Source of the DNA: Dendronalium phyllosphericum CENA369
GTDB taxonomy: Bacteria > Cyanobacteriota > Cyanobacteriia > Cyanobacteriales > Nostocaceae
Reading direction: 5' to 3'
DNA length: 64,000 nucleotides
Assembly (NCBI RefSeq): GCF_016056275.1
Contig: NZ_JAECZA010000289.1
Coordinates: 151,984-215,983 of the forward strand
Positions 1 through 64,000 of this stretch are shown in pieces (position 1 is the first letter of the stretch; each line of letters starts with the position of its first letter). Made by a program: the position numbers and the translations under genes. The notes under the pieces are model-generated. The model saw only the letters and a program-made list of their open reading frames with translations. It had not been told where the DNA came from and did no database searches.

Positions 1-731
1 ATGATGATTTTAATACGATCGCCCAAACCTCTGTACTCAATTTGTTCTTGCGCCAGCTTTGCTTGCTCCACACTCAGCGTAATTCCTGTTCCAGAAATGC
101 CATAGTGTTCAGCCGCATAGATTAGCATTCCACCCCAGCCACAGCCGATGTCAATCAGGGATTCTCCGGGCTGCAACGCCAGTTTCTGGCAAATTAATTC
201 ATACTTTTGCAGCTGCATTTGTTCTAAGGAGTCTGCTTCTCGGAGACGATAGCCACAGGAATATGTCATTGTCGAATCGAGAAAATTTTGATAAAAATCG
301 TTGCCTAAATCGTAGTGATGCTGGACATTCTTACGACTGTTTTGGATTAGGATGGGGAGTGTTCGTAGACGTTGAGTGATGATTTTGAACGCCAGAGCAA
401 TCGTTACTTGATTACGAGCTTTGCTGGATACGTTGCTGCGATACAACAATCCAATTAATTCAACGAGATTATTGTTTTCTTCGTCCCACCAGCCGTCCAT
501 ATACGCTTCACAAAACCCCAACGTTCCAAACGTCAGAATGCGATTGTAGGTGTTGTCATTGTGAATGTTCAGATGCAGTGGCTCTTCAGAATCTGCCTTG
601 CCAAAGTGGAATACTTTGCCCTCTGGGTTTGTAACCGTTAGATTTCCCGTTTCAATTAGACTAAAAAGCTCATAGAGATAGCGTTCTCCATTAGGTAAAT
701 TGCTGAAGCGATCGCGCTTTGATAGTGCCAT
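1..731 (-). CDS. Cyclopropane-fatty-acyl-phospholipid synthase family methyltransferase (partial, cut by window edge)
   Basis: The reading frame runs on the minus strand from ATG at 731 to the window edge, about 243 residues with no stop, so the C-terminus is missing. It carries the SAM-binding glycine motif DIGCGWGG near residue 200, preceded by a QHHYDLGNDFY segment typical of the CFA synthase family. Enzymes of this family transfer a methyl or methylene group from S-adenosylmethionine to the double bond of membrane acyl chains. A fatty-acid desaturase lies just upstream on the same strand, which fits an acyl-chain modification role. The exact product (cyclopropane or another methylated lipid) cannot be told from sequence. 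Confidence 0.85.
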   Translation of the reverse strand, partial: MALSKRDRFSNLPNGERYLYELFSLIETGNLTVTNPEGKVFHFGKADSEEPLHLNIHNDNTYNRILTFGTLGFCEAYMDGWWDEENNNLVELIGLLYRSNVSSKARNQVTIALAFKIITQRLRTLPILIQNSRKNVQHHYDLGNDFYQNFLDSTMTYSCGYRLREADSLEQMQLQKYELICQKLALQPGESLIDIGCGWGGMLIYAAEHYGISGTGITLSVEQAKLAQEQIEYRGLGDRIKII

Positions 732-860
732 TTAAGCGTTGCCCAATTTTCTGTTTACAGGTCGAGCAAAACACGTTTGCTCGTATGTACTGTGTCTTAT
801 ACCGTTTAGGGTGCATCTTCATACAGAATTGGTATTACCATAAGTTCAACTCCTAAAATT

Positions 861-1676
861 TCATGTTGATTTTGTAGTCTTGTTGTTCGTAGCTAACTTC
901 AATTTTTCTAGAACTCGAATGGTGAGCCAAACAATATCTACTTCCCACCAACGCTGCCCAAACTGGGCTGATGATTGGAATGCATGATGATTATTGTGCC
1001 AACCTTCGCCGAAGGTTAGCAATGCCACCCACCAGCAATTGGTGGAGCGATCGCCTACCTCATAGTTACGATAGCCAAATTTGTGACAGGCACTATTGAC
1101 AAAGCAAGTGCTGTGAAACCCTACAAATAAGCGAACAAAGATTCCCCACACTAGAAACGGCATTCCGCCTAGTCCGTATAATAAAGCCGCCAGCGCAACT
1201 TGCAAAGCAATATAGTGCTTGTGACAAAACTGATAAAACGGATCGTTGGCAATGTCTTTAGTGAAGCGGCTGAGTTTTATTTGAGTTGGAATCTCGTGCA
1301 TCAACCAACTAATATGACTCCACCAAAACCCCAGAGTAGAATCATGGGGATCGTCGGGGCGATCGGCGTATAAATGGTGCATCCGATGATAGCCCACCCA
1401 ACCTTTGACAGCACCCTGACCGGCTAAAGTACCGCACAAAATAAAGAAGTACTCCAGCCATTTGGGGACTTTGAAGCTGCGATGTGTGGCGAGCCGATGG
1501 AAGCCAAGGGAAATCCCCAGTCCTACTGTCAGCCAATGAAGAAATAGCGCAACTCCAACAGCTGACCAACTAAAATTAGTCGGAACAAATGCCAGTAATA
1601 CTCCTAAATGCAGGAAGAATGTGAATATAATTACATGCCAACGAGGACGAGGCGGATTTAACCGAACATCAATCAT
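861..1676 (-). CDS. Delta9-type fatty acid desaturase (DesC-like)
   Basis: This 271-residue integral membrane protein has the three histidine boxes of the acyl-CoA/acyl-lipid Delta9 desaturase family: FHRLATH near residue 60, YHRMHH near residue 97 and HNNHH near residue 230. Hydrophobic segments flank them as expected for a di-iron membrane desaturase. Length matches cyanobacterial DesC proteins (about 270 residues). Its start overlaps the stop of the upstream gene by 8 bp, so the two are probably co-transcribed. It likely introduces the first double bond into membrane acyl chains; it may be a secondary DesC paralogue, because its box 2 surroundings (GYHRMHHLYAD) differ from what I recall of the main DesC. 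Confidence 0.88.
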   Translation of the reverse strand: MIDVRLNPPRPRWHVIIFTFFLHLGVLLAFVPTNFSWSAVGVALFLHWLTVGLGISLGFHRLATHRSFKVPKWLEYFFILCGTLAGQGAVKGWVGYHRMHHLYADRPDDPHDSTLGFWWSHISWLMHEIPTQIKLSRFTKDIANDPFYQFCHKHYIALQVALAALLYGLGGMPFLVWGIFVRLFVGFHSTCFVNSACHKFGYRNYEVGDRSTNCWWVALLTFGEGWHNNHHAFQSSAQFGQRWWEVDIVWLTIRVLEKLKLATNNKTTKST

Positions 1677-2127
1677 ATTGTTTTTGTTTCGATAATTGAG
1701 TGGATTGCGGTTGAAATTCTGTCCACTCTTTACAAACCTGTTCGTAACATTGGGGTGGTGTGAGGAGTAAGTTTTTCAAGTAAAAGAAAGTGACTTGGTG
1801 AAATGATTCCAGTAATAACACCGCTTCAGTTGTAGGATTATAAATATCCACTGCTTCTAAAATGTGAACATTTATAAAGTGATGGCGTAGAATTACAGCG
1901 TCGGGAGCCGCTAACCAGGCATTCAAGAACGGGGCTAAACGAGAACGCGGTACAAAATGGGTTTTGAAGGTTTCCCCTGCAATTCCGATAACAGGAGAGT
2001 TGGTGCTGCAAACGATCGCACCGCGTTCGCCACCCAAGTACCCAACCCAGGCATTGTAACCGATTGCCAATAAATTTGTAGCAATAAAGTCTTGCTGCCA
2101 GTCTAGAGTATCAGGGACTTTACTCAT
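1669..2127 (-). CDS. Conserved hypothetical protein, paralogue of its upstream neighbour
   Basis: I do not recognise this 152-residue soluble protein. Its C-terminal half resembles the protein encoded just upstream: both have a YxPT segment, a hydrophobic strand, and then a P-x-x-CY-x-Q-x(4)-W-x-EFQ ending. The coding region overlaps the upstream gene by 4 bp (ATGA) and the downstream desaturase by 8 bp, so the three form a translationally coupled unit. No signal peptide or membrane helix is evident. A role linked to the desaturase is inferred from the tight coupling only. Confidence 0.65.
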   Translation of the reverse strand: MSKVPDTLDWQQDFIATNLLAIGYNAWVGYLGGERGAIVCSTNSPVIGIAGETFKTHFVPRSRLAPFLNAWLAAPDAVILRHHFINVHILEAVDIYNPTTEAVLLLESFHQVTFFYLKNLLLTPPQCYEQVCKEWTEFQPQSTQLSKQKQYD

Positions 2128-2474
2128 GAGTCCCTCCTATGGGTAGTTAAATCAGACTGAAATTCTACCCAACGTTGCTGCGCCTGTTTATAACATTCAG
2201 CAGGGGAAATCGCTAGGTCTTGCAGCAGGTTGATATCTACTGCGCCGTTACCAACAATCAGAATCACTATTGCTTGGGTGGGATCGTAGGTGGCGATCGC
2301 TTTGTGCAGTGCGATCGCGGCATCTTTCTCCACCTCAAGCGCTTGCAGATACGAAGTTACCTGCGCTTGCGGAACGAATGCCCGATTAAAAGTCACGGTA
2401 TCGACACTCCAATCAATGGAGAGAGGGATTGTATCTACGACATTGCAAACCACCATGCCCTTTCCTACATTCAT
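2124..2474 (-). CDS. Conserved hypothetical protein, smaller paralogue
   Basis: This 116-residue protein of unknown function is the first gene of the three-gene unit leading into the desaturase. It shares with the next protein an F-x-P-x(4)-x-L-x-A core, a DA-x-I-x-x-H element, a YDPTQA segment and the closing CYKQAQQRWVEFQ stretch. The two probably arose by tandem duplication, and this copy lacks about 35 N-terminal residues of the larger one. No cofactor motif is visible. Confidence 0.6.
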   Translation of the reverse strand: MNVGKGMVVCNVVDTIPLSIDWSVDTVTFNRAFVPQAQVTSYLQALEVEKDAAIALHKAIATYDPTQAIVILIVGNGAVDINLLQDLAISPAECYKQAQQRWVEFQSDLTTHRRDS

Positions 2475-2586
2475 ATAACCATTCTAGGCGGTGTATCCAA
2501 TGGTCAAAATATTATGTTGAATAAATCGGTTTTGCCAGTAACCGAAGTATCCTTGCCAGAGTTCATTTCGCATTCGCACTATTTCA

Positions 2587-2970
2587 TCAATCCTGTACGT
2601 AGTCTTGTCCTGTCACCAATGCCAATTCTGCTCGCATAAACTCACGTCCCAAGTAAGCTGCATGGTCGAATCGGCTGATTGGAGAAGGTTTTGTTGACTC
2701 AAACAGTTGAATGCAAATTTCTTTTGCAGTTCTTCCTGTAAGGGTGGCAGTTGGTTGTCGTTCTACTTTGACAGTTACAGGAATGGGCTTTCCGGTTTCT
2801 GGATCGACAGCTAATCCTTGCTCATTAACTTCATTGGTAAAATGTTTCGCGCAGATTAAGCCTGCTTCCCGATCTAAATAGATAATAAAGTAACCTGCCG
2901 GATCGAGTTCTAAAAATCGCTTGGATAGTTTGTTATCAATTGCTGCCATTGTTTCTACTGTCGATATCAT
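2587..2970 (-). CDS. DUF4346 domain protein
   Basis: This 127-residue protein matches from memory the cyanobacterial DUF4346 family: LDPAGYFIIYLDREAG near residue 25, a GLAVDPETGKPIP segment, TGRTAKEICIQLFE, and a closing DHAAYLGREFMRAELALVTGQ. The function is unknown. I chose the ATG at 2970 because GGAG lies 7 bases upstream of it; a frame extension to 2988 has no such signal. The gene lies between the lipid genes and metE and does not overlap either. Confidence 0.7.
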   Translation of the reverse strand: MISTVETMAAIDNKLSKRFLELDPAGYFIIYLDREAGLICAKHFTNEVNEQGLAVDPETGKPIPVTVKVERQPTATLTGRTAKEICIQLFESTKPSPISRFDHAAYLGREFMRAELALVTGQDYVQD

Positions 2971-3100
2971 ATTTAAACTCCAAAACAAAAAGCACCGCTC
3001 TGAAATATATAGAACGCATAGATGAATATAGATAATGAGGCTTTATTGTTGAGTTCAACAATAAGCAGGAGAGCAAAAGTCTTAAAGCACTCTCAAAATA

Positions 3101-3184
3101 ATACCAATTCTCCAAAATAGGATTACAGATAAGGACGTGGGGACACAGAGATTGATCTGTTGCGAAATTATAGAGAATTGGTAT
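3101..3184. repeat. MITE-like element with 12-bp terminal inverted repeats
   Basis: ATACCAATTCTC at 3101-3112 is matched by the exact inverted copy GAGAATTGGTAT at 3173-3184, giving an 84-bp element downstream of metE. Similar single ends occur near 58610-58623 and 42535-42550, so this is a dispersed family. Confidence 0.65.
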
Positions 3185-3207
3185 AACCTCTAGGCCTTCT
3201 TTTACTG

Positions 3208-5460
3208 CTATCTCACAGTTGGATTGGCTTCTTGGCGCAGTTTTTGAGCTGCTTCCACCATATTTTTTAAAGCCGGAATTACCTCTGACCATCTCCGGGT
3301 TTTTAAACCACAATCTGGATTTACCCAAATTTGTTTTACAGGTAAATTAGCAACTCCAGTCCGCAATTGCTGTAAAATCTGTTCAGTTGTTGGCACAACA
3401 GGACTATGGATATCATAAACTCCATTACCAACTTGATGTGAGTAGCCACCCTCTGTGATTTCTCGCAGAGTTTGATTGTTGCTGCGACTATTTTCAATCG
3501 AAATCACATCAGCATCTAACCGTTCAATATCTTTGATAATGTCACCAAATTCGCAGTAGCACATGTGAGTATGAATTTGCGTTTGGGGTTGGGCTACTGC
3601 TGTCGCCAATCGAAATGCATCTACAGCCCAAGAAAGATATTCACTCCACCGTTGAGGCTTTAGAGGTAAACCCTCACGTAGTGCTGGTTCATCGACTTGA
3701 ATTACTTTTGCACCAGCCGCTTCCAAATCTCTTACTTCATCTCGCAGCGCTAAAGCAATTTGGAAAGCTTGTTCTTGACGAGAAATATCCGTTCGGGGGT
3801 AAGACCAATTTAAGATAGTTACAGGGCCAGTTAACATCCCTTTTACAGGTTTTTGGGTCAATGATTGAGCTACTTTAAACTCACGTACCGTCATAGGTGT
3901 AGTGCGAACCACATCACCGTAAATAATTGGCGGACGAACATAACGGCTACCGTAGCTTTGCACCCAGCCATTTTCAGTAAAAGCAAAACCTGGTAATTGT
4001 TGTCCAAAAAATTCCACCATATCGGTGCGTTCAAATTCACCGTGTACTAAAACATCTAATCCTAATTCCTCTTGTAATTTAATGCTGTCGGCAATTTGAG
4101 CGTCAATAGCAGCTTCATATTCTGACTGACTCAATTCACCTCGTTTATATTGCACTCTGAGTTGGCGAACTTCAGAAGTTTGGGGAAAGGAACCAATTGT
4201 AGTTGTTGGGAACTGAGGCAGAGAAATTTGAGAATCCAGCCGCAATCCGTAGGATAATGAACGCTGAAAATCATCAATCTTTAGAGTCTTCAGTCTTTCT
4301 TGAATCGACTGATTGGCTGGACTGAACTCCTCGAATGTACTCCAGGTTGACTCAATAAATTCTTGCTCTGTTTTAGTGTTGTCACCTTTTACTGTTCGAG
4401 CCAAGAAAACCACTTCTTGAAGTTTCTGTTCGGCAAAACTCAAGACATTGCGTAGCTGTGATGGTAATCGTTTTTCTCGTTTGGCATCGTAGGGAACGAA
4501 CTGTAAGGAAGCGGATGGTTGAATATCTAGAGATGTTCCATATAACGACTCTACAATCTCTTGTAACACGGGAATAACTTTCTCTGGACGAACTTGCCAG
4601 ATATTTCTTGCGTCTATAACCCCTACTCCTAGCCGCTTATTTTGCGGAAAACCGTGAGTTTTGATTAACTCTAAGTTGCGTCCGCGTGTCAAATCTAAGC
4701 TAATAGCAGCAACTGGTAAATCTATTACCCAAGGGTAGGTTTCGCCTAAGTCATCAAAATAAGTAACTAGATGCAAAGGTATTCCTACTGTACAGAGTGA
4801 ATTATAGACAGTTTGAAAATGTTCTTTCCAGGAATTAGCATCACCTAAAACAAGTGCTGGCTCATGTATTTGTACTTCTGCTATTCCTAGATTATTCAGT
4901 TCTGTAAGCAGGTTAACATAGAGTGGCAATAGCTTTGATACTGCTTCGTCTATATTTAATTCAACTTTACTCAAACGTAGTAGAGTGCATGGCCCCAACA
5001 CTATGGGAACTGCTTTTTTACCTAATATATTTTGAGCGCGAGACACAGTTTCTATAAAGTCACTGAAATCGGCTGGTAATATATCTGTTGCAATTTCTGG
5101 GACAAGATAGTGGTAATTAGTGTCAAACCACTTAGTCATTTCCAAAGCTGGAGTTCCTTCTTGACCCCGTGCCATTGCAAAGTAGCGTTCTAACCCACTA
5201 AATTGCTGAAATCTTTGAGGAATTAACCCAAAACGAAATATCCAGTCAAGTACGTGGTCGTAGAGAGTTGTGTCTCCAATACCAATGCGTTCAATTCCTA
5301 CTTCCAGTTGGGTTTTCCAGTTAGATTCCTCAACTTTATGGATAGTTTGCCGTAATGATTCTGCCTCTAGTTTGCCACTCCAAAATGCTTCTAATGCTTT
5401 TTTAACTTCCCGATTTTTACCAATACGAGGATAGCCTAATGTTGCGGTTTGAATCTGCAT
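3208..5460 (-). CDS. metE: Cobalamin-independent methionine synthase MetE
   Basis: This 750-residue protein is full length for MetE (5-methyltetrahydropteroyltriglutamate-homocysteine methyltransferase), which makes the last step of methionine synthesis without B12. The N-terminal domain begins with TATLGYPRIGKNREVKKALE. The catalytic C-terminal half has the zinc-ligand segments IHTHMCYCEFGDI and WVNPDCGLKTR and the TTIGSFPQT domain start. It lies 147 bp downstream of the DUF1636 gene on the same strand, and a cobalamin riboswitch precedes both. This arrangement suggests that B12 lowers MetE expression, presumably because a B12-dependent MetH takes over. No separate riboswitch is visible directly in front of metE. 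Confidence 0.97.
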   Translation of the reverse strand: MQIQTATLGYPRIGKNREVKKALEAFWSGKLEAESLRQTIHKVEESNWKTQLEVGIERIGIGDTTLYDHVLDWIFRFGLIPQRFQQFSGLERYFAMARGQEGTPALEMTKWFDTNYHYLVPEIATDILPADFSDFIETVSRAQNILGKKAVPIVLGPCTLLRLSKVELNIDEAVSKLLPLYVNLLTELNNLGIAEVQIHEPALVLGDANSWKEHFQTVYNSLCTVGIPLHLVTYFDDLGETYPWVIDLPVAAISLDLTRGRNLELIKTHGFPQNKRLGVGVIDARNIWQVRPEKVIPVLQEIVESLYGTSLDIQPSASLQFVPYDAKREKRLPSQLRNVLSFAEQKLQEVVFLARTVKGDNTKTEQEFIESTWSTFEEFSPANQSIQERLKTLKIDDFQRSLSYGLRLDSQISLPQFPTTTIGSFPQTSEVRQLRVQYKRGELSQSEYEAAIDAQIADSIKLQEELGLDVLVHGEFERTDMVEFFGQQLPGFAFTENGWVQSYGSRYVRPPIIYGDVVRTTPMTVREFKVAQSLTQKPVKGMLTGPVTILNWSYPRTDISRQEQAFQIALALRDEVRDLEAAGAKVIQVDEPALREGLPLKPQRWSEYLSWAVDAFRLATAVAQPQTQIHTHMCYCEFGDIIKDIERLDADVISIENSRSNNQTLREITEGGYSHQVGNGVYDIHSPVVPTTEQILQQLRTGVANLPVKQIWVNPDCGLKTRRWSEVIPALKNMVEAAQKLRQEANPTVR

Positions 5461-5607
5461 GATTTGTTAATCCATTGAAGATCAGATAATTACACACTAT
5501 GAATTAGAAACTGCTAACTTTTACCAAAAATATCAGGTTCAAAGCTGAGTAGAATTGTGAGCTATAGCTCCCCTGTTCCTTTGCTCAAAAGCTTTTTCAC
5601 TCAGTCT

Positions 5608-6021
5608 TCAATTACAACAAGTTATGTTTAATTGCGTCCACTTATTTTGTGGTGGAATCTTTGCTAGAATTCCTTTTCTTAAAGGTTCAGGTCGTTCTGA
5701 CCAAAGTAGTGAACCATCGCCTTTAGCATAGTATTGACTGGCGCATTGCAAAACCGCAGATGCACAACTATCATTTGGTAAATCGCCAAACAAATAGGTT
5801 GGTTTCCCTGACGCAACAAAGGCAATTACACAAGAACGGTTACAAGCACTCATACATTCAACTCCCTGAATGAAGAATTTATTTTGCAACTCCCAATCGA
5901 ATGCAAGTTGTTGAAGTTGTTGTAATAACTGCTGTCCACCACTTTCACCAATCCGCTTACCATCTTGCCACACACTGGCGCAGGTCGTGCAAACAAATAA
6001 TGTATGTTGTTTGTTGAGCAT
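5608..6021 (-). CDS. DUF1636 family metal-binding protein
   Basis: The protein is about 137 residues when started at the ATG at 6021; a longer frame to 6081 adds 20 residues with no family resemblance. It carries CTTC near the N-terminus and VECMSACNRSC in the middle, a four-cysteine arrangement like thioredoxin-like [2Fe-2S] ferredoxins. DUF1636 proteins are often found in B12-related or B12-regulated gene clusters, and here a cobalamin riboswitch starts about 430 bp upstream with metE just downstream. A function in cobalt or cobalamin metabolism is inferred from context and has no direct support in the sequence. Confidence 0.75.
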   Translation of the reverse strand: MLNKQHTLFVCTTCASVWQDGKRIGESGGQQLLQQLQQLAFDWELQNKFFIQGVECMSACNRSCVIAFVASGKPTYLFGDLPNDSCASAVLQCASQYYAKGDGSLLWSERPEPLRKGILAKIPPQNKWTQLNITCCN

Positions 6022-6454
6022 TAATTTTAATGTGTGTAGGATTAAGTCCCAAACGCAGATATTACAGAGTTTTGTCAGCACGAAATTTAACCTTGCTGAC
6101 TGTGCAATCTATCTGTTGCAAACTATTAGTAATAATTGACCAACAATTCGTTGATGGTACAATTCGCAGAATTTGTCTGTAGAATCAATCGAAAATCTTA
6201 TAATTGGATGACCATTATAAGGACAGATAGCACGAATATAGCTATTATCAAATAGCTATTGATGTCTTTTTAAAAAACTGCTACTTTTCACATCAGCGAT
6301 AATCGTGCCAAATAACCCAGCAGACGCTTCTAGGCGCAATTTGTATCGTCAATTAACTCTCTATCGTCTCCTCGTAAGCCGTAACCTGAAGTGTATCTTT
6401 GGTACGATGAAGAAATAAAATTGATTGATTGTGAAAATATTCATAGTTGCGCTT
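6022..6454 (-). other. Long leader between cobalamin riboswitch and DUF1636 gene
   Basis: These 433 bases hold no convincing gene. A 27-codon frame begins about 12 bases after the riboswitch hairpin but has no ribosome site at the right distance. The rest is AT-rich. I read it as an untranslated leader. Confidence 0.4.
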
Positions 6455-6615
6455 ATCTATACCTCGTAGATTTCAGCAGAAGTTGACTTTTCGGCGGGCA
6501 TTCTGACTCACAAGGTATACCTTGATTACAGCTGCGGGACAGCGCCGGATTCGCACCGGACTTTCCCCCTTACCTCTAGTGGCTGACCCCCACTAGAACC
6601 GAGATTCCTTTGCAT
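6455..6615 (-). promoter_or_regulatory. Cobalamin (B12) riboswitch
   Basis: Read on the minus strand, the conserved B12-aptamer core is clear: GGGGAAAGTCCGGTGCGAAT leads into CCGGCGCTGTCCCGC, then AGCTGTAAT, and a closing GTCAGAATGCCCGCC. It is followed by a small hairpin (ATCTA, loop CGAGGTA read on the minus strand, TAGAT) at 6455-6471. The same hairpin follows the second riboswitch at 11534 with a compensatory base-pair change. The regulated genes are probably the DUF1636 gene and metE. Confidence 0.93.
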
Positions 6616-6731
6616 CTTAACACAACTGTGATTTGCTTGTGTTAAGTTACTCCAGGCAATTTAATGAAGCGATCGCATCTGTAGATGAAATCCCTCAACC
6701 CCGGCAAACCATATCAAAATAGTGTCAACTC

Positions 6732-8203
6732 TAGCCCTTTCAAGGTGTTGTGTGATGGGCAGATTTGTAGTTTTGTAAAAACAGGTACAAATCTGTTGAG
6801 TGGAGAAAAAAATGTTGCTAGGGCAGGTGTTTGAACGGTTTGTCACAGAGAGTCCAGTATCAGTGATGGTTCGTGGGCTTTTAGAGAAAGCATTATGTCC
6901 TCAAATCCTTGATGAACTATTTGAACGTAGTGCCAAAAACCAGTACACTCGTGAGCTATTATTCTCCACAGTAGTTAATTTGATGAGCCTTGTAGTCTGC
7001 GGAGTTCATCCATCATTACACGCAGCACACCAAGCATCAGTGGAGAAAATCGGTGTTTCAGTTACCTCGGTCTACAACAAAATCAATGGCATCGAACCGA
7101 GTACCAGTGGGGAGCTAGTCAAAGAGGTTGCTGCTTCTATGGAAGCGACGATTCGACACCTCAATGCCACAATGCCGGATTTGCTACCAGGTTATCGAGT
7201 CAAAATTATTGATGGTAATGCCATCGCGGCGACCGAACATCGCCTTAAAGCATTACGCGAAATTAGTAGCGCCCCATTACCAGGGCAATCCTTGGTGGTA
7301 CTTGACCCAAGTTTGATGCTGGCAGTAGATGTATTTCCTTGTGAAGACGGTCATGCTCAAGAGCGATCGCTTGTTTGATGAGGTACTACCAACCGTTGAA
7401 GAAGATGATATTTGGATTGCAGACCGGAATTTTTGTACACTCAAGTTCTTATTCGGTATTGCTGCTGGTCAAGGCTACTTTATTATCCGACAGCATCAAA
7501 GTCTGCCTTGGCAAGCAACTGATGATTTCCGGTTAGTAAGTCAAAGCGACAGTGGTACTGTATTTGAGCAAAATATCATCTTGAGTGCCGATGATGGTCA
7601 ACTGTTAAAGGCACGACGAATTAAGGTCTGCTTGAAGCAGCCTAATCGTGATGGGGACAGAGAAATTTTTATTCTGACAAATCTGCCGTTTGAGGTGGCA
7701 AATGCAATTTTGATAGCCCAAATGTACCGCAAACGTTGGAAACTCGAAACCTTATTCCAAGTTCTGACAGAAAATCTCTGCTGCGAGATTAATACACTAG
7801 GCTATCCAAAAGCGGCTTTGTTTACCTTCTGTATCGCTTTAGTCGCCTATAACGTGCTGTCTACCGTTCAGGCAGCCCTCAGAAGTGTTCATGGAACCGA
7901 GAAGATAGAAACCGAAGTTTCCAGCTACTATTTAGCCGATGAAATCAAGGGTACTTACAGAGGAATGATGATTGCGATTCCCCCTGATGAGTGGTGTGTT
8001 TTTCAGAACATGACCTTTACAGAATTATCACTAACTCTCAAACATCTGGCAGGTCTTGTCAAACTGAGAACTTTTCGCCGTCATCCGCGAGGTCTAAAGA
8101 AAGCTCAACCAAAACGAACTTACCTCAAGAACAAGCCCCATGTCTCAACTGCTAAAATTCTAACCCAGAAAAAGCTGCAAAACAACACACCTTGAAAGGG
8201 CTA
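6732..8203 (+). mobile_element. IS4-family insertion sequence (about 1.47 kb)
   Basis: The element is bounded by 17-bp perfect inverted repeats, TAGCCCTTTCAAGGTGT at 6732-6748 and its complement at 8187-8203. It contains one frameshifted transposase gene. I see no clear target duplication; the left side is the promoter region of the cobalamin riboswitch and the right side is the middle of a PepSY gene. An adjacent deletion may therefore have accompanied or followed insertion. Confidence 0.85.
6800..8195 (+). pseudogene. IS4-family transposase, frameshifted
   Basis: Two overlapping frames give one IS4-type DDE transposase. The first (6800-7378) holds the N-terminal part and the IIDGNA catalytic Asp; the second (from about 7370 to 8195) holds WIADRNF and the YRKRWKLET segment with the catalytic Glu. 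The reading shifts +1 near 7366-7375, inside or just after a GCGATCGC octamer: removing one base restores a continuous SL-FDEVLPTVEEDD. The usual Lys seven residues after the Glu is Thr here. The copy is probably inactive unless frameshifting is programmed. Confidence 0.8.
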
Positions 8204-8536
8204 CCGGATGGAACACTCACAAGAATTTATTTTCCAAAGAAACCAGAAGAAGCTTTAAATGTTGCCTTTAAACTTCCCCAAGAAACAGAAGATTATGGTC
8301 AAAGCAGTGTTTATCTTGACCAATATAGTGGTAAGGTTTTGCGAGTCGATAGTTCTTTGCAGGTGTCGTTAGGCGATCGCATCCTCAACTCTTTTACTCC
8401 CCTACACTTCGGTACTTTCTGGGGACTACCATCTCGGATTTTCTACATCTTTGTGGGACTTGCCCCGTTAATTTTATCTGTTACTGGCTTTGTAATGTGG
8501 CAATATCGCTACAAAGGGAAAAATCCCTCCCCATAG
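8204..8536 (+). pseudogene. PepSY-associated transmembrane protein, 5'-truncated by IS
   Basis: About 110 C-terminal residues of a PepSY-TM protein remain in frame from the right end of the IS: VYLDQYSGKVLRVDSSLQ (PepSY), LGDRILNSFTPLHFGTFWGLP, and a final membrane helix around FVGLAPLILSVTGFVMW. The family usually has 350-500 residues with several helices and often accompanies siderophore or TonB-dependent uptake systems. The start is lost, and I do not find the missing N-terminal part on the other side of the IS. Transcription, if any, would have to come from the IS. Confidence 0.8.
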
Positions 8537-9195
8537 ATTATACAAATGGTTAAGTTAAAAGCAAAAAATTAGATTATAAAGAAAGCAATTTCATTACATC
8601 TTTTGTTGAAGTAATTTGTATGCATTGATGTTGCTGATGTCAAAAATTTTCAGAAATTCAGCCTAGATTCGTCTGACTATAGATTTATCACGGCAAATCA
8701 GAGTCATGGTTTGCACAATGGTAACTCTAGTAACTTCCATTAAGAAAAAGGGAATAGGGGAATACCCTATCCCCACTGCCATGAAGTGCAATCACTTATT
8801 GCAAGTATTTGCACTTATTCTGGCAGTATATGAGGAAGTAATTGAGAATATTTTATATCTATTTTTTATTGATCGCTAGTATTTTCAGCACTTTCTGAGA
8901 TTTGTAAGTAGTTAGTAAAGCTTATATAGCGTACTTTTAAACCAAAATATCGTGCTATATTCAAAATCAATCTTTCGAGATTAATTAACAATAATTCTCT
9001 AGAAACTAAAGCTTGTTTGTTACTAAATTTCCTTATATGCTAACTTTAGCAAATGAGAAAGAATATTAATATTTTTCAGTGAGGTCAATAGACTTGTCCC
9101 AACCATCTAACGGTTCCAAAAAGTAAGCGATTTTTCTCTCCTGACCTAGCCGAAAAGGTGCAAGTAAACAGGAGCATCTACTCGCAGTAAACCGT
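8537..9195. other. Intergenic region without a recognisable gene
   Basis: This stretch is AT-rich. A GGGAATAGGG / CCCTATCCC hairpin lies near 8748-8775, and a 57-codon plus-strand frame starts at about 8706 but resembles nothing I know. The last 100 bp lead into a plus-strand terminator with no plus-strand gene in front of it, so a small RNA is possible. Confidence 0.4.
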
Positions 9196-9236
9196 AACCG
9201 CTATACTTCTGTAGAGTGTAGCGGTTTTATTTTATT
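9196..9236 (+). terminator. Strong rho-independent terminator (plus strand)
   Basis: A 12-bp stem (AACCGCTATACT at 9196-9207 with AGTGTAGCGGTT at 9215-9226, including one G-U pair) and a 7-base loop are followed by TTTTATTTTATTT. It ends exactly at the stop of the minus-strand amidase, so the strong T tract serves plus-strand transcription. Confidence 0.7.
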
Positions 9237-11068
9237 TACCTTTGCTGTAAATACCGGAGGATACCGCGAACGATCGCCTCAGCCATCCGATTATCATACT
9301 CTGGGTTCGCTAGTCTGGGGTTGTCTTCAGAACCTGTTACAAAACCAGTTTCGATTAAAATTGCGGGCATAGTATTTTTTCTCAGCACATAAAATCTAGC
9401 TCGTTTTACTCCTCGGTCTTTTAATGTCGGAATACCTTGAAGAATGCTTTTGTGAACCACTTGTGCTAAACGATAACCGCGATCGTAATGATAAGTTTCT
9501 AAACCATTTGCACTAGGGTTGTTATCAATTGAGTTTGCATGAATGCTCACAAATAAGTCTGCATGAGCATGTTCTGCCATGACAACTCTCGGAGCAAGGT
9601 CTACAAAATAGTCAGCATCCCTTGTCATAATGACTTTAATACCATTTTGCTCTAAAAGTGACGCTACCTTTTTACCGATTCTCAAAATGACATCCTTTTC
9701 TTGCAGTCCCTGAAGACCAATAGCACCTGCATCTTTTCCCCCATGTCCGGGGTCGATAACTATGAGTATTCGTCCTTTTGGAGAACGAGTTATAGGTTGT
9801 GAGATTTCGGATGCAGTCGTAGGTGGAGAGTCGGGGTCTGGAAATGGTGTGGGTAAAGGAGGAAAAGGAACTGGGAGTTTTGTTATAGAAGTAGAGGGTG
9901 GTGAAACTAGTCGTTGGCGCTGAAATTCTAATGCTAAGATTTGAGAATTAATTTGGTTAAGTTGCTTAATTTGTACTCTGGACGCAGGTTGAATATAAAT
10001 TACTACGGTTTCTCTTTCTTGCTGTTGTAGACGTACTCTCAACACGGGACTATTTGCATTCAAAGTCGGCCCGGTAATATTGTTTGCAAGTTTAGCATTC
10101 GGGATAGCGATTCGGTAAAGGGTTGTTTGTCTATCCCAATTACTCGTGACATTTGATAAACTGCGATCGCTTCTAATTAGCAGTTGTGTACCATTGCTTG
10201 CTAGTTCTACAGACTCAATTGTGGAAGGGGAAGTAGGTAATTGGGTAACTGAGTCAGGTTGATTATTGCTTTGTTGTGACTTGACTACTCCACTATCAGG
10301 TAACACTACTATACCGTCGCTCCCACTAACCGTTGCCCGCCAATTAGGACTATTTTTGTCTATGTGTAAGGTCATGCGGACGGTGGGTATTGCACTTTGT
10401 AGTTGAGTAAATTGAATGCTGTTAACACCGTATCGGTCGATCGACTGCTGTTGTTGCAGACTAGGCGATAAAGTTGCACCTTTAATATTAATATCTATAA
10501 CGCTACGATTGTCGCTGCGATTTACCTCAATTTGTGAATGATTATTGCCATGAGTGCGGATAAAAAATCCATCTCCTGTGACTTGTAGATTTTCAATAAT
10601 ATTTGTCTGTGATGTAGTCTGTGCAATTCCATCAGTCACCACACTGTAGATTCCACTTACAGGTGATGTCGTCTCTACTCGTTCTGGTGATGGTAACTGT
10701 ACCACCCATTGATTGCCAGTTCTCGATGTAAATTTTACAAGTTGCGGATCGAGAGTGTAACCTGGATTCAGTTCTACAACGATGCGAGTTTTTTGTTCGT
10801 CAAATTGTCCAAAGCGGATAGCACGAATTGCACCACCTACAGACTGAGTAAAACTAGGTTTTCCTAAAGTAGTTCCAGGTAAATCAATTACCAAACGAGT
10901 GGGGTTAAAAATTAACTGTGCCTGGGGTTGTACAGCATCATCAGTCGTAAATTCCAGCTGCTTGGAGACACCATCAAATCGCCAAGATTCTAGTTTTGCA
11001 GCAAGTGCGGGAGATGTGAGTATGGCAATACTTAATATTGTACTGGGTAGCAACCAGTGGATTTTCAC
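9236..11068 (-). CDS. amiC: N-acetylmuramoyl-L-alanine amidase, AMIN plus Amidase_3 (AmiC-like)
   Basis: This 610-residue protein starts with a signal peptide (WLLPSTILSIAILTSPALA). An N-terminal AMIN domain (about residues 25-130) contains LVIDLPGTTLG, and a second AMIN-like region follows, then a Pro-rich linker near residue 400. The catalytic domain begins IVIDPGHGGKDAGA (zinc His) and continues with FVSIHANS and ILIETGFVTG (catalytic Glu). It acts in the periplasm, cutting the amide bond between MurNAc and the peptide stem. In heterocystous cyanobacteria AmiC proteins drill septal nanopores for cell-cell communication; assignment to AmiC1 or AmiC2 is not possible here. Confidence 0.9.
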   Translation of the reverse strand: MKIHWLLPSTILSIAILTSPALAAKLESWRFDGVSKQLEFTTDDAVQPQAQLIFNPTRLVIDLPGTTLGKPSFTQSVGGAIRAIRFGQFDEQKTRIVVELNPGYTLDPQLVKFTSRTGNQWVVQLPSPERVETTSPVSGIYSVVTDGIAQTTSQTNIIENLQVTGDGFFIRTHGNNHSQIEVNRSDNRSVIDINIKGATLSPSLQQQQSIDRYGVNSIQFTQLQSAIPTVRMTLHIDKNSPNWRATVSGSDGIVVLPDSGVVKSQQSNNQPDSVTQLPTSPSTIESVELASNGTQLLIRSDRSLSNVTSNWDRQTTLYRIAIPNAKLANNITGPTLNANSPVLRVRLQQQERETVVIYIQPASRVQIKQLNQINSQILALEFQRQRLVSPPSTSITKLPVPFPPLPTPFPDPDSPPTTASEISQPITRSPKGRILIVIDPGHGGKDAGAIGLQGLQEKDVILRIGKKVASLLEQNGIKVIMTRDADYFVDLAPRVVMAEHAHADLFVSIHANSIDNNPSANGLETYHYDRGYRLAQVVHKSILQGIPTLKDRGVKRARFYVLRKNTMPAILIETGFVTGSEDNPRLANPEYDNRMAEAIVRGILRYLQQR

Positions 11069-11451
11069 AGAGTACTCTCCTGTTTCGATTTTATGACATA
11101 AGACAATTTGTATTTACTTCTACTCACACCAGTACTAACTCAGCAGAAATACTTTGCTGCTGAGTGTTCGTTCATCTGAGTATTTAAATGCAACAAAGCC
11201 GCATTAAATATTACCCACACTCTCTAATTTTGTTCGCTCAAAAAACCACAAAAATTCTGAGAATTTTGCGTATAACTATCAAAAAAACTAGCAAAAATAC
11301 TTGAATATTTAATCGATTTAATGACAGTTGAATCAACTGAATTAAATAAATTTAATTCAAATGTTAGCCATGCTGAATTTTCGCAAGGCATAGTTGATAG
11401 CTGTATATTTTTGCTTTTGATATTGCGATCGTTGTTGTTTGGTAAAATCCA
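11069..11451 (-). other. Amidase upstream region
   Basis: No gene longer than 60 codons lies here. A perfect 9-bp hairpin (ACTCAGCAG / CTGCTGAGT) occupies 11138-11165 about 70 bp upstream of the amidase start; it is not followed by a T tract. The amidase promoter is presumably in this stretch. Confidence 0.4.
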
Positions 11452-11535
11452 CTACCTATGATTTTTCCTAACGTAGATACAAAAAACGATGGATGATATA
11501 AGTCTTAACTCTGATTGGAGAAAATTTTGTAACAT
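11452..11535 (-). CDS. 27-codon ORF directly behind the second cobalamin riboswitch
   Basis: An ATG at 11535 sits at the foot of the riboswitch hairpin, with GAGG in the hairpin loop 5 bases upstream acting as a plausible ribosome site. The frame ends at TAG after 27 codons and begins MLQNFLQSELRLISSIVF, which looks like the start of a signal peptide. It could be a relic of a B12-regulated exported or outer-membrane protein, or a leader peptide. I cannot show that it is translated. Confidence 0.35.
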   Translation of the reverse strand: MLQNFLQSELRLISSIVFCIYVRKNHR

Positions 11536-11691
11536 CTGTACCTCGCAGATTTTTTAGGTGTATTAACATCGGCAGGTCTTCTGACTTTGAGACTTGGTTT
11601 GGACATAATCTCATTACAGCTGCGGGACAGCGCCGGATTCACACCGGACTTTCCCCGTTTCCTCTAATGACTGTTCCCCACTAGAACCGAC
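11534..11691 (-). promoter_or_regulatory. Second cobalamin (B12) riboswitch
   Basis: On the minus strand the same aptamer core as at 6455-6615 is present: GGGGAAAGTCCGGTGTGAAT, CCGGCGCTGTCCCGC, AGCTGTAAT, and a closing GTCAGAAGACCTGCC. The hairpin at its 3' end has stem ATCTG/CAGAT around the identical loop CGAGGTA. The next full gene on this strand is amiC about 465 bp away, which is an unusual target, so the riboswitch may have lost its original gene. Confidence 0.92.
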
Positions 11692-11852
11692 TAATCGACC
11701 CATTATATAGCATGGTGAGGAAAATAATACAAGAGCAAATTTTAGTTAACAGTCACAATTATTTGAAGATTTCATGACAATAAAGAAGTCTTGGCTATCA
11801 TAACCAAGACTGAAGAGTGAATTTATTCGATTGAACACGCTTACACAATTGC

Positions 11853-12092
11853 TTATCCCAAATTACTGAAGAAAGTTCCCCAAAGGATTCCCGTTACTCC
11901 TACAGCAATTAAAAGGTTAGTGAAAAACTTGCCTAATTCAATTTCTTTTCCCAGTGCTTTGTCGTCTTGACCTGCGGTGAAAAACAATGACCAAGCTTGG
12001 TTGAGATTGATTTTCTCAAAGTTAGTGAAATCAGGTCGAAAAACAACGGAGCCAATTAAATCCTTTTTAGGGAAGTCAAAATCAGTTCTCAT
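11853..12092 (-). CDS. Small protein with one C-terminal membrane helix, unknown function
   Basis: The 79-residue frame starts at the ATG at 12092, set by a strong GAGGAGA ribosome site 4 bases upstream; a GTG start at 12104 would bury this site. The first 50 residues are polar and charged (FEKINLNQAWSLFF), and the last 25 form one hydrophobic helix (FTNLLIAVGVTGILWGTFF). I do not recognise the family. It is a stand-alone gene between the riboswitch and the petP-like gene. Confidence 0.65.
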   Translation of the reverse strand: MRTDFDFPKKDLIGSVVFRPDFTNFEKINLNQAWSLFFTAGQDDKALGKEIELGKFFTNLLIAVGVTGILWGTFFSNLG

Positions 12093-12127
12093 AACTCTCC
12101 TCACTTAATGTTCTATGTCCTACTTTT

Positions 12128-12244
12128 CGCAGTTATCTTGATGCTTTTGCTTCTGGAATCAATGCCTATGCTCAACAACATAGCGATTTAATTGACGATT
12201 CTGTTGAGGTAGTACTACCAGTAAAAGCTGAAAGTATAATTTGA
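12128..12244 (+). pseudogene. Relic of a penicillin-acylase / acyl-homoserine-lactone-acylase family gene
   Basis: About 38 codons in one frame read YLDAFASGINAYAQQHSDL and then VEVVLPV, which resembles the FA-x-GIN-x-YA...VLPV segment near the N-terminus of penicillin acylase-family Ntn hydrolases. There is no start, and a TGA ends the frame. The rest of the gene is not nearby. The identification rests on a short stretch. Confidence 0.5.
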
Positions 12245-12351
12245 TATTAATTGATATTTAATTAGGTTTTCTTAATCCGCTTTTTAGGAGACAGGGATAT
12301 CCTATCTTAGCAAACTGCGTACAACTTGTTCCACATCGCAATGACTTAATT

Positions 12352-13197
12352 TCAACTATGAAACGGAATCACCAGTAATGGCACAAGCACCAAAATTAAC
12401 CACACCCAAGACCAAGGTTTTGGTGTTCCCATAGAATTTGGTTCTTGCAAAAGTGCATCTATTCTCTGTGTAACATGATTGGTTGAGATATGCTGGGCAA
12501 AAGCTGCACAAAAATTTGACTCTAGTAAAACTGGAGTATTGACAACCAATAGTAAAGCTTCTGCTAATAACAAACTATCAACTTGTCTAGCAGCCCAATA
12601 ATCAGCCCGTATCTCTCTTAAAAGTAACAACTCTTGCCATAATGATTCGGTGTGAGGTAGCCAAGAGGTTAACTGACGTAGCCACCCCAAAAAGAAAAAC
12701 CAACAGGTATCGTGGTAGTGGCGATGTCCATCTTCATGGGCTAATACCGCTTTGAGATGGACGGAATCTAAGGTATCTAATAATCCCTGACTGATAATTA
12801 ACTCAGGTTTCCAAAAACCAACCAAAGCACAATAAACAACAGGCACATTTAGTAACCGTGCTGGTGTACCGTAGACATAAATTATGGGATAGGTGCGAAT
12901 TTGTTTTAGCATCCGGTTTCCCTCCCATACCAACTTTAGCCATAAGACACCTGCAAAACCTAAGAAACTGATGGCCAGTCCGTAGCTAACCCAACCTTCC
13001 CACCCCCAAACCATAATATGTCCATGAGGCCCCATACAAAACACTGCAAATGTTGTGGTTAATAGAAGTAATGGCGGGAGGAGAAATAGCAACAAGGCGC
13101 GGGGAAAACGTTCCATCCAATTTCCTATAGGGGATGACCACTGACTTCTCAAGTACCAAGCTAGGATTAACGCCATGACTACCATCAGCAGGTGCAT
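12352..13197 (-). CDS. petP: M56-family membrane metalloprotease (BlaR/PetP-like)
   Basis: This 281-residue protein has hydrophobic segments at residues 1-15, 34-54, 66-86 and at the C-terminus, with the cytoplasmic zinc-protease motif HEDGH near residue 153 followed by an E-x-RAD-x-WA segment. It lacks the penicillin-sensor domain of BlaR1. It abuts a BlaI-type repressor gene, so it very probably inactivates that repressor by proteolysis. In Synechocystis the equivalent pair is PetR/PetP, which controls the copper-dependent cytochrome c6/plastocyanin switch; assignment here is by family and gene order. The divergent oxidase operon is a likely target. Confidence 0.8.
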   Translation of the reverse strand: MHLLMVVMALILAWYLRSQWSSPIGNWMERFPRALLLFLLPPLLLLTTTFAVFCMGPHGHIMVWGWEGWVSYGLAISFLGFAGVLWLKLVWEGNRMLKQIRTYPIIYVYGTPARLLNVPVVYCALVGFWKPELIISQGLLDTLDSVHLKAVLAHEDGHRHYHDTCWFFFLGWLRQLTSWLPHTESLWQELLLLREIRADYWAARQVDSLLLAEALLLVVNTPVLLESNFCAAFAQHISTNHVTQRIDALLQEPNSMGTPKPWSWVWLILVLVPLLVIPFHS

Positions 13198-13616
13198 TAT
13201 TCTTTCTCCCTAAGTTCACGAACTGCTTGGATTTTTTTTGCGATCGCCTCAAACTGTGCCACACTAGCTTCATCCAGACTGTCAGCAAAAGCAGCCACAA
13301 TCTCCGGCTTCCCCAATTCGAGAAATCTCTGTAACTGTTCATAAGCTTCTAAAGACTGGGCTTCTGAATAAGAAATCAAAGGTAGCCAAAGATACTGGCG
13401 GTGTTGTTTCACACATTCTAGCCACCCCTTCTTGGAGAGGCGATGCAGTATTGTTGCTACTGAGGAATAAGTTAACTCCCGTTCTGGGTCAGCAGTAATA
13501 CGTTCATGCACCTCTTTAACTGTGGCAGCACTCAGAGAGTAAATAATGTTTAAAATCTCTGCCTCTAAAGGGCCTAATTTTAGTTGTTTGGGACGGTAAT
13601 TTGGCAGAGGATTCAT
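13197..13616 (-). CDS. petR: BlaI/MecI/CopY-family transcriptional regulator (PetR-like)
   Basis: This 139-residue protein has the winged-helix domain of the Penicillinase_R family: LGPLEAEILNIIYSL, TVKEVHERI, and YSSVATILHRLSKKGWL as recognition helix and wing. The C-terminal helices (EIVAAFADSLDEASV) serve dimerisation. It overlaps the protease gene by one base, so the pair is translated together. Two GACA-N3-TGTC boxes lie about 80-115 bp upstream of its start, which suggests autoregulation. The neighbouring oxidase operon carries the same paired boxes. It is called PetR-like because of the M56 partner and overall similarity from memory. Confidence 0.8.
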   Translation of the reverse strand: MNPLPNYRPKQLKLGPLEAEILNIIYSLSAATVKEVHERITADPERELTYSSVATILHRLSKKGWLECVKQHRQYLWLPLISYSEAQSLEAYEQLQRFLELGKPEIVAAFADSLDEASVAQFEAIAKKIQAVRELREKE

Positions 13617-13696
13617 CTTGATTTTTAGTGTATTTTAACTATATTAGCCAGAATTTATTATGAATAAATTCGCCTGCAAACTTCATAAATAACTTT

Positions 13697-13730
13697 GACA
13701 AGTTGTCAGATTCAAGTCTGACAACTTGTC
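13697..13730. promoter_or_regulatory. Paired GACA-N3-TGTC operators in front of petR-like gene
   Basis: GACA-AGT-TGTC occupies 13697-13707 and GACA-ACT-TGTC occupies 13720-13730, with starts 23 bp apart (about two helical turns). Both are perfect inverted half-sites, as expected for a dimeric BlaI/CopY-type repressor. The identical arrangement recurs at 14248-14281. Confidence 0.7.
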
Positions 13731-13778
13731 TTTTGACATTTCTCACCAACTGACTTAAGGTCGGAGGGGATTTTTAGC

Positions 13779-13870
13779 AGGACTTACGCAAAATTATGAA
13801 AAAACGAACCGCAAAGGGCGCAAAAAACACGAAGTTATAAGAGTTTCAGAGAGTTCTTGCGTAAGTCCTA
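13779..13870. repeat. 92-bp MITE with terminal inverted repeats and 6-bp target duplication
   Basis: AGGACTTACGCAA at 13779-13791 is inverted as TTGCGTAAGTCCT at 13857-13869. The direct repeat TTTAGC flanks both ends (13773-13778 and 13871-13876). The interior carries a dispersed motif like ACGAACCGCAAAGGGCGCAA. It sits between the two operator pairs. Confidence 0.7.
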
Positions 13871-14247
13871 TTTAGCATCAGTTAGCTACTCTTTTACCAC
13901 CTAAAAATCACTGTTTAGGCAGCAGGAGAGCCGAAATCACATCAGTAATCTTACACTGATAAGGGAGTAATTAGAATCTTGATTAAACCTCCAAGTATCC
14001 ATAAGTTAAGGAATATGTGGATTGTGGCTCAATTAATAAAACTTACCAGATATTCAATATTTTTTGAGCAAATAATCATCTTTATACCAGATTATTTAAA
14101 ACCAATATCAAGTAGTTTATCTATTTTATAGTGATATTTTTCTCAATGTCACAAGATAGACTGTCAAACAATTTTAGGTTTGGGATTGTGGATTAAAGCC
14201 AAGGATAAATAAGTAAATTTATCCTGTTAAACAACAATAAGTCAAAA

Positions 14248-14281
14248 GACAGTTTGTCGTTTTAATCTCTGACATTTTGTC
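14248..14281. promoter_or_regulatory. Paired GACA-N3-TGTC operators in front of the oxidase operon
   Basis: GACA-GTT-TGTC lies at 14248-14258 and GACA-TTT-TGTC at 14271-14281, again 23 bp apart, about 120-150 bp before the first gene. A weaker copy (GATA-GAC-TGTC) lies at 14155-14165. The match in sequence and spacing to the petR-like promoter indicates control by that regulator. Confidence 0.7.
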
Positions 14282-14401
14282 AAACTAAAAAATCTAGAAA
14301 AAAGTTAAAGAATATCCAGACAAATCATTATTGAAGACATTATTTGAAGAATATATTTGTTAAGTTTAACTAAGTGCAGGATATTTGCACAGGAAAAGAC
14401 C

Positions 14402-14902
14402 ATGTTTGAATATCTTCCACCTTTGAACGACCACAACTTACCTTACCCAGATACAATCCATCCGATTGTTGTCCACTTCGTAATTGCAATGGTATTGTTT
14501 GCCTTCTTCTGTGATGTAGTTGGTTATTTTAGCCATAACGCCCGTCTTTTTGAAGTGAGTTGGTGGAATATGTTTTTCGCCACGATCGCCATTTTTATTG
14601 CGATCATCTTTGGTCAGATTGAAGCGGGTTTAGCCGAACCTTACAACGCAGTTGAACCAATCCTAAATTTACATACCCTGATTGGCTGGTCGCTTTCAGG
14701 AATTATTGCCGCAATTACAGGGTGGCGTTACGTCATTCGGTTACGTGACCCAGAAAAAGTACCAGTTCCCTATCTCGGAGTGGGACTACTTTTAACTTGT
14801 TTAGTGTTCTTCCAAGTGTATTTGGGAGATGAATTAGTGTGGGTGTATGGACTGCACACAGTACCAGTTGTAGAAGCTGTGAAGGCAGGTATTTTGCGAT
14901 GA
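14402..14902 (+). CDS. DUF2231 membrane protein of the oxidase operon (first copy)
   Basis: This 166-residue protein has four predicted membrane helices and begins with the HPIVVHFVIAM motif of DUF2231. I chose the ATG at 14402, which has AGGA about 7 bases upstream; the frame extends to 14357 without a signal. It overlaps the next gene by 4 bp (ATGA). As I recall, two such proteins precede coxBAC in the cox3 operon of Anabaena PCC 7120. The conserved histidines suggest heme or redox binding, but the function is unknown. Confidence 0.8.
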   Translation: MFEYLPPLNDHNLPYPDTIHPIVVHFVIAMVLFAFFCDVVGYFSHNARLFEVSWWNMFFATIAIFIAIIFGQIEAGLAEPYNAVEPILNLHTLIGWSLSGIIAAITGWRYVIRLRDPEKVPVPYLGVGLLLTCLVFFQVYLGDELVWVYGLHTVPVVEAVKAGILR

Positions 14903-15504
14903 ATGCCCAACTAATTGAACAACTCAGGTCGCAACTAGGCGCAAACGGACTACCTTACACCATTCCCATTCATCCCAACTTAGTCCATCTCACCTTGGGT
15001 TTATTTATCGTCGCCATTGCCTTTGATATTGTTGGTGTACTATTCCCCCTAGAAAAACCAGTCTTCAAATTTTTGGCAATACCCGCTAATCGTGCCGGCT
15101 TCTTTGATGTGGGTTGGTACAATATGCTGGCTTCAGCCATCATCACCTTTTTCACTGTGGCCGCAGGCTTTTACGAAATCATGTTGGCAGAACCACCAAC
15201 AGATTTAAAAAGTGCTTGGGGATTACAAGGGATGGAGACAATGCTGTGGCATGGTGTCGGTGGTGTCCTCCTCTTAGCGCTGATTATTGGAATGGCTGTA
15301 TGGAGAGGATTTCAGCGTTATTTATGGCGAAAAGATGTCGGTCAACAAGTGCAGTGGAGTTATCTTGCAGCAGGGTTTTTCATCATGTTTATTATGTTCG
15401 TTCACGGCACATTAGGAGCGCAACTAGCGGCAGAATTTGGCGTACATAATACTGCTGATAAATTACTGAGATTGGGTAAAGACATTAACGCGGTATTGAA
15501 GTAA
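14899..15504 (+). CDS. DUF2231 membrane protein of the oxidase operon (second copy)
   Basis: The 201-residue protein starts at ATG 14899 within the stop of the first copy. It shows IPIHPNLVHLTLGLFIVAIAFDIVG at the start of a four-helix DUF2231 domain and a LWHGVGGVLLLALI helix with a conserved His. It is related to the preceding protein (both carry HP-x-x-VH) and ends directly in front of coxB. It probably assembles with, or delivers electrons to, the alternative oxidase; this is inferred from gene order. Confidence 0.8.
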   Translation: MNAQLIEQLRSQLGANGLPYTIPIHPNLVHLTLGLFIVAIAFDIVGVLFPLEKPVFKFLAIPANRAGFFDVGWYNMLASAIITFFTVAAGFYEIMLAEPPTDLKSAWGLQGMETMLWHGVGGVLLLALIIGMAVWRGFQRYLWRKDVGQQVQWSYLAAGFFIMFIMFVHGTLGAQLAAEFGVHNTADKLLRLGKDINAVLK

Positions 15505-16428
15505 ATGAAAATTCAGAATATTTTGATTTTAATTGGCTGTGCGATCGCCCTCACAGCTGCTAGTCTCTGGATGGGAGAACAAGCCTATTCCTGGTTTCCC
15601 CCCCAAGCCGCCGCCGAATCCAAACTCATAGATGAACTATTTAGCTTTTTAGTCACCTTGGGAACCTTCATTTTCTTAGGCGTAACTGGAACCGTCATCT
15701 ATTCCATAATTTTCCATCGCGCAGGTAAATATGACACCAGCGATGGCCCGCCAATTGAAGGAAATGTCACCTTAGAAGTAGTTTGGACAACAATTCCCAT
15801 TCTGTTGGTGCTATGGATTGCAACCTACAGTTACAACATCTATGCAGAAATGGCAATTCAAGGGCCAATGGAAGCCATGCACATACATAAAATGGCATCA
15901 GCCCATGCAGCAACAATGGAGGAGAAGGGGACATTTTCAATCACCGCCTCTAACTCCATACCAGTTGAAAAAATAGAAGTGCTTGCCAAACAATGGGCTT
16001 GGGTCTTTCGCTACCCCAACCAGAATGTTACCAGCACCGAATTACATCTACCAGCTAATCGGCGCGTTAGTTTAGCACTGCGATCGGCAGACGTTCTCCA
16101 CGGCTTTTACATCCCAGCCTTTCGACTCAAACAAGACATAGTACCCAAACAAACCATCGACTTTGAATTTACTCCCATTCGCCCCGGCAAATATCGACTG
16201 CGCGATTCTCAATTTAGCGGTACTTACTTTGCAGCCATGCAAGCAGATGTAGTAGTCGAATCAACAGCAGATTACGACCAATGGCTGAAATTAGCTGCAA
16301 CCCAAAAACCAGTCCCCGCCAATAATCAAGCCGCCAACGAATACGCCCAAAAAATCAAAGGGGCATTCACCACAGGCTATCCCACAGTCATACCCGCACC
16401 ACCCCCTTTAGTCAATTTCTCCTCTTAA
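15505..16428 (+). CDS. coxB: Cytochrome oxidase subunit II lacking CuA ligands (alternative oxidase, CoxB-type)
   Basis: This 307-residue subunit II has a signal-anchor helix, a second helix (FSFLVTLGTFIFLGVTGTVI) and the periplasmic cupredoxin domain (WAWVFRYPNQN, VLHGFYIPAFRLKQD). Where CuA oxidases have C-S-E-L-C-G-x-x-H-x-x-M, this protein reads D-S-Q-F-S-G-T-Y-F-A-A-M. Both cysteines, the Glu and the His are gone. It therefore cannot bind CuA, and the complex probably takes electrons from quinol or another donor, as proposed for cyanobacterial ARTO/Cox3. It starts at the base after the upstream stop codon. Confidence 0.92.
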   Translation: MKIQNILILIGCAIALTAASLWMGEQAYSWFPPQAAAESKLIDELFSFLVTLGTFIFLGVTGTVIYSIIFHRAGKYDTSDGPPIEGNVTLEVVWTTIPILLVLWIATYSYNIYAEMAIQGPMEAMHIHKMASAHAATMEEKGTFSITASNSIPVEKIEVLAKQWAWVFRYPNQNVTSTELHLPANRRVSLALRSADVLHGFYIPAFRLKQDIVPKQTIDFEFTPIRPGKYRLRDSQFSGTYFAAMQADVVVESTADYDQWLKLAATQKPVPANNQAANEYAQKIKGAFTTGYPTVIPAPPPLVNFSS

Positions 16429-16471
16429 ACTCAATTTCTCTGCGCCTCTGCGCCTCTGCGTGAAACATCCT

Positions 16472-18154
16472 ATGACAAATACCCAAATCGAAAATCCCAA
16501 AATACTACTAGAAACACACCACCATCTCCCCACCACCTGGAAAACCTACTTCACCTTCAGCACTGACCACAAAGTCATCGGTATTCAATATATAGTTACC
16601 TCCTTTCTCTTTTTCCTCATTGGCGGCATATTGGCAATGATTATTCGCGGCGAACTAATTACCCCAGAAGCCGATTTAGTTGACCGCACCGTTTACAATG
16701 CCATGTTCACCATGCACGGCACAATCATGCTGTTCTTGTGGACTTTTCCCGTCTTAGTTGGTCTAGCAAACTACCTTGTCCCGCTTATGATTGGGGCGCG
16801 AGATATGGCATTTCCCCGCCTGAATGCCGTAGCCTTCTGGATGGTGCCAGTATTCGGAATTATCCTGATGGCTAGTTTCTTCCTACCCGGTGGCCCAGCC
16901 CAAGCAGGTTGGTGGTCTTATCCCCCAGTGAGTCTGCAAAATCCTACAGGTAATCTCATTAACGGTCAATTTCTCTGGCTGATAGCTGTCGCCATATCAG
17001 GTGTATCCTCGATTATGGGCGGTGTTAATTTTGTTACTACCATTGTTAAAATGCGCGCCCCAGGAATGACCTTCTTTCGGATGCCGGCTTATGTTTGGGC
17101 AGTGTTCAGCGCCCAGATTATCCAACTGTTTGGCTTACCTGCACTCACAGCCGGGGCTGTTATGTTGTTACTCGACTTGACTATTGGTACAGCCTTCTTT
17201 GACCCAGCAAAGGGCGGTAATGCAGTTCTCTTTCAACACTTTTTCTGGTTTTATTCACACCCTGCCGTCTACGTAATTATACTACCTATTTTTGGCATTT
17301 TTTCCGAAATATTCCCAGTTTATAGCCGTAAACCTCTGTTTGGCTACAAGGTAGTTGCCGTTTCCTCACTATTGATTGCCGGCGTAAGTGGTTTTGTCTG
17401 GGTACATCACATGTTTGCTAGTGGTACACCAGCCTGGATGCGGATAGTTTTCATGGTTTCCACAATGTTCGTTTCCGTACCCACGGGGATTAAAGTTTTT
17501 GCTTGGGTGGCGACAATTTGGGGAGGTAAACTGCGGCTGACTACCCCGATGCTGTTTGCTTTGGGTGGATTGATTATGTTTGTGTTTGCGGGTATCACAG
17601 GCATTATGCTTTCCGCAGTACCAATTGATATTCACGTTAATAATACCTACTTTGTTGTGGGTCACTTTCATTACGTCCTCTATGGGACTGTGACAATGGG
17701 GATGTTTGCCGCATTTTATCACTGGTTTCCCAAGATGACTGGGCGGATGTACTACGAAGGCTTAGGTAAGCTGCATTTTTGGTTATCATTCATCGGTACT
17801 AACCTCAACTTTTTACCGATGCACCCATTAGGTTTGCAAGGGATGTTGCGGCGGGTTTCTTCTTACGACCCAGAGTATGCTTTTTGGAATGTGATTGCTA
17901 GTATTGGTGGATTTTTGTTGGGGATGTCTACACTACCCTTTATTTTGAACATGATTGGTTCTTGGGTACAGGGTGAGAAAGCACCGGATAATCCTTGGCG
18001 GGCTATTGGGTTGGAGTGGCTGGTGGCTTCTCCGCCGCCGGTGGAGAATTTTGAGGAGATTCCTGTGGTGATTTCTGAACCTTATGGGTATGGGAAGTCT
18101 GAACCGTTGACGGCGAATTTGGAAAAGCAAGAGTTAGCAAGAGATTTGAATTAA
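16472..18154 (+). CDS. coxA: Cytochrome oxidase subunit I (alternative oxidase, CoxA-type)
   Basis: This subunit I of about 560 residues has all heme and CuB ligands: MHGTIM (heme a His), WFYSHPAVY (CuB His and cross-linked Tyr), HHMFASG, and GHFHYVLYG (both axial hemes). The usual HPEVY Glu of the D channel is Ala (HPAVY). ATG 16472 was preferred over an in-frame GTG at 16460; neither has a good ribosome site. The spacer before it holds the dispersed repeat CTCTGCGCCTCTGCGTGA. It reduces O2 to water in thylakoid or plasma membrane and forms a unit with coxB and coxC. Confidence 0.95.
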   Translation: MTNTQIENPKILLETHHHLPTTWKTYFTFSTDHKVIGIQYIVTSFLFFLIGGILAMIIRGELITPEADLVDRTVYNAMFTMHGTIMLFLWTFPVLVGLANYLVPLMIGARDMAFPRLNAVAFWMVPVFGIILMASFFLPGGPAQAGWWSYPPVSLQNPTGNLINGQFLWLIAVAISGVSSIMGGVNFVTTIVKMRAPGMTFFRMPAYVWAVFSAQIIQLFGLPALTAGAVMLLLDLTIGTAFFDPAKGGNAVLFQHFFWFYSHPAVYVIILPIFGIFSEIFPVYSRKPLFGYKVVAVSSLLIAGVSGFVWVHHMFASGTPAWMRIVFMVSTMFVSVPTGIKVFAWVATIWGGKLRLTTPMLFALGGLIMFVFAGITGIMLSAVPIDIHVNNTYFVVGHFHYVLYGTVTMGMFAAFYHWFPKMTGRMYYEGLGKLHFWLSFIGTNLNFLPMHPLGLQGMLRRVSSYDPEYAFWNVIASIGGFLLGMSTLPFILNMIGSWVQGEKAPDNPWRAIGLEWLVASPPPVENFEEIPVVISEPYGYGKSEPLTANLEKQELARDLN

Positions 18155-18182
18155 TTCATACTTTAAACCTAGTGCGATGTTC

Positions 18183-18245
18183 GTAGTAAGGACTCCAGTC
18201 CTTAATTTTGTTTCCAGGAGAGGAGAGGACTAAAGTCCCCACTAC
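18183..18245. repeat. Inverted repeat of the GTAGT...GGACT type
   Basis: GTAGTAAGGACTCCAGT at 18183-18199 is mirrored imperfectly by ACTAAAGTCCCCACTAC at 18229-18245. It fills most of the coxA-coxC spacer and resembles a dispersed cyanobacterial hairpin repeat. Confidence 0.5.
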
Positions 18246-18275
18246 AAACCAAAAAAAATTAGTGAAAATTCAACT

Positions 18276-18929
18276 ATGACTGTGAATAGTTCTATTAGTC
18301 GAGAAGAGTTGCAGGAGTCTTTGGAGACGAGGACTGTTGAACATACTCATGATGAAGAAGCCAATAGTATGTTTGGCTTTATCGTATTTTTACTTTCGGA
18401 AAGTATCATTTTTCTGAGTTTTTTTGCGGGATATATTGTTTATAAAACCACAACTCCTGATTGGCTACCGCCTGGTGTTGAGGGGCTGGAAATTAGGGAA
18501 CCGACAATTAATACTGTGATTCTGGTTTCTAGTAGTTTTGTGATTTATTTCGCGGAACTTGCCCTGAAACGCCATAATATGTGGGGATTCCGCCTACTTT
18601 GGTTAACAACAATGGCGATGGGTAGCTACTTCTTATATGGTCAAGCAGTTGAATGGAGTAGTCTGCATTTTAGTGTGACATCTGGCGTATTCGGGGGAAT
18701 GTTTTATCTATTAACAGGATTCCACGGGTTGCACGTTTTTACTGGTGTGTTGTTGCAGTTAATTATGTTAGTGCGATCGCTCATCCCCGGTAATGCAGCA
18801 ATTTTCTCCCCAAAGAAGAAGAAAATTGGAGTGTTGTTGAAGTCTTTAAAAAAGAACGTTATCACACTCAAGAACAATGGTACGACAGCGCCGGCGAACC
18901 TTTTCGTCCCCAAATTAACTATTGGGTAG
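18276..18929 (+). pseudogene. coxC: Cytochrome oxidase subunit III, 3'-truncated and joined to a GMC oxidoreductase
   Basis: The frame holds a normal CoxC for about 174 residues: SMFGFIVFLLSESIIFLSFF, six helices, and FYLLTGFHGLHVFTGVLLQL. Just after LIPGN (about 18797) the similarity stops, and 40 unrelated, Lys-rich residues follow, read out of frame from the gene behind. The last membrane helix of subunit III, which usually ends with a WHFVD-type segment, is missing. A deletion joining this gene to the GMC gene best explains it. The truncated subunit might still assemble. Confidence 0.85.
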
Positions 18930-20233
18930 GCGGAAATACAAAAGTATATGGTGCAGCACTGTTGCGGATGCGGGAACGGGATTTTCAAGAAGTCAAACAT
19001 CAAGATGGGGTTTCAAGTGAGTGGCCTTTGAAATACCAAGACTTTGAACCCTATTACACCGAAGCGGAAAAACTCTACCATGTCCACGGTAAACTAGGGG
19101 ATGACCCAACAGAACCACCCCGCAGCGAAACTTATCCTTATGCAGAAGTAAGTCACGAAGCGCGGATGCAAACAATTGCTCATGCTATCTCCCAACAAGG
19201 GCTACATCCAACACATCTACCTTTAGCACTCAAGAGTGATTGTATCCGATGTCATACTTGCGATGGTTTCCCTTGTAAAATAGATGCGAAAGCTGATGCT
19301 GAGACTGTGGGAATTAACCCAGCTTTGTCACATTCTAACGTCACCTTAAAAACCTCAGCTAAGGTTGTGCGTTTACACACTAACCCATCTGGTATTGAGG
19401 TGAAAGCTGTGGAAGCGGAAATAGATGGACAATCTTATCTATTTTTCGCAGATATATTCGTCCTAGCTTGTGGTGCGGTAAATTCGGCGGCGTTGTTATT
19501 ACGTTCTGCAAATGATAAACACTCCAAGGGACTTGCTAATAGTTCTGATTTGGTGGGACGTAATTTTATGAAACATCTGATGACGGCGATGGTACAACTC
19601 AGCCCCATACCAAACCCGACTGTGTTTCAGAAAACAATTGCTGTGAATGATTTTTATTGGGGAGAATCAGAGTTTCCTTTCCCAATGGGTCATATTCAAA
19701 ATACAGGTAGTATTTTACAAGAAATGATTCCCGCAGAAGCATCGCCTTTGTTATCGCTAATGTCCAGGTTAGTTCCTGGGTTTGGAATGCGACAGTTAGC
19801 GAATCATTCTATTGGTTGGTGGTTACAAACGGAAGATTTACCTGACCCAAAAAATCGGGTGCGGGTTGTGGGTGATAAGTTGTATTTGGATTATACGCCC
19901 AATAATATTGAAGCACACGATCGCCTGATTTATCGCTGGACTAATATCCTTAAGGCTGTAGATCGCTCTTCGGAAAACCCGGTGTTTCGTCGCGGGATTT
20001 ATCCCCGTAGTGATAGCCCGATTCAAGTGGTGGCGAATCAGTGCGGTACTTGTCGGTTTGGGGAAGATGCGACTACATCTGTGCTTGACCTTGATTGTCG
20101 CACCCATGATGTGAATAATCTCTATGTTGTTGATGGTAGTTTCTTCCCGTCTAACTCTGGGGTGAGTCCAGCTTTAACTATTATTGCCAATGCGTTGCGA
20201 GTTGGAAATCATCTGATTCAACGATTGCATTAA
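18800..20233 (+). pseudogene. GMC-family oxidoreductase, 5'-truncated
   Basis: From the join onward one frame reads NFLPKEEENWSVVEVF and FRPQINYWVGGNTKVYGAAL, typical for the GMC flavoprotein family after its first 60-70 residues. It continues to the C-terminal NLYVVDGSFFPSNSGVSPALT with the conserved His/Asn region replaced by this SNSGVSPALT form. The N-terminal FAD-binding GxGxxG and the start codon are absent. An internal ATG at 18962 would give 423 residues, but without the nucleotide-binding fold. It is therefore probably inactive. Confidence 0.82.
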
Positions 20234-20297
20234 TATGATATTGGCTTGAAGCGAATATAATTTTTATTATTACTTGACAAGTATGAAAATGTCAAAA

Positions 20298-20308
20298 GAC
20301 AAGCTGTC
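20298..20308. promoter_or_regulatory. GACA-N3-TGTC operator copy
   Basis: GACA-AGC-TGTC is preceded by TGTCAAAA, as in the two strong copies at 13720 and 14248. A half-match (GACAAGTATGA) lies 22 bp before it at 20276. No intact gene with a matching promoter follows directly; the nearest plus-strand gene is the CsoR-like one. Confidence 0.5.
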
Positions 20309-20439
20309 AGAATTTTTTAAAACTTAATTATGGGCTATTCACAAAAAAATTCAATAATTTCTTCTTGTTATGATATGTTTGGCTGATGAACAATTGCTTT
20401 CTTATCTATCTTTTTATATCTATTTTGTGTCATCCAATC

Positions 20440-20637
20440 TTAAGCTTTACCTGCTTCTAATAAAGATTGACCGAGATAACCACCCTTTGCCTCAACTCCT
20501 GGTAAGGCAAAGAAATATCCGCCGCCAATCGGTTTAATATACTCTTCTAAAGGTTCTCCATTTAAGCGTGATTGAACTGTAATAAAACCCTTTTCTAAAT
20601 TTGACTGGAAACAAACAAACAGCAGTCCCATATCTAG
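20440..20637 (-). pseudogene. C-terminal fragment of a Dyp-type peroxidase
   Basis: About 65 residues read [29 protein letters not shown] and [11 protein letters not shown], the characteristic end of Dyp-type heme peroxidases. The catalytic part with GxxDG and the heme His is absent. The fragment stops where the CsoR-like gene begins on the opposite strand, so this is a deletion join. Confidence 0.75.
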
Positions 20638-20900
20638 GTGAAGCATCTTTAAATGATTTGATGAAACGATTGTCTCGTATTGAAGGGCATATTCGGGGTA
20701 TCAAGAATATGGTTGAGGATAGTCGTCCTTGTCCAGATGTATTGATTAAAATAGCTGCTGTCCGAGGAGCAGTTAAGCAAGTTGGTCGAATTATTTTAAA
20801 TGAATATCTCAAGGAATCCGTTGCTCGAACTACTCAACAGGAAGATGTTAAAACTGAGATTGAAGCTCTAAAGATTGTATTAGATCGTTTTTTAAGCTAG
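20601..20900 (+). CDS. CsoR/FrmR-family metal-sensing repressor, N-terminus joined to foreign DNA
   Basis: The recognisable domain runs from about 20643 to the end: [48 protein letters not shown]. The first 14 codons of the frame are antisense to the Dyp fragment, so the original start may be lost; ATG at 20661 is an alternative. CsoR binds Cu(I) with Cys-His-Cys. Here the first Cys is kept (RPCPD), but the next two ligands appear as Tyr and Ser (EYLKES instead of EHLxxC). Either it no longer senses copper or it senses something else. Confidence 0.75.
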
Positions 20901-21024
20901 ATATTAGGTTTGCTACGCAGTGAAGTTATTTGTCGTTAGTTGCTGTTAGGAAAATGGTTTGAGCATTAGAGATTGTTTATTCCAGTTACTTACGATTTTA
21001 TAGTAGTTATTTTGGCAAAGTATA

Positions 21025-21564
21025 ATGATAGCTAATAAATTTGAGCGACTTATATCCTTACTCATTTGTTTGTGTCTTTTAGTTCCATCTGTACCGACTA
21101 TTGCCCAAACTCCAGAAGAATGGATCGCTCTAGGAAAGCGCATACATGGAGGTTTTGGCAGTTATATTGCTCTATGAATCCGTATAGGATTAGATGCAAT
21201 GAAGCGTCTTGATGCTAAAGGGCGCGAATTGGATGTTACTTACTTTGATGGTGCTAATGCGCCATGTCCTTGTGTTGCAGATGGCATTATGATTGCTACA
21301 GTTGCCACGCCGGGGCAAAACTCACTACGAGTCATACCCTCTAAAAGCGACGTAAGTAACTTTGGGATTGTTGTAATTAAGAATAAAAAAACAGGAAAAT
21401 CACTGCGTTATGTAATACCAGCAGCAGCTCGTTCTCTACTTGATAAGTGGAACCAAGATTTGGGCGATCGCCAGCGATATGATGCAGTCATGAATGCTTC
21501 TAGTGATTCTCTATTTCGTGTGGATAAATACAAAAAAACAGACGAGTCAAGCTCCAAGATTTGA
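21025..21564 (+). pseudogene. FmdE-family (formylmethanofuran dehydrogenase subunit E-like) exported protein with in-frame TGA
   Basis: One frame from ATG 21025 encodes a signal peptide (LISLLICLCLLVPSVPTIAQ), then GKRIHGGFGSYIAL, an in-frame TGA at 21175-21177, and IRIGLDAMKRLDAKGRELDV with a CPC motif (NAPCPCVADG). The TGA stands where GGA (Gly) would be expected, so a single base change explains it. The rest is intact to 21564. FmdE-like proteins bind metal through such cysteines; the role of exported cyanobacterial members is unknown. Two further relics of the same gene lie at 24514 and 26791. Confidence 0.7.
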
Positions 21565-21593
21565 CATTTATTCTCTGCTCTCAATCTCTTCAT

Positions 21594-23410
21594 CTAGAAC
21601 ACCGATTCAGTAATCAAATAGAAGTAGAGGCAAGCTCAGTAGTGTTGGTAAAAATTTTGGCAAGGACATGAAGATTATGAACAACGGCTACGCGACGAAG
21701 GTCAAATAAGTTTTTACGAGAACCGACATAACGAGCCTGCTGTGATTGCCAATGACCAATATGAGATAAAGAATGCTCAACACAAACACGTTCTCGGAGT
21801 TTGGCACGACCTATTGGAGTTAGTTGACGTTCTCGTAATTCCCGAAACAATAGCTCTTGTGGATGAATTGAAATACTGCGTCCGCGTGGAGAGGTGGTGC
21901 AAGATTCCCTAACAGGACAAGTTGCACAAACCTCCTGTGGAAACTGGACTTTAGCACCCAAAGTAAAAGGTAAAGTTACTTGATTGGGACAACAAATAGT
22001 ACCATTGTCCCAATCCAATACAAACGCAGTTTTCGCAAATTTTGTACCGTTGTGGACGATCCAAGCCTTACAATATATACTCAATTGCTCACTGCGATTT
22101 TTGACTAAGGAGCTACTCAAATAAGCCCGGTCAATATGTAATTCGCTGAGTTCGACATCTTGTGTTTGTAAGTCCTGAGTAATCGCATCAGTTACAGATG
22201 CTTCTGGGAGATTAGCCTTGGTAATCCCAACAGCACGAATCATTCCATTGTCTAAATCTCGTAAAACATGACGTTTATATCCATCAATCTTCTGACTACG
22301 ACTTTTACGCCCATGTCTCATCTGTTCGTCTTCGATTGAGATGCGCCGTTCTTTAGCAACACCAGAGCGCAGTTTCACCTCACCATGTTCGGAGATTTCT
22401 ACATCCTGTGTTTCGATTTGTCGTGCTGTCTCAAGAGTTGCACGAAGTAGCGGATGTTCAGATTCTGTGGGGTGTGTTTGAACAAAAGTATCGAGTCGCT
22501 CTAAAGCATCCAGTACAATCCCCAAAGCTAAATTTTTCTGGTCTGGGTCATCCCAGTTTAAGTCTAAAGCCGCTTTTAAGCTTGAAGTGGCGACTATACC
22601 CACGCCAATATCATTAGCAACTTCCGCCAACTCCCACAAGGTGCTGGCTAGCTATCACGCCAATCGCTTTTTTGAGCGCGTGACCCAACAAATTATATGT
22701 ATCTTCGACCTTCGATGCTCCCCACAATGGACTTGAATCAAGTGCAGCTCGTAATTGCCTTGAGCCAAAACCCTTTGTCTGCTCTGCTAGTTCTACTGTT
22801 CGCTCAATTAGCCTACGGTCAAGACCTTGGATAATTAGCGCTGTGCGAAATCTCGCCAGTGTCGCCTGAGAAAATGGTGCAATTTCGCAATCAATACAAT
22901 CAACTACCAATTGCCAACGTCTATCCATGAGCAATGCTTCAATTGCTTCTGCATCCGAGGCTCCTGTGTAGGCTTGCAAGATTGTCGTCAAAGCTAACTG
23001 TGCTGGTGGTACTGGCGGATGTCCTTTAGGAGAATCTGCGTATAGCTTGCTTAGTTCCTCTTGAAATTGTTCATCAAATATTTGATGACGGTATTGCCGC
23101 AAGAATGTAAATAGCTTCGCTCGTTTAATGCGCTTGACGATACTTTGCTCTTGTGATGTTAATTCTACCGATGGATGCCAAATTCCTGGTCGCATACGTA
23201 CATTTTCAGCTTGCACTAGCACAATTTATTACCTAAATCTACCCCAATCTGGGCAACACCACTCCTTGAGACTTTGTTAAATATCGCTCAAGCCTTATTT
23301 ATTGTTATAAGCATTGTTTGGTAAGCGTTTCCTCTATTTTCTCCTTTATGATTTACCTTACTCTGGGCAGATTCTTCTTTTATTCTGCGATTACTGAATC
23401 GGTGTTCTAG
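21594..23410 (-). mobile_element. IS1182-family insertion sequence (about 1.8 kb)
   Basis: Perfect 22-bp inverted repeats CTAGAACACCGATTCAGTAATC lie at 21594-21615 and 23389-23410. The outer CTAG is palindromic and may be a 4-bp target duplication, as is common for IS1182-type elements. The transposase is read on the minus strand in two frames. The element lies between the FmdE-like pseudogene and a truncated acyl-AMP ligase. Confidence 0.85.
21614..23222 (-). pseudogene. IS1182-family transposase, frameshifted
   Basis: The N-terminal 202 residues (23222-22614) hold DSPKGHPPVPPAQLALTTILQAY and LDSSPLWGASKVEDT (first catalytic Asp). The C-terminal 341 residues (22639-21614) hold GYKRHVLRD, IDRAYLSS (second Asp), a Cys-rich VCATCPVRESC segment and VCVEHSLSHI (catalytic Glu). 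The frames overlap near 22614-22639, where a one-base change would rejoin them around VGVGG/ELAEVANDIGV. The copy is probably inactive. Confidence 0.82.
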
Positions 23411-24204
23411 TAGTTGCTTTGTACCGGGAAATTAATTGTCTGTAGCCAACGTAGGGGGCGCTGTAGAAAAGCGACAGGAGGCATGAGAATACAGGGGATG
23501 CCTAAGTACAGGGGCTGAAGCATATTCCCAATCAGTCCCATATCATGAAACAGAGGCAACCAACCTACGAAGATAGTCTTTGAGCTATGCCCCATAGCCT
23601 GCTGAATTATCTGCTGGTTATGCAGAAGATTGCCATGACTAACCATTACCCCTTTAGGTGTGCCAGTGGAACCTGATGTGTATTGTAGAAAAGCTAAAGT
23701 ATCACTTCTGGGTTGAGTCTGGAACCAATTTTTTTCTAGTCCACTCTGAAGATTGTCGGTAGTTACCCACTGCATGGACTTGAGGTTTGGAGTTTGCTGC
23801 AACTGATGTTCTATCTGGGTAAGAATCTTGGTGGTTGTCAGCGCCACGGTTGCTTGTGCATCAGCTACAATAGCTTCTAATCTAGGCATGGGTCGATTCA
23901 GTCGAGGCGGATAAGCAGGGACGGCAACGACTCCAGCGTAGAGACATCCAAAAAAGGCGGCAATATATTCTAGACCTGGCGGGTACAGTAGTACAGCACG
24001 CTCCCCACTGACTAGGCAATTTTGTAGCCTTGCTGCAATAGTTCGAGCTTGACAATCGAGTTCGTGGTAAGTTATGTTTGCTTCTTCTGTTTCTCCATCA
24101 AGCAAAAAAGAATAGGCGTTCTGTTTGGGCTGTTCGCTCGCTCGAAAACGAAGAATTTCTACGAAACTGGAAAAATCAATTGGAAGCTCTAAAGGTTGAT
24201 TGCC
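23407..24204 (-). pseudogene. Fatty-acyl-AMP ligase, 3'-truncated
   Basis: About 255 N-terminal residues of a FAAL-type adenylating enzyme start at ATG 24204: ILRFRASEQPKQNAYSFL, AVLLYPPGLEYIAAFFGCLY, the P-loop YTSGSTGTPKGVMVSHG, and WLPLFHDMGLIGNMLQPLY. Similarity ends at LRWLQTI, followed by about eight unrelated residues and a stop within the IS end. The C-terminal half of the adenylation domain is missing. FAALs load fatty acids onto PKS/NRPS lines; no such line is in the window. Confidence 0.85.
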
Positions 24205-24339
24205 CATTTGTAACACCACTTACTACTTATGCTCAGTTAATTGACGAAAAAGTCATAACTGACCAAATTAGCGGCTAAAATGCTTTCTAGCACGGACACT
24301 AACTGTATATACTGAATCAAGCTGTTACCTGCGTCAAAA

Positions 24340-24350
24340 GACAAGATGTC
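24340..24350. promoter_or_regulatory. GACA-N3-TGTC operator copy
   Basis: GACA-AGA-TGTC preceded by GTCAAAA matches the extended form of the oxidase operator. It is about 136 bp upstream of the truncated acyl-AMP ligase (minus strand) and 24 bp before a 27-codon plus-strand frame at 24374 starting MADPKPFSSSDRIL. Its target is unknown. Confidence 0.45.
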
Positions 24351-24513
24351 AAACTTCAGATAGCCTACATAACATGGCAGATCCAAAGCCCTTCTCTTCT
24401 AGCGATCGCATTCTACAGGTGACAAAAAATTTATACTTATTTACAATTCTCATATAGCAAGAACGCTACAATCGTCAGACCTTGGACAAAATAAAAAGCT
24501 GTTTCTCCCCATA

Positions 24514-24713
24514 AAAAGGACTTTAGTAACTTAAGGATTGTGCTAATTAAAAATAAAAAAACAGGAGAGTTACTGCGTTAATATAATATTGACTGCATTT
24601 TGTTCTCTAATTAATAGATATAACCAGGATCTGGGCGATCTCCAGGGGGGCTACGATGCAGTGATGAATACGTCTAATTATTTTCTATTTCGTGTTTATA
24701 GTAACAACTAAAT
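24514..24713 (+). pseudogene. Second FmdE-family relic
   Basis: Broken pieces match the C-terminal third of the 21025-21564 gene: SNLRIVLIKNKKTGELLR, then after stops YNQDLGD, YDAVMNTS and FLFRVY. The nucleotide match to the first copy is easy to follow for about 190 bp. Several stops and indels show it is dead. The remaining gap (24220-24942) holds only the operator copy and AT-rich DNA. Confidence 0.65.
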
Positions 24714-24942
24714 AAGTGAGAAAACACCTAAGCTTTTAGAAAAGTTAGAAAAATTATTTTTTGATATTAGTCAAGCAAACTTGAATAAAACCTGTCTATT
24801 TTTGTAGAAAAAGTACCTTTGAAATTAGGCAAATAAATATTATTTAATGAGATTTAATATCTCCAATCTGTATTTAATAAACTTTTTGAACTTGAAAGAA
24901 TTGATACTGTTTTTGAAATTCTTAAGATTGAATAGAAAAATT

Positions 24943-25854
24943 ATGTGTGTAACCTGCGGTTGCTCTGACGATGCTGAAGTCAAAATCATCAACACTGAAA
25001 CAAATGAAGTAGCAATAATTAGCTCCCAAAATGAGCATCATCACCACACTCATACTTCACCTGAAGATACAGCGATCACCCATCCTCACAATCATGACTC
25101 TAATCATATTCACACCCACACTTTACCAGATGGCACTGTAGTCACGCATTCTCACAGTCATGATTCCATCTCAGAAGCATCTCAGATTCATGCTCAAGTA
25201 CATAGTAAAACTATATCTTTAGAGCAAGATATCTTAGCAAAAAATAATTTAATAGCAGCCCAAAATCGCGGATGGTTTAAAGGGCGTAACATTGTTGCTT
25301 TAAATCTAATGAGTTCTCCTGGTTCTGGGAAAACAACACTATTAACTCGCACTATTAATGATTTAAAGCATCAGTTGTCTATTAACGTTATTGAAGGAGA
25401 TCAAGAAACGATTAATGATGCTAATAAAATTCAAGAAACAGGCTGTAAAGTAGTACAAATTAACACAGGTACAGGCTGTCATTTAGATGCAGCAATGGTA
25501 GAACAGGGTTTGCAACAATTAAATCCACCTTTGAATTCAGTCGTAATGATTGAGAATGTTGGTAACTTAGTTTGTCCAGCATTATTTGATTTAGGCGAAC
25601 AGGCAAAAGTTGTCATTCTATCTGTGACTGAAGGCGAAGATAAACCAATTAAATATCCGCATATGTTCCGCGCTAGTGAGGTGATGATTCTCACTAAAAT
25701 TGATTTACTACCTCATGTGCAGTTTGACGTTCAGCGTTGCATAGAATACGCCCAGCAGGTTAATCCTCAAATTCAGGTTTTTCAAGTTTCAGCATTAACT
25801 GGAACTGGGTTAGAGAGTTGGTATAAGTGGTTATCACAAAGGGTTAGTAACTAA
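24943..25854 (+). CDS. hypB: Hydrogenase nickel-incorporation GTPase HypB (extra copy)
   Basis: This 303-residue protein starts at ATG 24943 with MCVTCGCSDD, the HypB N-terminal CxxCGC nickel motif, then two His-rich stretches (EHHHHTHT and HIHTHTLPDG). The GTPase core follows: SSPGSGKTTLL (P-loop), EGDQET, and TKIDLLP. It delivers nickel to the large hydrogenase subunit together with HypA. A second, shorter hypB lies at 30512-31363 in the hyp operon; the two cores are nearly identical, and this copy has a duplicated His segment. It stands alone with no neighbouring hyp gene, so it probably arose by duplication. Confidence 0.93.
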   Translation: MCVTCGCSDDAEVKIINTETNEVAIISSQNEHHHHTHTSPEDTAITHPHNHDSNHIHTHTLPDGTVVTHSHSHDSISEASQIHAQVHSKTISLEQDILAKNNLIAAQNRGWFKGRNIVALNLMSSPGSGKTTLLTRTINDLKHQLSINVIEGDQETINDANKIQETGCKVVQINTGTGCHLDAAMVEQGLQQLNPPLNSVVMIENVGNLVCPALFDLGEQAKVVILSVTEGEDKPIKYPHMFRASEVMILTKIDLLPHVQFDVQRCIEYAQQVNPQIQVFQVSALTGTGLESWYKWLSQRVSN

Positions 25855-26045
25855 AAATATCTATCTAAATCTACTCATATCTGATTAAACAAGAACTTAT
25901 ACTGAAGATATGAGTAGGTTTAACGGTTAGGAATAATTCGTGAGCATAACTCCAAAGTTAGCCAAAATTTTAGGTATGCACACTGCATTTGAAAGGCTAT
26001 AATCTTGTGTCTAAACATCGCACTGCGAGATCACGATGAGGACAC

Positions 26046-26777
26046 ATGAGCAAACTAAAAGGGAAGTCAGTCCTGATCACTGGCGCATCTCAAGGACTGG
26101 GACGACAATTAGCTATTGATTTTGCCCGTGAAGGAGCAACTAGAATCTCGATCATCGGGCGACGGGTTGAAGGTCTGAACGAGGTATGTCAACGAATTCA
26201 GGAGATTGCACCCCAGACTAAAGTCTTAGCGATCGCTGCCGACTTAGCACAAGCAGAAGAGGTTGAGCGCGTTGTAGCAATGACACTAAGAGAATTTGAC
26301 CATCGCCTTGATGTGCTAGTTAATAACGCAGCAGCAATTGGCCCTACTCCAATACCATTCCTCGTTGACTACCCTTTGGAAGATTTCCGCTACGTACTTA
26401 ACACAAATTTGATTGCACCGTTTGTGATGATTCAGAAGGTCTTCCCTACAATGGTTAAAACAGGTGGCTCCATCATTAACGTAACCAGTGATACGGGTGT
26501 AACTGGTTATCCGGGCTGGGGAGCTTATAGCATCTCAAAATTTTCTTTAGAAGGGATGTCACAGGTTTGGGCAGCAGAACTAGAAGGAAGTTGGGTGCGC
26601 CTAAACTGGGTAGATCCTGGTGATATGAACACTGCAATGCACAGGGCATCGGAACCGGAAGCTGATCGTACCCGTTGGGCAGAACCAGCAAAAGTAACAG
26701 ATGTCTTTATTTATCTAGCTTCAGATGAATCACAGCGAGTGAGTGGGCAAAGATTTCAAGCTCAGGTTCCCGATTAG
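26046..26777 (+). CDS. Short-chain dehydrogenase/reductase (SDR)
   Basis: A complete classical SDR of 243 residues: TGASQGLGRQLA (NAD(P)-binding), IGRR (suggesting NADP), NNAAA, the catalytic Ser in INVTSDTG and YSISK. Substrate is unknown. It is one of the few intact genes between 18.8 and 26.8 kb. Its closing residues QRVSGQRFQAQ match the family's usual end, so it is full length. Confidence 0.88.
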   Translation: MSKLKGKSVLITGASQGLGRQLAIDFAREGATRISIIGRRVEGLNEVCQRIQEIAPQTKVLAIAADLAQAEEVERVVAMTLREFDHRLDVLVNNAAAIGPTPIPFLVDYPLEDFRYVLNTNLIAPFVMIQKVFPTMVKTGGSIINVTSDTGVTGYPGWGAYSISKFSLEGMSQVWAAELEGSWVRLNWVDPGDMNTAMHRASEPEADRTRWAEPAKVTDVFIYLASDESQRVSGQRFQAQVPD

Positions 26778-26790
26778 ATCCAGGAATATC

Positions 26791-26835
26791 AATGCTCCTA
26801 GCGATTCTCTATTTTGTGCGGGTGGATACAACAAA
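26791..26835 (+). pseudogene. Third FmdE-family relic (about 45 bp)
   Basis: AATGCTCCTAGCGATTCTCT and the bases after it match the 3' end of the FmdE-like gene at 21490-21535 (AATGCTTCTAGTGATTCTCT). Only this short end is left, between the SDR gene and speY. Confidence 0.5.
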
Positions 26836-26862
26836 GGGGGCAATATGCCCCCCTAAAAATCT

Positions 26863-27906
26863 CTACACAGTTGCTACCTTGGGTTGAGGTTTAGTGAATA
26901 ACTCGGCTAAATGATGTGGTTGGCGATCGCGCCAGTTACCCTTACCATAGGCATACCCCGCGATTAACGGGAACGCCACAGTCGCCTCAGAAAACACCAT
27001 CTGTTCAGTAGCTTTGTCTACCTTCCCCCAAGAATGAGCCTCTTTGAGGGTAGAACCGGATAAAGCGCCATCCCGTTCATCAGCGACGGTAACTTGAATT
27101 GTATACTTGTGCATACTCGTATCAAATCCCAGCATTTCCGCAGCTACTACCGTATCCTGGGCGAAGTTTTTTGGTACACCGCCACCAATCATCACCAATC
27201 CAGTGTAGTTGGAAGCTAGTTTGCACTGCGTCAACTCCCGGAAGTCTCGCACTGAGTCAATGGTTAAATGAGATTCTGGGGAATTCCATTGGTGATGGAC
27301 TAAGCCAAACCCAGCAGAACAGTCACTAAAAGCGGGGACAAAAATTGGTACTTGGTGTTGATAAGCGGCTTGCACTACAGATTGGCCATAATTACCCCGA
27401 CGTTCTAAATAAATTGCCATCTGCTCAATAAATTCCCGTGAAGAATAGGGACGCTTCTCTAAATTCTCGGCGATTTCGGCGATCGTCATGTCGCACACCC
27501 GCAGTTGATCTTCATCAATGTAGGTGTCATATATGCGGTCTATCCGTTGCTGTCTTAATACCTCATCATCTGCAAAGGGGTCGCCGACATAATGGCGATA
27601 ACCCAACGCTTCAAAGAAATCTTGGTCAACAATGTTAGCTCCGGTAGAAACAATTGCATCTACCATATTGTGAGTAATTAAATCGTGGACTATTCCCTTA
27701 AGTCCAGCACTAAATAAAGACCCAGCTAAACACAGAATAATCGTGCATTCTTTATCTTGCAGCATTGCGTCGTAAATTTTTGCTGCCCGCCCCAAATTAC
27801 GACCTTGGAAAGCTGTCTTACCCATTGCTTCCACCAAGCCAACAACATCAAAAGCTTTTATGTCAATTGCTTGTACGGTTTCTTGCAAAAGTTCTTCACG
27901 ATTCAT
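26863..27906 (-). CDS. speY: Deoxyhypusine-synthase-like homospermidine synthase (SpeY)
   Basis: This 347-residue protein has the deoxyhypusine synthase fold: FQGRNLGRAAKIYDAML, LAGSLFSAGLKGIVHDLI, VSTGANIVDQDFFEALG, and the active-site Lys region LKEAHSWGKV. Bacteria lack eIF5A, so the family makes polyamines instead. In Anabaena a DHS homologue is required for homospermidine synthesis and normal diazotrophic growth; this gene is its likely equivalent. Ornithine aminotransferase follows upstream on the same strand, which is consistent with arginine/polyamine metabolism. Confidence 0.85.
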   Translation of the reverse strand: MNREELLQETVQAIDIKAFDVVGLVEAMGKTAFQGRNLGRAAKIYDAMLQDKECTIILCLAGSLFSAGLKGIVHDLITHNMVDAIVSTGANIVDQDFFEALGYRHYVGDPFADDEVLRQQRIDRIYDTYIDEDQLRVCDMTIAEIAENLEKRPYSSREFIEQMAIYLERRGNYGQSVVQAAYQHQVPIFVPAFSDCSAGFGLVHHQWNSPESHLTIDSVRDFRELTQCKLASNYTGLVMIGGGVPKNFAQDTVVAAEMLGFDTSMHKYTIQVTVADERDGALSGSTLKEAHSWGKVDKATEQMVFSEATVAFPLIAGYAYGKGNWRDRQPHHLAELFTKPQPKVATV

Positions 27907-28017
27907 GGTAGATTGTCCTTTTTATTGAAAATTAAAATCATCCGGTCTGCTCACGCAACTAGAAGGCAAAAACCTATAGTATAAAACTCCTTTCTTTTGC
28001 CTTTTGACTCCTTCAGA

Positions 28018-28100
28018 GTGACGCTCCTGCGTCGCTAACGCTGCGCTAACGCCACTTGCTTCAAGTCGGGAAACCGCAAGGGCGCAGTGGCTCACTTTTT
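28018..28100. repeat. Dispersed palindromic repeat (copy 1)
   Basis: GACGCTCCTGCGTCGCTAAC, then CCACTTGCTTCAAGTCGGGA and GCGCAGTGGCTC. The same pattern occurs at 62945-63040. It lies in the speY-rocD spacer (27907-28292), which holds nothing else I recognise. Confidence 0.6.
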
Positions 28101-28292
28101 ACTTTTACCTTTTTGTACTAGGTGCTTCGCAGTGGTCATACCACGACAAACCGGGATTTGATTGCCGTCTTTTATTCAATTTGACGTGCAAATCCCAGAT
28201 ACTCACGAGTTGGGTGAGACGATTGTTCAATTTTGCTACTAATGAATTTTTAAACACTACAAATCACCCCGCAGAACTCAATTTATGCCAAA

Positions 28293-29543
28293 CTAACCAG
28301 TGGTTGTCAAAACGCGCTCAATTTTTTCTAATGCCCAATCTATTTCATCTTTGGAAATAACTAAAGGTGGAGCAAAACGAATGACATTATCTCTAGTCTC
28401 TTTAGCTAATAATCCCTCTTTAGCTAAAGCTTTACAAAAACGCCTTGCACCACCAGCTTCGGGGTACAATTCCATGCCAATTAATAAACCTTTTCCGCGT
28501 ACTTCCTTGATATATGAACTCTTAATTGATTGTAAGTTTTCTATAAAATATTCCCCTAGTTTTAAGGCTTTTTCTGGTAACTCTTCTTCAACAATTACAT
28601 CCAGTGCTGCAATTCCAATAGCAGCAGCTAAGGGATTTCCGCCAAAGGTACTACCATGATCTCCAGGCTGAAATACACCCATGACTTCCTCTGTCGAAAT
28701 AAACGCGGAAATGGGATAAAATCCACCAGATAAAGCTTTACCTACAGTTATGCCATCAGGCTTGACATCCTCGTATTGATAAGCAAACATTTTACCTGTT
28801 CTTCCCAAGCCAGTTTGAATTTCATCAAAAACCAGTAAGACATGATGATGGCGACAGATTTGTTCAGCTTGCTTTAAAAACCCATGAGGCGGAACAATAA
28901 TGCCTCCCTCACCCTGAATTGGTTCTACCAAAAATGCCGCAGTGTTAGGAGTAATCGCTTTTTCTAAAGCCTCAGCATCACCAAAAGGAATAACTTTAAA
29001 CCCAGTAGTTAAAGGGCCAAAGCCATCTTGATATTGTTCTTCTGTAGAAAAGCTAATTAAACTAATAGTGCGTCCAGAAAAATTATTACCACAAACAATA
29101 ATTTCTGCTTGATTTTCTGGTACACCTTTTACTTTATAAGCCCATTTACGAATGGCTTTGATGGCCGTTTCCACAGCTTCGGCTCCCGAATTCATGGGTA
29201 GCACTTTAGGTAAACCAGAAATTTCAGAAAGCTTTTGATAAAATTTTCCCAATTGGTCATTGCGAAAAGCTCTAGAAGTTAATGTAACTTGTTGAGCTTG
29301 TTTTATCATTGCTTGGAGAATTTTGGGATGACAATGACCCTGATTTAATGCTGAATAAGCTGAAAGAAAATCGAGGTATTTTTTACCTTCTATATCCCAT
29401 ACCCATACTCCTTCTCCTTTGGTAATGACTACATCTAAAGGATGGTAATTATCAGCACCATATTGCTGTTCTAGTTCAATATAATCCTGGGTATTCATAG
29501 TGTTAAAAGAGGGAATTCCCAGAGTTACGTCTGCTGCTTGCAT
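28293..29543 (-). CDS. rocD: Ornithine aminotransferase (ornithine--oxo-acid transaminase)
   Basis: This 416-residue class-III aminotransferase is full length. Motifs: LDFLSAYSALNQGHCHPKI, MNSGAEAVETAIK, EPIQGEGGIIVPP, VFDEIQTGLGRTG, the PLP-lysine segment VGKALSGG, and STFGGNPLAAA. It converts ornithine to glutamate semialdehyde. The start at 29543 is set by AGGAG five bases before the ATG. It lies upstream of speY, so both may act in ornithine/arginine use. Confidence 0.92.
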   Translation of the reverse strand: MQAADVTLGIPSFNTMNTQDYIELEQQYGADNYHPLDVVITKGEGVWVWDIEGKKYLDFLSAYSALNQGHCHPKILQAMIKQAQQVTLTSRAFRNDQLGKFYQKLSEISGLPKVLPMNSGAEAVETAIKAIRKWAYKVKGVPENQAEIIVCGNNFSGRTISLISFSTEEQYQDGFGPLTTGFKVIPFGDAEALEKAITPNTAAFLVEPIQGEGGIIVPPHGFLKQAEQICRHHHVLLVFDEIQTGLGRTGKMFAYQYEDVKPDGITVGKALSGGFYPISAFISTEEVMGVFQPGDHGSTFGGNPLAAAIGIAALDVIVEEELPEKALKLGEYFIENLQSIKSSYIKEVRGKGLLIGMELYPEAGGARRFCKALAKEGLLAKETRDNVIRFAPPLVISKDEIDWALEKIERVLTTTG

Positions 29544-30193
29544 ATTTGCTCCTGATAGTTTTGAGAGGTTAAAATCAAACTAGAAAACATCTGAAAGATT
29601 ACCAGTCGAATAAGATACTCAACAGGTATGAGCAGAAGAAAAAATCTGGCTTTGTCTTCGTTTTATAGTTCCCAATTTCAGGGTGCTATTGACATGAAAG
29701 CCAAGACTTTAATCATAAGATTAGTAAGTCATGCCAAACACAAGCGATACTATTCAAAATGTATGGATTTTTTCTAAATATCTAATTTAGCCAGTAATTA
29801 TTGACCAGCCATTTGCTCATCTTCCAGACACGCAACTTGTGTAGGATATTTCGTACCTACTTTTAGTGAAGAAAACCAGTTGCCCACTCTGTCTGAATGT
29901 AAAATTTTGCTGGCATAAAAACCGATAGTGTAAAGTGTAACGTTTTCGGTAGTAAATGTGTTTTTGTCTGCAAAATGCGGACAAAAATTTTGATATTTTT
30001 ATAAAATATCTTTAGTTAGTCAAAAAAGCTGTTTTTTTGACTGTCGTGCCATTTAGATTATCATTAAATTCCCAATCTATCAATGCTAGGGAGGGGGATA
30101 AGAAAATTGCAGCACTAAATTAGCACCTGTAGATCGCCCAATTGAAGTTAAATCCAGAGGTTGTACACATAATAAAGTTGAGTAGACACTAAG
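29544..30193. other. Intergenic region without a confirmed gene
   Basis: No ORF above 60 codons lies here. A 49-codon plus-strand frame starts near 29627 and is unrecognised. AGTCAAAAAA / TTTTTTGACT at 30018-30042 forms a 10-bp terminator-like stem. On the minus strand near 30090-30180 a short frame (CVQPLDLTSIGRSTGANLVL) looks protein-like but unidentified. Confidence 0.4.
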
Positions 30194-30505
30194 TTACCTT
30201 TGTAATGCAGCGATCGCTACCTCTTTGTTCCAGTAAGCTCGTAGTGTTTGAATTTTACCAGCAGCATTGATTTCAAATAAATCAATACCTTCAAATGTAA
30301 TCTCATGACCATTTTTCCCAATACCGCGTCCCATCCATTTGACAGCAACTTCATTGCCCACAATATGCACAAATTCTTCAGTCAGTCCCACGGTTTCAAA
30401 CATGCCAGCAATACTCAAGAAAAACTGGCGAATTGCCGTATGTCCTTCTAAAACATTACCACCAACCGGATCGTATGAACGAATGAAACAGCCCTGCTGC
30501 TCTAA
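30194..30505 (-). pseudogene. SnoaL/NTF2-like protein, 5'-truncated
   Basis: An open frame without a start codon reads FIRSYDPVGGNVLEGHTAIR, SIAGMFETVGL, and GIDLFEINAAGKIQTLRAYW, the C-terminal three quarters of a SnoaL-like (NTF2 fold) polyketide cyclase/isomerase. It begins abruptly at about 30505, beside the stop codon of hypB. A TTG at 30416 could start a 74-residue remnant. A deletion next to hypB probably removed the front. Confidence 0.7.
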
Positions 30506-30511
30506 GGGGGA

Positions 30512-31363
30512 CTACAGTTGGTGCAAGATTTGATCTGAGAAGTTTGCCACTTTTTCTGATAGCCATTTGTACCAACTATCTAATCCAGCACCTGTCTTCG
30601 CAGATACCTGAAAAAATTGTATACGAGGATTAACTTGGTGTGCATATTCTATGCATTTTTGCACATCAAATTCTACATAAGGCAACAAATCGATTTTAGT
30701 GATAATCATAATTTCACTAGCACGAAACATATGAGGATATTTGATTGGCTTATCTTCTCCCTCTGTGACGGAGAGAATCACGACTTTTGCCTGTTCTCCC
30801 AAATCAAATAAAGCCGGACAAACTAAATTACCCACATTCTCAATCATTACTACTGAGTTTAGGGGTGGATTTAGTTGTTGTAAACCTCTATCTATCATTG
30901 ATGCATCGAGATGACAGCCAGTTCCGGTATTAATTTGAACGACTTTACAGCCTGTTTCTCTAATTTTTTGAGCGTCATTGGTTGTTTCTTGGTCGCCTTC
31001 AATAACACTCAGGGTCAGCTGATGTTTTAAATCATTGATAGTTCGCGTTAACAGAGTTGTTTTCCCTGCACCTGGAGAACTCATTAAATTTAAAGTTAGA
31101 ATATTTCGACCTTTGAACCAACCCCGATTTTGAGCAGCAATTAAATTATTTTTTGCTAAAATGTCTTGTTCTAAAGATATAGTTGTGTTGTGAATTTTGG
31201 CATGATTGTGTGCAGCTTCGTGGTGGCGATCGCTACTATGAGAATGAGTGATGATAGTACCATTCGGTAAAGTGTGAGTGTGATGATGGCGTTCAACTTC
31301 ACTAATTTCTGGATTAGTAATTGTAGGTTCGCTATCATCAGAACAACCGCAGGTTACACACAT
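30512..31363 (-). CDS. hypB: Hydrogenase nickel-incorporation GTPase HypB (operon copy)
   Basis: This 283-residue protein has MCVTCGCSDD, one His-rich stretch (ERHHHTHTLPNG and HSHSSDRHHEAAHNHAKIH), SSPGAGKTTLL, EGDQETTNDA and TKIDLLP. It starts within the end of hypA (10-bp overlap) as the last gene of the hyp operon. Its closing residues NFSDQILHQL have no match in the other copy and end at the join with the truncated SnoaL-like gene, so the C-terminus may have been replaced. Confidence 0.95.
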   Translation of the reverse strand: MCVTCGCSDDSEPTITNPEISEVERHHHTHTLPNGTIITHSHSSDRHHEAAHNHAKIHNTTISLEQDILAKNNLIAAQNRGWFKGRNILTLNLMSSPGAGKTTLLTRTINDLKHQLTLSVIEGDQETTNDAQKIRETGCKVVQINTGTGCHLDASMIDRGLQQLNPPLNSVVMIENVGNLVCPALFDLGEQAKVVILSVTEGEDKPIKYPHMFRASEIMIITKIDLLPYVEFDVQKCIEYAHQVNPRIQFFQVSAKTGAGLDSWYKWLSEKVANFSDQILHQL

Positions 31364-31695
31364 ATTTCCTCTATCTCTATTTCTTTAATTTTCAGTTCTT
31401 CACCAGTTATTAAATTTAATTGCACGCTACCACACTTACAAATACCAAATGGCTTGTCTAGAACAATTTCTGCACCACATTGCTGACATTGTGCTAAACC
31501 GGAAATTTCTCTAATTTCTAAAATTGCCCCTGCTAAAACTGTGTCTTGAGTGCAAATATCAAAACAAAATTGTACGGCATCAGGCATAATAGCTGAAAGT
31601 TTACCGATTTCTAATACAATTCGTCTTACTTTTTTGCCTCCAGCATGTTCGGTCACAATTGCCACAATATTTTGCGTGATTCCTAATTCATGCAT
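31354..31695 (-). CDS. hypA: Hydrogenase maturation nickel metallochaperone HypA
   Basis: This 113-residue protein begins MHELGITQNIV with the MHE nickel site and has a zinc knuckle of C-x-x-C (QCQQCG) with C-x-C (GICKCGS). It hands nickel to HypB and the hydrogenase large subunit. Length is normal for HypA. It overlaps hypB by 10 bp and follows hypE after 16 bp, so it is co-transcribed. Confidence 0.95.
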   Translation of the reverse strand: MHELGITQNIVAIVTEHAGGKKVRRIVLEIGKLSAIMPDAVQFCFDICTQDTVLAGAILEIREISGLAQCQQCGAEIVLDKPFGICKCGSVQLNLITGEELKIKEIEIEEICV

Positions 31696-31711
31696 AAAAA
31701 ACTATTAGATT

Positions 31712-32815
31712 TTAACAAATACGCGGCAACTGTTCGCCTACAAGCATATCTACAATACGTTCTGACTCAAAAACTGTTTTTAATAAAACAATTCCTGGAG
31801 GCGAGGAAATAACTTCGCCAATAATACAAGCATCTTTACCTGTGGGATGAGATTTCATTACTGATAAAACAGTGTCTGCATTTTCTTTTGCTACCACCAC
31901 TACCAACTTACCTTCATTGGCTAGATATAAAGGATCTAAACCTAAAATTTCGCAAATTCCTTTGACTTCTTCACGCACTGGTATAGACTCTTCTTCAAGC
32001 CGAATTCCTACGTTAGAACTAAGGGCAAATTCATTTAAAACTGTGGCTAACCCGCCGCGTGTGGCATCCCGCATCGCATGTACTTTTGGACAAGCTTTGA
32101 GGATAGTTTCTATTAAATTATGCAACGGCTGACAATCACTTTGGATATCAGTTTCTAAGGCTAACTCTCCACGGGCAACTAAAATTGCTGCCCCATGATT
32201 GCCTAATTCACCATTAAGAATTACTACATCTCCAGGTTGAATATTTTGGGTGGAAATGCTAATTCCTGAGGGAATAACGCCAATACCAGCCGTATTAATA
32301 AATAGTTTATCAGCAGCGCCACGATGTACAACTTTTGTATCACCAGTGACGATTTGTACGCCAGCTTTGTTGGCAGCCGCTTTCATACTCTTGGCGACAC
32401 GCCGCAAGGTTTCTACAGCTAGTCCTTCTTCTAAAATCACACTACAGGTGAGATACAAAGGTTTAGCACCACTGACAGCTAAATCATTAACTGTGCCATT
32501 CACGGCTAATTCTCCAATATCACCACCAGGAAAAAATAAAGGATCTACAACATAGGAATCAGTACTAAATGCAAGTCTATCTCCTTGTTGGAGAAGATTA
32601 GATAAATTAAAACTAGCTTGGTCTTCTAATTGCGAAAGAATGGGATTATCAAAATTACTGACAAAGATATCATCAATTAAATCACGCATAGCTTTACCAC
32701 CACTACCATGTGCGAGGGTGATATGCGTATCTTGTACTTTTCCTTGACGGCGGCGGACTTGTTCTATTTTTTGAAATAGAGTATTTGAGGCTGAGTTATT
32801 TATAGAAAAGTCCAT
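31712..32815 (-). CDS. hypE: Hydrogenase expression/formation protein HypE
   Basis: This 367-residue AIR-synthase-like ATPase opens its domain with LAHGSGGKAMRDLI, continues with FSTDSYVVDPLFFPGGDIGE and RDATRGGLATVLNE, and ends in the essential PRIC C-terminus. HypE dehydrates the carbamoyl group on that Cys to the cyanide ligand of the NiFe centre. HypF supplies the carbamoyl group. Confidence 0.96.
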   Translation of the reverse strand: MDFSINNSASNTLFQKIEQVRRRQGKVQDTHITLAHGSGGKAMRDLIDDIFVSNFDNPILSQLEDQASFNLSNLLQQGDRLAFSTDSYVVDPLFFPGGDIGELAVNGTVNDLAVSGAKPLYLTCSVILEEGLAVETLRRVAKSMKAAANKAGVQIVTGDTKVVHRGAADKLFINTAGIGVIPSGISISTQNIQPGDVVILNGELGNHGAAILVARGELALETDIQSDCQPLHNLIETILKACPKVHAMRDATRGGLATVLNEFALSSNVGIRLEEESIPVREEVKGICEILGLDPLYLANEGKLVVVVAKENADTVLSVMKSHPTGKDACIIGEVISSPPGIVLLKTVFESERIVDMLVGEQLPRIC

Positions 32816-33103
32816 TTTTCAAATAATTTGTAAGTTTTTGGAATGTAAGATTTTAGAGTATGTTAACATTAGATTTTTTAACGAACCACAGAGATACAGA
32901 GTTTGAGTGAAGGTAAATAATCTTGTAATGGGAAGAGAGTAACATGTCCCAATATTTGCTAACTAAATTTACTGTAATAATTTATGATCAAACAGCTAGA
33001 AGTCAGAATCAATCGGAAATTCAGTATAATTGGGAGATTAATTACTCAAATTTTCTCCCAATTCTTTAACTATTCTGACTCCTGACTTCTGAATTATTAC
33101 AAT

Positions 33104-33319
33104 TTACCTGCCTGTTTCGTCATGCCTACCACGATGCCTATCAGAATGTAATAGACCACCCACTGCCCAATTTTCGCGTTCAAATTCATCAATGTGAATA
33201 GTTACCCATTCTGGTTTAGTGTCTAAAGCTGAAACTAAAGCATTTGTGATGGCTTCGACTAACCGCCGTTTTTTTTCGATGGAGTGTCCGCGGGAAATTT
33301 TAACAGTAACGAATGGCAT
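33104..33319 (-). CDS. 4-oxalocrotonate tautomerase-family protein in the hyp operon
   Basis: This 71-residue protein begins MPFVTVKI, keeping the catalytic Pro-1 after Met removal, and has IEKKRRLVEAITNAL and an Arg/His-rich tail. It matches the 4-OT tautomerase fold. It lies between hypD (43 bp away) and hypE (288 bp away); a similar gene sits in the hyp cluster of other Nostocales as I recall. No role in hydrogenase maturation is known to me. Confidence 0.8.
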   Translation of the reverse strand: MPFVTVKISRGHSIEKKRRLVEAITNALVSALDTKPEWVTIHIDEFERENWAVGGLLHSDRHRGRHDETGR

Positions 33320-33362
33320 ATAATTATACTCCCATCATCAGATAACTCACTTTAATCTTAGG

Positions 33363-34514
33363 TTATGGAGTTAGAGTTACTATTTTTTGTTCATCAAGTT
33401 TTTTATTCGCGAAATTTGAGAATCTTCCGTATTTGTAATAAGCTGCACAAGCACCTTCGGAAGATACCATACAAGTACCAATAGGTGTTTCTGGCGTGCA
33501 AGCTGTACCAAATACTTTACATTGCCAAGGTTTTAAAACTCCTTTGAGTATTTCTCCACATTGACAAGCTTTATGGTCGGCAACTTTAAGATTGGGAATG
33601 GTAAATTTTAGTTCAGCGTCAAATTGTGCATACTCAGGATGAATTTTTAAGCCGGAATAAGGTATGTCACCTAAGCCGCGCCACTCAAAATTTTCTCGCA
33701 CAATAAAAACTTTATTTATGGCATCTAGTGCCACTTGATTACCAGCTTTTTGTACTAGTCGGTTATATTGATTTTCGACTTCACAACGATTTTCTACTAG
33801 CTGCTGTAATAGCATCCAAATTGATTGAAGAATATCTAAAGGTTCAAAACCGGAAACGACAATTGGTTTATGATACTGTTGGGAAATAAATTCATAAGGG
33901 TCAGTACCAATTACCATGCTGACATGACCAGGCCCGACAAATCCATCTAGTTGCAAATCGGGATTATTTAGTAAAGCTTGGAGGGCAGGAATCACGAGGA
34001 CGTGATTGCAAAACATACTAAAGTTAGGAATTTTTTCGGCTGCTGCTTGCAGGATGGTGAGGGCGGTGCTAGGGGCTGTGGTTTCAAAGCCTAGGGCGAA
34101 GAAGACTATTTCTTTATTGGGGTTGTCTCTAGCAATTTGCAAGCTATCTAGGGGAGAGTAGACCATACGGATATCTGCGCCTTGGGCTTTGGCTTGCAGC
34201 AAGCTGGTTTTGGAACCGGGAACGCGCATGGTATCGCCAAAGGTAGCCAGGATGACGTTATGATTTTGGGAGATGGCGATCGCATCATCTAATCTCCCTT
34301 TTGGCATGACGCATACCGGACAACCAGGCCCGTGAATTAGTTCGATGGCTTTGGGTAGAATTTCTTCGATGCCGTATTTAAAAATAGAGTGAGTGTGTCC
34401 GCCGCATACTTCCATGATTTTGATGGGTTTTTCTAGCTGCTGGCTTAATTTTGTGATTTCGCGGCGTAAGGCTTCAGCTTTTTCAGGTTCTCGGAATTCG
34501 TCTACGTATTTCAT
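33363..34514 (-). CDS. hypD: Hydrogenase maturation protein HypD
   Basis: This 383-residue protein has the HypD hallmarks: EVCGGHTHSIFKYG, HGPGCPVCVMPKGR, ALGFETTAPSTA, GFVGPGHVSMVIGT, and the C-terminal cysteines KACQCGEIL, CKVFGTACTPETPIGTCMVSSEG of the [4Fe-4S] cluster. With HypC it carries the Fe(CN)2CO group during NiFe-centre assembly. It is downstream of hypC. Confidence 0.96.
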   Translation of the reverse strand: MKYVDEFREPEKAEALRREITKLSQQLEKPIKIMEVCGGHTHSIFKYGIEEILPKAIELIHGPGCPVCVMPKGRLDDAIAISQNHNVILATFGDTMRVPGSKTSLLQAKAQGADIRMVYSPLDSLQIARDNPNKEIVFFALGFETTAPSTALTILQAAAEKIPNFSMFCNHVLVIPALQALLNNPDLQLDGFVGPGHVSMVIGTDPYEFISQQYHKPIVVSGFEPLDILQSIWMLLQQLVENRCEVENQYNRLVQKAGNQVALDAINKVFIVRENFEWRGLGDIPYSGLKIHPEYAQFDAELKFTIPNLKVADHKACQCGEILKGVLKPWQCKVFGTACTPETPIGTCMVSSEGACAAYYKYGRFSNFANKKLDEQKIVTLTP

Positions 34515-34611
34515 AGGATGTGGGGAATAATAGGTTTTGTATATTAGTAATTTGTTTTTTAACGAACTGCAAAGAACACAAAGAACGCAAAGGAAGAAAA
34601 AAAGAAGAGTT

Positions 34612-34860
34612 TTAATTAATAATTGCCGCTAGTTCCTGCAATAGTTTTAATGTTTCTGCGGCTTCTTGTTCGTTAATTCGATTCATGGCGAAGCCGACAT
34701 GAACTAATACCCAATCTCCAATACAGGCTTCAGGTGGATGTTGTTCGTCAACGATGCAGGCAATATTTACTTGGCGTTTGACACCAGCAATATTAACGAT
34801 GGCTAATTTATGATTAGTATTAGTTATTTCAATAATTTGACCGGGAATTCCTAAGCACAT
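34612..34860 (-). CDS. hypC: Hydrogenase maturation chaperone HypC
   Basis: The 82-residue protein starts MCLGIPGQIIEI at ATG 34860, with the N-terminal Cys-2 that binds the Fe(CN)2CO group. AAGGA lies 7-8 bases upstream. A 32-residue extension to 34956 has no family match. It acts with HypD and the precursor of the hydrogenase large subunit. A dispersed repeat (ACGAACCACAGAGGTGCAGA) lies just upstream. Confidence 0.95.
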   Translation of the reverse strand: MCLGIPGQIIEITNTNHKLAIVNIAGVKRQVNIACIVDEQHPPEACIGDWVLVHVGFAMNRINEQEAAETLKLLQELAAIIN

Positions 34861-35000
34861 TTTTTTGTCCTTTTTGAGGAGATACGAACCACAGAGGTGC
34901 AGAGAACACAGAGAGAATATAGCAATACTATTTGATTTGTGAAAAAGAACCCACAAAGTAGAGGTTTTTTACAACTCATTTAGGACTGCTCAATTAATTA

Positions 35001-37373
35001 TTAGTTATTAATTAATTGAGCGGCTGTAATAAGTGCTTGACCTAAAGATAAGCCGCCGTCATTGGTAGGAACTAAGCTATGTGTAAGTACGTTAATTTCC
35101 AATGATTGTAAGTCCTTAGTAACCTTTTCTAATAAAATACGATTTTGGAATACTCCCCCTGTAAGTACAACTCGATCGATTAGATGTTCTTGGCGAACGA
35201 GGTTAACCATTTCGACAATGATATTTACTAAACTTTTGTGAAATTTTGCAGCTATCGTTTTCTGTGGAATCTGCTGCTGTAAGTCATTTAACAAGGCTTG
35301 CCACATTGGGGCTGGCTCTATACAGTAAATGTTATCTAAAAAGACCACATCAAAATGATAATTATTAGTTTCTTCATAATTATTTAAGCTATTAATATCA
35401 ATTAAAGATTCCATTTCTATAGCAGCTTGTCCTTCATAGCTACATTCTTCGGGAAAAATACCAATAGCTGCCGCTACTGCATCGAATAACCGTCCTACAG
35501 ATGAAGCTGATGGGGAGTTAATTTGTTTTTCAATAATTTGATTGAGAAGTTTTAGCGGTTTTTGTTTTAAAAATTTGACAATTCCTAACTCAGTATATTG
35601 TCGTTGACAAGTATCCCAAAGTTGAGCAGCTAATAAGTGAGCGTAAGTATTCCGCCAAGGCTGATAAATTGCTTGTTCGCCACCAATCATTGCTATCGGT
35701 TTAAATGTTGCTAGTCGCTGGAATTGGCGGTAATCTGCTAACAAAAATTCTCCACCCCATAGTGTGCCATCTTCTCCGTAGCCTAAGCCATCTAAAGCGA
35801 TACCTAAAATCGGTGGCGAATTTAAAGGTATACTATTTTCTGCCATACAAGCAGCAATATGGGCATGGTGATGCTGAATAAAATAGAGTTTAGTTTGATT
35901 GACACAGGCTAGTTCTTTGCCGAGTTTACTTGAAAGATATTCTGGGTGTTTGTCAATGGCGATCGCTTCTGGTTTATGCTCAAATAAGTTTAAGTATAAA
36001 TTCAGCATTTTTTGATAAGCATTAAAAGCCGCAGCATTTTGTAAATCTCCTAAATGCTGAGATACAATTGCTTCTTTTTCCCGCAATAAGCAAAAGGTAT
36101 TTTTTAACTCGCTACCCATCGCTAAAATTTGTGGAACTCTGTCAAATCCTGGTGGTAAATTAATAGTTGCAGGTGCATATCCTCTAGCACGACGAATTGT
36201 TTGTACTTTCTCGCTGACGACTCGCACGACAGAATCATCTACTCTGTTGACAATCTCCCGATTATGAAAGAGAAAATAATCAGCTATTTTGTTTAGTTTT
36301 TCACGCGCTTCATCATTGTCAATACACTGCGGTTCATCAGCAAGATTGCCACTTGTTAAAACAATCGGACAATTCATCCGTTTGAGAATTAAATGATGTA
36401 AGGGCGTATAAGGTAGCATGAAACCAAGGCTATTTTGCCTAGGTGCAACTGATGATGCAATTGAGTGCTGAATGAGCAGTTCTTGCTTTATTTCTATTAC
36501 TTTCTTTTGTAGCAGTACAATAGGTGCGGCAGGACTTGTTAATAACTCTTTTTCCTTAGCATTGACGGTGCAATATTCTTCAATTATTGATATATCTCGC
36601 GCCATCAAAGCAAAAGGTTTATGATAGCGCTTTTTGCGTTGACGCAGTTTTTCTACAGCTATTTCTTGTGTAGCATCGCAAGCTAGATGAATTCCACCTA
36701 ACCCTTTAATTGCGACAATCTCACCTTTTTGTAATAGAGTGCAAACGGCATCAACATCATCCATCATTGAGAACATGGACGCGGTGACAGGTTTACCATC
36801 AGCACGTTCTAACCAAGCTTTGGGGCCACAGATGTGGCAAGCTACAGGTTGGGCATGAAAGCGGCGGTTTTCAACATCGCGGTATTCCTTTGCACATTCC
36901 GGACACATAGCAAACACAGACATACTGGTATTATGTCTGTCGTAGGGAATGGCATGAATAATACTTAGACGAGGGCCGCAATGAGTACAGTTGGTAAAGG
37001 GATAACGGTAAAAGCGACTAAAGGGGTCAAATATTTCTTGTAAACATTGCGGACAAGTAGCAGCATCGGGAACAATTTCTGTTTTGATGATATTACTAAC
37101 ACTACTAGAAATCACAAAATCATCAAAGTCAAATTCTCCTTCATAACTAGTTCGTGATAGTTCTTGGATTTTTGCCAGCGGTGGAGATTCTTGCTGTAGT
37201 TTGGCAACAAATTCTGTTAAATTTTCCTCACTACCAGATACTCGAATTAAAACACCTTGCCCATCATTACAAACATCTCCTCGTAACTTAAAAGCTTTAG
37301 CAAGACGATACACAGTAGGGCGAAATCCTACCCCCTGAACAGTACCGCGAACTCTAATTTCTTCAATCCTCAT
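35001..37373 (-). CDS. hypF: Carbamoyltransferase HypF
   Basis: This protein of about 790 residues has all HypF domains in order: acylphosphatase (VRGTVQGVGFRPTVYRLA), two zinc fingers (CPQCLQEIF...CTHCGPR and CPECAKEY...CHICGPK), the YrdC-like ATP domain (GLGGIHLACDA, LTSGNLADEP), and the Kae1-like C-terminal domain (HHHAHIAACMAE, LDGLGYGEDGTLWGGEFL, TGGVFQNRILLE). It makes carbamoyl-AMP for the cyanide ligands. ATG 37373 is favoured because AGG lies 5 bases before it. Confidence 0.96.
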   Translation of the reverse strand: MRIEEIRVRGTVQGVGFRPTVYRLAKAFKLRGDVCNDGQGVLIRVSGSEENLTEFVAKLQQESPPLAKIQELSRTSYEGEFDFDDFVISSSVSNIIKTEIVPDAATCPQCLQEIFDPFSRFYRYPFTNCTHCGPRLSIIHAIPYDRHNTSMSVFAMCPECAKEYRDVENRRFHAQPVACHICGPKAWLERADGKPVTASMFSMMDDVDAVCTLLQKGEIVAIKGLGGIHLACDATQEIAVEKLRQRKKRYHKPFALMARDISIIEEYCTVNAKEKELLTSPAAPIVLLQKKVIEIKQELLIQHSIASSVAPRQNSLGFMLPYTPLHHLILKRMNCPIVLTSGNLADEPQCIDNDEAREKLNKIADYFLFHNREIVNRVDDSVVRVVSEKVQTIRRARGYAPATINLPPGFDRVPQILAMGSELKNTFCLLREKEAIVSQHLGDLQNAAAFNAYQKMLNLYLNLFEHKPEAIAIDKHPEYLSSKLGKELACVNQTKLYFIQHHHAHIAACMAENSIPLNSPPILGIALDGLGYGEDGTLWGGEFLLADYRQFQRLATFKPIAMIGGEQAIYQPWRNTYAHLLAAQLWDTCQRQYTELGIVKFLKQKPLKLLNQIIEKQINSPSASSVGRLFDAVAAAIGIFPEECSYEGQAAIEMESLIDINSLNNYEETNNYHFDVVFLDNIYCIEPAPMWQALLNDLQQQIPQKTIAAKFHKSLVNIIVEMVNLVRQEHLIDRVVLTGGVFQNRILLEKVTKDLQSLEINVLTHSLVPTNDGGLSLGQALITAAQLINN

Positions 37374-37420
37374 AAGCACCTAGACTACTCTTATTTTCTC
37401 TCTGTCTTCATGCCTCGTGC

Positions 37421-38614
37421 TTAATTTTGCTTAAAATGCCACAGCAAAATTCGATTATTTCCAGAATCAGCTATTACAGCAGTATTACCACAGATTTTTA
37501 TGCCATAACACCAATTTAAACTATCTCGCTTTGGCAATCCGAAATTGCGATTTTCACCTTTACTTTGAAAATCTTTTTGTCCCGCGATCGCATCTGCCAC
37601 GACACCCTGTAATGATGTTATTAATTCTGGCTTTCTCCATCCTAACAACCGAGAATTAGCAGTATCCGCAACTATCAACCAATCATCAGCAACCCCCACA
37701 CCATAAGGCATACTCAAACTACTAGCGCTAGGAAAATAAACTCCTTGATTCATTTCCACAGCATCAAAGTTTTTTTGTCCTAACACTACCGTACAAGGGG
37801 TATTATTTTCTATTGGCATCTCCTGCCAAATCATCACGCGATGATTACCTGCATCAGTGACAACTAAATTTTCTCCCCAAAAGGCTATATCGTGACACCA
37901 ACGCATACTCGCCGCAGTTGGAGAATTACCACCGTTTTCATTACGAGATATCATATCTGGTTGCCCCAGAACTAAATCGGCAGGCTGACCATTTTCTATT
38001 GGTAACTGATGCCATATTAATACCCGTCGATTACCTGTATCAGCAACAAATAGCCGTCCTTGATGATAGAAAACACCATAGGGCCAGTGCATTGTATTGG
38101 CAGCTACTTGACTTCCTCGGTTTGGTTCATTCTCAGTAAAGTTAGCTTGTCCTAATACTAAATCTGCTGGCACATTACTATCTTGCGGTAATGTTTTCCA
38201 AATCAAAACTCGATGATTCCAAGCATCAGCTACTGCTAATCCTTCCCCACAAGCACAAATCCCAGTTGGTACGCTGAGAGTTGTTCTTCCCACTTTACCT
38301 TTAGCATTTTGTCCCTCGCGATCGAAGTCTGGTTGTCCAATTATCCAATCAGCGCTTTGACTATCTTTAGTAGGTAAATTTCGCCATCCTAATAATCGAT
38401 GATGTCCTGTATCTGATATCCACAATTGTCTATTTGATAACAAACAAGCCCCACGAGGTCCAAACATTGTTGTAGGACTTGGTGCTATAGGTATAGCTAA
38501 TGTTTCTGGTTCCAAAATATTGCCTAAAATTACCTCTGCACCTTGAGGTGATAGAGGTAATTTTTGAAGATTTGTTATTGCTTCTGATGGCAATTGTGGT
38601 GTGGGATTAGTCAC
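37421..38614 (-). CDS. NHL-repeat beta-propeller protein of the extended hyp operon
   Basis: This 397-residue protein is built of about six NHL-type blades, each closing in variants of ADAWNHRVLIW, ADTGNRRVLIW, TDAGNHRVMIW and ADSGNNRILLW, separated by LVLGQ segments. No signal peptide is visible, so it is cytoplasmic. The gene corresponds in position and domain to one of the five extra ORFs in front of hypF in Nostoc PCC 7120, which were proposed to help mature the HupS small subunit. Its direct role is unknown. Confidence 0.85.
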   Translation of the reverse strand: MTNPTPQLPSEAITNLQKLPLSPQGAEVILGNILEPETLAIPIAPSPTTMFGPRGACLLSNRQLWISDTGHHRLLGWRNLPTKDSQSADWIIGQPDFDREGQNAKGKVGRTTLSVPTGICACGEGLAVADAWNHRVLIWKTLPQDSNVPADLVLGQANFTENEPNRGSQVAANTMHWPYGVFYHQGRLFVADTGNRRVLIWHQLPIENGQPADLVLGQPDMISRNENGGNSPTAASMRWCHDIAFWGENLVVTDAGNHRVMIWQEMPIENNTPCTVVLGQKNFDAVEMNQGVYFPSASSLSMPYGVGVADDWLIVADTANSRLLGWRKPELITSLQGVVADAIAGQKDFQSKGENRNFGLPKRDSLNWCYGIKICGNTAVIADSGNNRILLWHFKQN

Positions 38615-38660
38615 AATACGATATACATAAGTAGCAGATAAACTTAAGAATTATTTAAAA

Positions 38661-39497
38661 TCATCTTTGGATCTGTACAAAAACTTTATCACCTTTAATT
38701 TGTACTGGATATGACTGCAAAGGAACCTCAGCAGCAGTTAGACATTCACCTGTTTCTAAATTGTACTGAAATCCGTGGGATGGACAGGTAATAATACCAT
38801 TTTCCACTCTACCCGTATCTAGAGGAGATGCTAGGTGAGTACAAGCATTAGGGTAACAAGTGATATTTACACCTTGACGATATAAAATCAGTGAGTGACC
38901 AGCGACTTTTACTGCAAATACATTAGACTCTAGAAGTTGCTCAATATTTGCTATCTTTACCCAAGTAGAAGTTACCTTGGGAGAAAATGGACTGATTAAA
39001 TTAGAATTTGTATTGCTAGCAACAGGAGTTTCATTAACAGCAATTACTTTGGTAATTTCCGGGCAATGATTTTTTATTGCCTGTTCTACACCCTGAGATA
39101 AAGTCAAAGTTGAAGCTGGGCAAGTGCTGCAAGTTCCGATTAATTTAACTTCTACTGTATCTGGTGGTTTAAAAGCTACTAGTTCTATATCGCCACTATG
39201 GCTTTTTAAGCCTGGGCGAACTTCCTCAAGGGCTGTCTGAATGCGTTCTAAAATCGTGGGTTTGACTAGTTCGTGATAATGCAAGACTGCGTACACGACT
39301 TCATCAGCAACAGCAAGACGCAAAGCTGACATTGATTCTTGCTTGAGGTTTTTAATCAACCGTGTCAAAGCTTCTTTATGTAAAGCTTCAATTGCTCCTT
39401 TTAGCCCTACTGCTACACACCTTTGGCTTTCATCCCACTCGGATATAATTGCCTCAAAACGATTAATTTCTTGAATTAATTCTGCGAGGTTAGTCAT
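38661..39497 (-). CDS. NifU C-terminal plus Rieske domain protein of the extended hyp operon
   Basis: This 278-residue protein has an N-terminal helical region, a NifU-like Fe-S scaffold domain (VRPGLKSHSGDIELV, GTCSTCPASTLTLSQGVEQ with CxxC) near residues 90-160, and a C-terminal Rieske domain with NACTHLASPLD and ITCPSHGFQYN giving the C-x-H/C-x-x-H ligands of a [2Fe-2S] cluster. It could build or deliver the HupS iron-sulfur clusters, as proposed for the matching gene in Nostoc PCC 7120. It follows the small membrane-protein gene and precedes the NHL gene. Confidence 0.88.
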   Translation of the reverse strand: MTNLAELIQEINRFEAIISEWDESQRCVAVGLKGAIEALHKEALTRLIKNLKQESMSALRLAVADEVVYAVLHYHELVKPTILERIQTALEEVRPGLKSHSGDIELVAFKPPDTVEVKLIGTCSTCPASTLTLSQGVEQAIKNHCPEITKVIAVNETPVASNTNSNLISPFSPKVTSTWVKIANIEQLLESNVFAVKVAGHSLILYRQGVNITCYPNACTHLASPLDTGRVENGIITCPSHGFQYNLETGECLTAAEVPLQSYPVQIKGDKVFVQIQR

Positions 39498-39540
39498 TAG
39501 TAAGTTGTCAGTGGTTAGTGGTCAATGGTCAGTGGCAACT
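39497..39540. repeat. Heptanucleotide STRR spacer
   Basis: GTCAGTGGTTAGTGGTCAAT followed by GGTCAGTGGCAAC is a degenerate tandem (GTCAGTG)-type repeat between two genes of the extended hyp operon. The same repeat type fills the hupS-hupL spacer. Confidence 0.55.
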
Positions 39541-39553
39541 AATAACTAACAAT

Positions 39554-39778
39554 TCATTTCATTTTGAAATCTTTGAGGAGAAATGGCATAATTATGCCTG
39601 TGATTAAACTAGATAATGTTATTGGTAAGCAAAAGGGAATGTTAGCTTGAGCTAGTAGCAAGAGTAATAGCAAGCCGAGACTAATACCAATCGTGGTTTG
39701 TCTAATGAAATATATGGGGTCGCGTAGTAGCTTGCCTTGAAAAAATAACTTGGCAGAAAACCACCCGATTTCTAACAT
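39554..39778 (-). CDS. Small two-helix membrane protein in the extended hyp operon
   Basis: The start is ATG 39778, set by a perfect AGGAGGT ribosome site 5 bases upstream; the frame is open to 39967 but that part overlaps the upstream gene. The 74-residue product has a short amphipathic front (FSAKLFFQGKLLRDPIYFIR) and two helices (IGISLGLLLLLLLAQANI and LPITLSSLITGIIMPFLL). The family is unknown. It starts 8 bp after the previous stop. Confidence 0.75.
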   Translation of the reverse strand: MLEIGWFSAKLFFQGKLLRDPIYFIRQTTIGISLGLLLLLLLAQANIPFCLPITLSSLITGIIMPFLLKDFKMK

Positions 39779-39786
39779 TTTACCTC

Positions 39787-40053
39787 CTAAAAGTTTGTCA
39801 ATAAAGTTAGTATAGCTAGCCCTAATAGTATGACTGGAATTGCACCAGCAGGAGCAAAGAAAGCACCAAGCATTGCTGAGAAAGAATAACCTATATCTTT
39901 CCCGGCTAATATCATGCCGCCAATAGCACCACCAATCATCGATACAACTGTTGCTAGGATTAACCACAGTAATCCTGTTACTATGTTCAAGTCTCCAGCC
40001 GCCATATTTGTGAAAAAATCAGTCATATTAGGATTACTCAAAATATCTCTCAT
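39787..40053 (-). CDS. Small glycine-rich membrane protein in the extended hyp operon
   Basis: This 88-residue protein has two to three helices (IVTGLLWLILATVVSMIGGAIGGMIL and FFAPAGAIPVILLGLAILTLL) with GxxxG-type packing motifs. It overlaps the TPR gene by 4 bp (ATGA). Together with the next gene it corresponds to the two short ORFs of the extended hyp region in Nostoc PCC 7120. It may anchor a maturation complex or HupSL to the membrane; this is inference. Confidence 0.75.
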   Translation of the reverse strand: MRDILSNPNMTDFFTNMAAGDLNIVTGLLWLILATVVSMIGGAIGGMILAGKDIGYSFSAMLGAFFAPAGAIPVILLGLAILTLLTNF

Positions 40054-41060
40054 GTATTGTTATCCTCATTATTAGAGTTAGAAATTAAATTTATAGGGTT
40101 TATTTCTGTTTCCACCTCTTGCAAAGCTTGAGCTACTACTTCTGATTGTTCTAATTGTTGATGTTGGGTGAATATTTGCCAAGCTTGTTGATAGTAGTTG
40201 CGTGCTTGTAAAAGATTTTGCAAATTACCAGCTTCTGGTTTTTCTGGATTATCGGGTAAGTTAAATAAGGCGTTGGCTTTGTTAGAAATTGTGTTGGCGT
40301 ACTCTAGAGGTGTGTCTTTGGAATTACGTACTTTTAACGCTTCGTTATAAGCTGCGATCGCCCGCAAATTATTTTCCACAGGATGGGAACTTACTAAATA
40401 TTGCAAAGCGTTACCCAAATTGTTTTGCAACATCGCATATTCTCTAGGATGATCGATCAAATTAATATGCTTCAGTGCGACTTCAAATGACTGTACTGCT
40501 AACCCCTGACGTAAATATTCCCGTTCCGATGCCATCGGCATAGAAAGGTAAGCGATCGCAATATTGTTATACAAAATCGCATACTCCTGCGGATAATCTT
40601 CCCAAGTAAACACCTGCAACGCCTGATGATAAGCTTGGATGCTATCAGCTATCCGTGCCAAATTGAATGGCGCAAGCGACTGCAACACCAATCCATAATT
40701 CATTTGTGCTTCTGCCACTTCTTCAGGTAAGGCTAATTGTTGTAAAATTGGCAGCGCTTCTTCATAACCTACTTTCGCTTGCTGTAGCAGTTCAGTCCCT
40801 ACATCCGGAATTGTCCGTAACGTTCCTGCCATCCCCAGCTGGGCGCGGGCTTTTAATAGGGGATACTCCTCACCACACATTTCATACGCCCGGTAATACA
40901 GAGAAACTGCATTCCGCAAGTCTTGGGCAGTTTTAGGCTTTTTTTGAAAGCCTTGTGCCATCTCAATCAGCATCTGGATTTTTTCCTCTGCTGTTGCTGA
41001 CTCAGATGCCACAGCTGCGATCGCTGCTTTTACCGCTGAATCTGTAATGCTAGGGTTCAT
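40050..41060 (-). CDS. TPR protein, first gene of the extended hyp operon
   Basis: This 336-residue protein consists largely of TPR-like helix pairs: VSLYYRAYEMCGEEYPLLKA, AEAQMNYGLVLQSLA, YAILYNNIAIAYLSM, YAMLQNNLGNALQYL, and a last repeat near residue 280. It is soluble and probably a scaffold. It begins the minus-strand hyp cluster, with the promoter presumably in the 470 bp upstream that also hold dispersed repeats. Confidence 0.82.
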   Translation of the reverse strand: MNPSITDSAVKAAIAAVASESATAEEKIQMLIEMAQGFQKKPKTAQDLRNAVSLYYRAYEMCGEEYPLLKARAQLGMAGTLRTIPDVGTELLQQAKVGYEEALPILQQLALPEEVAEAQMNYGLVLQSLAPFNLARIADSIQAYHQALQVFTWEDYPQEYAILYNNIAIAYLSMPMASEREYLRQGLAVQSFEVALKHINLIDHPREYAMLQNNLGNALQYLVSSHPVENNLRAIAAYNEALKVRNSKDTPLEYANTISNKANALFNLPDNPEKPEAGNLQNLLQARNYYQQAWQIFTQHQQLEQSEVVAQALQEVETEINPINLISNSNNEDNNT

Positions 41061-41531
41061 AACTGCCGTACTCTAGCCAATTGGGAATTGAAGCTGTCAA
41101 CGCCCGCTAAAGATATAAACACGCGATCGCGTCTAATCAGGGGCCATACCGATTTACGCAAGCTTTGAGTCTCTTTGGCAAAATTCCCCTTTTTTGCCTG
41201 AGACTAAGGCTAAGGATTAGGATTTGGTAAAAAGGACACGGGATGCAAAGACACGGAGAAAATTTTCTCACCGCGTCACAGCGTCTCACTATCTCCGCAT
41301 CCTTTTTCCACGCCTAATACCCATTCCTTAAAATATAAAACACTCTATTTTGAAAATTCTAGGGGGAAATTGCTAATATTAATGTCAGCTTTAAACACCT
41401 GATATTTTTTAAATTCTTTTTGTATCATCAATTAACATAATCAAAATATTATTTTTCGTGCAATATTTCAAAGAGTCGCCACGCGATCGCCGAAGTGTAA
41501 AATATGTTCGTTAACTGTAAAATTAGCTCTC
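41061..41531. other. Divergent promoter region between the hyp cluster and the Rpn-type gene
   Basis: The region has no gene. It carries an imperfect inverted repeat around AAAAAGGACACGGGATGC (41211-41228) and GCATCCTTTTT (about 41298-41308), a HIP1-like CGCGATCGCG, and AT-rich DNA. I find no GTA-N8-TAC site on reading. Confidence 0.4.
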
Positions 41532-42359
41532 TTGAAAACAGATAGTATCTTTTATCGCATATTCCAAAGTATCCCCGGCACTTTCTTTGAACTAATTAAC
41601 CAACCACCGCAACTAGCTAGTGCTTACCAGTTTTCTTCAGTCGAAGTCAAACAACTGGCGTTTAGAATCGATGGTGTCTTCCTACCAAATGCCACAGAGT
41701 TACCTATCTATTTTGCCGAAGTCCAATTTCAACCAGATAAAAAATTATACTCGCGTTTGTTTGCAGAAATCTTTAATTATCTCGACAAAACCGAATTAAC
41801 TAATAATTGGCGTGGTGTTGTCATCTTCCCGAACCGCAACGTTGATACTGGAGATACCGAAAGATATACAGAATTACTCAATTCGCAACGACTAACTCGC
41901 GTTTATCTTGAGGAATTAAGCTCAATAGAGGCATCATCAATCGGCATAGAGACAGTTAAACTCATCGTCGAACCCGAATCAACTGCAACAATTAAGGCTA
42001 TAGAGATAGTAAACAATGCTCGACAGCAATTTGCAAATGTCGCTCAACAGAGAGAAATTATACAATTAATAGAGACGATATTAATCTACAAGTTGCCGCG
42101 ATTGAGCCGAGAGGAGATGCAACAAATGTTTGGATTAAATGAATTAAGGCAAACTAGATTTTACCAAGATGTTTTTGAAGAAGGTAAACAAGAAGGCAAG
42201 TTAGAAGGTAAACAAGAAGGCAAGTTAGAAGGTAAACAAGAAGGCAAGTTGGAAGCGATACCCCAGTTATTAGCGTTGGGGTTGAGTATTGAGCAGATAG
42301 CTCAAGCTTTAGGTTTGGACGAACAAATTGTTAGGCAAGCTGCACAACCGAAATCCTAA
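41532..42359 (+). CDS. Rpn-family / DUF2887 putative recombination-promoting nuclease
   Basis: The 275-residue protein starts at TTG 41532, because related proteins begin M-x-TDSIFYxxFQ exactly here; no ATG fits. A PD-(D/E)XK-like core has AFRIDGVFLP and YFAEVQFQPDKKLYSRLF. Near the C-terminus the octapeptide EGKQEGKL is repeated three times (24-bp tandem repeats at 42178-42250), as is typical for these proteins. Many copies occur in Nostocales genomes and act in recombination or DNA damage in E. coli relatives. It separates the hyp and hup blocks. Confidence 0.8.
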   Translation: MKTDSIFYRIFQSIPGTFFELINQPPQLASAYQFSSVEVKQLAFRIDGVFLPNATELPIYFAEVQFQPDKKLYSRLFAEIFNYLDKTELTNNWRGVVIFPNRNVDTGDTERYTELLNSQRLTRVYLEELSSIEASSIGIETVKLIVEPESTATIKAIEIVNNARQQFANVAQQREIIQLIETILIYKLPRLSREEMQQMFGLNELRQTRFYQDVFEEGKQEGKLEGKQEGKLEGKQEGKLEAIPQLLALGLSIEQIAQALGLDEQIVRQAAQPKS

Positions 42360-42400
42360 AATAATAGGGTGCGCGAAGGATTAACAATGGTTTAATAGAT

Positions 42401-42445
42401 AAGGCGATCGCAAACTCCTGACCGAGGGCGATCGCCTTTCTCGTA
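42401..42445 (+). terminator. Terminator behind the Rpn-type gene, built on HIP1 octamers
   Basis: AAGGCGATCGC at 42401-42411 pairs with GCGATCGCCTT at 42428-42438, an 11-bp perfect stem followed by TCTCGTATCTTT. Both arms contain GCGATCGC. Confidence 0.6.
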
Positions 42446-42457
42446 TCTTTATTTAAA

Positions 42458-42471
42458 GTAAAATTTTATAC
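42458..42471. promoter_or_regulatory. Candidate NtcA box upstream of hupSL
   Basis: GTA-AAATTTTA-TAC is an exact GTA-N8-TAC match, 395 bp before the hupS start. NtcA control of hupSL is known in other Nostocales. The AT-rich context makes a chance match possible. Confidence 0.4.
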
Positions 42472-42865
42472 TTATAAATAGCTAACTCAAAAATTCTTAT
42501 TAAGAATTACAGAGTTTTAATAGCACTCAATTAATACCAACTCTCTATGAAGATCAACCTCACATTTTGGCACTTAAATTAGTAATTGTGCTTAAAATTT
42601 CAGTGTTTATAATTCAAACAAAAATCACGTTTACAGGATTTTTGATATATTTATAATTTTTGATTTGTTAAATATATTACAATTTTTACTAAAATAAAAT
42701 TTTAATTTTTTTAGTTGTAGTTAATCATTAATTCTTTTTTAATGAAAGAGAAATAAATTAAAAAAATATCTTAGTCTTAATAAATAACTATTGATAAACA
42801 GGTGAGATTCGACAAGTATTATCACCTAGCTAATGCATTGTAACCAATAGAAAAACGCATAGCTA
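42472..42865 (+). other. hupS upstream region
   Basis: This is a very AT-rich stretch with no gene. It contains one MITE-like end (ATACCAACTCTC near 42535). The hupSL transcription start probably lies here. I cannot place promoter boxes with confidence. Confidence 0.4.
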
Positions 42866-43828
42866 ATGACAAACTTACTATGGCTGCAAGGTGGTGCTTG
42901 TTCGGGCAACACTATGTCATTTCTCAATGCTGAAGAACCGACAGTCTGCGATTTGATTGCTGACTTTGGCATCAAGGTATTGTGGCATCCCTCTTTGGGA
43001 TTGGAATTAGGCGATAACTTACAAACACTGCTACGAGATTGTATTTCTGGCACAATTCCCCTAGACATCCTGGTATTTGAAGGTAGCGTTGTCAACGCCC
43101 CTAACGGCACAGGCGAATGGAATCGGTTTGCCGATCGCCCGATGAAAGATTGGTTAACTGACCTTGCCAAAGCTGCTAAATTTATCGTTGCTGTAGGCGA
43201 CTGTGCCACCTGGGGAGGAATTCCGGCAATGTCACCCAACCCCAGCGAATCGGAAGGATTGCAATTTCTCAGGCGACAAGAAGGCGGCTTTTTAGGGAAA
43301 GATTTCGTTTCCCAAGCGGGATTACCTGTGATTAATATACCTGGATGTCCTGCCCATCCCGATTGGATTACGCAGATATTAGTTGCGATCGCCACCGGAC
43401 GCATCGCCGACATCGCCCTCGACGAACTACACCGTCCGCAAACCTTCTTCAACACCTACACGCAAACAGGTTGTACCCGCAACGTCCACTTTGCCTACAA
43501 AGCCTCAACCGCCGAATTTGGTCAGCGTAAAGGCTGCTTATTCTACGACTTGGGTTGTCGCGGCCCCATGACTCATTCTTCTTGCAACCGAATTTTGTGG
43601 AACCGCGTTTCCTCCAAAACCCGCGCCGGAATGCCTTGTTTGGGTTGCACAGAACCAGAATTTCCCTTCTTTGACCTCAAACCCGGAACTGTATTTAAAA
43701 CTCAAACAGTGATGGGCGTTCCCAAAGAATTACCGCCAGGAGTGAAAAAGAAAGACTACGCCTTACTCACAATGGTTGCCAAAGACGCAGCACCAGCATG
43801 GGCAGAAGAAGACTTTTTTACAGTTTAG
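42866..43828 (+). CDS. hupS: Uptake [NiFe]-hydrogenase small subunit HupS
   Basis: This 320-residue protein has LLWLQGGACSGNTMSFLN (proximal cluster cysteines), VEGSV-type segments, VAVGDCATWGGIPA, PGCPAHPDWI, CLFYDLGCRGPMTHSSC and GMPCLGCTEPEFPF, covering the cysteines for three iron-sulfur clusters. There is no twin-arginine signal, as usual for cyanobacterial HupS. It passes electrons from H2 oxidation in heterocysts toward respiration. hupL follows after 68 bp, and the maturation genes lie divergently 1.8 kb away. Confidence 0.97.
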   Translation: MTNLLWLQGGACSGNTMSFLNAEEPTVCDLIADFGIKVLWHPSLGLELGDNLQTLLRDCISGTIPLDILVFEGSVVNAPNGTGEWNRFADRPMKDWLTDLAKAAKFIVAVGDCATWGGIPAMSPNPSESEGLQFLRRQEGGFLGKDFVSQAGLPVINIPGCPAHPDWITQILVAIATGRIADIALDELHRPQTFFNTYTQTGCTRNVHFAYKASTAEFGQRKGCLFYDLGCRGPMTHSSCNRILWNRVSSKTRAGMPCLGCTEPEFPFFDLKPGTVFKTQTVMGVPKELPPGVKKKDYALLTMVAKDAAPAWAEEDFFTV

Positions 43829-43829
43829 T

Positions 43830-43895
43830 CAGTAGTCATTAGTCAGTAGCAACTGACCACTGACCACTGACAACTAACAACTAACAACTAACAAA
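43830..43895 (+). repeat. STRR spacer with hairpin between hupS and hupL
   Basis: GTCAGTAGTCATTAGTCAGT is followed by CTGACCACTGACCACTGAC and tandem AACTAAC units. The two halves are complementary and can form a hairpin in the hupSL mRNA. A similar spacer is known from other Nostoc hupSL operons. Confidence 0.65.
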
Positions 43896-43896
43896 T

Positions 43897-45492
43897 ATGA
43901 CAATTCAAACATTAGATATATCGCCCGTAGGTAGAGTCGAAGGCGATTTAGATGTCCGTGTCGAAATTGAAGATAGACGGGTAGTCAACGCTTGGACACA
44001 TGCCGAACTGTTTCGCGGATTTGAAGTTATTCTGCGCGGCAAAGATCCCCAAGCCGGATTAATTGTTACACCTCGGATTTGCGGTATTTGCGGCGGTTCT
44101 CACCTAACTTGTGCATCGTGGGCATTAGATACCGCTTGGGGTACAGAAGTTCCTCGCAATGCAATTTTGGCGAGAAATTTAGGTCAAATTGTGGAAACAA
44201 TCCAAAGTATACCCCGGTACTTTTATGGTTTGTTTGCTATTGATTTAACCAATAAAAATTACCGTAGCAGTCGCTTTTACGAAGAAGCTGTTAGACGCTT
44301 TGCCGCCTTCACTGGCAAGTCTTACGAATTGGGCATAACAATTTCTGCTAAACCTGTAGAAATTTATGCGCTGTTAGGCGGTCAATGGCCGCATTCGAGT
44401 TACATGGTTCCCGGCGGTGTCATGTGCGCCCCTACCTTAACAGATATTACCCGTGCTTGGGCGATTCTAGAATACTTCCGCACCAATTGGTTAGAACCAG
44501 TATGGTTAGGTTGTTCTTTAGAACGCTACGAAGAAATCCAAACATACGATGACTTCATGGACTGGCTAGATGAAGACCGAAATCATCGCGAGTCAGACTT
44601 GGGTTTTTACTGGCGCATGGGTTTAGATATCGGTCTAGATAGATATGGCGCTGGTGTTGGTAAATATGTCACTTGGGGATATTTAGCCCATGAGGATAAA
44701 TACCAAAAGCCCACCATCGACGGACGAAACGCCGCCACGATTATGAAAAGTGGAGTATATGACAGCTTCACTGACACTCACACCTTAATGGATCAGAGTT
44801 TTACCCGCGAGAATACAACTCACTCTTGGTACGAGGAAGGCACAGCAGATATTCATCCTAGCGATCGCAACACCAAACCCACCCCAAATAATACCAAAGA
44901 CTTTGACAATGCCTATTCTTGGGCGAGTGCAGTCCTGCACAAAGACTTTGGGCGTTTAGAAGCAGGCCCCTTAGCACGCCAATTAGTTGCTGGTGGTAAA
45001 CATGGCGAATCTTGGCAACACTACGACGGGTTTATTCTTGATGTCTTCAAGCAGATGCGCGGCCCTAACATTCACGTGCGTCAACTTGCACGACTTCACG
45101 AAATTGTCAAGTTATATCGCCAAGCCGAACACTGTTTGCGCGAGTTCAAATTAAACGATCCCTGGTATATCAAACCCACAGAAAAAGATGGCAAGGGTTG
45201 GGGTGCAACCGAAGCAGCGCGGGGTTCTCTGTGTCACTGGGTAGAGATAGAGGGCGGTAAGATTAAGAATTACCAAGTGATTGCTCCCGGTACTTGGAAT
45301 ATCGGCCCCCGTGATGGTGAAGGCATCCGCGGCCCGATTGAAGAAGCTTTAGTAGGCACACCCATCGACGATCCTACCGACCCTGTAGAAGTTGGTCATG
45401 TGGCGCGATCGTTTGATTCCTGCTTGGTGTGTACAGTTCACGCCCACGATGCGAAGACTGGTGAAGAATTGGCACGTTTTCGCACTGCCTAA
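43897..45492 (+). CDS. hupL: Uptake [NiFe]-hydrogenase large subunit HupL
   Basis: This 531-residue protein has the NiFe ligand motifs RICGICGGSHLTCA (N-terminal CxxC) and DSCLVCTVHAHD (C-terminal CxxC-x-x-H) and ends 14 residues later in GEELARFRTA. This tail is probably removed by the HupW protease after nickel insertion. The gene is continuous, so it lacks the excisable element that interrupts hupL in Anabaena PCC 7120 vegetative cells. The usual DPC is DSC here. HupW is not in the window. Confidence 0.97.
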   Translation: MTIQTLDISPVGRVEGDLDVRVEIEDRRVVNAWTHAELFRGFEVILRGKDPQAGLIVTPRICGICGGSHLTCASWALDTAWGTEVPRNAILARNLGQIVETIQSIPRYFYGLFAIDLTNKNYRSSRFYEEAVRRFAAFTGKSYELGITISAKPVEIYALLGGQWPHSSYMVPGGVMCAPTLTDITRAWAILEYFRTNWLEPVWLGCSLERYEEIQTYDDFMDWLDEDRNHRESDLGFYWRMGLDIGLDRYGAGVGKYVTWGYLAHEDKYQKPTIDGRNAATIMKSGVYDSFTDTHTLMDQSFTRENTTHSWYEEGTADIHPSDRNTKPTPNNTKDFDNAYSWASAVLHKDFGRLEAGPLARQLVAGGKHGESWQHYDGFILDVFKQMRGPNIHVRQLARLHEIVKLYRQAEHCLREFKLNDPWYIKPTEKDGKGWGATEAARGSLCHWVEIEGGKIKNYQVIAPGTWNIGPRDGEGIRGPIEEALVGTPIDDPTDPVEVGHVARSFDSCLVCTVHAHDAKTGEELARFRTA

Positions 45493-45631
45493 AGGATGCT
45501 AGTTACTAATAACTAATGGCTAATTGCGATCCAATTAGCCATTTAATTTGTTACAGCCCAGCGTGGAGTGGCAACTACAGTTATGTGCTTGGTTACAATA
45601 CCTGTAGAAGTTAAAAGTTGATAGTTGAGCC

Positions 45632-45877
45632 ATGACTGAGTTAAAGGTCAATATTAGTGAAACTGCCCACGAAACTCTATTAAAAATTGCAGAAACTTCT
45701 GGTGAAACAATTCAGACGGTTTTAGATAAGGCTATCGAAAATTATCGTCGGTATATTTTTTTATTACAAGCTAACGAAGCATTTGCAGCTTTGAGACAAA
45801 ATGAGCCACTTTGGCAAGAGGAACTTGCAGAGCGACAAGCATGGGAGCGAACAATAGCTGATGGAGTTGAAGATTAG
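45632..45877 (+). CDS. Antitoxin of a MazEF-type pair
   Basis: This 81-residue protein has a ribbon-helix-helix-like front (TELKVNISETAHETLLKIAETSG, TIQTVLDKAIENYRRY) and an acidic, flexible tail (LWQEELAERQAWERTIADGVED) suited to bind the toxin. Its stop shares one base with the GTG start of the next gene, so the two are translated together. The antitoxin probably also represses the pair. Confidence 0.78.
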   Translation: MTELKVNISETAHETLLKIAETSGETIQTVLDKAIENYRRYIFLLQANEAFAALRQNEPLWQEELAERQAWERTIADGVED

Positions 45878-46218
45878 TGGCACAAATTGCCAGAGGAGAG
45901 GTGTGGTTAGTTGACTTAAATCCTGTAAGAGGGCATGAACAAGCTGGAAAACGTCCATGTCTGGTCATCTCTGTGGACTTGTTTAATCAAAGTGCATCTG
46001 GCTTAGTTGTTGTCTTGCCAATTACTTCAAAAGAAAAAGGGATTCCTTTTCATGTAGAACTAAACCCTCCAGAAGGAGGATTGAAGGTAAGAAGCTTTGT
46101 CAAGTGCGAAGATGTGAGATCGATTTCTGTAGAGCGTTTGGAAAAGCTTTGGGGAACGGTATCTCCAGAAATAATGGTAGCGGTGGAAGACAGAATAAAA
46201 ATTTTGATGGGGCTGTAA
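45877..46218 (+). CDS. MazF/PemK-family toxin (endoribonuclease)
   Basis: This 113-residue protein shows RGEVWLVDLNPVRGHEQAGKRP, LVISVDLFN, VVVLPITSKEK, and VKCEDVRSISVERL, typical of the PemK/MazF mRNA interferase fold including the Arg and Ser/Thr catalytic area. It starts at GTG, one base inside the antitoxin stop. It is intact. Confidence 0.88.
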   Translation: MAQIARGEVWLVDLNPVRGHEQAGKRPCLVISVDLFNQSASGLVVVLPITSKEKGIPFHVELNPPEGGLKVRSFVKCEDVRSISVERLEKLWGTVSPEIMVAVEDRIKILMGL

Positions 46219-46309
46219 TAAGCATAAGCCAATAGATAAGCTTGCCAGTTGTTGTATGGTTCAGTAAATAAAAACCATCGCTAGTAAAAACTTTTGCTTA
46301 CAAAGTTTG

Positions 46310-47437
46310 TCACTTCTCAGGCGAAATACGATCGCCAGTTTTAGGGTCGAACACAAACAACTGATGCAAATCCAGTTGTAGAGAAATGCGATCGCCCGGA
46401 TGCAGACGCACATCTCCACCTACTTGTATATTTAACAACTCCGTCGAACCAGGCAACCCAGCACGAATCAAGGTTTCCCTTCCCAACGGTTCTACCACTT
46501 TCACCTCAACTACTAAGAGTGCTGAGTGCTGAGTGCTGAGTGCTGAGGGTTGAGTGCTGAGTGCTGAGTCAGTGTTAATTATGATATGTTCTGGTCTAAT
46601 TCCCAAATCAAAACTTTGTCCTTGCCGCAGGTGCAACTTCTCTCGCAAAGACGCTGGAATTGCTAATAACTGCCCACTAACATCAAAACCATCATTTTTA
46701 TAAATTGCAGGTAAAATATTCATCGGTGGACTGCCTAAAAAAGTCGCCACCATTTGATTAGCAGGACTAGCATAAATGCTTTGCGGGTCGCCGATTTGTT
46801 GAATTCTGCCGCGATTTAGCACCACAATCTTATCAGCCAAAGTCATCGCTTCAACTTGATCGTGGGTGACGTAGACAGTTGTAATTCCCAATTTTTGATG
46901 TAGCTGTTTTAATTCTGCCCTTGTATCATCTCGGAGTTGGGCATCCAAATTAGACAAAGGTTCATCTAGTAAAAACACTTGTGGTTCGCGGGCGATCGCT
47001 CTTCCTAATGCGACCCTTTGTTGCTGTCCTCCAGAAAGTTGTTTGGGTTTGCGATCTAGCAGGTGTTCCAAAGATAGCGATCGCGCTACATTTACTACTC
47101 GTTCTTGAACAATTCTTTGGTCAACTTTCCGCATCTGCAACCCAAAGGCAATATTTTGCGCCACTGTCATATGCGGATAAAGGGCGTAGTTTTGGAACAC
47201 CATTGCTACATCCCTCTGCCTTGCTGGGACATTATTCATCAACTCATCGCCAATAAAGAGTTTGCCAGATGTGGCAGTTTCTAAACCGGCGATCGTTCGT
47301 AAAATCGTGGATTTACCACAGCCTGACGGCCCGACTAAAACCCAAAACTCTCCATCAGGAATTTCAAAGGTAATGTCCTCGATCGCGGTGACATTGTTAA
47401 ACCGACGTTTAATATCTTCAAGACGAACTTTTGCCAT
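46310..47437 (-). CDS. Sugar ABC transporter ATP-binding protein (MalK/UgpC type)
   Basis: This 375-residue ATPase has GPSGCGKST (Walker A), LSGGQQQR (signature), VFLLDEPLSNLD (Walker B), and the TOBE/MalK regulatory domain from about residue 240. It energises carbohydrate import (malto-oligosaccharide, glycerol-phosphate or glucosylglycerol type) with permeases encoded elsewhere. A heptanucleotide repeat is inserted in frame at residues about 290-307 (SALSTQPSALSTQHSAL), within the TOBE domain. Such MalK proteins often serve several transporters. Confidence 0.9.
   Translation of the reverse strand: MAKVRLEDIKRRFNNVTAIEDITFEIPDGEFWVLVGPSGCGKSTILRTIAGLETATSGKLFIGDELMNNVPARQRDVAMVFQNYALYPHMTVAQNIAFGLQMRKVDQRIVQERVVNVARSLSLEHLLDRKPKQLSGGQQQRVALGRAIAREPQVFLLDEPLSNLDAQLRDDTRAELKQLHQKLGITTVYVTHDQVEAMTLADKIVVLNRGRIQQIGDPQSIYASPANQMVATFLGSPPMNILPAIYKNDGFDVSGQLLAIPASLREKLHLRQGQSFDLGIRPEHIIINTDSALSTQPSALSTQHSALLVVEVKVVEPLGRETLIRAGLPGSTELLNIQVGGDVRLHPGDRISLQLDLHQLFVFDPKTGDRISPEK
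46518..46569 (-). repeat. Heptanucleotide STRR inside a coding region
   Basis: Tandem GTGCTGA units (about seven, one degenerate) lie within the ABC ATPase gene and are read as SALSTQ repeats. The inverse repeat ACTCAGC occurs at 60626-60669 in an intergenic region. Confidence 0.75.
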
Positions 47438-47495
47438 TATTCAATTTGAGATTTGAGATTGTGGGTTTGGGATTGATAGGGATTCCCTAACTTTC

Positions 47496-47724
47496 TTATT
47501 CCAGCAATGCTATAAACTCCTCCCTTGTAAGTTCAGCATCGCGTAGTATCTTGCGTAGCAATCCTCTACTAATAGTTTTACCAGGATGAACAGGAATAGT
47601 TACTAAACGTCCATTCTCACTTTCCATTTGCACATGGCTACCTTTTTGCCGTCTCACTTGAAATTCTATTTTTTTCAAGGGTGCTAATAACTTTTGTACC
47701 TGTCAAACTTGGTAGCTTTGGCAT
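47496..47724 (-). pseudogene. hicA: HicA-type toxin gene with frameshift in an A7 tract
   Basis: From ATG 47724 the frame reads MPKLPSLTGTKVISTLEK and then goes out of frame at seven A's (47673-47679 region). In the next frame the HicA core continues as IEFQVRRQKGSHVQM (catalytic His in GSH), VTIPVHPGKTISRGLLRKIL. Removing one A restores a normal 75-residue HicA. The gene is either inactivated or read by polymerase slippage. It shares one base with the hicB stop. Confidence 0.75.
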
Positions 47725-47942
47725 TAAATAACGACCTTTTGAATACCTACAAATTCTGGTATTATTTCATCGTTTTCTGCCTCCAGACAAAGTTCAATGA
47801 CTTCTTTAATATTCACCATTAATTCATCAATTGTTTTTCCTTGGCTATAACAGGCTTTAAGTTGAGGAACTTCTCCAACATAATAACCATCTTCATTTCG
47901 TTCAATGATGACGTAGAATTCTCGCTCTCCAGCGTTAGTCAT
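47724..47942 (-). CDS. hicB: HicB-type antitoxin
   Basis: This 72-residue protein matches the short HicB fold: FYVIIERNEDGYYVGEVPQL, CYSQGKTIDELMVNIKEVIEL. It precedes hicA and overlaps it by one base. There is no C-terminal DNA-binding domain, as in many short HicB proteins. It would neutralise HicA by binding its active site. Confidence 0.82.
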   Translation of the reverse strand: MTNAGEREFYVIIERNEDGYYVGEVPQLKACYSQGKTIDELMVNIKEVIELCLEAENDEIIPEFVGIQKVVI

Positions 47943-47973
47943 AATTTATCTCTTGGTAGTCTCACAGTCATGT

Positions 47974-48696
47974 TTAAGGATTTTTCGACCAAGCAGGGTG
48001 AGAAAATAATGAGGAAATCACTCGCACTCCCCGCAGTTGATTGGATAGGGGTAAGTGACCTTTAGGTGCACTCAAATCCCAGATAAACTCATTAGGATAC
48101 CTCGTCCAGTTATTGCCTTTTTTCCAGCTAATTTTCGGCCAGAAATTATCCCAGTTTTTTCCTAAACTTAACCAGATTTCTCGCTGTACTGAAAAGCCAA
48201 ACTTACCCTCGGAGTGAACCACCCACAAGTTATTAATGGTTTGCAAATCAACAGCCGGGAAATTTTCGACCTCAGTAAAATACAACCATTTTCTTTGTAC
48301 AGCCGTTGGCCCTGCTAGTTCGCACATTTTTTGGATAGTCATGCGATCGGCTGCTTGGAAGTCTTGGACAGCAAGTAGCTGTTGCAAAGGATTGTAATTA
48401 ATCCCGCACTCTGATTTTAGAGGTACAATTCCCTCAGGAAAACTGGAAAATAGAAATTCTTTGGCTTGAGGTGCGTCAGAATTGTAAAGGACTTGGTAGA
48501 CTTTGCCATCGACCCAAGTTGCTGGGTTCTCACGTCGTTTCAATAAAAATTCCATCAACACGTCTAATCCTTCATTACCCAAGTCAGCTAACTGTGGGAT
48601 GATTTGTTGTTGGACTTGAAAAGACCCAGCGATTAACTGGAGGCGGAGAGAGTCGATGTCATTAGCAGGGCCTGATAAAATCATTGGGTCTGTCAT
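47974..48696 (-). CDS. gun4: Gun4 tetrapyrrole-binding regulator of Mg-chelatase
   Basis: This 240-residue protein has an N-terminal helical domain (residues 1-85) and the GUN4 domain (CGINYNPLQQLLAVQDFQAADRM, FPAVDLQTINNLW, GKFGFSVQREIWLSLG, YPNEFIWDL). It binds protoporphyrin IX and Mg-protoporphyrin and stimulates Mg-chelatase in chlorophyll synthesis. Length equals known cyanobacterial Gun4 proteins. It stands next to the hicBA pair with no evident operon. Confidence 0.92.
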   Translation of the reverse strand: MTDPMILSGPANDIDSLRLQLIAGSFQVQQQIIPQLADLGNEGLDVLMEFLLKRRENPATWVDGKVYQVLYNSDAPQAKEFLFSSFPEGIVPLKSECGINYNPLQQLLAVQDFQAADRMTIQKMCELAGPTAVQRKWLYFTEVENFPAVDLQTINNLWVVHSEGKFGFSVQREIWLSLGKNWDNFWPKISWKKGNNWTRYPNEFIWDLSAPKGHLPLSNQLRGVRVISSLFSHPAWSKNP

Positions 48697-48875
48697 GCCA
48701 TTACTCGCGTTAGGGAAGCGTGAAAAAGCGATCGGCTATCGGGCGTTCTTCAAAGCAAAACACTGATAGCGAAAAGTAGTTTACTATTTTTGATCGTACA
48801 AAATTGCGATGCCTTCACTGAATCCCATAATTTAGCCTCAAATAATGTACAAGGAGAATAGGGGGAAAATCTGCC

Positions 48876-48990
48876 CTGGGGACTGGCGATTGGGGACTGG
48901 GGACTGGGGACTAGGAAAGAGTTTTCCTAATACCCAATCCCCAGTACCTAATACCCAATCCCCAGTACCTAATACCCAATACCTAATCTC
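48876..48990. repeat. GGGGACT heptamer array and CCCAATCCCCAGTA repeats before icd
   Basis: About five GGGGACT-type units at 48878-48918 face tandem CCCAATCCCCAGTACCTAAT units at 48932-48990. The two arrays are complementary and could form a long hairpin directly upstream of icd. Confidence 0.65.
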
Positions 48991-49020
48991 AACGGCATAT
49001 CGTTCAGGAGTATGTGAAGA

Positions 49021-50448
49021 ATGTACGACAAGATTATCCCCCCCACAACCGGAGCAAAAATCACCTTTAAAAATGGCGAACCGATTGTGCCAGACAATCC
49101 AATTATCCCCTTTATTCGCGGCGATGGTACGGGTATAGATATCTGGCCTGCGGCCCAAAAAGTATTGGATGCTGCGGTAGCAAAGGCATACAAGGGCCAG
49201 CGTCAAATTAGTTGGTTCAAGGTTTATGCTGGTGACGAAGCATGTGATTTATACGGTACTTATCAATATTTACCCGAAGATACTCTGACGGCGATTCAAG
49301 AATATGGTGTAGCAATTAAAGGCCCTTTAACTACTCCAGTTGGGGGCGGTATTCGTTCTTTAAATGTGGCACTGCGGCAAATTTTTGACCTATATGCTTG
49401 TGTGCGTCCTTGCCGCTACTATGCAGGTACACCTTCACCGCACAAAAATCCTGAAAAGCTGGATGTAATTGTTTATCGGGAAAATACGGAAGACATTTAT
49501 TTAGGTATTGAGTGGCGGCAGGGTAGCGAAATTGGCGATCGCCTCATTTCCATCCTCAATAAAGAACTGATCCCCGCCACCCCAGAACATGGCAAGAAGC
49601 AAATCCCCCTTGATGCTGGGATTGGCATTAAACCAATCAGTAAAAAGGGTTCCCAGCGCCTCGTGCGCCGTGCTATCAAACACGCCTTACTCCTGCCTAA
49701 ACACAAACAACAGGTGACTTTGGTGCATAAAGGCAACATCATGAAGTACACCGAAGGCGCTTTCCGCGATTGGGGTTACGAATTAGCAACTAGCGAGTTT
49801 CGTCAAGAAACTGTCACCGAACGAGAATCTTGGATTTTGAGTAACAAGGAGAAAAATCCCGATCTCTCTTTGGAAGACAACGCCCGACAAATCGATCCGG
49901 GTTTTGATGCCCTGACTCAAGAGAAACAAGCACAAATTGTCAAGGAAGTTGAAAACGTTCTTAACTCAATTTGGGCAACTCACGGCAATGGTCAATGGAA
50001 AGACAAAGTACTAGTGAACGATCGCATTGCTGACAGCATTTTTCAACAAATCCAAACTAGACCGGATGAATATTCGATTTTGGCGACGATGAACTTGAAC
50101 GGCGATTATTTGTCTGATGCGGCTGCGGCAATCGTGGGTGGTCTGGGAATGGGACCAGGGGCGAATATTGGCGATGCCTGTGCCATATTTGAAGCTACCC
50201 ACGGCACTGCGCCCAAACACGCTGGCTTAGACCGGATTAATCCTGGTTCGGTGATTTTGTCCGGTGTGATGATGCTGGAGTATCTGGGTTGGCAAGAAGC
50301 AGCAGACCTGATTAAGAAAGGTTTAGGGGATGCGATCGCTAGCAGTCAAGTCACCTACGATTTAGCACGATTACTAGAACCACCTGTGGAACCCTTAAAA
50401 TGTTCTGAATTTGCTGAGGCGATTATTCAGCATTTTGGTAACGGGTAA
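49021..50448 (+). CDS. icd: NADP-dependent isocitrate dehydrogenase
   Basis: This 475-residue protein has [16 protein letters not shown], the substrate-binding [56 protein letters not shown] and [13 protein letters not shown]. It makes 2-oxoglutarate, the carbon skeleton for ammonium assimilation and the NtcA signal. The ATG at 49021 fits the family start MYDKI. A complex repeat lies immediately upstream. Confidence 0.96.
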
Positions 50449-50622
50449 TTTAGTTTAAAAAGTAAAAATTGGGGCAAAGAATTATGAATGCTAAATTTTC
50501 GTCATTCATGATTCTTTGCCTCAATTCCTAATTCGTTCAACTTATTACAAAAGTTAGGTAAAAATGTAGATTTTTTACCTTTTTATTGCTATTGATAGGA
50601 AGTCCATATATCAAGAAAGCAA

Positions 50623-50988
50623 TTACAACTCTTCAATTGTTACTAAACCGCCTTCGGTAAATTGTATAACAAGTTCATGCTCATCCAGTAACGCTGTACC
50701 TAATAGAGGTAGCCGTCCTGTAGCAAGTACACTAACTTCCCGTTCTTGTTCATTCCACAGAATAGTAGCTTGATGTACTGGCAAGATGACATTACTGTTG
50801 TCAGCTAAATTTGCATACATCTTATGCAAAAAAGGAAAACCTAACAGAGTTACTGCTGCTGGGGGTAGGCAAAGAAATTCTGTAAAACCTGTATCGATAA
50901 CAAATTCAATAGTAAAATCTGGTTGATTTGGCAGTCTAAATATTATGTTAACAGTTGCACGTCCATTCTTAACAATGCCAGGAATCAC
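50623..50988 (-). CDS. Clan AA retropepsin-like aspartic protease
   Basis: This 121-residue protein has FVIDTGFTEFLCLP (catalytic DTG) and a closing RLPLLGTALLDEHELVI, typical for bacterial single-domain aspartic proteases that act as dimers. It overlaps the upstream gene by 4 bp (ATGA). Substrate and role are unknown; the pairing with the upstream gene is frequent in filamentous cyanobacteria as far as I recall. Confidence 0.78.
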   Translation of the reverse strand: MIPGIVKNGRATVNIIFRLPNQPDFTIEFVIDTGFTEFLCLPPAAVTLLGFPFLHKMYANLADNSNVILPVHQATILWNEQEREVSVLATGRLPLLGTALLDEHELVIQFTEGGLVTIEEL

Positions 50989-51269
50989 CGATAATCGCGC
51001 TCCATTTCACCACTGAAGGAAACAGCCACTTTGTAACCAATGCGAATACCGAAAAGTTGAGCAAAGGGGTGTTTTTTACGTAAATATTTTGCCGATTCTA
51101 TACCTATTTTGTCAACAGCATACTCGCCTGTTTCTATATCAATGATTACCATCTTACCGATGTTTTCTTCTCGTTCCACTTGTTGACGAATACTATTTTC
51201 GTATATCTCTCTAGCACGTCGTCCAACTTCTTCACTGCTTAAAAGTATGGGTTGCATGGTATTGCTCAC
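50985..51269 (-). CDS. Hypothetical partner of the aspartic protease
   Basis: This 94-residue soluble protein reads LSSEEVGRRAREIYENSIRQQVE, MVIIDIETGEYAVDK, and FGIRIGYKVAVSFSGEMERDYR. The front is an amphipathic helix, followed by a short beta-rich part. It is translationally coupled to the protease gene. It could be a substrate, inhibitor or adaptor of the protease; none of this is shown by the sequence. Confidence 0.72.
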   Translation of the reverse strand: MSNTMQPILLSSEEVGRRAREIYENSIRQQVEREENIGKMVIIDIETGEYAVDKIGIESAKYLRKKHPFAQLFGIRIGYKVAVSFSGEMERDYR

Positions 51270-51670
51270 TTGTTGCTCTTGTATACTGATTATATTATTG
51301 GAACTCAGACAAGAAGTAGCCTGAAAAAACCATTTATTCCTCTTCTGTCAGTCTCCGAAAACATTTGCCATTTATGAATTCTAGAGCTTTTGTATATCAT
51401 GCAGTCGCGCGATTATTTTCTAATAACAAATCCAAGACCAATTTTTTTAATAGTATAGCTTGTATTGATTGCCTCATGAGGCTTAAGCGCGATCGCCCTC
51501 CTAGAAAGCGACATAAGAGGGATAATTTGCCTTTAATTCTATTTGATTACAAATCGGTATTATAGCGAACGTAACATTAATTATTGCTATTTGGGCTTAA
51601 AAAAACAAGTACTACTAACGTACTCTCTTTCAAAAAATCTTCTAATAATGTCTATCCAAAACTTGATAGT
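51270..51670. other. Intergenic region without a convincing gene
   Basis: A 66-codon plus-strand frame (51365-51565, rich in Lys and Arg at the end) is unsupported by a ribosome site or recognisable family. The rest is AT-rich. Confidence 0.4.
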
Positions 51671-51904
51671 TTAATCTATTTTCAAATTAAATATAATACC
51701 AATAATTAAACCAATTATTCCAGCAATCAAATCGGCACAAAAGAAGTAGAAAAACAATTCAAAACTTGCTTGAAAATTATGGGTATATCTGAAATAAAAT
51801 ATTGCCCAAATCGTTCCAATTGTTCCTGAGATCGCTGTTGAAATCGTTACAATTGTTCTGAAAAGTTGATTTTTCATTGATATATGTATAGTATTTTGAG
51901 CCAT
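51671..51904 (-). CDS. Small two-helix membrane protein (paralogue of its upstream neighbour)
   Basis: The 77-residue product (or 68 residues from the ATG at 51877) has two helices: IVTISTAISGTIGTIWAIFYF and FFYFFCADLIAGIIGLIIGIIF. It matches the neighbour at 52008-52340 along its length, including IWAIFYF against LWAIIYL and NFQASFELFFY against NLQVTLKLFFY. The family is unknown. Confidence 0.6.
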   Translation of the reverse strand: MAQNTIHISMKNQLFRTIVTISTAISGTIGTIWAIFYFRYTHNFQASFELFFYFFCADLIAGIIGLIIGIIFNLKID

Positions 51905-52007
51905 AAAAGTTTCTAGTTAAACACCTAATAGAAAAAACTATAATTCGACAAAAAATAAAAAAATACATAGGAATAGAATTTATAAACACATATTTATCCA
52001 GAACGGA

Positions 52008-52340
52008 TTATGAATAAAATCTGATGAAAATCAATCCTCCTAAAACTGCTCCTTCAATAGTGCCTATAATCCAGAAAATTAAAATCCAATAGAACCAGGC
52101 GAAGCCATCAGAGCAAATAAAGATATCACCTGGGGCTTCTTTAGATACCCTTGAACCGACTAAATGGCCAATAAAAGCACCAACTATTACACCAAGTAAT
52201 CCTCCCAAAAGTGAGTAGAAAAACAACTTGAGAGTTACTTGAAGATTTTAGCTAAACAGTAGATAAATTATTGCCCAGAGCATTCCTATGATTGCTGAGA
52301 TTACTACTGGTATTGTTATATAAAAAATTATCGCTTTCAT
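52008..52340 (-). pseudogene. Small membrane protein paralogue with in-frame stop
   Basis: One frame from ATG 52340 reads MKAIIFYITIPVVISAIIGM and LWAIIYLLFS, then TAA at 52248-52250, and continues in the same frame NLQVTLKLFFYSLLGGLLGV to 52008. The paralogue at 51671-51904 has no stop at this point, so the TAA probably broke this copy. A TTG at 52226 could start the rear half alone (72 residues, with a glycine zipper). Confidence 0.6.
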
Positions 52341-52456
52341 CACTTTTTCGCGGTCTTATTTGACCAAGCGTGTGACGGTCTACCACTTCTTCTAAGATAC
52401 AAGAGTGTGTTTTGCTGTAGGTAATGCACCCTACAAAATTAAAGTTAGTCTAGTCC

Positions 52457-53269
52457 TTAAACTGATAATTTCACAGTTGGAAAGCTATTTTCTAAAAAGT
52501 TATTAGCTTGGAGAATTTCATAAAGATTAGTATCTTCTTCTAGCAAGCAGGCGTGTCCGCTATATGGTAATATAATCGTCTTCGCATTAGGTAAAATATC
52601 TGCAATTCGCTTCACTTCCGCGACGGAAGGTAAAAGTCGATCGCCAGCACCAGCAATTAACAAAACTGGTTGAGTCAAGCAGCGTAATTGCTCTGAATTA
52701 ACATCAAACTCCCTTAATAAAGACAACCGCCATATAACTGTTTGGGGTGGTACAGTACGCATTGTTTTGAGTAATTCTTGGCGATCGCTTCTCGACATAC
52801 GTGCCAAAGATGCTAAAAATGGCAACAATCCTAATGCCCCAAAATCATAAAGGAATTCTGGTAGACAGGAAATCAATTGAGATGCCCAATTTAGCCAAGG
52901 TCGCAGATGAAAGGCAGAAGCTGGGTTAATTAGGATAATTCGCTTAAATAACTGTGGCGCTTTGACAGCCACTTTCATCGCCAAACAACCCCCAAAAGAC
53001 TCACCACATAGGTAAACTGGCCTTTGGGAACTTTTTTCTAATTCGGCGTGGATTAAGTCTAAAACGCTATCTGCCAAAGCATCCCAACTAGTCAAGTCTT
53101 TTCTGGGGATCGCTAAACAGCGGACATCGAAGCCAGCTTCTAATCCAGCAGTTTGCGATCGCAACAATTGCCCAGTTCCATCAAGTCCTGGCAAATACAC
53201 AAACAACGGATACTCTAGTTGTACTCGTTTAGGAGAAAGGAAACAGGGCTTTAACTCAACTTCTAGCAT
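52457..53269 (-). CDS. Alpha/beta hydrolase related to the phytyl ester synthase hydrolase domain
   Basis: This 270-residue hydrolase has VYLPGLDGTGQLLRSQ (oxyanion area), CGESFGGCLAMKVA (nucleophile Ser), AGAGDRLLPS (Asp) and LPYSGHACLLEE (His). The pattern and the FLPGLDGTG start resemble the front domain of plant phytyl ester synthases. Upstream on the same strand lies a PlsC-type acyltransferase, corresponding to the rear domain of those enzymes. The pair could make or turn over fatty acid phytyl or other isoprenoid esters. Confidence 0.78.
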   Translation of the reverse strand: MLEVELKPCFLSPKRVQLEYPLFVYLPGLDGTGQLLRSQTAGLEAGFDVRCLAIPRKDLTSWDALADSVLDLIHAELEKSSQRPVYLCGESFGGCLAMKVAVKAPQLFKRIILINPASAFHLRPWLNWASQLISCLPEFLYDFGALGLLPFLASLARMSRSDRQELLKTMRTVPPQTVIWRLSLLREFDVNSEQLRCLTQPVLLIAGAGDRLLPSVAEVKRIADILPNAKTIILPYSGHACLLEEDTNLYEILQANNFLENSFPTVKLSV

Positions 53270-53547
53270 CGTAAAATCTAAATTGAATTTCCTAGTTTTA
53301 TAGAGTTTTCCTCATCAAAACCCCATACTTACTTTATCAGTTTGTCACGTATGAGTTTGAAGTATGAAAAGTATTTAAAAGTCTGATAAAATCGTAACGG
53401 AGAAAATAAAAACATTCTGGATATAATATAGTTAACTGTTGACTGTCAACAGTTTTAACTTAGTCGTTCGAGAAATTTTACCTATAACATCTGATTTTTT
53501 CTCCTTGTGACACTTCATCTAATTGTCACATCAACTGATCCAATTTT

Positions 53548-54354
53548 CTAATAACAACCTTGAGAGAGTAAATGAGCAATTTCACTGTGACAGTGTTCTG
53601 TTAGTTCAGCCACAACAGTTTTAGCTTGTTTGCCATGATATGTTTTTTGATGTTGCGGCGTAATCCAATAAGGGCGACCGATTAAGACAGCAACCCGACG
53701 ATACAAAACTAAGGGATGCCAACCGGCTTGATTAAACAAAGGTTCGGAAGGGTCGAATAAACTCAATAATCGTAAGGGAAAACCATTAGTGTTAACCTCT
53801 TCTAAAGAAGCGATCGCGATCGGCAAAATTGCTAAATCTGGCACATCAGCTCGCAATGCTAAATGAGCAAATCCCCGCTGGAATTCGCTCAAATGATTTG
53901 GTTGGGTAAATTTCACCATTGGTTTAGTTCCTTCCGGAAAAACTCCCACCATCTGCTTTGAACGTAATAGTACTTGTGACTGCATAAAAAAGCTTTGCTG
54001 GCGGTTTTGAGTTTCCTCCAGAGGAAAGCACCCCAATTGTCCCGTAACAAACTCCCGCATCACAGGCACTTGTCCCATATAGTGATGGCAAGCAAAGCGG
54101 ATTGGACTGGACAGCGCTGCCATTAAAACCAGTGCATCCATAAAGCTGCGGTGATTGCTGACTACTAACAGACTTGTATCTTTGGGAATACGATCCTCGT
54201 AATAGCGAAACATGCGCGTCGAAAGTGTCGCCAAGAAAGCTTGGGAAAAATCTAGAGGACTATTTAGACTCATACCTAATCGAGACTTTTTTCCGTTTTG
54301 AAAAATATCGTAGTGTATCTTGATTTTAGTTTTACATTTCTTTACTATTATCAT
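53548..54354 (-). CDS. PlsC/LPLAT-family acyltransferase
   Basis: The frame has the acyltransferase motifs VVSNHRSFMDAL (NHx4D), GCFPLEE and VFPEGTKPMV, and a closing PYWITPQ segment. Length is 268 residues from 54354 or 241 from the ATG at 54273 (MSLNSPLDFSQAF); the second start fits the family better, but neither has a clear ribosome site. It transfers acyl groups to lysophosphatidate, diacylglycerol or isoprenoid alcohols at the membrane. The hydrolase gene follows after 278 bp. Confidence 0.82.
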   Translation of the reverse strand: MIIVKKCKTKIKIHYDIFQNGKKSRLGMSLNSPLDFSQAFLATLSTRMFRYYEDRIPKDTSLLVVSNHRSFMDALVLMAALSSPIRFACHHYMGQVPVMREFVTGQLGCFPLEETQNRQQSFFMQSQVLLRSKQMVGVFPEGTKPMVKFTQPNHLSEFQRGFAHLALRADVPDLAILPIAIASLEEVNTNGFPLRLLSLFDPSEPLFNQAGWHPLVLYRRVAVLIGRPYWITPQHQKTYHGKQAKTVVAELTEHCHSEIAHLLSQGCY

Positions 54355-54779
54355 GACCGCCTTAAGGTAGAAATGTTTTATTCATATAGACAGTCGAATA
54401 ATAGTTGAACTATGAGGTTGCTCCACCCATAGACGAATAAGCATATATATGTTGAAAAACCATATTTTTCAAACATCACAAGCAAGACATCAACCGATAA
54501 ATCTCTACTTCATCGCTTATCCTTGATAATTGAGACTTCTTTGTGTTCCCCATTACAATCTATGCAATAAGAAACATTCAAAATTATTATTAGCAGTTAA
54601 CTTTCATCTTTTAGGTATAAATTGGCTAGATTCATAATATGACAAAATAACTCTTAACCTGATAAATTTGCTAATATCAAGGTATAATTTGAAAAAATGA
54701 TAATAATGAGATATAATTACGTGGTTTTGTCCTTAAATGGAAGATTTAAAACGTTTTAATAATTTATTTTTTATACTGC
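54355..54779. other. Divergent AT-rich promoter region
   Basis: No gene or clear repeat is seen between the acyltransferase and metG. Promoters for both are expected here. Confidence 0.4.
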
Positions 54780-56381
54780 ATGAATCTAGTGGATAAAACA
54801 GAAAAAACATTTGCACTAACTACACCTTTATATTATGTAAACGACGTTCCTCACGTTGGTAGTGCTTACACAACGATGGCAGCAGACGTTTTGGCGCGGT
54901 TTCATAGACTTTTAGGGCGTAGAGTCCTGCTAATTACAGGAACAGACGAACACGGGCAAAAAATTCAGCGTTCGGCAGAGAGTATTGGCAAAGCCCCACA
55001 AGAGTTTTGCGATGAAATTGTGCCCAGCTTTATTAGCTTATGGCAGTTATTAAATATTCAATACGATCGCTTCAGTCGCACAACCGCAGTTCGTCATGAA
55101 GCGATCGTCAAAGAATTCTTCAAACTAGTCTGGGAAAAAGGGGATATTTACCAAGGACAACAAAAAGGTTGGTACTGCGTATCTTGTGAAGAATTTAAGG
55201 AAGAACGAGAACTGTTAGAGGGACATCGCTGCCCCATTCATACTAACAAAGAAGTCGAGTGGCGAGACGAACAAAACTACTTCTTCCGTCTCTCCAAATA
55301 TCAAGATCAACTGCAAGAGTTTTACCAATCGCATCCAGATTTTATTCAACCAGAAAGTCGTCGCAATGAAGTTTTAAACTTTGTAGAGCAAGGTTTGCAA
55401 GACTTTTCCATTTCACGAGTCAATCTAGACTGGGGTTTCCCAGTACTAACTGACCCTAAGCACACCCTTTATGTCTGGTTTGATGCACTGCTAGGTTATA
55501 TAACAGCGTTACTAGAACCAGACGCAGAACCAACATTAGAAAATGCCTTGGCGACATGGTGGCCGATAAACTTGCACTTAATTGGTAAAGATATTCTGCG
55601 TTTCCATGCAGTTTACTGGCCGGCAATGTTATTGTCAGCAGGCTTACCTTTGCCAGAGCGAGTATTTGGACATGGCTTCTTGACCAAAGATGGTCAAAAA
55701 ATGGGCAAGGCGTTGGGTAACACCCTCGACCCCATAGCCTTAGTTGAGCGCTATGGTAGTGATGCCGTTCGTTATTACTTCCTTAAGGAAATCGAATTTG
55801 GCAAGGATGGCGACTTTAATGAAGTTAGATTCATCAACGTTCTGAATGCAGATTTAGCAAATGACTTAGGCAATTTGTTAAATCGCACCTTGAACATGGT
55901 GAAAAAATACTGCTCTGGTGGTGCATTGTTGATAGAAAATGAAGCCATTCCTACGGAACATCCTTTAAAAACGATTGGTTTACGTCTAGGGGAACAGGTA
56001 AAACAAGCCTATGAAACGCTAGCTTTCAGTCAAGCCTGCGAGCCTATTCTTTTGCTGGTGCAAGCCAGTAATAAGTTTATCGACGACCAAGCTCCTTGGG
56101 CGTTATATAAACAAGGACAGCAGCAGGAAGTAGAAAAAGTACTTTACGCAGTTCTAGAATCTGTTAGACTAGCAGCTTATCTTTTGTCCCCAATAATTCC
56201 AAATATTAGTAACGATATTTATCGACAGCTGGGCTTTGGAATTAACTTTAACGATCGCATAGAAACTTCAATTTCCGCCCCTTTTAGCAGCCATGCAACA
56301 TGGGGGGTACTATCCAGTAAACAACAGTTGGGCACGCCCCAACCAATATTTAAGCGAATAGAACCCCTTAAAAACGATTAG
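54780..56381 (+). CDS. metG: Methionyl-tRNA synthetase
   Basis: This 533-residue class I synthetase has PLYYVNDVPHVGSAYTT (HIGH-type motif), TGTDEHGQKI, a zinc segment (WYCVSCEEF...GHRCPIH), WFDALLGYI, and KDGQKMGKALGN (KMSKS-type motif). It charges tRNA-Met in the cytoplasm. It lacks the C-terminal dimerisation domain of longer MetRS, as usual in this lineage. The gene is complete. Confidence 0.95.
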   Translation: MNLVDKTEKTFALTTPLYYVNDVPHVGSAYTTMAADVLARFHRLLGRRVLLITGTDEHGQKIQRSAESIGKAPQEFCDEIVPSFISLWQLLNIQYDRFSRTTAVRHEAIVKEFFKLVWEKGDIYQGQQKGWYCVSCEEFKEERELLEGHRCPIHTNKEVEWRDEQNYFFRLSKYQDQLQEFYQSHPDFIQPESRRNEVLNFVEQGLQDFSISRVNLDWGFPVLTDPKHTLYVWFDALLGYITALLEPDAEPTLENALATWWPINLHLIGKDILRFHAVYWPAMLLSAGLPLPERVFGHGFLTKDGQKMGKALGNTLDPIALVERYGSDAVRYYFLKEIEFGKDGDFNEVRFINVLNADLANDLGNLLNRTLNMVKKYCSGGALLIENEAIPTEHPLKTIGLRLGEQVKQAYETLAFSQACEPILLLVQASNKFIDDQAPWALYKQGQQQEVEKVLYAVLESVRLAAYLLSPIIPNISNDIYRQLGFGINFNDRIETSISAPFSSHATWGVLSSKQQLGTPQPIFKRIEPLKND

Positions 56382-56543
56382 TTTTTTTAATCACTACTCA
56401 ATTTTTGATTTTGTTCAATTTCTTAATTTCTCTTCTCAATAAATTTAACGGAGTTGAAAAATATCAGCCCCGGAAAATTATCATAAGTCCGCATGTAAAT
56501 TTTGGAAAATAGTATCAAAAATAACAAGGATAATAACCGAGGT

Positions 56544-57185
56544 ATGACATCAATGTTGAATAATTTGGAAAATGATTCGATATTTACGCCAGAACAAGTT
56601 TTAGAGAATCGGGGTCGGGTTGCCATATTTATTGATGGCTCAAATCTATTTTATGCTGCCTTGCAATTAGGAATAGAAATAGATTACACAAAGCTGCTAT
56701 GTCGTTTGACAGGCGGTTCTAGACTATTGCGTGCCTTCTTCTACACAGGAGTAGACAGGACAAACGAGAAACAGCAAGGATTTTTGTTGTGGATGCGTCG
56801 CAATGGCTATCGAGTAATTGCTAAAGATTTAGTACAGCTACCAGATGGTTCTAAAAAAGCTAACTTAGATGTAGAAATAGCCGTAGATATGATGGCTTTG
56901 GTAGATTCATACGATACCGCAGTTTTAGTCAGCGGTGATGGGGATCTGGCATATGCGGTCAATTCAGTCAGCTATCGCGGCGTGCGGGTAGAAGTAGTCA
57001 GTTTGCGCTCAATGACAAGTGATAGCTTAATTAATGTCAGCGATCGCTACATTGATTTAGAAGCTATCAAAGAAGATATTCAAAAAACCCCACGCCAAAG
57101 CTATCCATATCGACCCCTATCAGCTATGGGTTTCTTAGAAGACCCACGAGATAGTGACAGCCATCTAGAAATTCAAGATACGTAA
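56544..57185 (+). CDS. NYN-domain protein (LabA/DUF88 family)
   Basis: This protein of about 213 residues has RVAIFIDGSNLFYAALQLG, LLRAFFYTGVD, VDVEIAVDMMALVDSYDTAVLVSGDGDLAYAVN and RGVRVEVVSL, the PIN-like NYN fold with conserved Asp residues. LabA in Synechococcus takes part in circadian output, and other members may be RNases. ATG 56544 was chosen over a TTG at 56502; GAGG lies close before it, and ATG 56553 is also possible. Confidence 0.85.
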   Translation: MTSMLNNLENDSIFTPEQVLENRGRVAIFIDGSNLFYAALQLGIEIDYTKLLCRLTGGSRLLRAFFYTGVDRTNEKQQGFLLWMRRNGYRVIAKDLVQLPDGSKKANLDVEIAVDMMALVDSYDTAVLVSGDGDLAYAVNSVSYRGVRVEVVSLRSMTSDSLINVSDRYIDLEAIKEDIQKTPRQSYPYRPLSAMGFLEDPRDSDSHLEIQDT

Positions 57186-57228
57186 GAAAGCAGGGGGAAA
57201 TAAAACTCTTAACTCTTGTACAAAAGCA

Positions 57229-57278
57229 ATTAATTATTGTAGAGACGCGATGCCAGTCGCGTCTCTACAATAATTAAT
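57229..57278. repeat. 22-bp perfect inverted repeat (GAGACGCGA family)
   Basis: TTGTAGAGACGCGA and its flanks at 57229-57250 are mirrored exactly at 57257-57278 around a 6-base loop. Related hairpins are at 58651-58716, and a weak one is near 62166. It may also terminate the preceding transcript. Confidence 0.7.
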
Positions 57279-57373
57279 CAGGAACAAAGCGATAGCAAAT
57301 AATTCAAAATGAAAGGGGAGAAATTGAAATTCTCCCCTATTTTATAGATACTAACTTCTAAATCTAACTTAAT

Positions 57374-58516
57374 ATGAATTGTTATTACTTGCCTTTAACT
57401 TTATGCTTGGTAATTGGGTTAAGTGCTTGCGGAAACAAACCTCCCACAGCTTCTAAACCAGATAATTCAGATTCCGGCTCCCAAGAGAGTGGTTTAACTT
57501 TTTATGGTGTTGCCTTAGAGCAATTTGATGAAGTAGGACGACCTATCTGGAAAGTCAATGCCAAAAAGGCAAAATACACTAAAGAAAAACAAATTGGCCA
57601 GGCGGAAAATCCTTATGGGGAACTATACCAAGATGGTAAAGTAGTTTACCAAATCAAAGCAGAACAGGCAGACATTGAGCAAGATGGCAAACAGCTGTTT
57701 CTCAAGGGAAAAATATTTGCTACAGACCCTAAAAATGGTGTTGTTTTGCAAGGCAATGAATTAGAATGGCGACCTAAAGAAGATTTGTTGATTGTTCGCG
57801 ATCGACTAAATGGCAACCACAAACAATTACAGGCAATGGCGCAGGAAGCGCGAGTGAAAACGCGCGAACAGCGTGTGGAATTTTCTGGAAAAGTGGTAGC
57901 AACTTCCAGCGATCCCCAAATGAAAATGCAAACTGAGCATTTGATTTGGCAGATTAAAGACGAAAAATTGATTGGCGATCGCCCCATCCAATTTGAACGT
58001 TATAAAAACAATCAAATCACCGATCGCGGTAAGGGTAATTCTGCCGAAGTCAATTTGAAAACTAAAATTGCCAATATTAAAGAAAATGCCCAATTAGACT
58101 TACTAGATCCACCAATGCAAATAATTAGTAAGTCTATGATCTGGAATATGAATACAGAAAACATCATTACAAATTCTCCCGTGCGCGTGTTCCAACGCGC
58201 TGAAAAGGTGACAGTAACCGCTAATCAAGGAGAAATGAAAATACCACAGAAAATAGTTTATTTAAAAGGTAACGTCAACGCCGTCGGTCAACGTCGCCAG
58301 TCTCTCTCATCTCAAACACTCACTTGGTATTTGGACAAGAAATTATTAGAAGGGCAGGGAAATGTAGTTTATCGGCAAGTTGACCCACAATTATATTTTA
58401 CGGGTGAAACAGCGGTGGGTAATTTGGAAACAGAAGATATTGTTGTTAGAGGTGGCAAATCGAGCGGTAGGGTAGTTACAGAAATTATTCCTCAGACAAA
58501 GGTTAATCGTCAGTAG
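57374..58516 (+). CDS. lptC: LptC-like lipopolysaccharide export protein (lipoprotein)
   Basis: This 380-residue protein begins with a lipoprotein signal (LTLCLVIGLSACGN; lipobox LSAC). A long beta-rich region follows, with GVALEQFDEVGRPIWKVNAKKAKY, GKIFATDPKNGVVLQGNELEW, and repeated LptC/OstA-type strands. Cyanobacterial LptC proteins are about twice the length of E. coli LptC, as here. It would bridge LPS from the inner-membrane ABC transporter to LptA. Confidence 0.8.
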   Translation: MNCYYLPLTLCLVIGLSACGNKPPTASKPDNSDSGSQESGLTFYGVALEQFDEVGRPIWKVNAKKAKYTKEKQIGQAENPYGELYQDGKVVYQIKAEQADIEQDGKQLFLKGKIFATDPKNGVVLQGNELEWRPKEDLLIVRDRLNGNHKQLQAMAQEARVKTREQRVEFSGKVVATSSDPQMKMQTEHLIWQIKDEKLIGDRPIQFERYKNNQITDRGKGNSAEVNLKTKIANIKENAQLDLLDPPMQIISKSMIWNMNTENIITNSPVRVFQRAEKVTVTANQGEMKIPQKIVYLKGNVNAVGQRRQSLSSQTLTWYLDKKLLEGQGNVVYRQVDPQLYFTGETAVGNLETEDIVVRGGKSSGRVVTEIIPQTKVNRQ

Positions 58517-58525
58517 TTAGTGGTT

Positions 58526-58623
58526 ATATCAATTCGTAATTCGTAATTTGTAATTAGGAATCGTCAGATTTCATCTGGTTTTCCAATATTGAATCTATTG
58601 CTAGATTTTAGAGAATTGGTATG
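58526..58623. repeat. Degenerate MITE related to the 3101-3184 element
   Basis: TATATCAATTC at the left and GAGAATTGGTAT at 58612-58623 are near-inverted ends like those at 3101-3184. The left end has decayed. Confidence 0.45.
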
Positions 58624-58650
58624 AATCGTTTAAAAACTAACAACTGACTC

Positions 58651-58716
58651 TTGTACAGACGCGATAAATCGCGTCTATACGATAAATCTCTTGTGCAGAT
58701 GCGATTAATCGCGTCT
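58651..58716. repeat. Two tandem GACGCGATAAATCGCGTC hairpins
   Basis: GTACAGACGCGATAAATCGC with GTCTATAC and GCAGATGCGATTAATCGCGT form two adjacent hairpins directly behind dacB. They belong to the family seen at 57229. Confidence 0.6.
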
Positions 58717-60039
58717 CTAACTTTTAACTAAAACCTCATTACGATTGGTAGCACCTAGTTCGGGTAATGAGTTGATACCTGAGTGAGGAGTAAGGACATA
58801 AGGGACGCTTGGAGCGACTTGCAACAGTTGTACAAGACGTTGCAACAACTTGTCTTGTCCGGCACGAAAGGCTGATATGTTTGAACCACGGTTTAGGATA
58901 GCAAACCAAACCAAACCGCGATCGCGTGTGGGCATCACTCCAGCTAAAGCACTTACATCACGAAGAGTGCCAGTTTTAATCGCAGTGGCAACAGGAATAT
59001 GTCTAGTGTGTAATGTCCCCCGACGATCGAATCCAGAGGTGGGAAATAAATCAGCCAAATTCAGTTGGTGAGCTGCTGCTTCTTGTTGCATTGCCATTAA
59101 CATCGCACAAACCGCTCTCGGAGAAATTCGATTTTCTGGCCCCAGTCCCGAACCGTTAATTAACTGAATTTCTGAGTTAGGCACTCTCGCAAGGTTAGCA
59201 GCAGTGGATTGTACTACAGCTGCGCCTCCTACAGACTCTGCCAACATCTCTGCCATTTCGTTATTGCTAAAAACGTTCATTTCCTTGATCAGTTTTTGCA
59301 AGGGCAAAGAGTAGTGACGCACTAGCAATGTTTGTTGAGGATTTGGTTGCGCCTCGACTTTGACATTACCCGCAATTACGACTTGAGGCTTAGGAGTTCC
59401 CTTAGGCATGATTGAGTAGATGTAAGTCTCAGGGCGAGTCCAAGTTTTATAATTCAATGCTTGCTTGAGCATTTGACCTGCTAGGAAGGGATAACGTTGA
59501 AAATTCATGGCAAAACTGCCAGTAATTACCAAATTTCCTTTTACCTGCTTAATCCCCATTTTGTTGAGAGTATTACCAAGAGCGATCGCTTCCTCCCAAA
59601 CAAACATCGGATCGCCACCGCCAGTAATTACCAAATCACCTTGCAATACCCCATTGACCACTGGTCCTGTAGCGCTGACCAAAGTCTGAAATTGGTGGTC
59701 TGGCCCCCAAGTTTTGAAAGCAACTAGTGAAGTTGCGATCTTAGTCAAAGAGGCAGCAGGCAGAGGTGTAGTACCTTGATGATTCGCCATGAGCATTGGC
59801 CCAGACTGCATCCAAATTCCCTGACTCTCTATCAAATTCTGCGCGACTAATTTTGACGTAATTAAGCCTTTAAGATACTCCGCCACTGTACTATTTCCAG
59901 CTGGATTTGGATCGGGGGCAAGAACCAATCCAGGGCTACTTTGCCAAGTCAATGCATCTAAGGCATCCGAAGGCTTGATTTGTACTCCAGCCATTTCCAG
60001 CCAGAGAGAAACCAAACCTGAACCCAATAATTCCAGCAT
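58717..60039 (-). CDS. dacB: D-alanyl-D-alanine carboxypeptidase / PBP4 (peptidase S13)
   Basis: This 440-residue protein has the three penicillin-binding motifs in order: ASLTKIATS (SxxK), SNNEMAEML (SxN) and IKTGTLRDVSALAG (KTG). Between the first two lies the extra domain typical of class C PBPs, with VITGGGDPMF. The N-terminus (LLGSGLVSLWLEMAGV) is only weakly like a signal peptide. It trims or cuts peptidoglycan peptides in the periplasm. Confidence 0.9.
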   Translation of the reverse strand: MLELLGSGLVSLWLEMAGVQIKPSDALDALTWQSSPGLVLAPDPNPAGNSTVAEYLKGLITSKLVAQNLIESQGIWMQSGPMLMANHQGTTPLPAASLTKIATSLVAFKTWGPDHQFQTLVSATGPVVNGVLQGDLVITGGGDPMFVWEEAIALGNTLNKMGIKQVKGNLVITGSFAMNFQRYPFLAGQMLKQALNYKTWTRPETYIYSIMPKGTPKPQVVIAGNVKVEAQPNPQQTLLVRHYSLPLQKLIKEMNVFSNNEMAEMLAESVGGAAVVQSTAANLARVPNSEIQLINGSGLGPENRISPRAVCAMLMAMQQEAAAHQLNLADLFPTSGFDRRGTLHTRHIPVATAIKTGTLRDVSALAGVMPTRDRGLVWFAILNRGSNISAFRAGQDKLLQRLVQLLQVAPSVPYVLTPHSGINSLPELGATNRNEVLVKS

Positions 60040-60625
60040 GTTTTGTTCCCCTATTTAGGATTTGATATTTTGTTACGTTTACTGTGCTAATATACATGCT
60101 TTTTTTCTGACAATCAGCATTCAGTCATCATAACTAGTGTTTTTATCATTTTGGTAGTAAGTTAGATAACAAAAATAATGTTACTCAACTTACATTTTCC
60201 AGGTGCGATCGCTTTTTCAAAGATTGAAACACAGGAAAAGCTTTTCCAGATTCAGGATTGAATTGTAAGATTAATCTCCGATACCCAAATAAAAAAACAC
60301 CCAATTGGGTGATGAAGGTAATTTGCGATTAACTCTAAAAACATTTCAGCCTGTGTTTGCTTCAAACAGTAGTTGAGGAGGATTTTCTCGGTTGCTAAAA
60401 ATGCCAGTTTTTCTATAAGCTTTCTAAGTGGTAAGCTAATCACCATTTAAGTTACATAATTAAGGCGGGCTTTCCGACCCACCCCACAATAGTTTGATTA
60501 AATGTAATTATGTAATTTAGATATTTTTTAGCTTATCCCAAAGCATTTTAAAACTTAACATATAGCCGTTGTCACTAATGTTATGACAGCATTGATTGCT
60601 CAAAGCCACCAAGCAACTGGTGTTT
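60040..60625. other. Intergenic region, possible small ORF
   Basis: A 64-codon minus-strand frame (60252-60446) is unrecognised. A CACCCAATTGGGTG palindrome lies at 60299-60312. No promoter can be named. Confidence 0.35.
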
Positions 60626-60669
60626 ACTCAGCACTCAGAACTCAGCACTCAGCACTCAGCACTCAGCAC
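60626..60669. repeat. ACTCAGC heptanucleotide STRR array
   Basis: About six tandem ACTCAGC units with one variant. This is the reverse complement of the array found inside the ABC ATPase gene at 46518-46569. Confidence 0.75.
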
Positions 60670-60699
60670 TGTCCCATATCAGCACAATCTAAAAAGTTA

Positions 60700-61770
60700 T
60701 TATTTCCTTTCTGGATGCGCCGTCTCTTCTGGAGAAGGTCTACCCATTTGGTTAATTGCAGCAATCATCTGATACATACGCCCCAAGTCGCGTTGATTGA
60801 AGTACAACACAAGACGAGGTAAACTAACTGTTTCATCTTGTGCTTCTTGAGGCAATGCCTGACTTTTTTCAATCCTTCCTTTAACAAGGATGTCGCTGAA
60901 CTCGGTATTGAGTTGTTCTACCTCTGTGTCTGATAAATCGGATCGCAAGCGAATTACTAAGCGATCGCCTACGTAGCGGCTAGAGTGATAAACCTGATAA
61001 AAACGAGTAATGGCATCACAAGCTACTTCCAGGTTGTCTGTCACCGTGTAGAGGCTGGGATCTTCAGGACTCACAAGACCTGTTTTTACTAAATGGCGAT
61101 CGATGTATTCACTCCAAGACCGCCAGTAATTACCACCAGGATGGTCGATTAAAACCACGGGTACGGGGCCAAATTTCCCTGTTTGGCTTAATGTCATACA
61201 TTCAAAAGCTTCGTCTTGCGTACCAAATCCACCAGGAAACAAAGCAATAGCATCACTTTCTTTGAGGAGGAATAGCTTGCGAGTAAAGAAATATTTAAAG
61301 TGAATCAGCTTAGGATCGCCTTCAATCACTGGGTTTGCCTGCTGTTCAAACGGCAAATGAATATTTAAACCAAAAGAATTTTCTCGTCCAGCGCCTTCGT
61401 GACCCGCCTGCATAATGCCGCCACCGCCACCTGTCATCACCATGAATCCTAATTTTGTCACAGCGCGAGCAAACTCAAGCGCCATCTGATACTCTGGTGT
61501 TTCTGGCGATAAACGAGCAGAACCGAAAATAGTAACTTTGCGGACGTGTCGGTAGTCATAAAACAGTTGGAAACCTCGTTCCATATCTGCTAGAGAAGCC
61601 GACAATATTTTCCAATCTAGACGGTCAATATCACTATCAGCCAAACGCAATATGGTAGCCAGTGCTTGCTGAATCAGTTGCCGATTTTTTAACGTCGGTA
61701 AGCGATCGATTAATTCAGTAATATCCGCCTGGAGAGACGCTAATGTGTCAAACGACGCAGATGAGGTCAT
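60700..61770 (-). CDS. LOG-family protein (cytokinin-activating phosphoribohydrolase-like)
   Basis: This protein of about 356 residues starts at ATG 61770; upstream GTG codons extend the frame by five residues. The Rossmann domain has TIFGSARL, MTGGGGGIMQAGHEGAG, ALFPGGFGTQDEAFE (PGGxGTxxE motif) and VVLIDHPGG. An N-terminal helical part and a C-terminal extension of about 110 residues make it longer than plant LOG. The family hydrolyses nucleoside monophosphates; the substrate here is unknown. Confidence 0.85.
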   Translation of the reverse strand: MTSSASFDTLASLQADITELIDRLPTLKNRQLIQQALATILRLADSDIDRLDWKILSASLADMERGFQLFYDYRHVRKVTIFGSARLSPETPEYQMALEFARAVTKLGFMVMTGGGGGIMQAGHEGAGRENSFGLNIHLPFEQQANPVIEGDPKLIHFKYFFTRKLFLLKESDAIALFPGGFGTQDEAFECMTLSQTGKFGPVPVVLIDHPGGNYWRSWSEYIDRHLVKTGLVSPEDPSLYTVTDNLEVACDAITRFYQVYHSSRYVGDRLVIRLRSDLSDTEVEQLNTEFSDILVKGRIEKSQALPQEAQDETVSLPRLVLYFNQRDLGRMYQMIAAINQMGRPSPEETAHPERK

Positions 61771-62263
61771 GAGAACTGCCACCACAATGGCATTACATTG
61801 TATCTAATTTTGGTATGTGATTAACAACTGCTTGCAGGAGTCTTTATTCCCTAATCTGATGTGAGTGTAACAGACGACATCCACTAAAAAGCACCTGTGG
61901 TTTACATCAACCAAGGCGCTGGTGATACTGTAGTCGTTCACTTGTACGCATTAAGAAGTTTTAGCTAAAGCCTTGGGATACCAGAACTTTAGAAATAGCT
62001 TGTTGTTAGATATTGCCTACATTCATCATAAAGCTAGCACTCCTATGTGCGACTTTCACCATAGCGATCGCCTAGAGAAAGAGACTAAGGATTGCTGCTC
62101 AAGAAGTAACATATTAGTTTAGCAGTGGTAATTTGATACTGTTTACCATAAAAGCAAGTCATTTTGAGACGCGAAGTTTCGCGCCTCTTAAACTTCTTGA
62201 CAAATATTTACCTAAAGCTAAAGCAAAAAGACAAATCAACAGGACTTTACTGCCGATTGAGTT
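61771..62263. other. Intergenic region between trxA and the LOG gene
   Basis: It contains a GAGACGCGAA / TTCGCGCCTC hairpin at about 62166-62187, related to the 57229 family. No gene is supported. Confidence 0.4.
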
Positions 62264-62587
62264 TCAAAGATACTTGTCCACAGTATTAGCTAATGTAGTT
62301 TTAGGAACGGCACCGACCACCATATCAACTTTTTGCCCACCTTTAAAAATCATTAATGTGGGAATGCTGCGGATACCGTACTGGCTGGCAACATTGGGAT
62401 TCTCATCGGTGTTGACTTTTACAACTTTTAATTGACCTTCGTACTGAAGGGCAATTTCATCTACAACAGGAGCTACCATCCGGCAGGGGCCACACCAGGG
62501 TGCCCAAAAGTCAACTAAAACTGGTACAGTGCTGTCGAGTACTTCTTGCTTAAAAGTAGAATCCGTAACTTGTGCGGCTGTTGACAT
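62264..62587 (-). CDS. trxA: Thioredoxin (m type)
   Basis: This 107-residue protein has [20 protein letters not shown] with the active WCGPC and later [12 protein letters not shown] with the cis-Pro. Length and sequence fit the major cyanobacterial m-type thioredoxin. It reduces target disulfides with electrons from ferredoxin- or NADPH-thioredoxin reductase. The gene is monocistronic as far as can be seen. Confidence 0.96.
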
Positions 62588-62715
62588 GCCTAAAAACCTT
62601 TGCCAATTATATTTCTGAGTTTCGTGAAAATTCTACCATAGCAAAAACAGCAGCTTGGAGGTGAAGGATGTACATTTGCAAAGAAGCTCTAGAATTTATT
62701 CACAAATATAAGGAA

Positions 62716-62739
62716 CCGCCCGAACAGTAGTCCGGGCGG
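62716..62739 (-). terminator. GC-rich hairpin between guaB3 and trxA
   Basis: CCGCCCG at 62716-62722 pairs with CGGGCGG at 62733-62739 over a 10-base loop. On the minus strand it is followed by TTCCTTATATTTG, a weak T tract, consistent with a terminator for guaB3. Confidence 0.5.
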
Positions 62740-62944
62740 AGTGTGGTGTGAGGAGTGAACGGAAACATGCGTCTCCGCTATCTCTATTGTAGGCGACATA
62801 TGTGATTTTTCCAGTGATTGTTTCAGAGTCTAGAAAAATTTCCTTAAGAATTTTAAGTTGATATTTATTAGGGATTGGGGATCCGGGATTAGGAATCGGG
62901 AACCTGATAAGATATTAAAAAATTGTTTTTTAATTATCCAGTCC

Positions 62945-63040
62945 CCCTTCGGGTGACGCTCGCAAGCTCGCTAACGCAGTCGCCTGATGCCACTTTGCTC
63001 AAGTCGGGAAACCCGCCCACGCAAGTGGCTCCGGAGGGAA
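62945..63040. repeat. Dispersed palindromic repeat (copy 2)
   Basis: The core TGCCACTTTGCTCAAGTCGG, GAAACCCGC and GCAAGTGGCTCC matches the copy at 28018-28100. It lies directly behind guaB3, together with GGGGATTGG-type repeats at 62870-62905. Confidence 0.6.
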
Positions 63041-63086
63041 ACCCTACCAAGAGCGCTGTCTCACCAGTCGCCAGTCCCCAATCCCT

Positions 63087-64000
63087 CTATTTCCCCATAC
63101 CTAATTGTTGAGCTTTTTGGTAGACTTTGCCTTCAGTTAATAGAGATGGAGCGATCGCAACTTCAACTTGCTGCATTTCTTTGATATTTTTAGCTCCTAA
63201 AGTGCCCATACTAGTTTTTAAGGCTCCCAAAAGATTATGAGTACCATCATCTAAGGCTGCGGGGCCAATCAGTATTTGCTCTAGGCTACCAGTACTTCCA
63301 ACGCGAATCCGGGTGCCACGGGGCAAAACTGGGCTAGGAGTCGCCATCCCCCAATGATAACCCCGTCCTGGCGCTTCGGCGGCTCTGGCAAAGGGAGAAC
63401 CAATCATCACGCCATCAGCACCGCAGGCGATACATTTGCAAATGTCGCCGCCAGTGATTAAACCGCCATCAGCAATCACAGGCACGTAATTACCAGTTTC
63501 TTGAAAGTAATCATCTCTGGCCGCGGCACAATCTGCGATCGCTGTTGCTTGGGGTACGCCCACACCCAAAACACCACGAGAGGTACAGGCTGCCCCAGGG
63601 CCAATCCCCACTAATATCGCAGCTGCCCCAGCTTTTAACAAATTCAAAGTTACTTCGTAAGTTACACAATTGCCCAACACCACAGGGATAGGCATAGAAC
63701 GGCAAAACTCTGCCAAATCTAATGGAACTACAGATTCTGGTGATAAGTGGGCAGTAGAAACTACTGTAGCTTGTACAAAAAATAAATCTGCCCCAGCTTT
63801 GGCTACTACTTCACCATATTTGCTTGCACCTGCTGGAGTGCAACTCACCGCCGCAATGCCGCCTTGTTGTTTAATTTCCTGAATACGTTTTTCAATTAAT
63901 TCTGGCTTTATTGGTTCGGCATAGAGTTCTTGCATCAAAGATACAAATTCATCTTTCCCTACAGAAGTAATCCGATCTAATATCGGTTCTGGGTCGGCAT
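63087..64000 (-). CDS. guaB3: GuaB3-family IMP dehydrogenase (partial, cut by window edge)
   Basis: About 304 residues are present; the frame continues to the window edge through [20 protein letters not shown], so the N-terminus is missing. Visible features: [21 protein letters not shown] (active-site loop with Cys and phosphate site), [27 protein letters not shown], and [16 protein letters not shown]. There are no CBS domains, as usual for GuaB3. It converts IMP to XMP in GMP synthesis. Confidence 0.92.

Follow-up and report, generated by a model that had tools for sequence, protein, structure and literature searches.

Does a copper switch of the PetR/PetP kind, which governs photosynthetic electron carriers, also govern a respiratory oxidase? 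The question is raised by a locus of Dendronalium phyllosphericum CENA369, within a stretch of 64,000 nucleotides that was analysed as a whole and is called the window here, in which a regulator gene and an oxidase operon diverge from one intergenic region. Our main reading, to which we give a probability of about 0.58, is that this region is a PetR/PetP-type control region from which the regulator would activate the oxidase operon at low copper. PetR2 and PetP2 are our labels for the oxidase-linked copies of the regulator and its protease.

The sequence-only reading of this DNA had placed four GACA-N3-TGTC palindromes in the region, the members of each pair starting 23 bp apart, and a pattern scan of the window recovered all four as exact matches (13697-13707, 13720-13730, 14248-14258 and 14271-14281). 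One box per pair also carries a TTTTGAC arm, which that reading had not mentioned (13731-13737 on the plus strand, 14241-14247 on the minus strand). Read towards the near gene, the polarity of the pair is identical at both ends, with the arm distal. The features of the region are the following:

13697..13737 (+), composite operator A: core 13697-13707, 12-bp gap, core 13720-13730, arm TTTTGAC 13731-13737
13752..13762 (+), GACTTAAGGTC, a palindrome of the GAC-N5-GTC type, conserved among aligned relatives except for one change each in G405 and G356
14123..14152 (-), promoter-like GTGACA-N18-TAAAAT directed at petR2, 10 of 12 consensus matches, equivalents in relatives
14155..14165 (-), third box, decayed in the own genome, where it reads GATAGACTGTC on the plus strand
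14241..14281 (-), composite operator B: arm 14241-14247, core 14248-14258, 12-bp gap, core 14271-14281

The palindrome GACTTAAGGTC is possibly a weak site. When this part of the window was scanned for the promoter consensus, five promoter-like sites turned up compared with 3.7 in shuffles, which is no excess. Between the two composites lies a MITE-like insert of about 90 bp (13780-13868) with inverted ends GGACTTACGCAA and TTGCGTAAGTCC, which is absent from five relatives.

The exact core occurs six times in the 64-kb window (the remaining two at 20298 and 24340) against a mean of 0.71 in 100 shuffles, none of which reached six. The looser GAC-N5-GTC was found nine times versus 6.45 expected, a count reached by 17 of 100 shuffles, and was dropped as the motif since it is not enriched in the window. 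Over all 8.38 Mb of the genome, the core by itself is rarer than its reversed control (61 versus 127); single cores therefore carry little meaning and were dropped as evidence. The 23-bp pair, with up to one mismatch, occurs at these two places alone in the 8.38-Mb genome, and its control gave none. The form of core plus arm, GACANNNTGTCWTTTGAC, has seven exact genomic copies, four of them inside the window on a stretch of 10.6 kb, and 11 copies compared with two in the control when one mismatch is permitted.

The site of Synechocystis PetR is one that we take to be of the GAC-N5-GTC type, and the identity of the boxes was judged from the genes that carry them elsewhere. The sequence TGACANNNTGTCWTTTGAC was found in 145 of the 291 genomes of the order, versus three reversed-control matches in total (counted by eye), and a stricter form gave at least 117 stretches in a scan of species genomes; among those listed, 111 are cyanobacterial by title and six are not. 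Among these 117 matches listed, the arm is directed at the nearest gene where this is petJ-like (25 stretches, all 25 with the C-x2-C-H haem motif), a DsbD_2-type membrane protein (18), a TonB receptor (12, in clusters of eight and four), a GLTT/His-rich protein (seven) or a PepSY_TM protein (four). It is directed away from an unnamed 261-aa family in 11, from petE in six (five in a common region with petJ) and from PetR in four (three in a common region with petJ), with the Pfam names of all nearest-gene clusters based on one member each. A TATAAT-like hexamer (at least 4/6) stands at 17-bp spacing from the arm in 55 of 113 boxes listed (shuffle mean 10.4, maximum 22) and at spacings of 16-18 in 82 of 113, versus 15-37 for twelve other offsets, the six non-cyanobacterial stretches having been left out of this count beforehand. 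By these counts, the TTTTGAC arm acts like a -35 element. At petE the core stands bare, 72-78 bp upstream of the gene, in 25 of the 27 family loci whose frame could be read (3 of 30 loci, in which no frame was found, were left out). Taken together, the arm/-10 and petE counts indicate that a core abutting a -35 element marks petJ-like promoters, which are presumably activated, and that a bare core marks petE in the family. Because the core precedes petE, and the core with a -35-like arm precedes petJ-like genes, the boxes are, by sequence, of the operator type found at petE and petJ, i.e. PetR-type, and the sequence-only assignment to a PetR kind of operator is upheld to that extent.

In the own genome, extended boxes stand upstream of one petJ (exact), another petJ (one mismatch) and two genes that look TonB-receptor-like by inspection. 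A small RNA was considered for the 11 stretches lacking a near gene and rejected: the nine inspected had no obvious common product, and the box precedes the 261-aa protein. This family, which gave no Pfam match, occurs at L106, L119, L124, L140, L141, L146, L165, L167, L172, L176 and L204, and a similar protein lies near a one-mismatch box of the own genome (L228).

The regulator side of the locus consists of two genes:

12352..13197 (-), petP2: PetP-like membrane metalloprotease, 281 aa, HEDGH (HExxH) motif
13197..13616 (-), petR2: BlaI/Penicillinase_R family, 139 aa, Pfam PF03965 E 7e-26

The Pfam match bears out the BlaI-type repressor proposed earlier; the best NCBIfam match of PetR2 is CopY_TcrY (38.7 bits, under the cut-off of 121.95). 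For the protease, proposed to be of the M56 family, the motif and the likeness to PetP agree with a membrane metalloprotease, but Pfam points marginally to M48 instead (E 2.1e-4), the NCBIfam search gave no match, and no sensor domain was found in its 281 residues. The own genome holds three BlaI-family loci: canonical PetR with PetP on contig C321, a second PetR without PetP on contig C163, which adjoins petJ and a TPR protein gene downstream of an NRPS gene, and the window copy. Identity between PetP2 and the own canonical PetP is 45%. The proposed likeness to PetR/PetP thus holds, albeit not as the canonical copy: in a 50-row tree, which does not include Synechocystis Slr0240, the window PetR groups with the copies of G359, G405, G412 and G478 (83/83), apart from canonical PetR. 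This group and the second PetR of G341 fall together (100/93), though G341 is marked in the tree as a long branch whose position is uncertain. PetR copies without PetP form a separate group (100/98). We classify the window pair as a paralogue of the canonical cyanobacterial PetR/PetP.

PetR was found in 118 of 118 genomes of one family sample, with two or more matches in six of them; the window PetR has a close orthologue in one of the 117 other genomes (G359, 91%). PetP-less PetR paralogues also adjoin transport genes that appear CbiQ/CbiM-like by inspection (L066 9667-10914, L067 9239-11853). No box was seen in the 400 bp upstream of canonical petR on C321, and autoregulation of canonical petR through an exact box was discarded with 0 of 28 canonical loci carrying one (best-scoring loci, 3.0-3.4 kb each). 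The motif search suggested for petJ, petE and petR was positive for the first two and gave no exact box at these canonical petR loci. As all copies have a common operator, canonical PetR may also bind and act on the window boxes.

On the other side of the intergenic region lies the oxidase operon, which is followed by two further boxes:

14402..14902 (+), DUF2231 membrane protein a, Pfam PF09990 E 2.4e-42
14902..15504 (+), DUF2231 membrane protein b, Pfam PF09990 E 6.5e-39
15505..16428 (+), coxB, subunit II without CuA ligands
16460..18154 (+), coxA, subunit I, Pfam COX1 E 5.7e-160, nearly full length
18276..18929 (+), coxC, truncated: like relatives to residue 173 of about 206, then out-of-frame GMC sequence
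18797..20233 (+), GMC oxidoreductase (Pfam), without about the first 38 residues, covering residues 39-516 of its G359 counterpart
20291..20308 (-), extended box followed at 18-bp spacing by AATAAT (-10, 5/6), directed at the 3' end of the GMC gene
24333..24350 (-), another extended box, some 115 bp upstream of the AMP-binding gene fragment 23407-24219

Alignment of coxB with two CuA-type paralogues of the own genome, which have all CuA ligands, showed that their C-x3-C-x3-H is replaced by D-x3-S-x3-F, and that both cysteines, the glutamate and one histidine are gone. This agrees with the earlier claim that the oxidase needs no CuA. CoxA belongs to the heme-copper superfamily subunit I, with HPAVY and HH motifs recognised by eye. 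Passages of PMC6616624 describe the ARTO/Qox type as lacking CuA and keeping CuB, and bd oxidase as lacking copper. Since the window enzyme is without CuA and its family keeps CuB, it is predicted to save copper and not to avoid it; judged by its sequence, "no CuA needed" is right for it and "no copper needed" is wrong.

The gene order DUF2231-DUF2231-coxBAC was read correctly before, with the exception that coxC is not intact. Compared with G359, about 0.36 kb are deleted from coxC residue 173 to GMC residue 39; the coxC frame continues in G359, G412 and G478 and spans 206 aa in G412. The island may be decaying in the own strain. A CsoR-family gene lies near the operon (Pfam, comparison with relatives), and a C-terminal remnant of a Dyp-type peroxidase at 20443-20900 (66 residues, 95% to G359) overlaps its start. 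The box at 20291-20308 has a counterpart in G359 (L065 1935-1952) with no gene start nearby in either genome, and could possibly serve an antisense or small RNA. The AMP-binding 5' part at 23407-24219 is FAAL-like by inspection and ends near a transposase-like region (21614-23222).

Genes for cydAB are absent from the own operon. The single cydA of the own genome, on contig C90, has no box at its locus, and the own bd oxidase was dropped as a target. Likewise, no exact box was found within 600 bp of the three other cox3 operons of the own genome, and cox3 operons in general were dropped. Upstream of cox3-type operons, the proposed motif search gave boxes in relatives carrying the island and in Pseudanabaena frigida. 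In P. frigida an extended box about 250 bp upstream is directed at a cox3-type operon, with no PetR within 8 kb.

The exact pair is present in two of the 291 genomes of the order, the own genome and G129; in the latter, which belongs to a different family, a 23-bp paired box with arm precedes a histidine-rich, secreted-looking protein (L034 1501-1534). The composite of core-N12-core-arm, with up to two mismatches, was found in 12 of 217 family genomes and never with the reversed control, and eight of the 12 are of the petR2/oxidase kind. Ten of the 12 were inspected (G362 and G299, with two mismatches each, were left out), among them G336, with a single box and a poor second core before petJ, and G441, where the reference set named no neighbour. 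Facing composites between an intact petR2-petP2 pair and an oxidase operon occur in five of 217 family genomes (own, G359, G405, G412 and G478). The sequence-only reading had named absence of paired boxes at orthologous promoters as the outcome that would speak against it, and relatives do carry them. Both cores of composite A are exact in G359, G405 and G412, and one or both are imperfect in G478 and G356. The equivalent of the third box is exact and armed in G359, G405, G412 and G478; in G405 and G412, where the intervening stretch is missing, it serves as the armed member of composite B with the 23-bp step retained. Because the intergenic regions of these relatives are alike throughout, box conservation among them is weak evidence.

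It could be argued that the boxes are no operators and that the pair on the petR2 side folds as a terminator-like hairpin or repeats by chance. Positions 13697-13730 do form 14 pairs around a 6-base loop, and a scan calls them terminator-like (one found versus 0.4 in shuffles). The tail AAAGTTATTT, however, has no plain T-run, both cores are intact in G405 and G412 although the surrounding arms no longer match, and the composites exceed their control as given above, with the same box at petJ and petE. We consider this explanation extremely improbable and dropped it.

The composites are accompanied by a characteristic set of genes, with neighbours counted as matches above 35% identity or at E below 1e-20 (L282 was inspected separately owing to its length). 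Of the four relatives with facing composites, three keep coxBAC and two of these have cydAB after it, in the one-strand order DUF2231-DUF2231-coxB-coxA-coxC-GMC-cydA-cydB (G412 and G478). The third, G359, holds cox3 and GMC with no cydAB within 20 kb, and the fourth, G405, has DUF2231 followed by cydA-cydB, the GMC gene being present only as scraps. Beyond petP2 lies petJ in G359, G405 and G412, with an NRPS gene past petJ in G359 and G405; in G478 that side holds a TonB receptor that has a box of its own. A composite with one and two mismatches, respectively, precedes cydAB in G442 and G452, with no petR2 within 20 kb; in G356 the composites are imperfect, petJ is present, and a petR2 match of 17 residues sits close to the end of a contig. 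In G341, a related petR-petP pair lies among bd, cbb3 and receptor genes (cydA, ccoN-ccoO and a TonB receptor), with boxes directed at cydA, ccoN and the TonB receptor from 86-136 bp. Those box neighbours to which a name could be given belong to respiration and metal uptake.

NRPS and petJ genes stand together at L013 2480-11518 (own genome G000, C163), L065 11631-16300 and L280 2655-8331, two of the three with a TPR gene, and C163 also holds a PetP-less PetR and genes labelled Fec-type transport by inspection. These NRPS-petJ loci look metallophore-like and have petJ behind a box of the PetR type.

The common operator, the paralogous pair, the facing composites and the partner genes support a link between a PetR-like regulator and copper-sparing oxidases. 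The arrangement is, as far as sequence comparison goes, real and conserved in a few relatives. The earlier suggestion of a copper-saving respiratory switch fits the partner genes (petJ, cydAB, NRPS and TonB receptors), and it has to accommodate a damaged operon and a non-canonical pair. Under the main reading, PetR2 dimers would bind both cores of each composite. With copper present, PetP2 would be activated and destroy PetR2, as reported for PetP and PetR in Synechocystis; with copper absent, PetR2 would persist and drive both petR2-petP2 and the oxidase operon, and petJ would be driven from its own box. Respiration would consequently shift to enzymes with one copper atom (the CuA-less oxidase) or none (bd). 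Leftward promoter-like elements run towards petR2 from the arms of composite B and the third box, with a best -10 of 4 or 5/6 in the own genome and four relatives, which suggests that petR2-petP2 is PetR-driven.

Activation of the oxidase operon, as opposed to its repression, is the least certain step of this mechanism. On the cox side no nearby arm is directed at the operon; the arm of composite A points there from 0.66 kb with a weak -10 (3/6). The cox-side arms point away from the genes, unlike at petJ. A strict arm-orientation rule to settle the sign of control was dropped, since each of the facing composites, pointing away from the gene next to it, is directed at the gene on the other side. 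With the arms near the oxidase genes pointing away, the same parts could work with the opposite sign: at low copper PetR2 would repress both its own gene and the oxidase operon, and added copper would lift the repression, as at petE, so that the operon would serve copper sufficiency or copper stress. In all six petE loci sampled among the matches listed, five of which share a region with petJ, the arm points away from petE, the polarity seen at the window cox and petR2 genes. BlaI-family autoregulation is commonly repressive, and the CsoR-family gene nearby would also suit this alternative. These points of polarity, shared with the repressed target petE, and of usual autorepression count against the main reading, as do the rarity of the arrangement, the missing boxes at the three other cox3 operons and the cydA locus, the broken coxC and GMC genes and the decayed third box of the own genome. 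Repression at low copper nevertheless has to explain why the cores of composite B lie 121-154 bp upstream of the DUF2231 start, compared with 72-78 bp from the ATG for the bare core at petE; if the promoter is near the gene, this greater distance fits upstream activation better than a roadblock. Moreover, cydAB is copper-free and stands close to petJ and a TonB receptor, both with boxes directed at them, and the oxidase boxes of G341 and P. frigida are directed at their genes. We therefore see the opposite sign as possible but rather unlikely, and activation at low copper remains our preferred reading, with which the gene content also fits.

A different cue is also conceivable, the PetR2/PetP2 subfamily sensing iron, redox state, oxygen or a metallophore while keeping the ancestral operator. 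PetP2 is, after all, only 45% identical to canonical PetP, the NRPS, Fec-type and TonB genes would suit iron too, and passages of PMC6616624 tie Cox3 and bd oxidases to heterocysts and microaerobic growth. Against this, the operator is that of the copper switch, and petJ in the islands puts a haem protein in place of a copper protein, a change without advantage under iron starvation; we regard a non-copper cue as improbable.

Returning to low-copper activation, we put at even odds the wider proposal that the locus is a copper-scarcity island of cyanobacteria in this family, in which a PetR/PetP paralogue with facing double operators controls one operon that may code for a CuA-less oxidase as well as bd, together with petJ and a metallophore-type NRPS gene or TonB receptor. 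If true, the photosynthetic carrier, terminal oxidases and metal uptake would all change over in response to one copper signal. The PetR regulon described so far, in passages of the PetR/PetP sources including PMC7896320, comprises four proteins around photosynthetic electron carriers. Our counts would likely widen it across cyanobacteria to petJ, TonB receptors, DsbD_2 and PepSY_TM membrane proteins and GLTT/His-rich proteins. According to passages of PMC7896320, PetR acts on petE and petJ by binding, as repressor of one and activator of the other, and how one regulator can do both is left open there; the promoter grammar of core plus -35 arm at petJ and bare core at family petE bears on this question. 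By sequence, a PetR-type system is tied to terminal oxidases; photosynthesis and respiration may thus be served by the same kind of copper switch in some cyanobacteria.

The earlier remark that no description of this exact arrangement was known agrees with our search, in which none was found. The literature searched, which misses most subscription papers, gave none of PetR-type control of terminal oxidases, of a BlaI regulator with a terminal oxidase, of copper with bd or ARTO in such an arrangement, or of DUF2231 with cytochrome c oxidase in cyanobacteria. Four oxidase terms were all absent from PMC8141849, and passages of PMC5295598 held nothing bearing on the arrangement. The motif string returned unrelated papers only.

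BlaI/BlaR1 and MecI/MecR1 combine a PF03965 repressor with a membrane metalloprotease and repeated dyads, whereas the 281-aa protease here is without a Pfam sensor domain, and targets and operator differ. The PetR/PetP copper switch of Synechocystis PCC 6803, for which the work of Garcia-Canas et al. 2021 is reportedly the primary study, is compared with the locus as follows. In passages of PMC7896320, PMC13421787, PMC12292863 and PMC10141476, a BlaI-family regulator adjoins a BlaR-like metalloprotease and the operator lies at petE and petJ, as here; the window differs in its paralogous pair, its composite double operators and its tie to terminal oxidases. Anabaena Cox3 (ARTO/Qox), as described in passages of PMC6616624, shares the coxBAC type, a subunit II without CuA and two DUF2231 genes preceding the operon, as they do in three other operons of the own genome. 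Its expression is described there as restricted to heterocysts and those passages name no copper regulator, whereas the window has a PetR-type pair and boxes. Mycobacterium tuberculosis meets copper limitation with a copper-binding lipopeptide (chalkophore) and a copper-free bd oxidase, according to passages of PMC12140626; organism, chemistry and regulation differ, and the cyanobacterial NRPS product may be a siderophore. In Bordetella, passages of PMC12914433 tie a TonB-dependent copper transporter to heme-copper oxidases. Set beside these systems, the locus appears to be a variant of PetR/PetP, in which the oxidase link and the composite double operators would be new.
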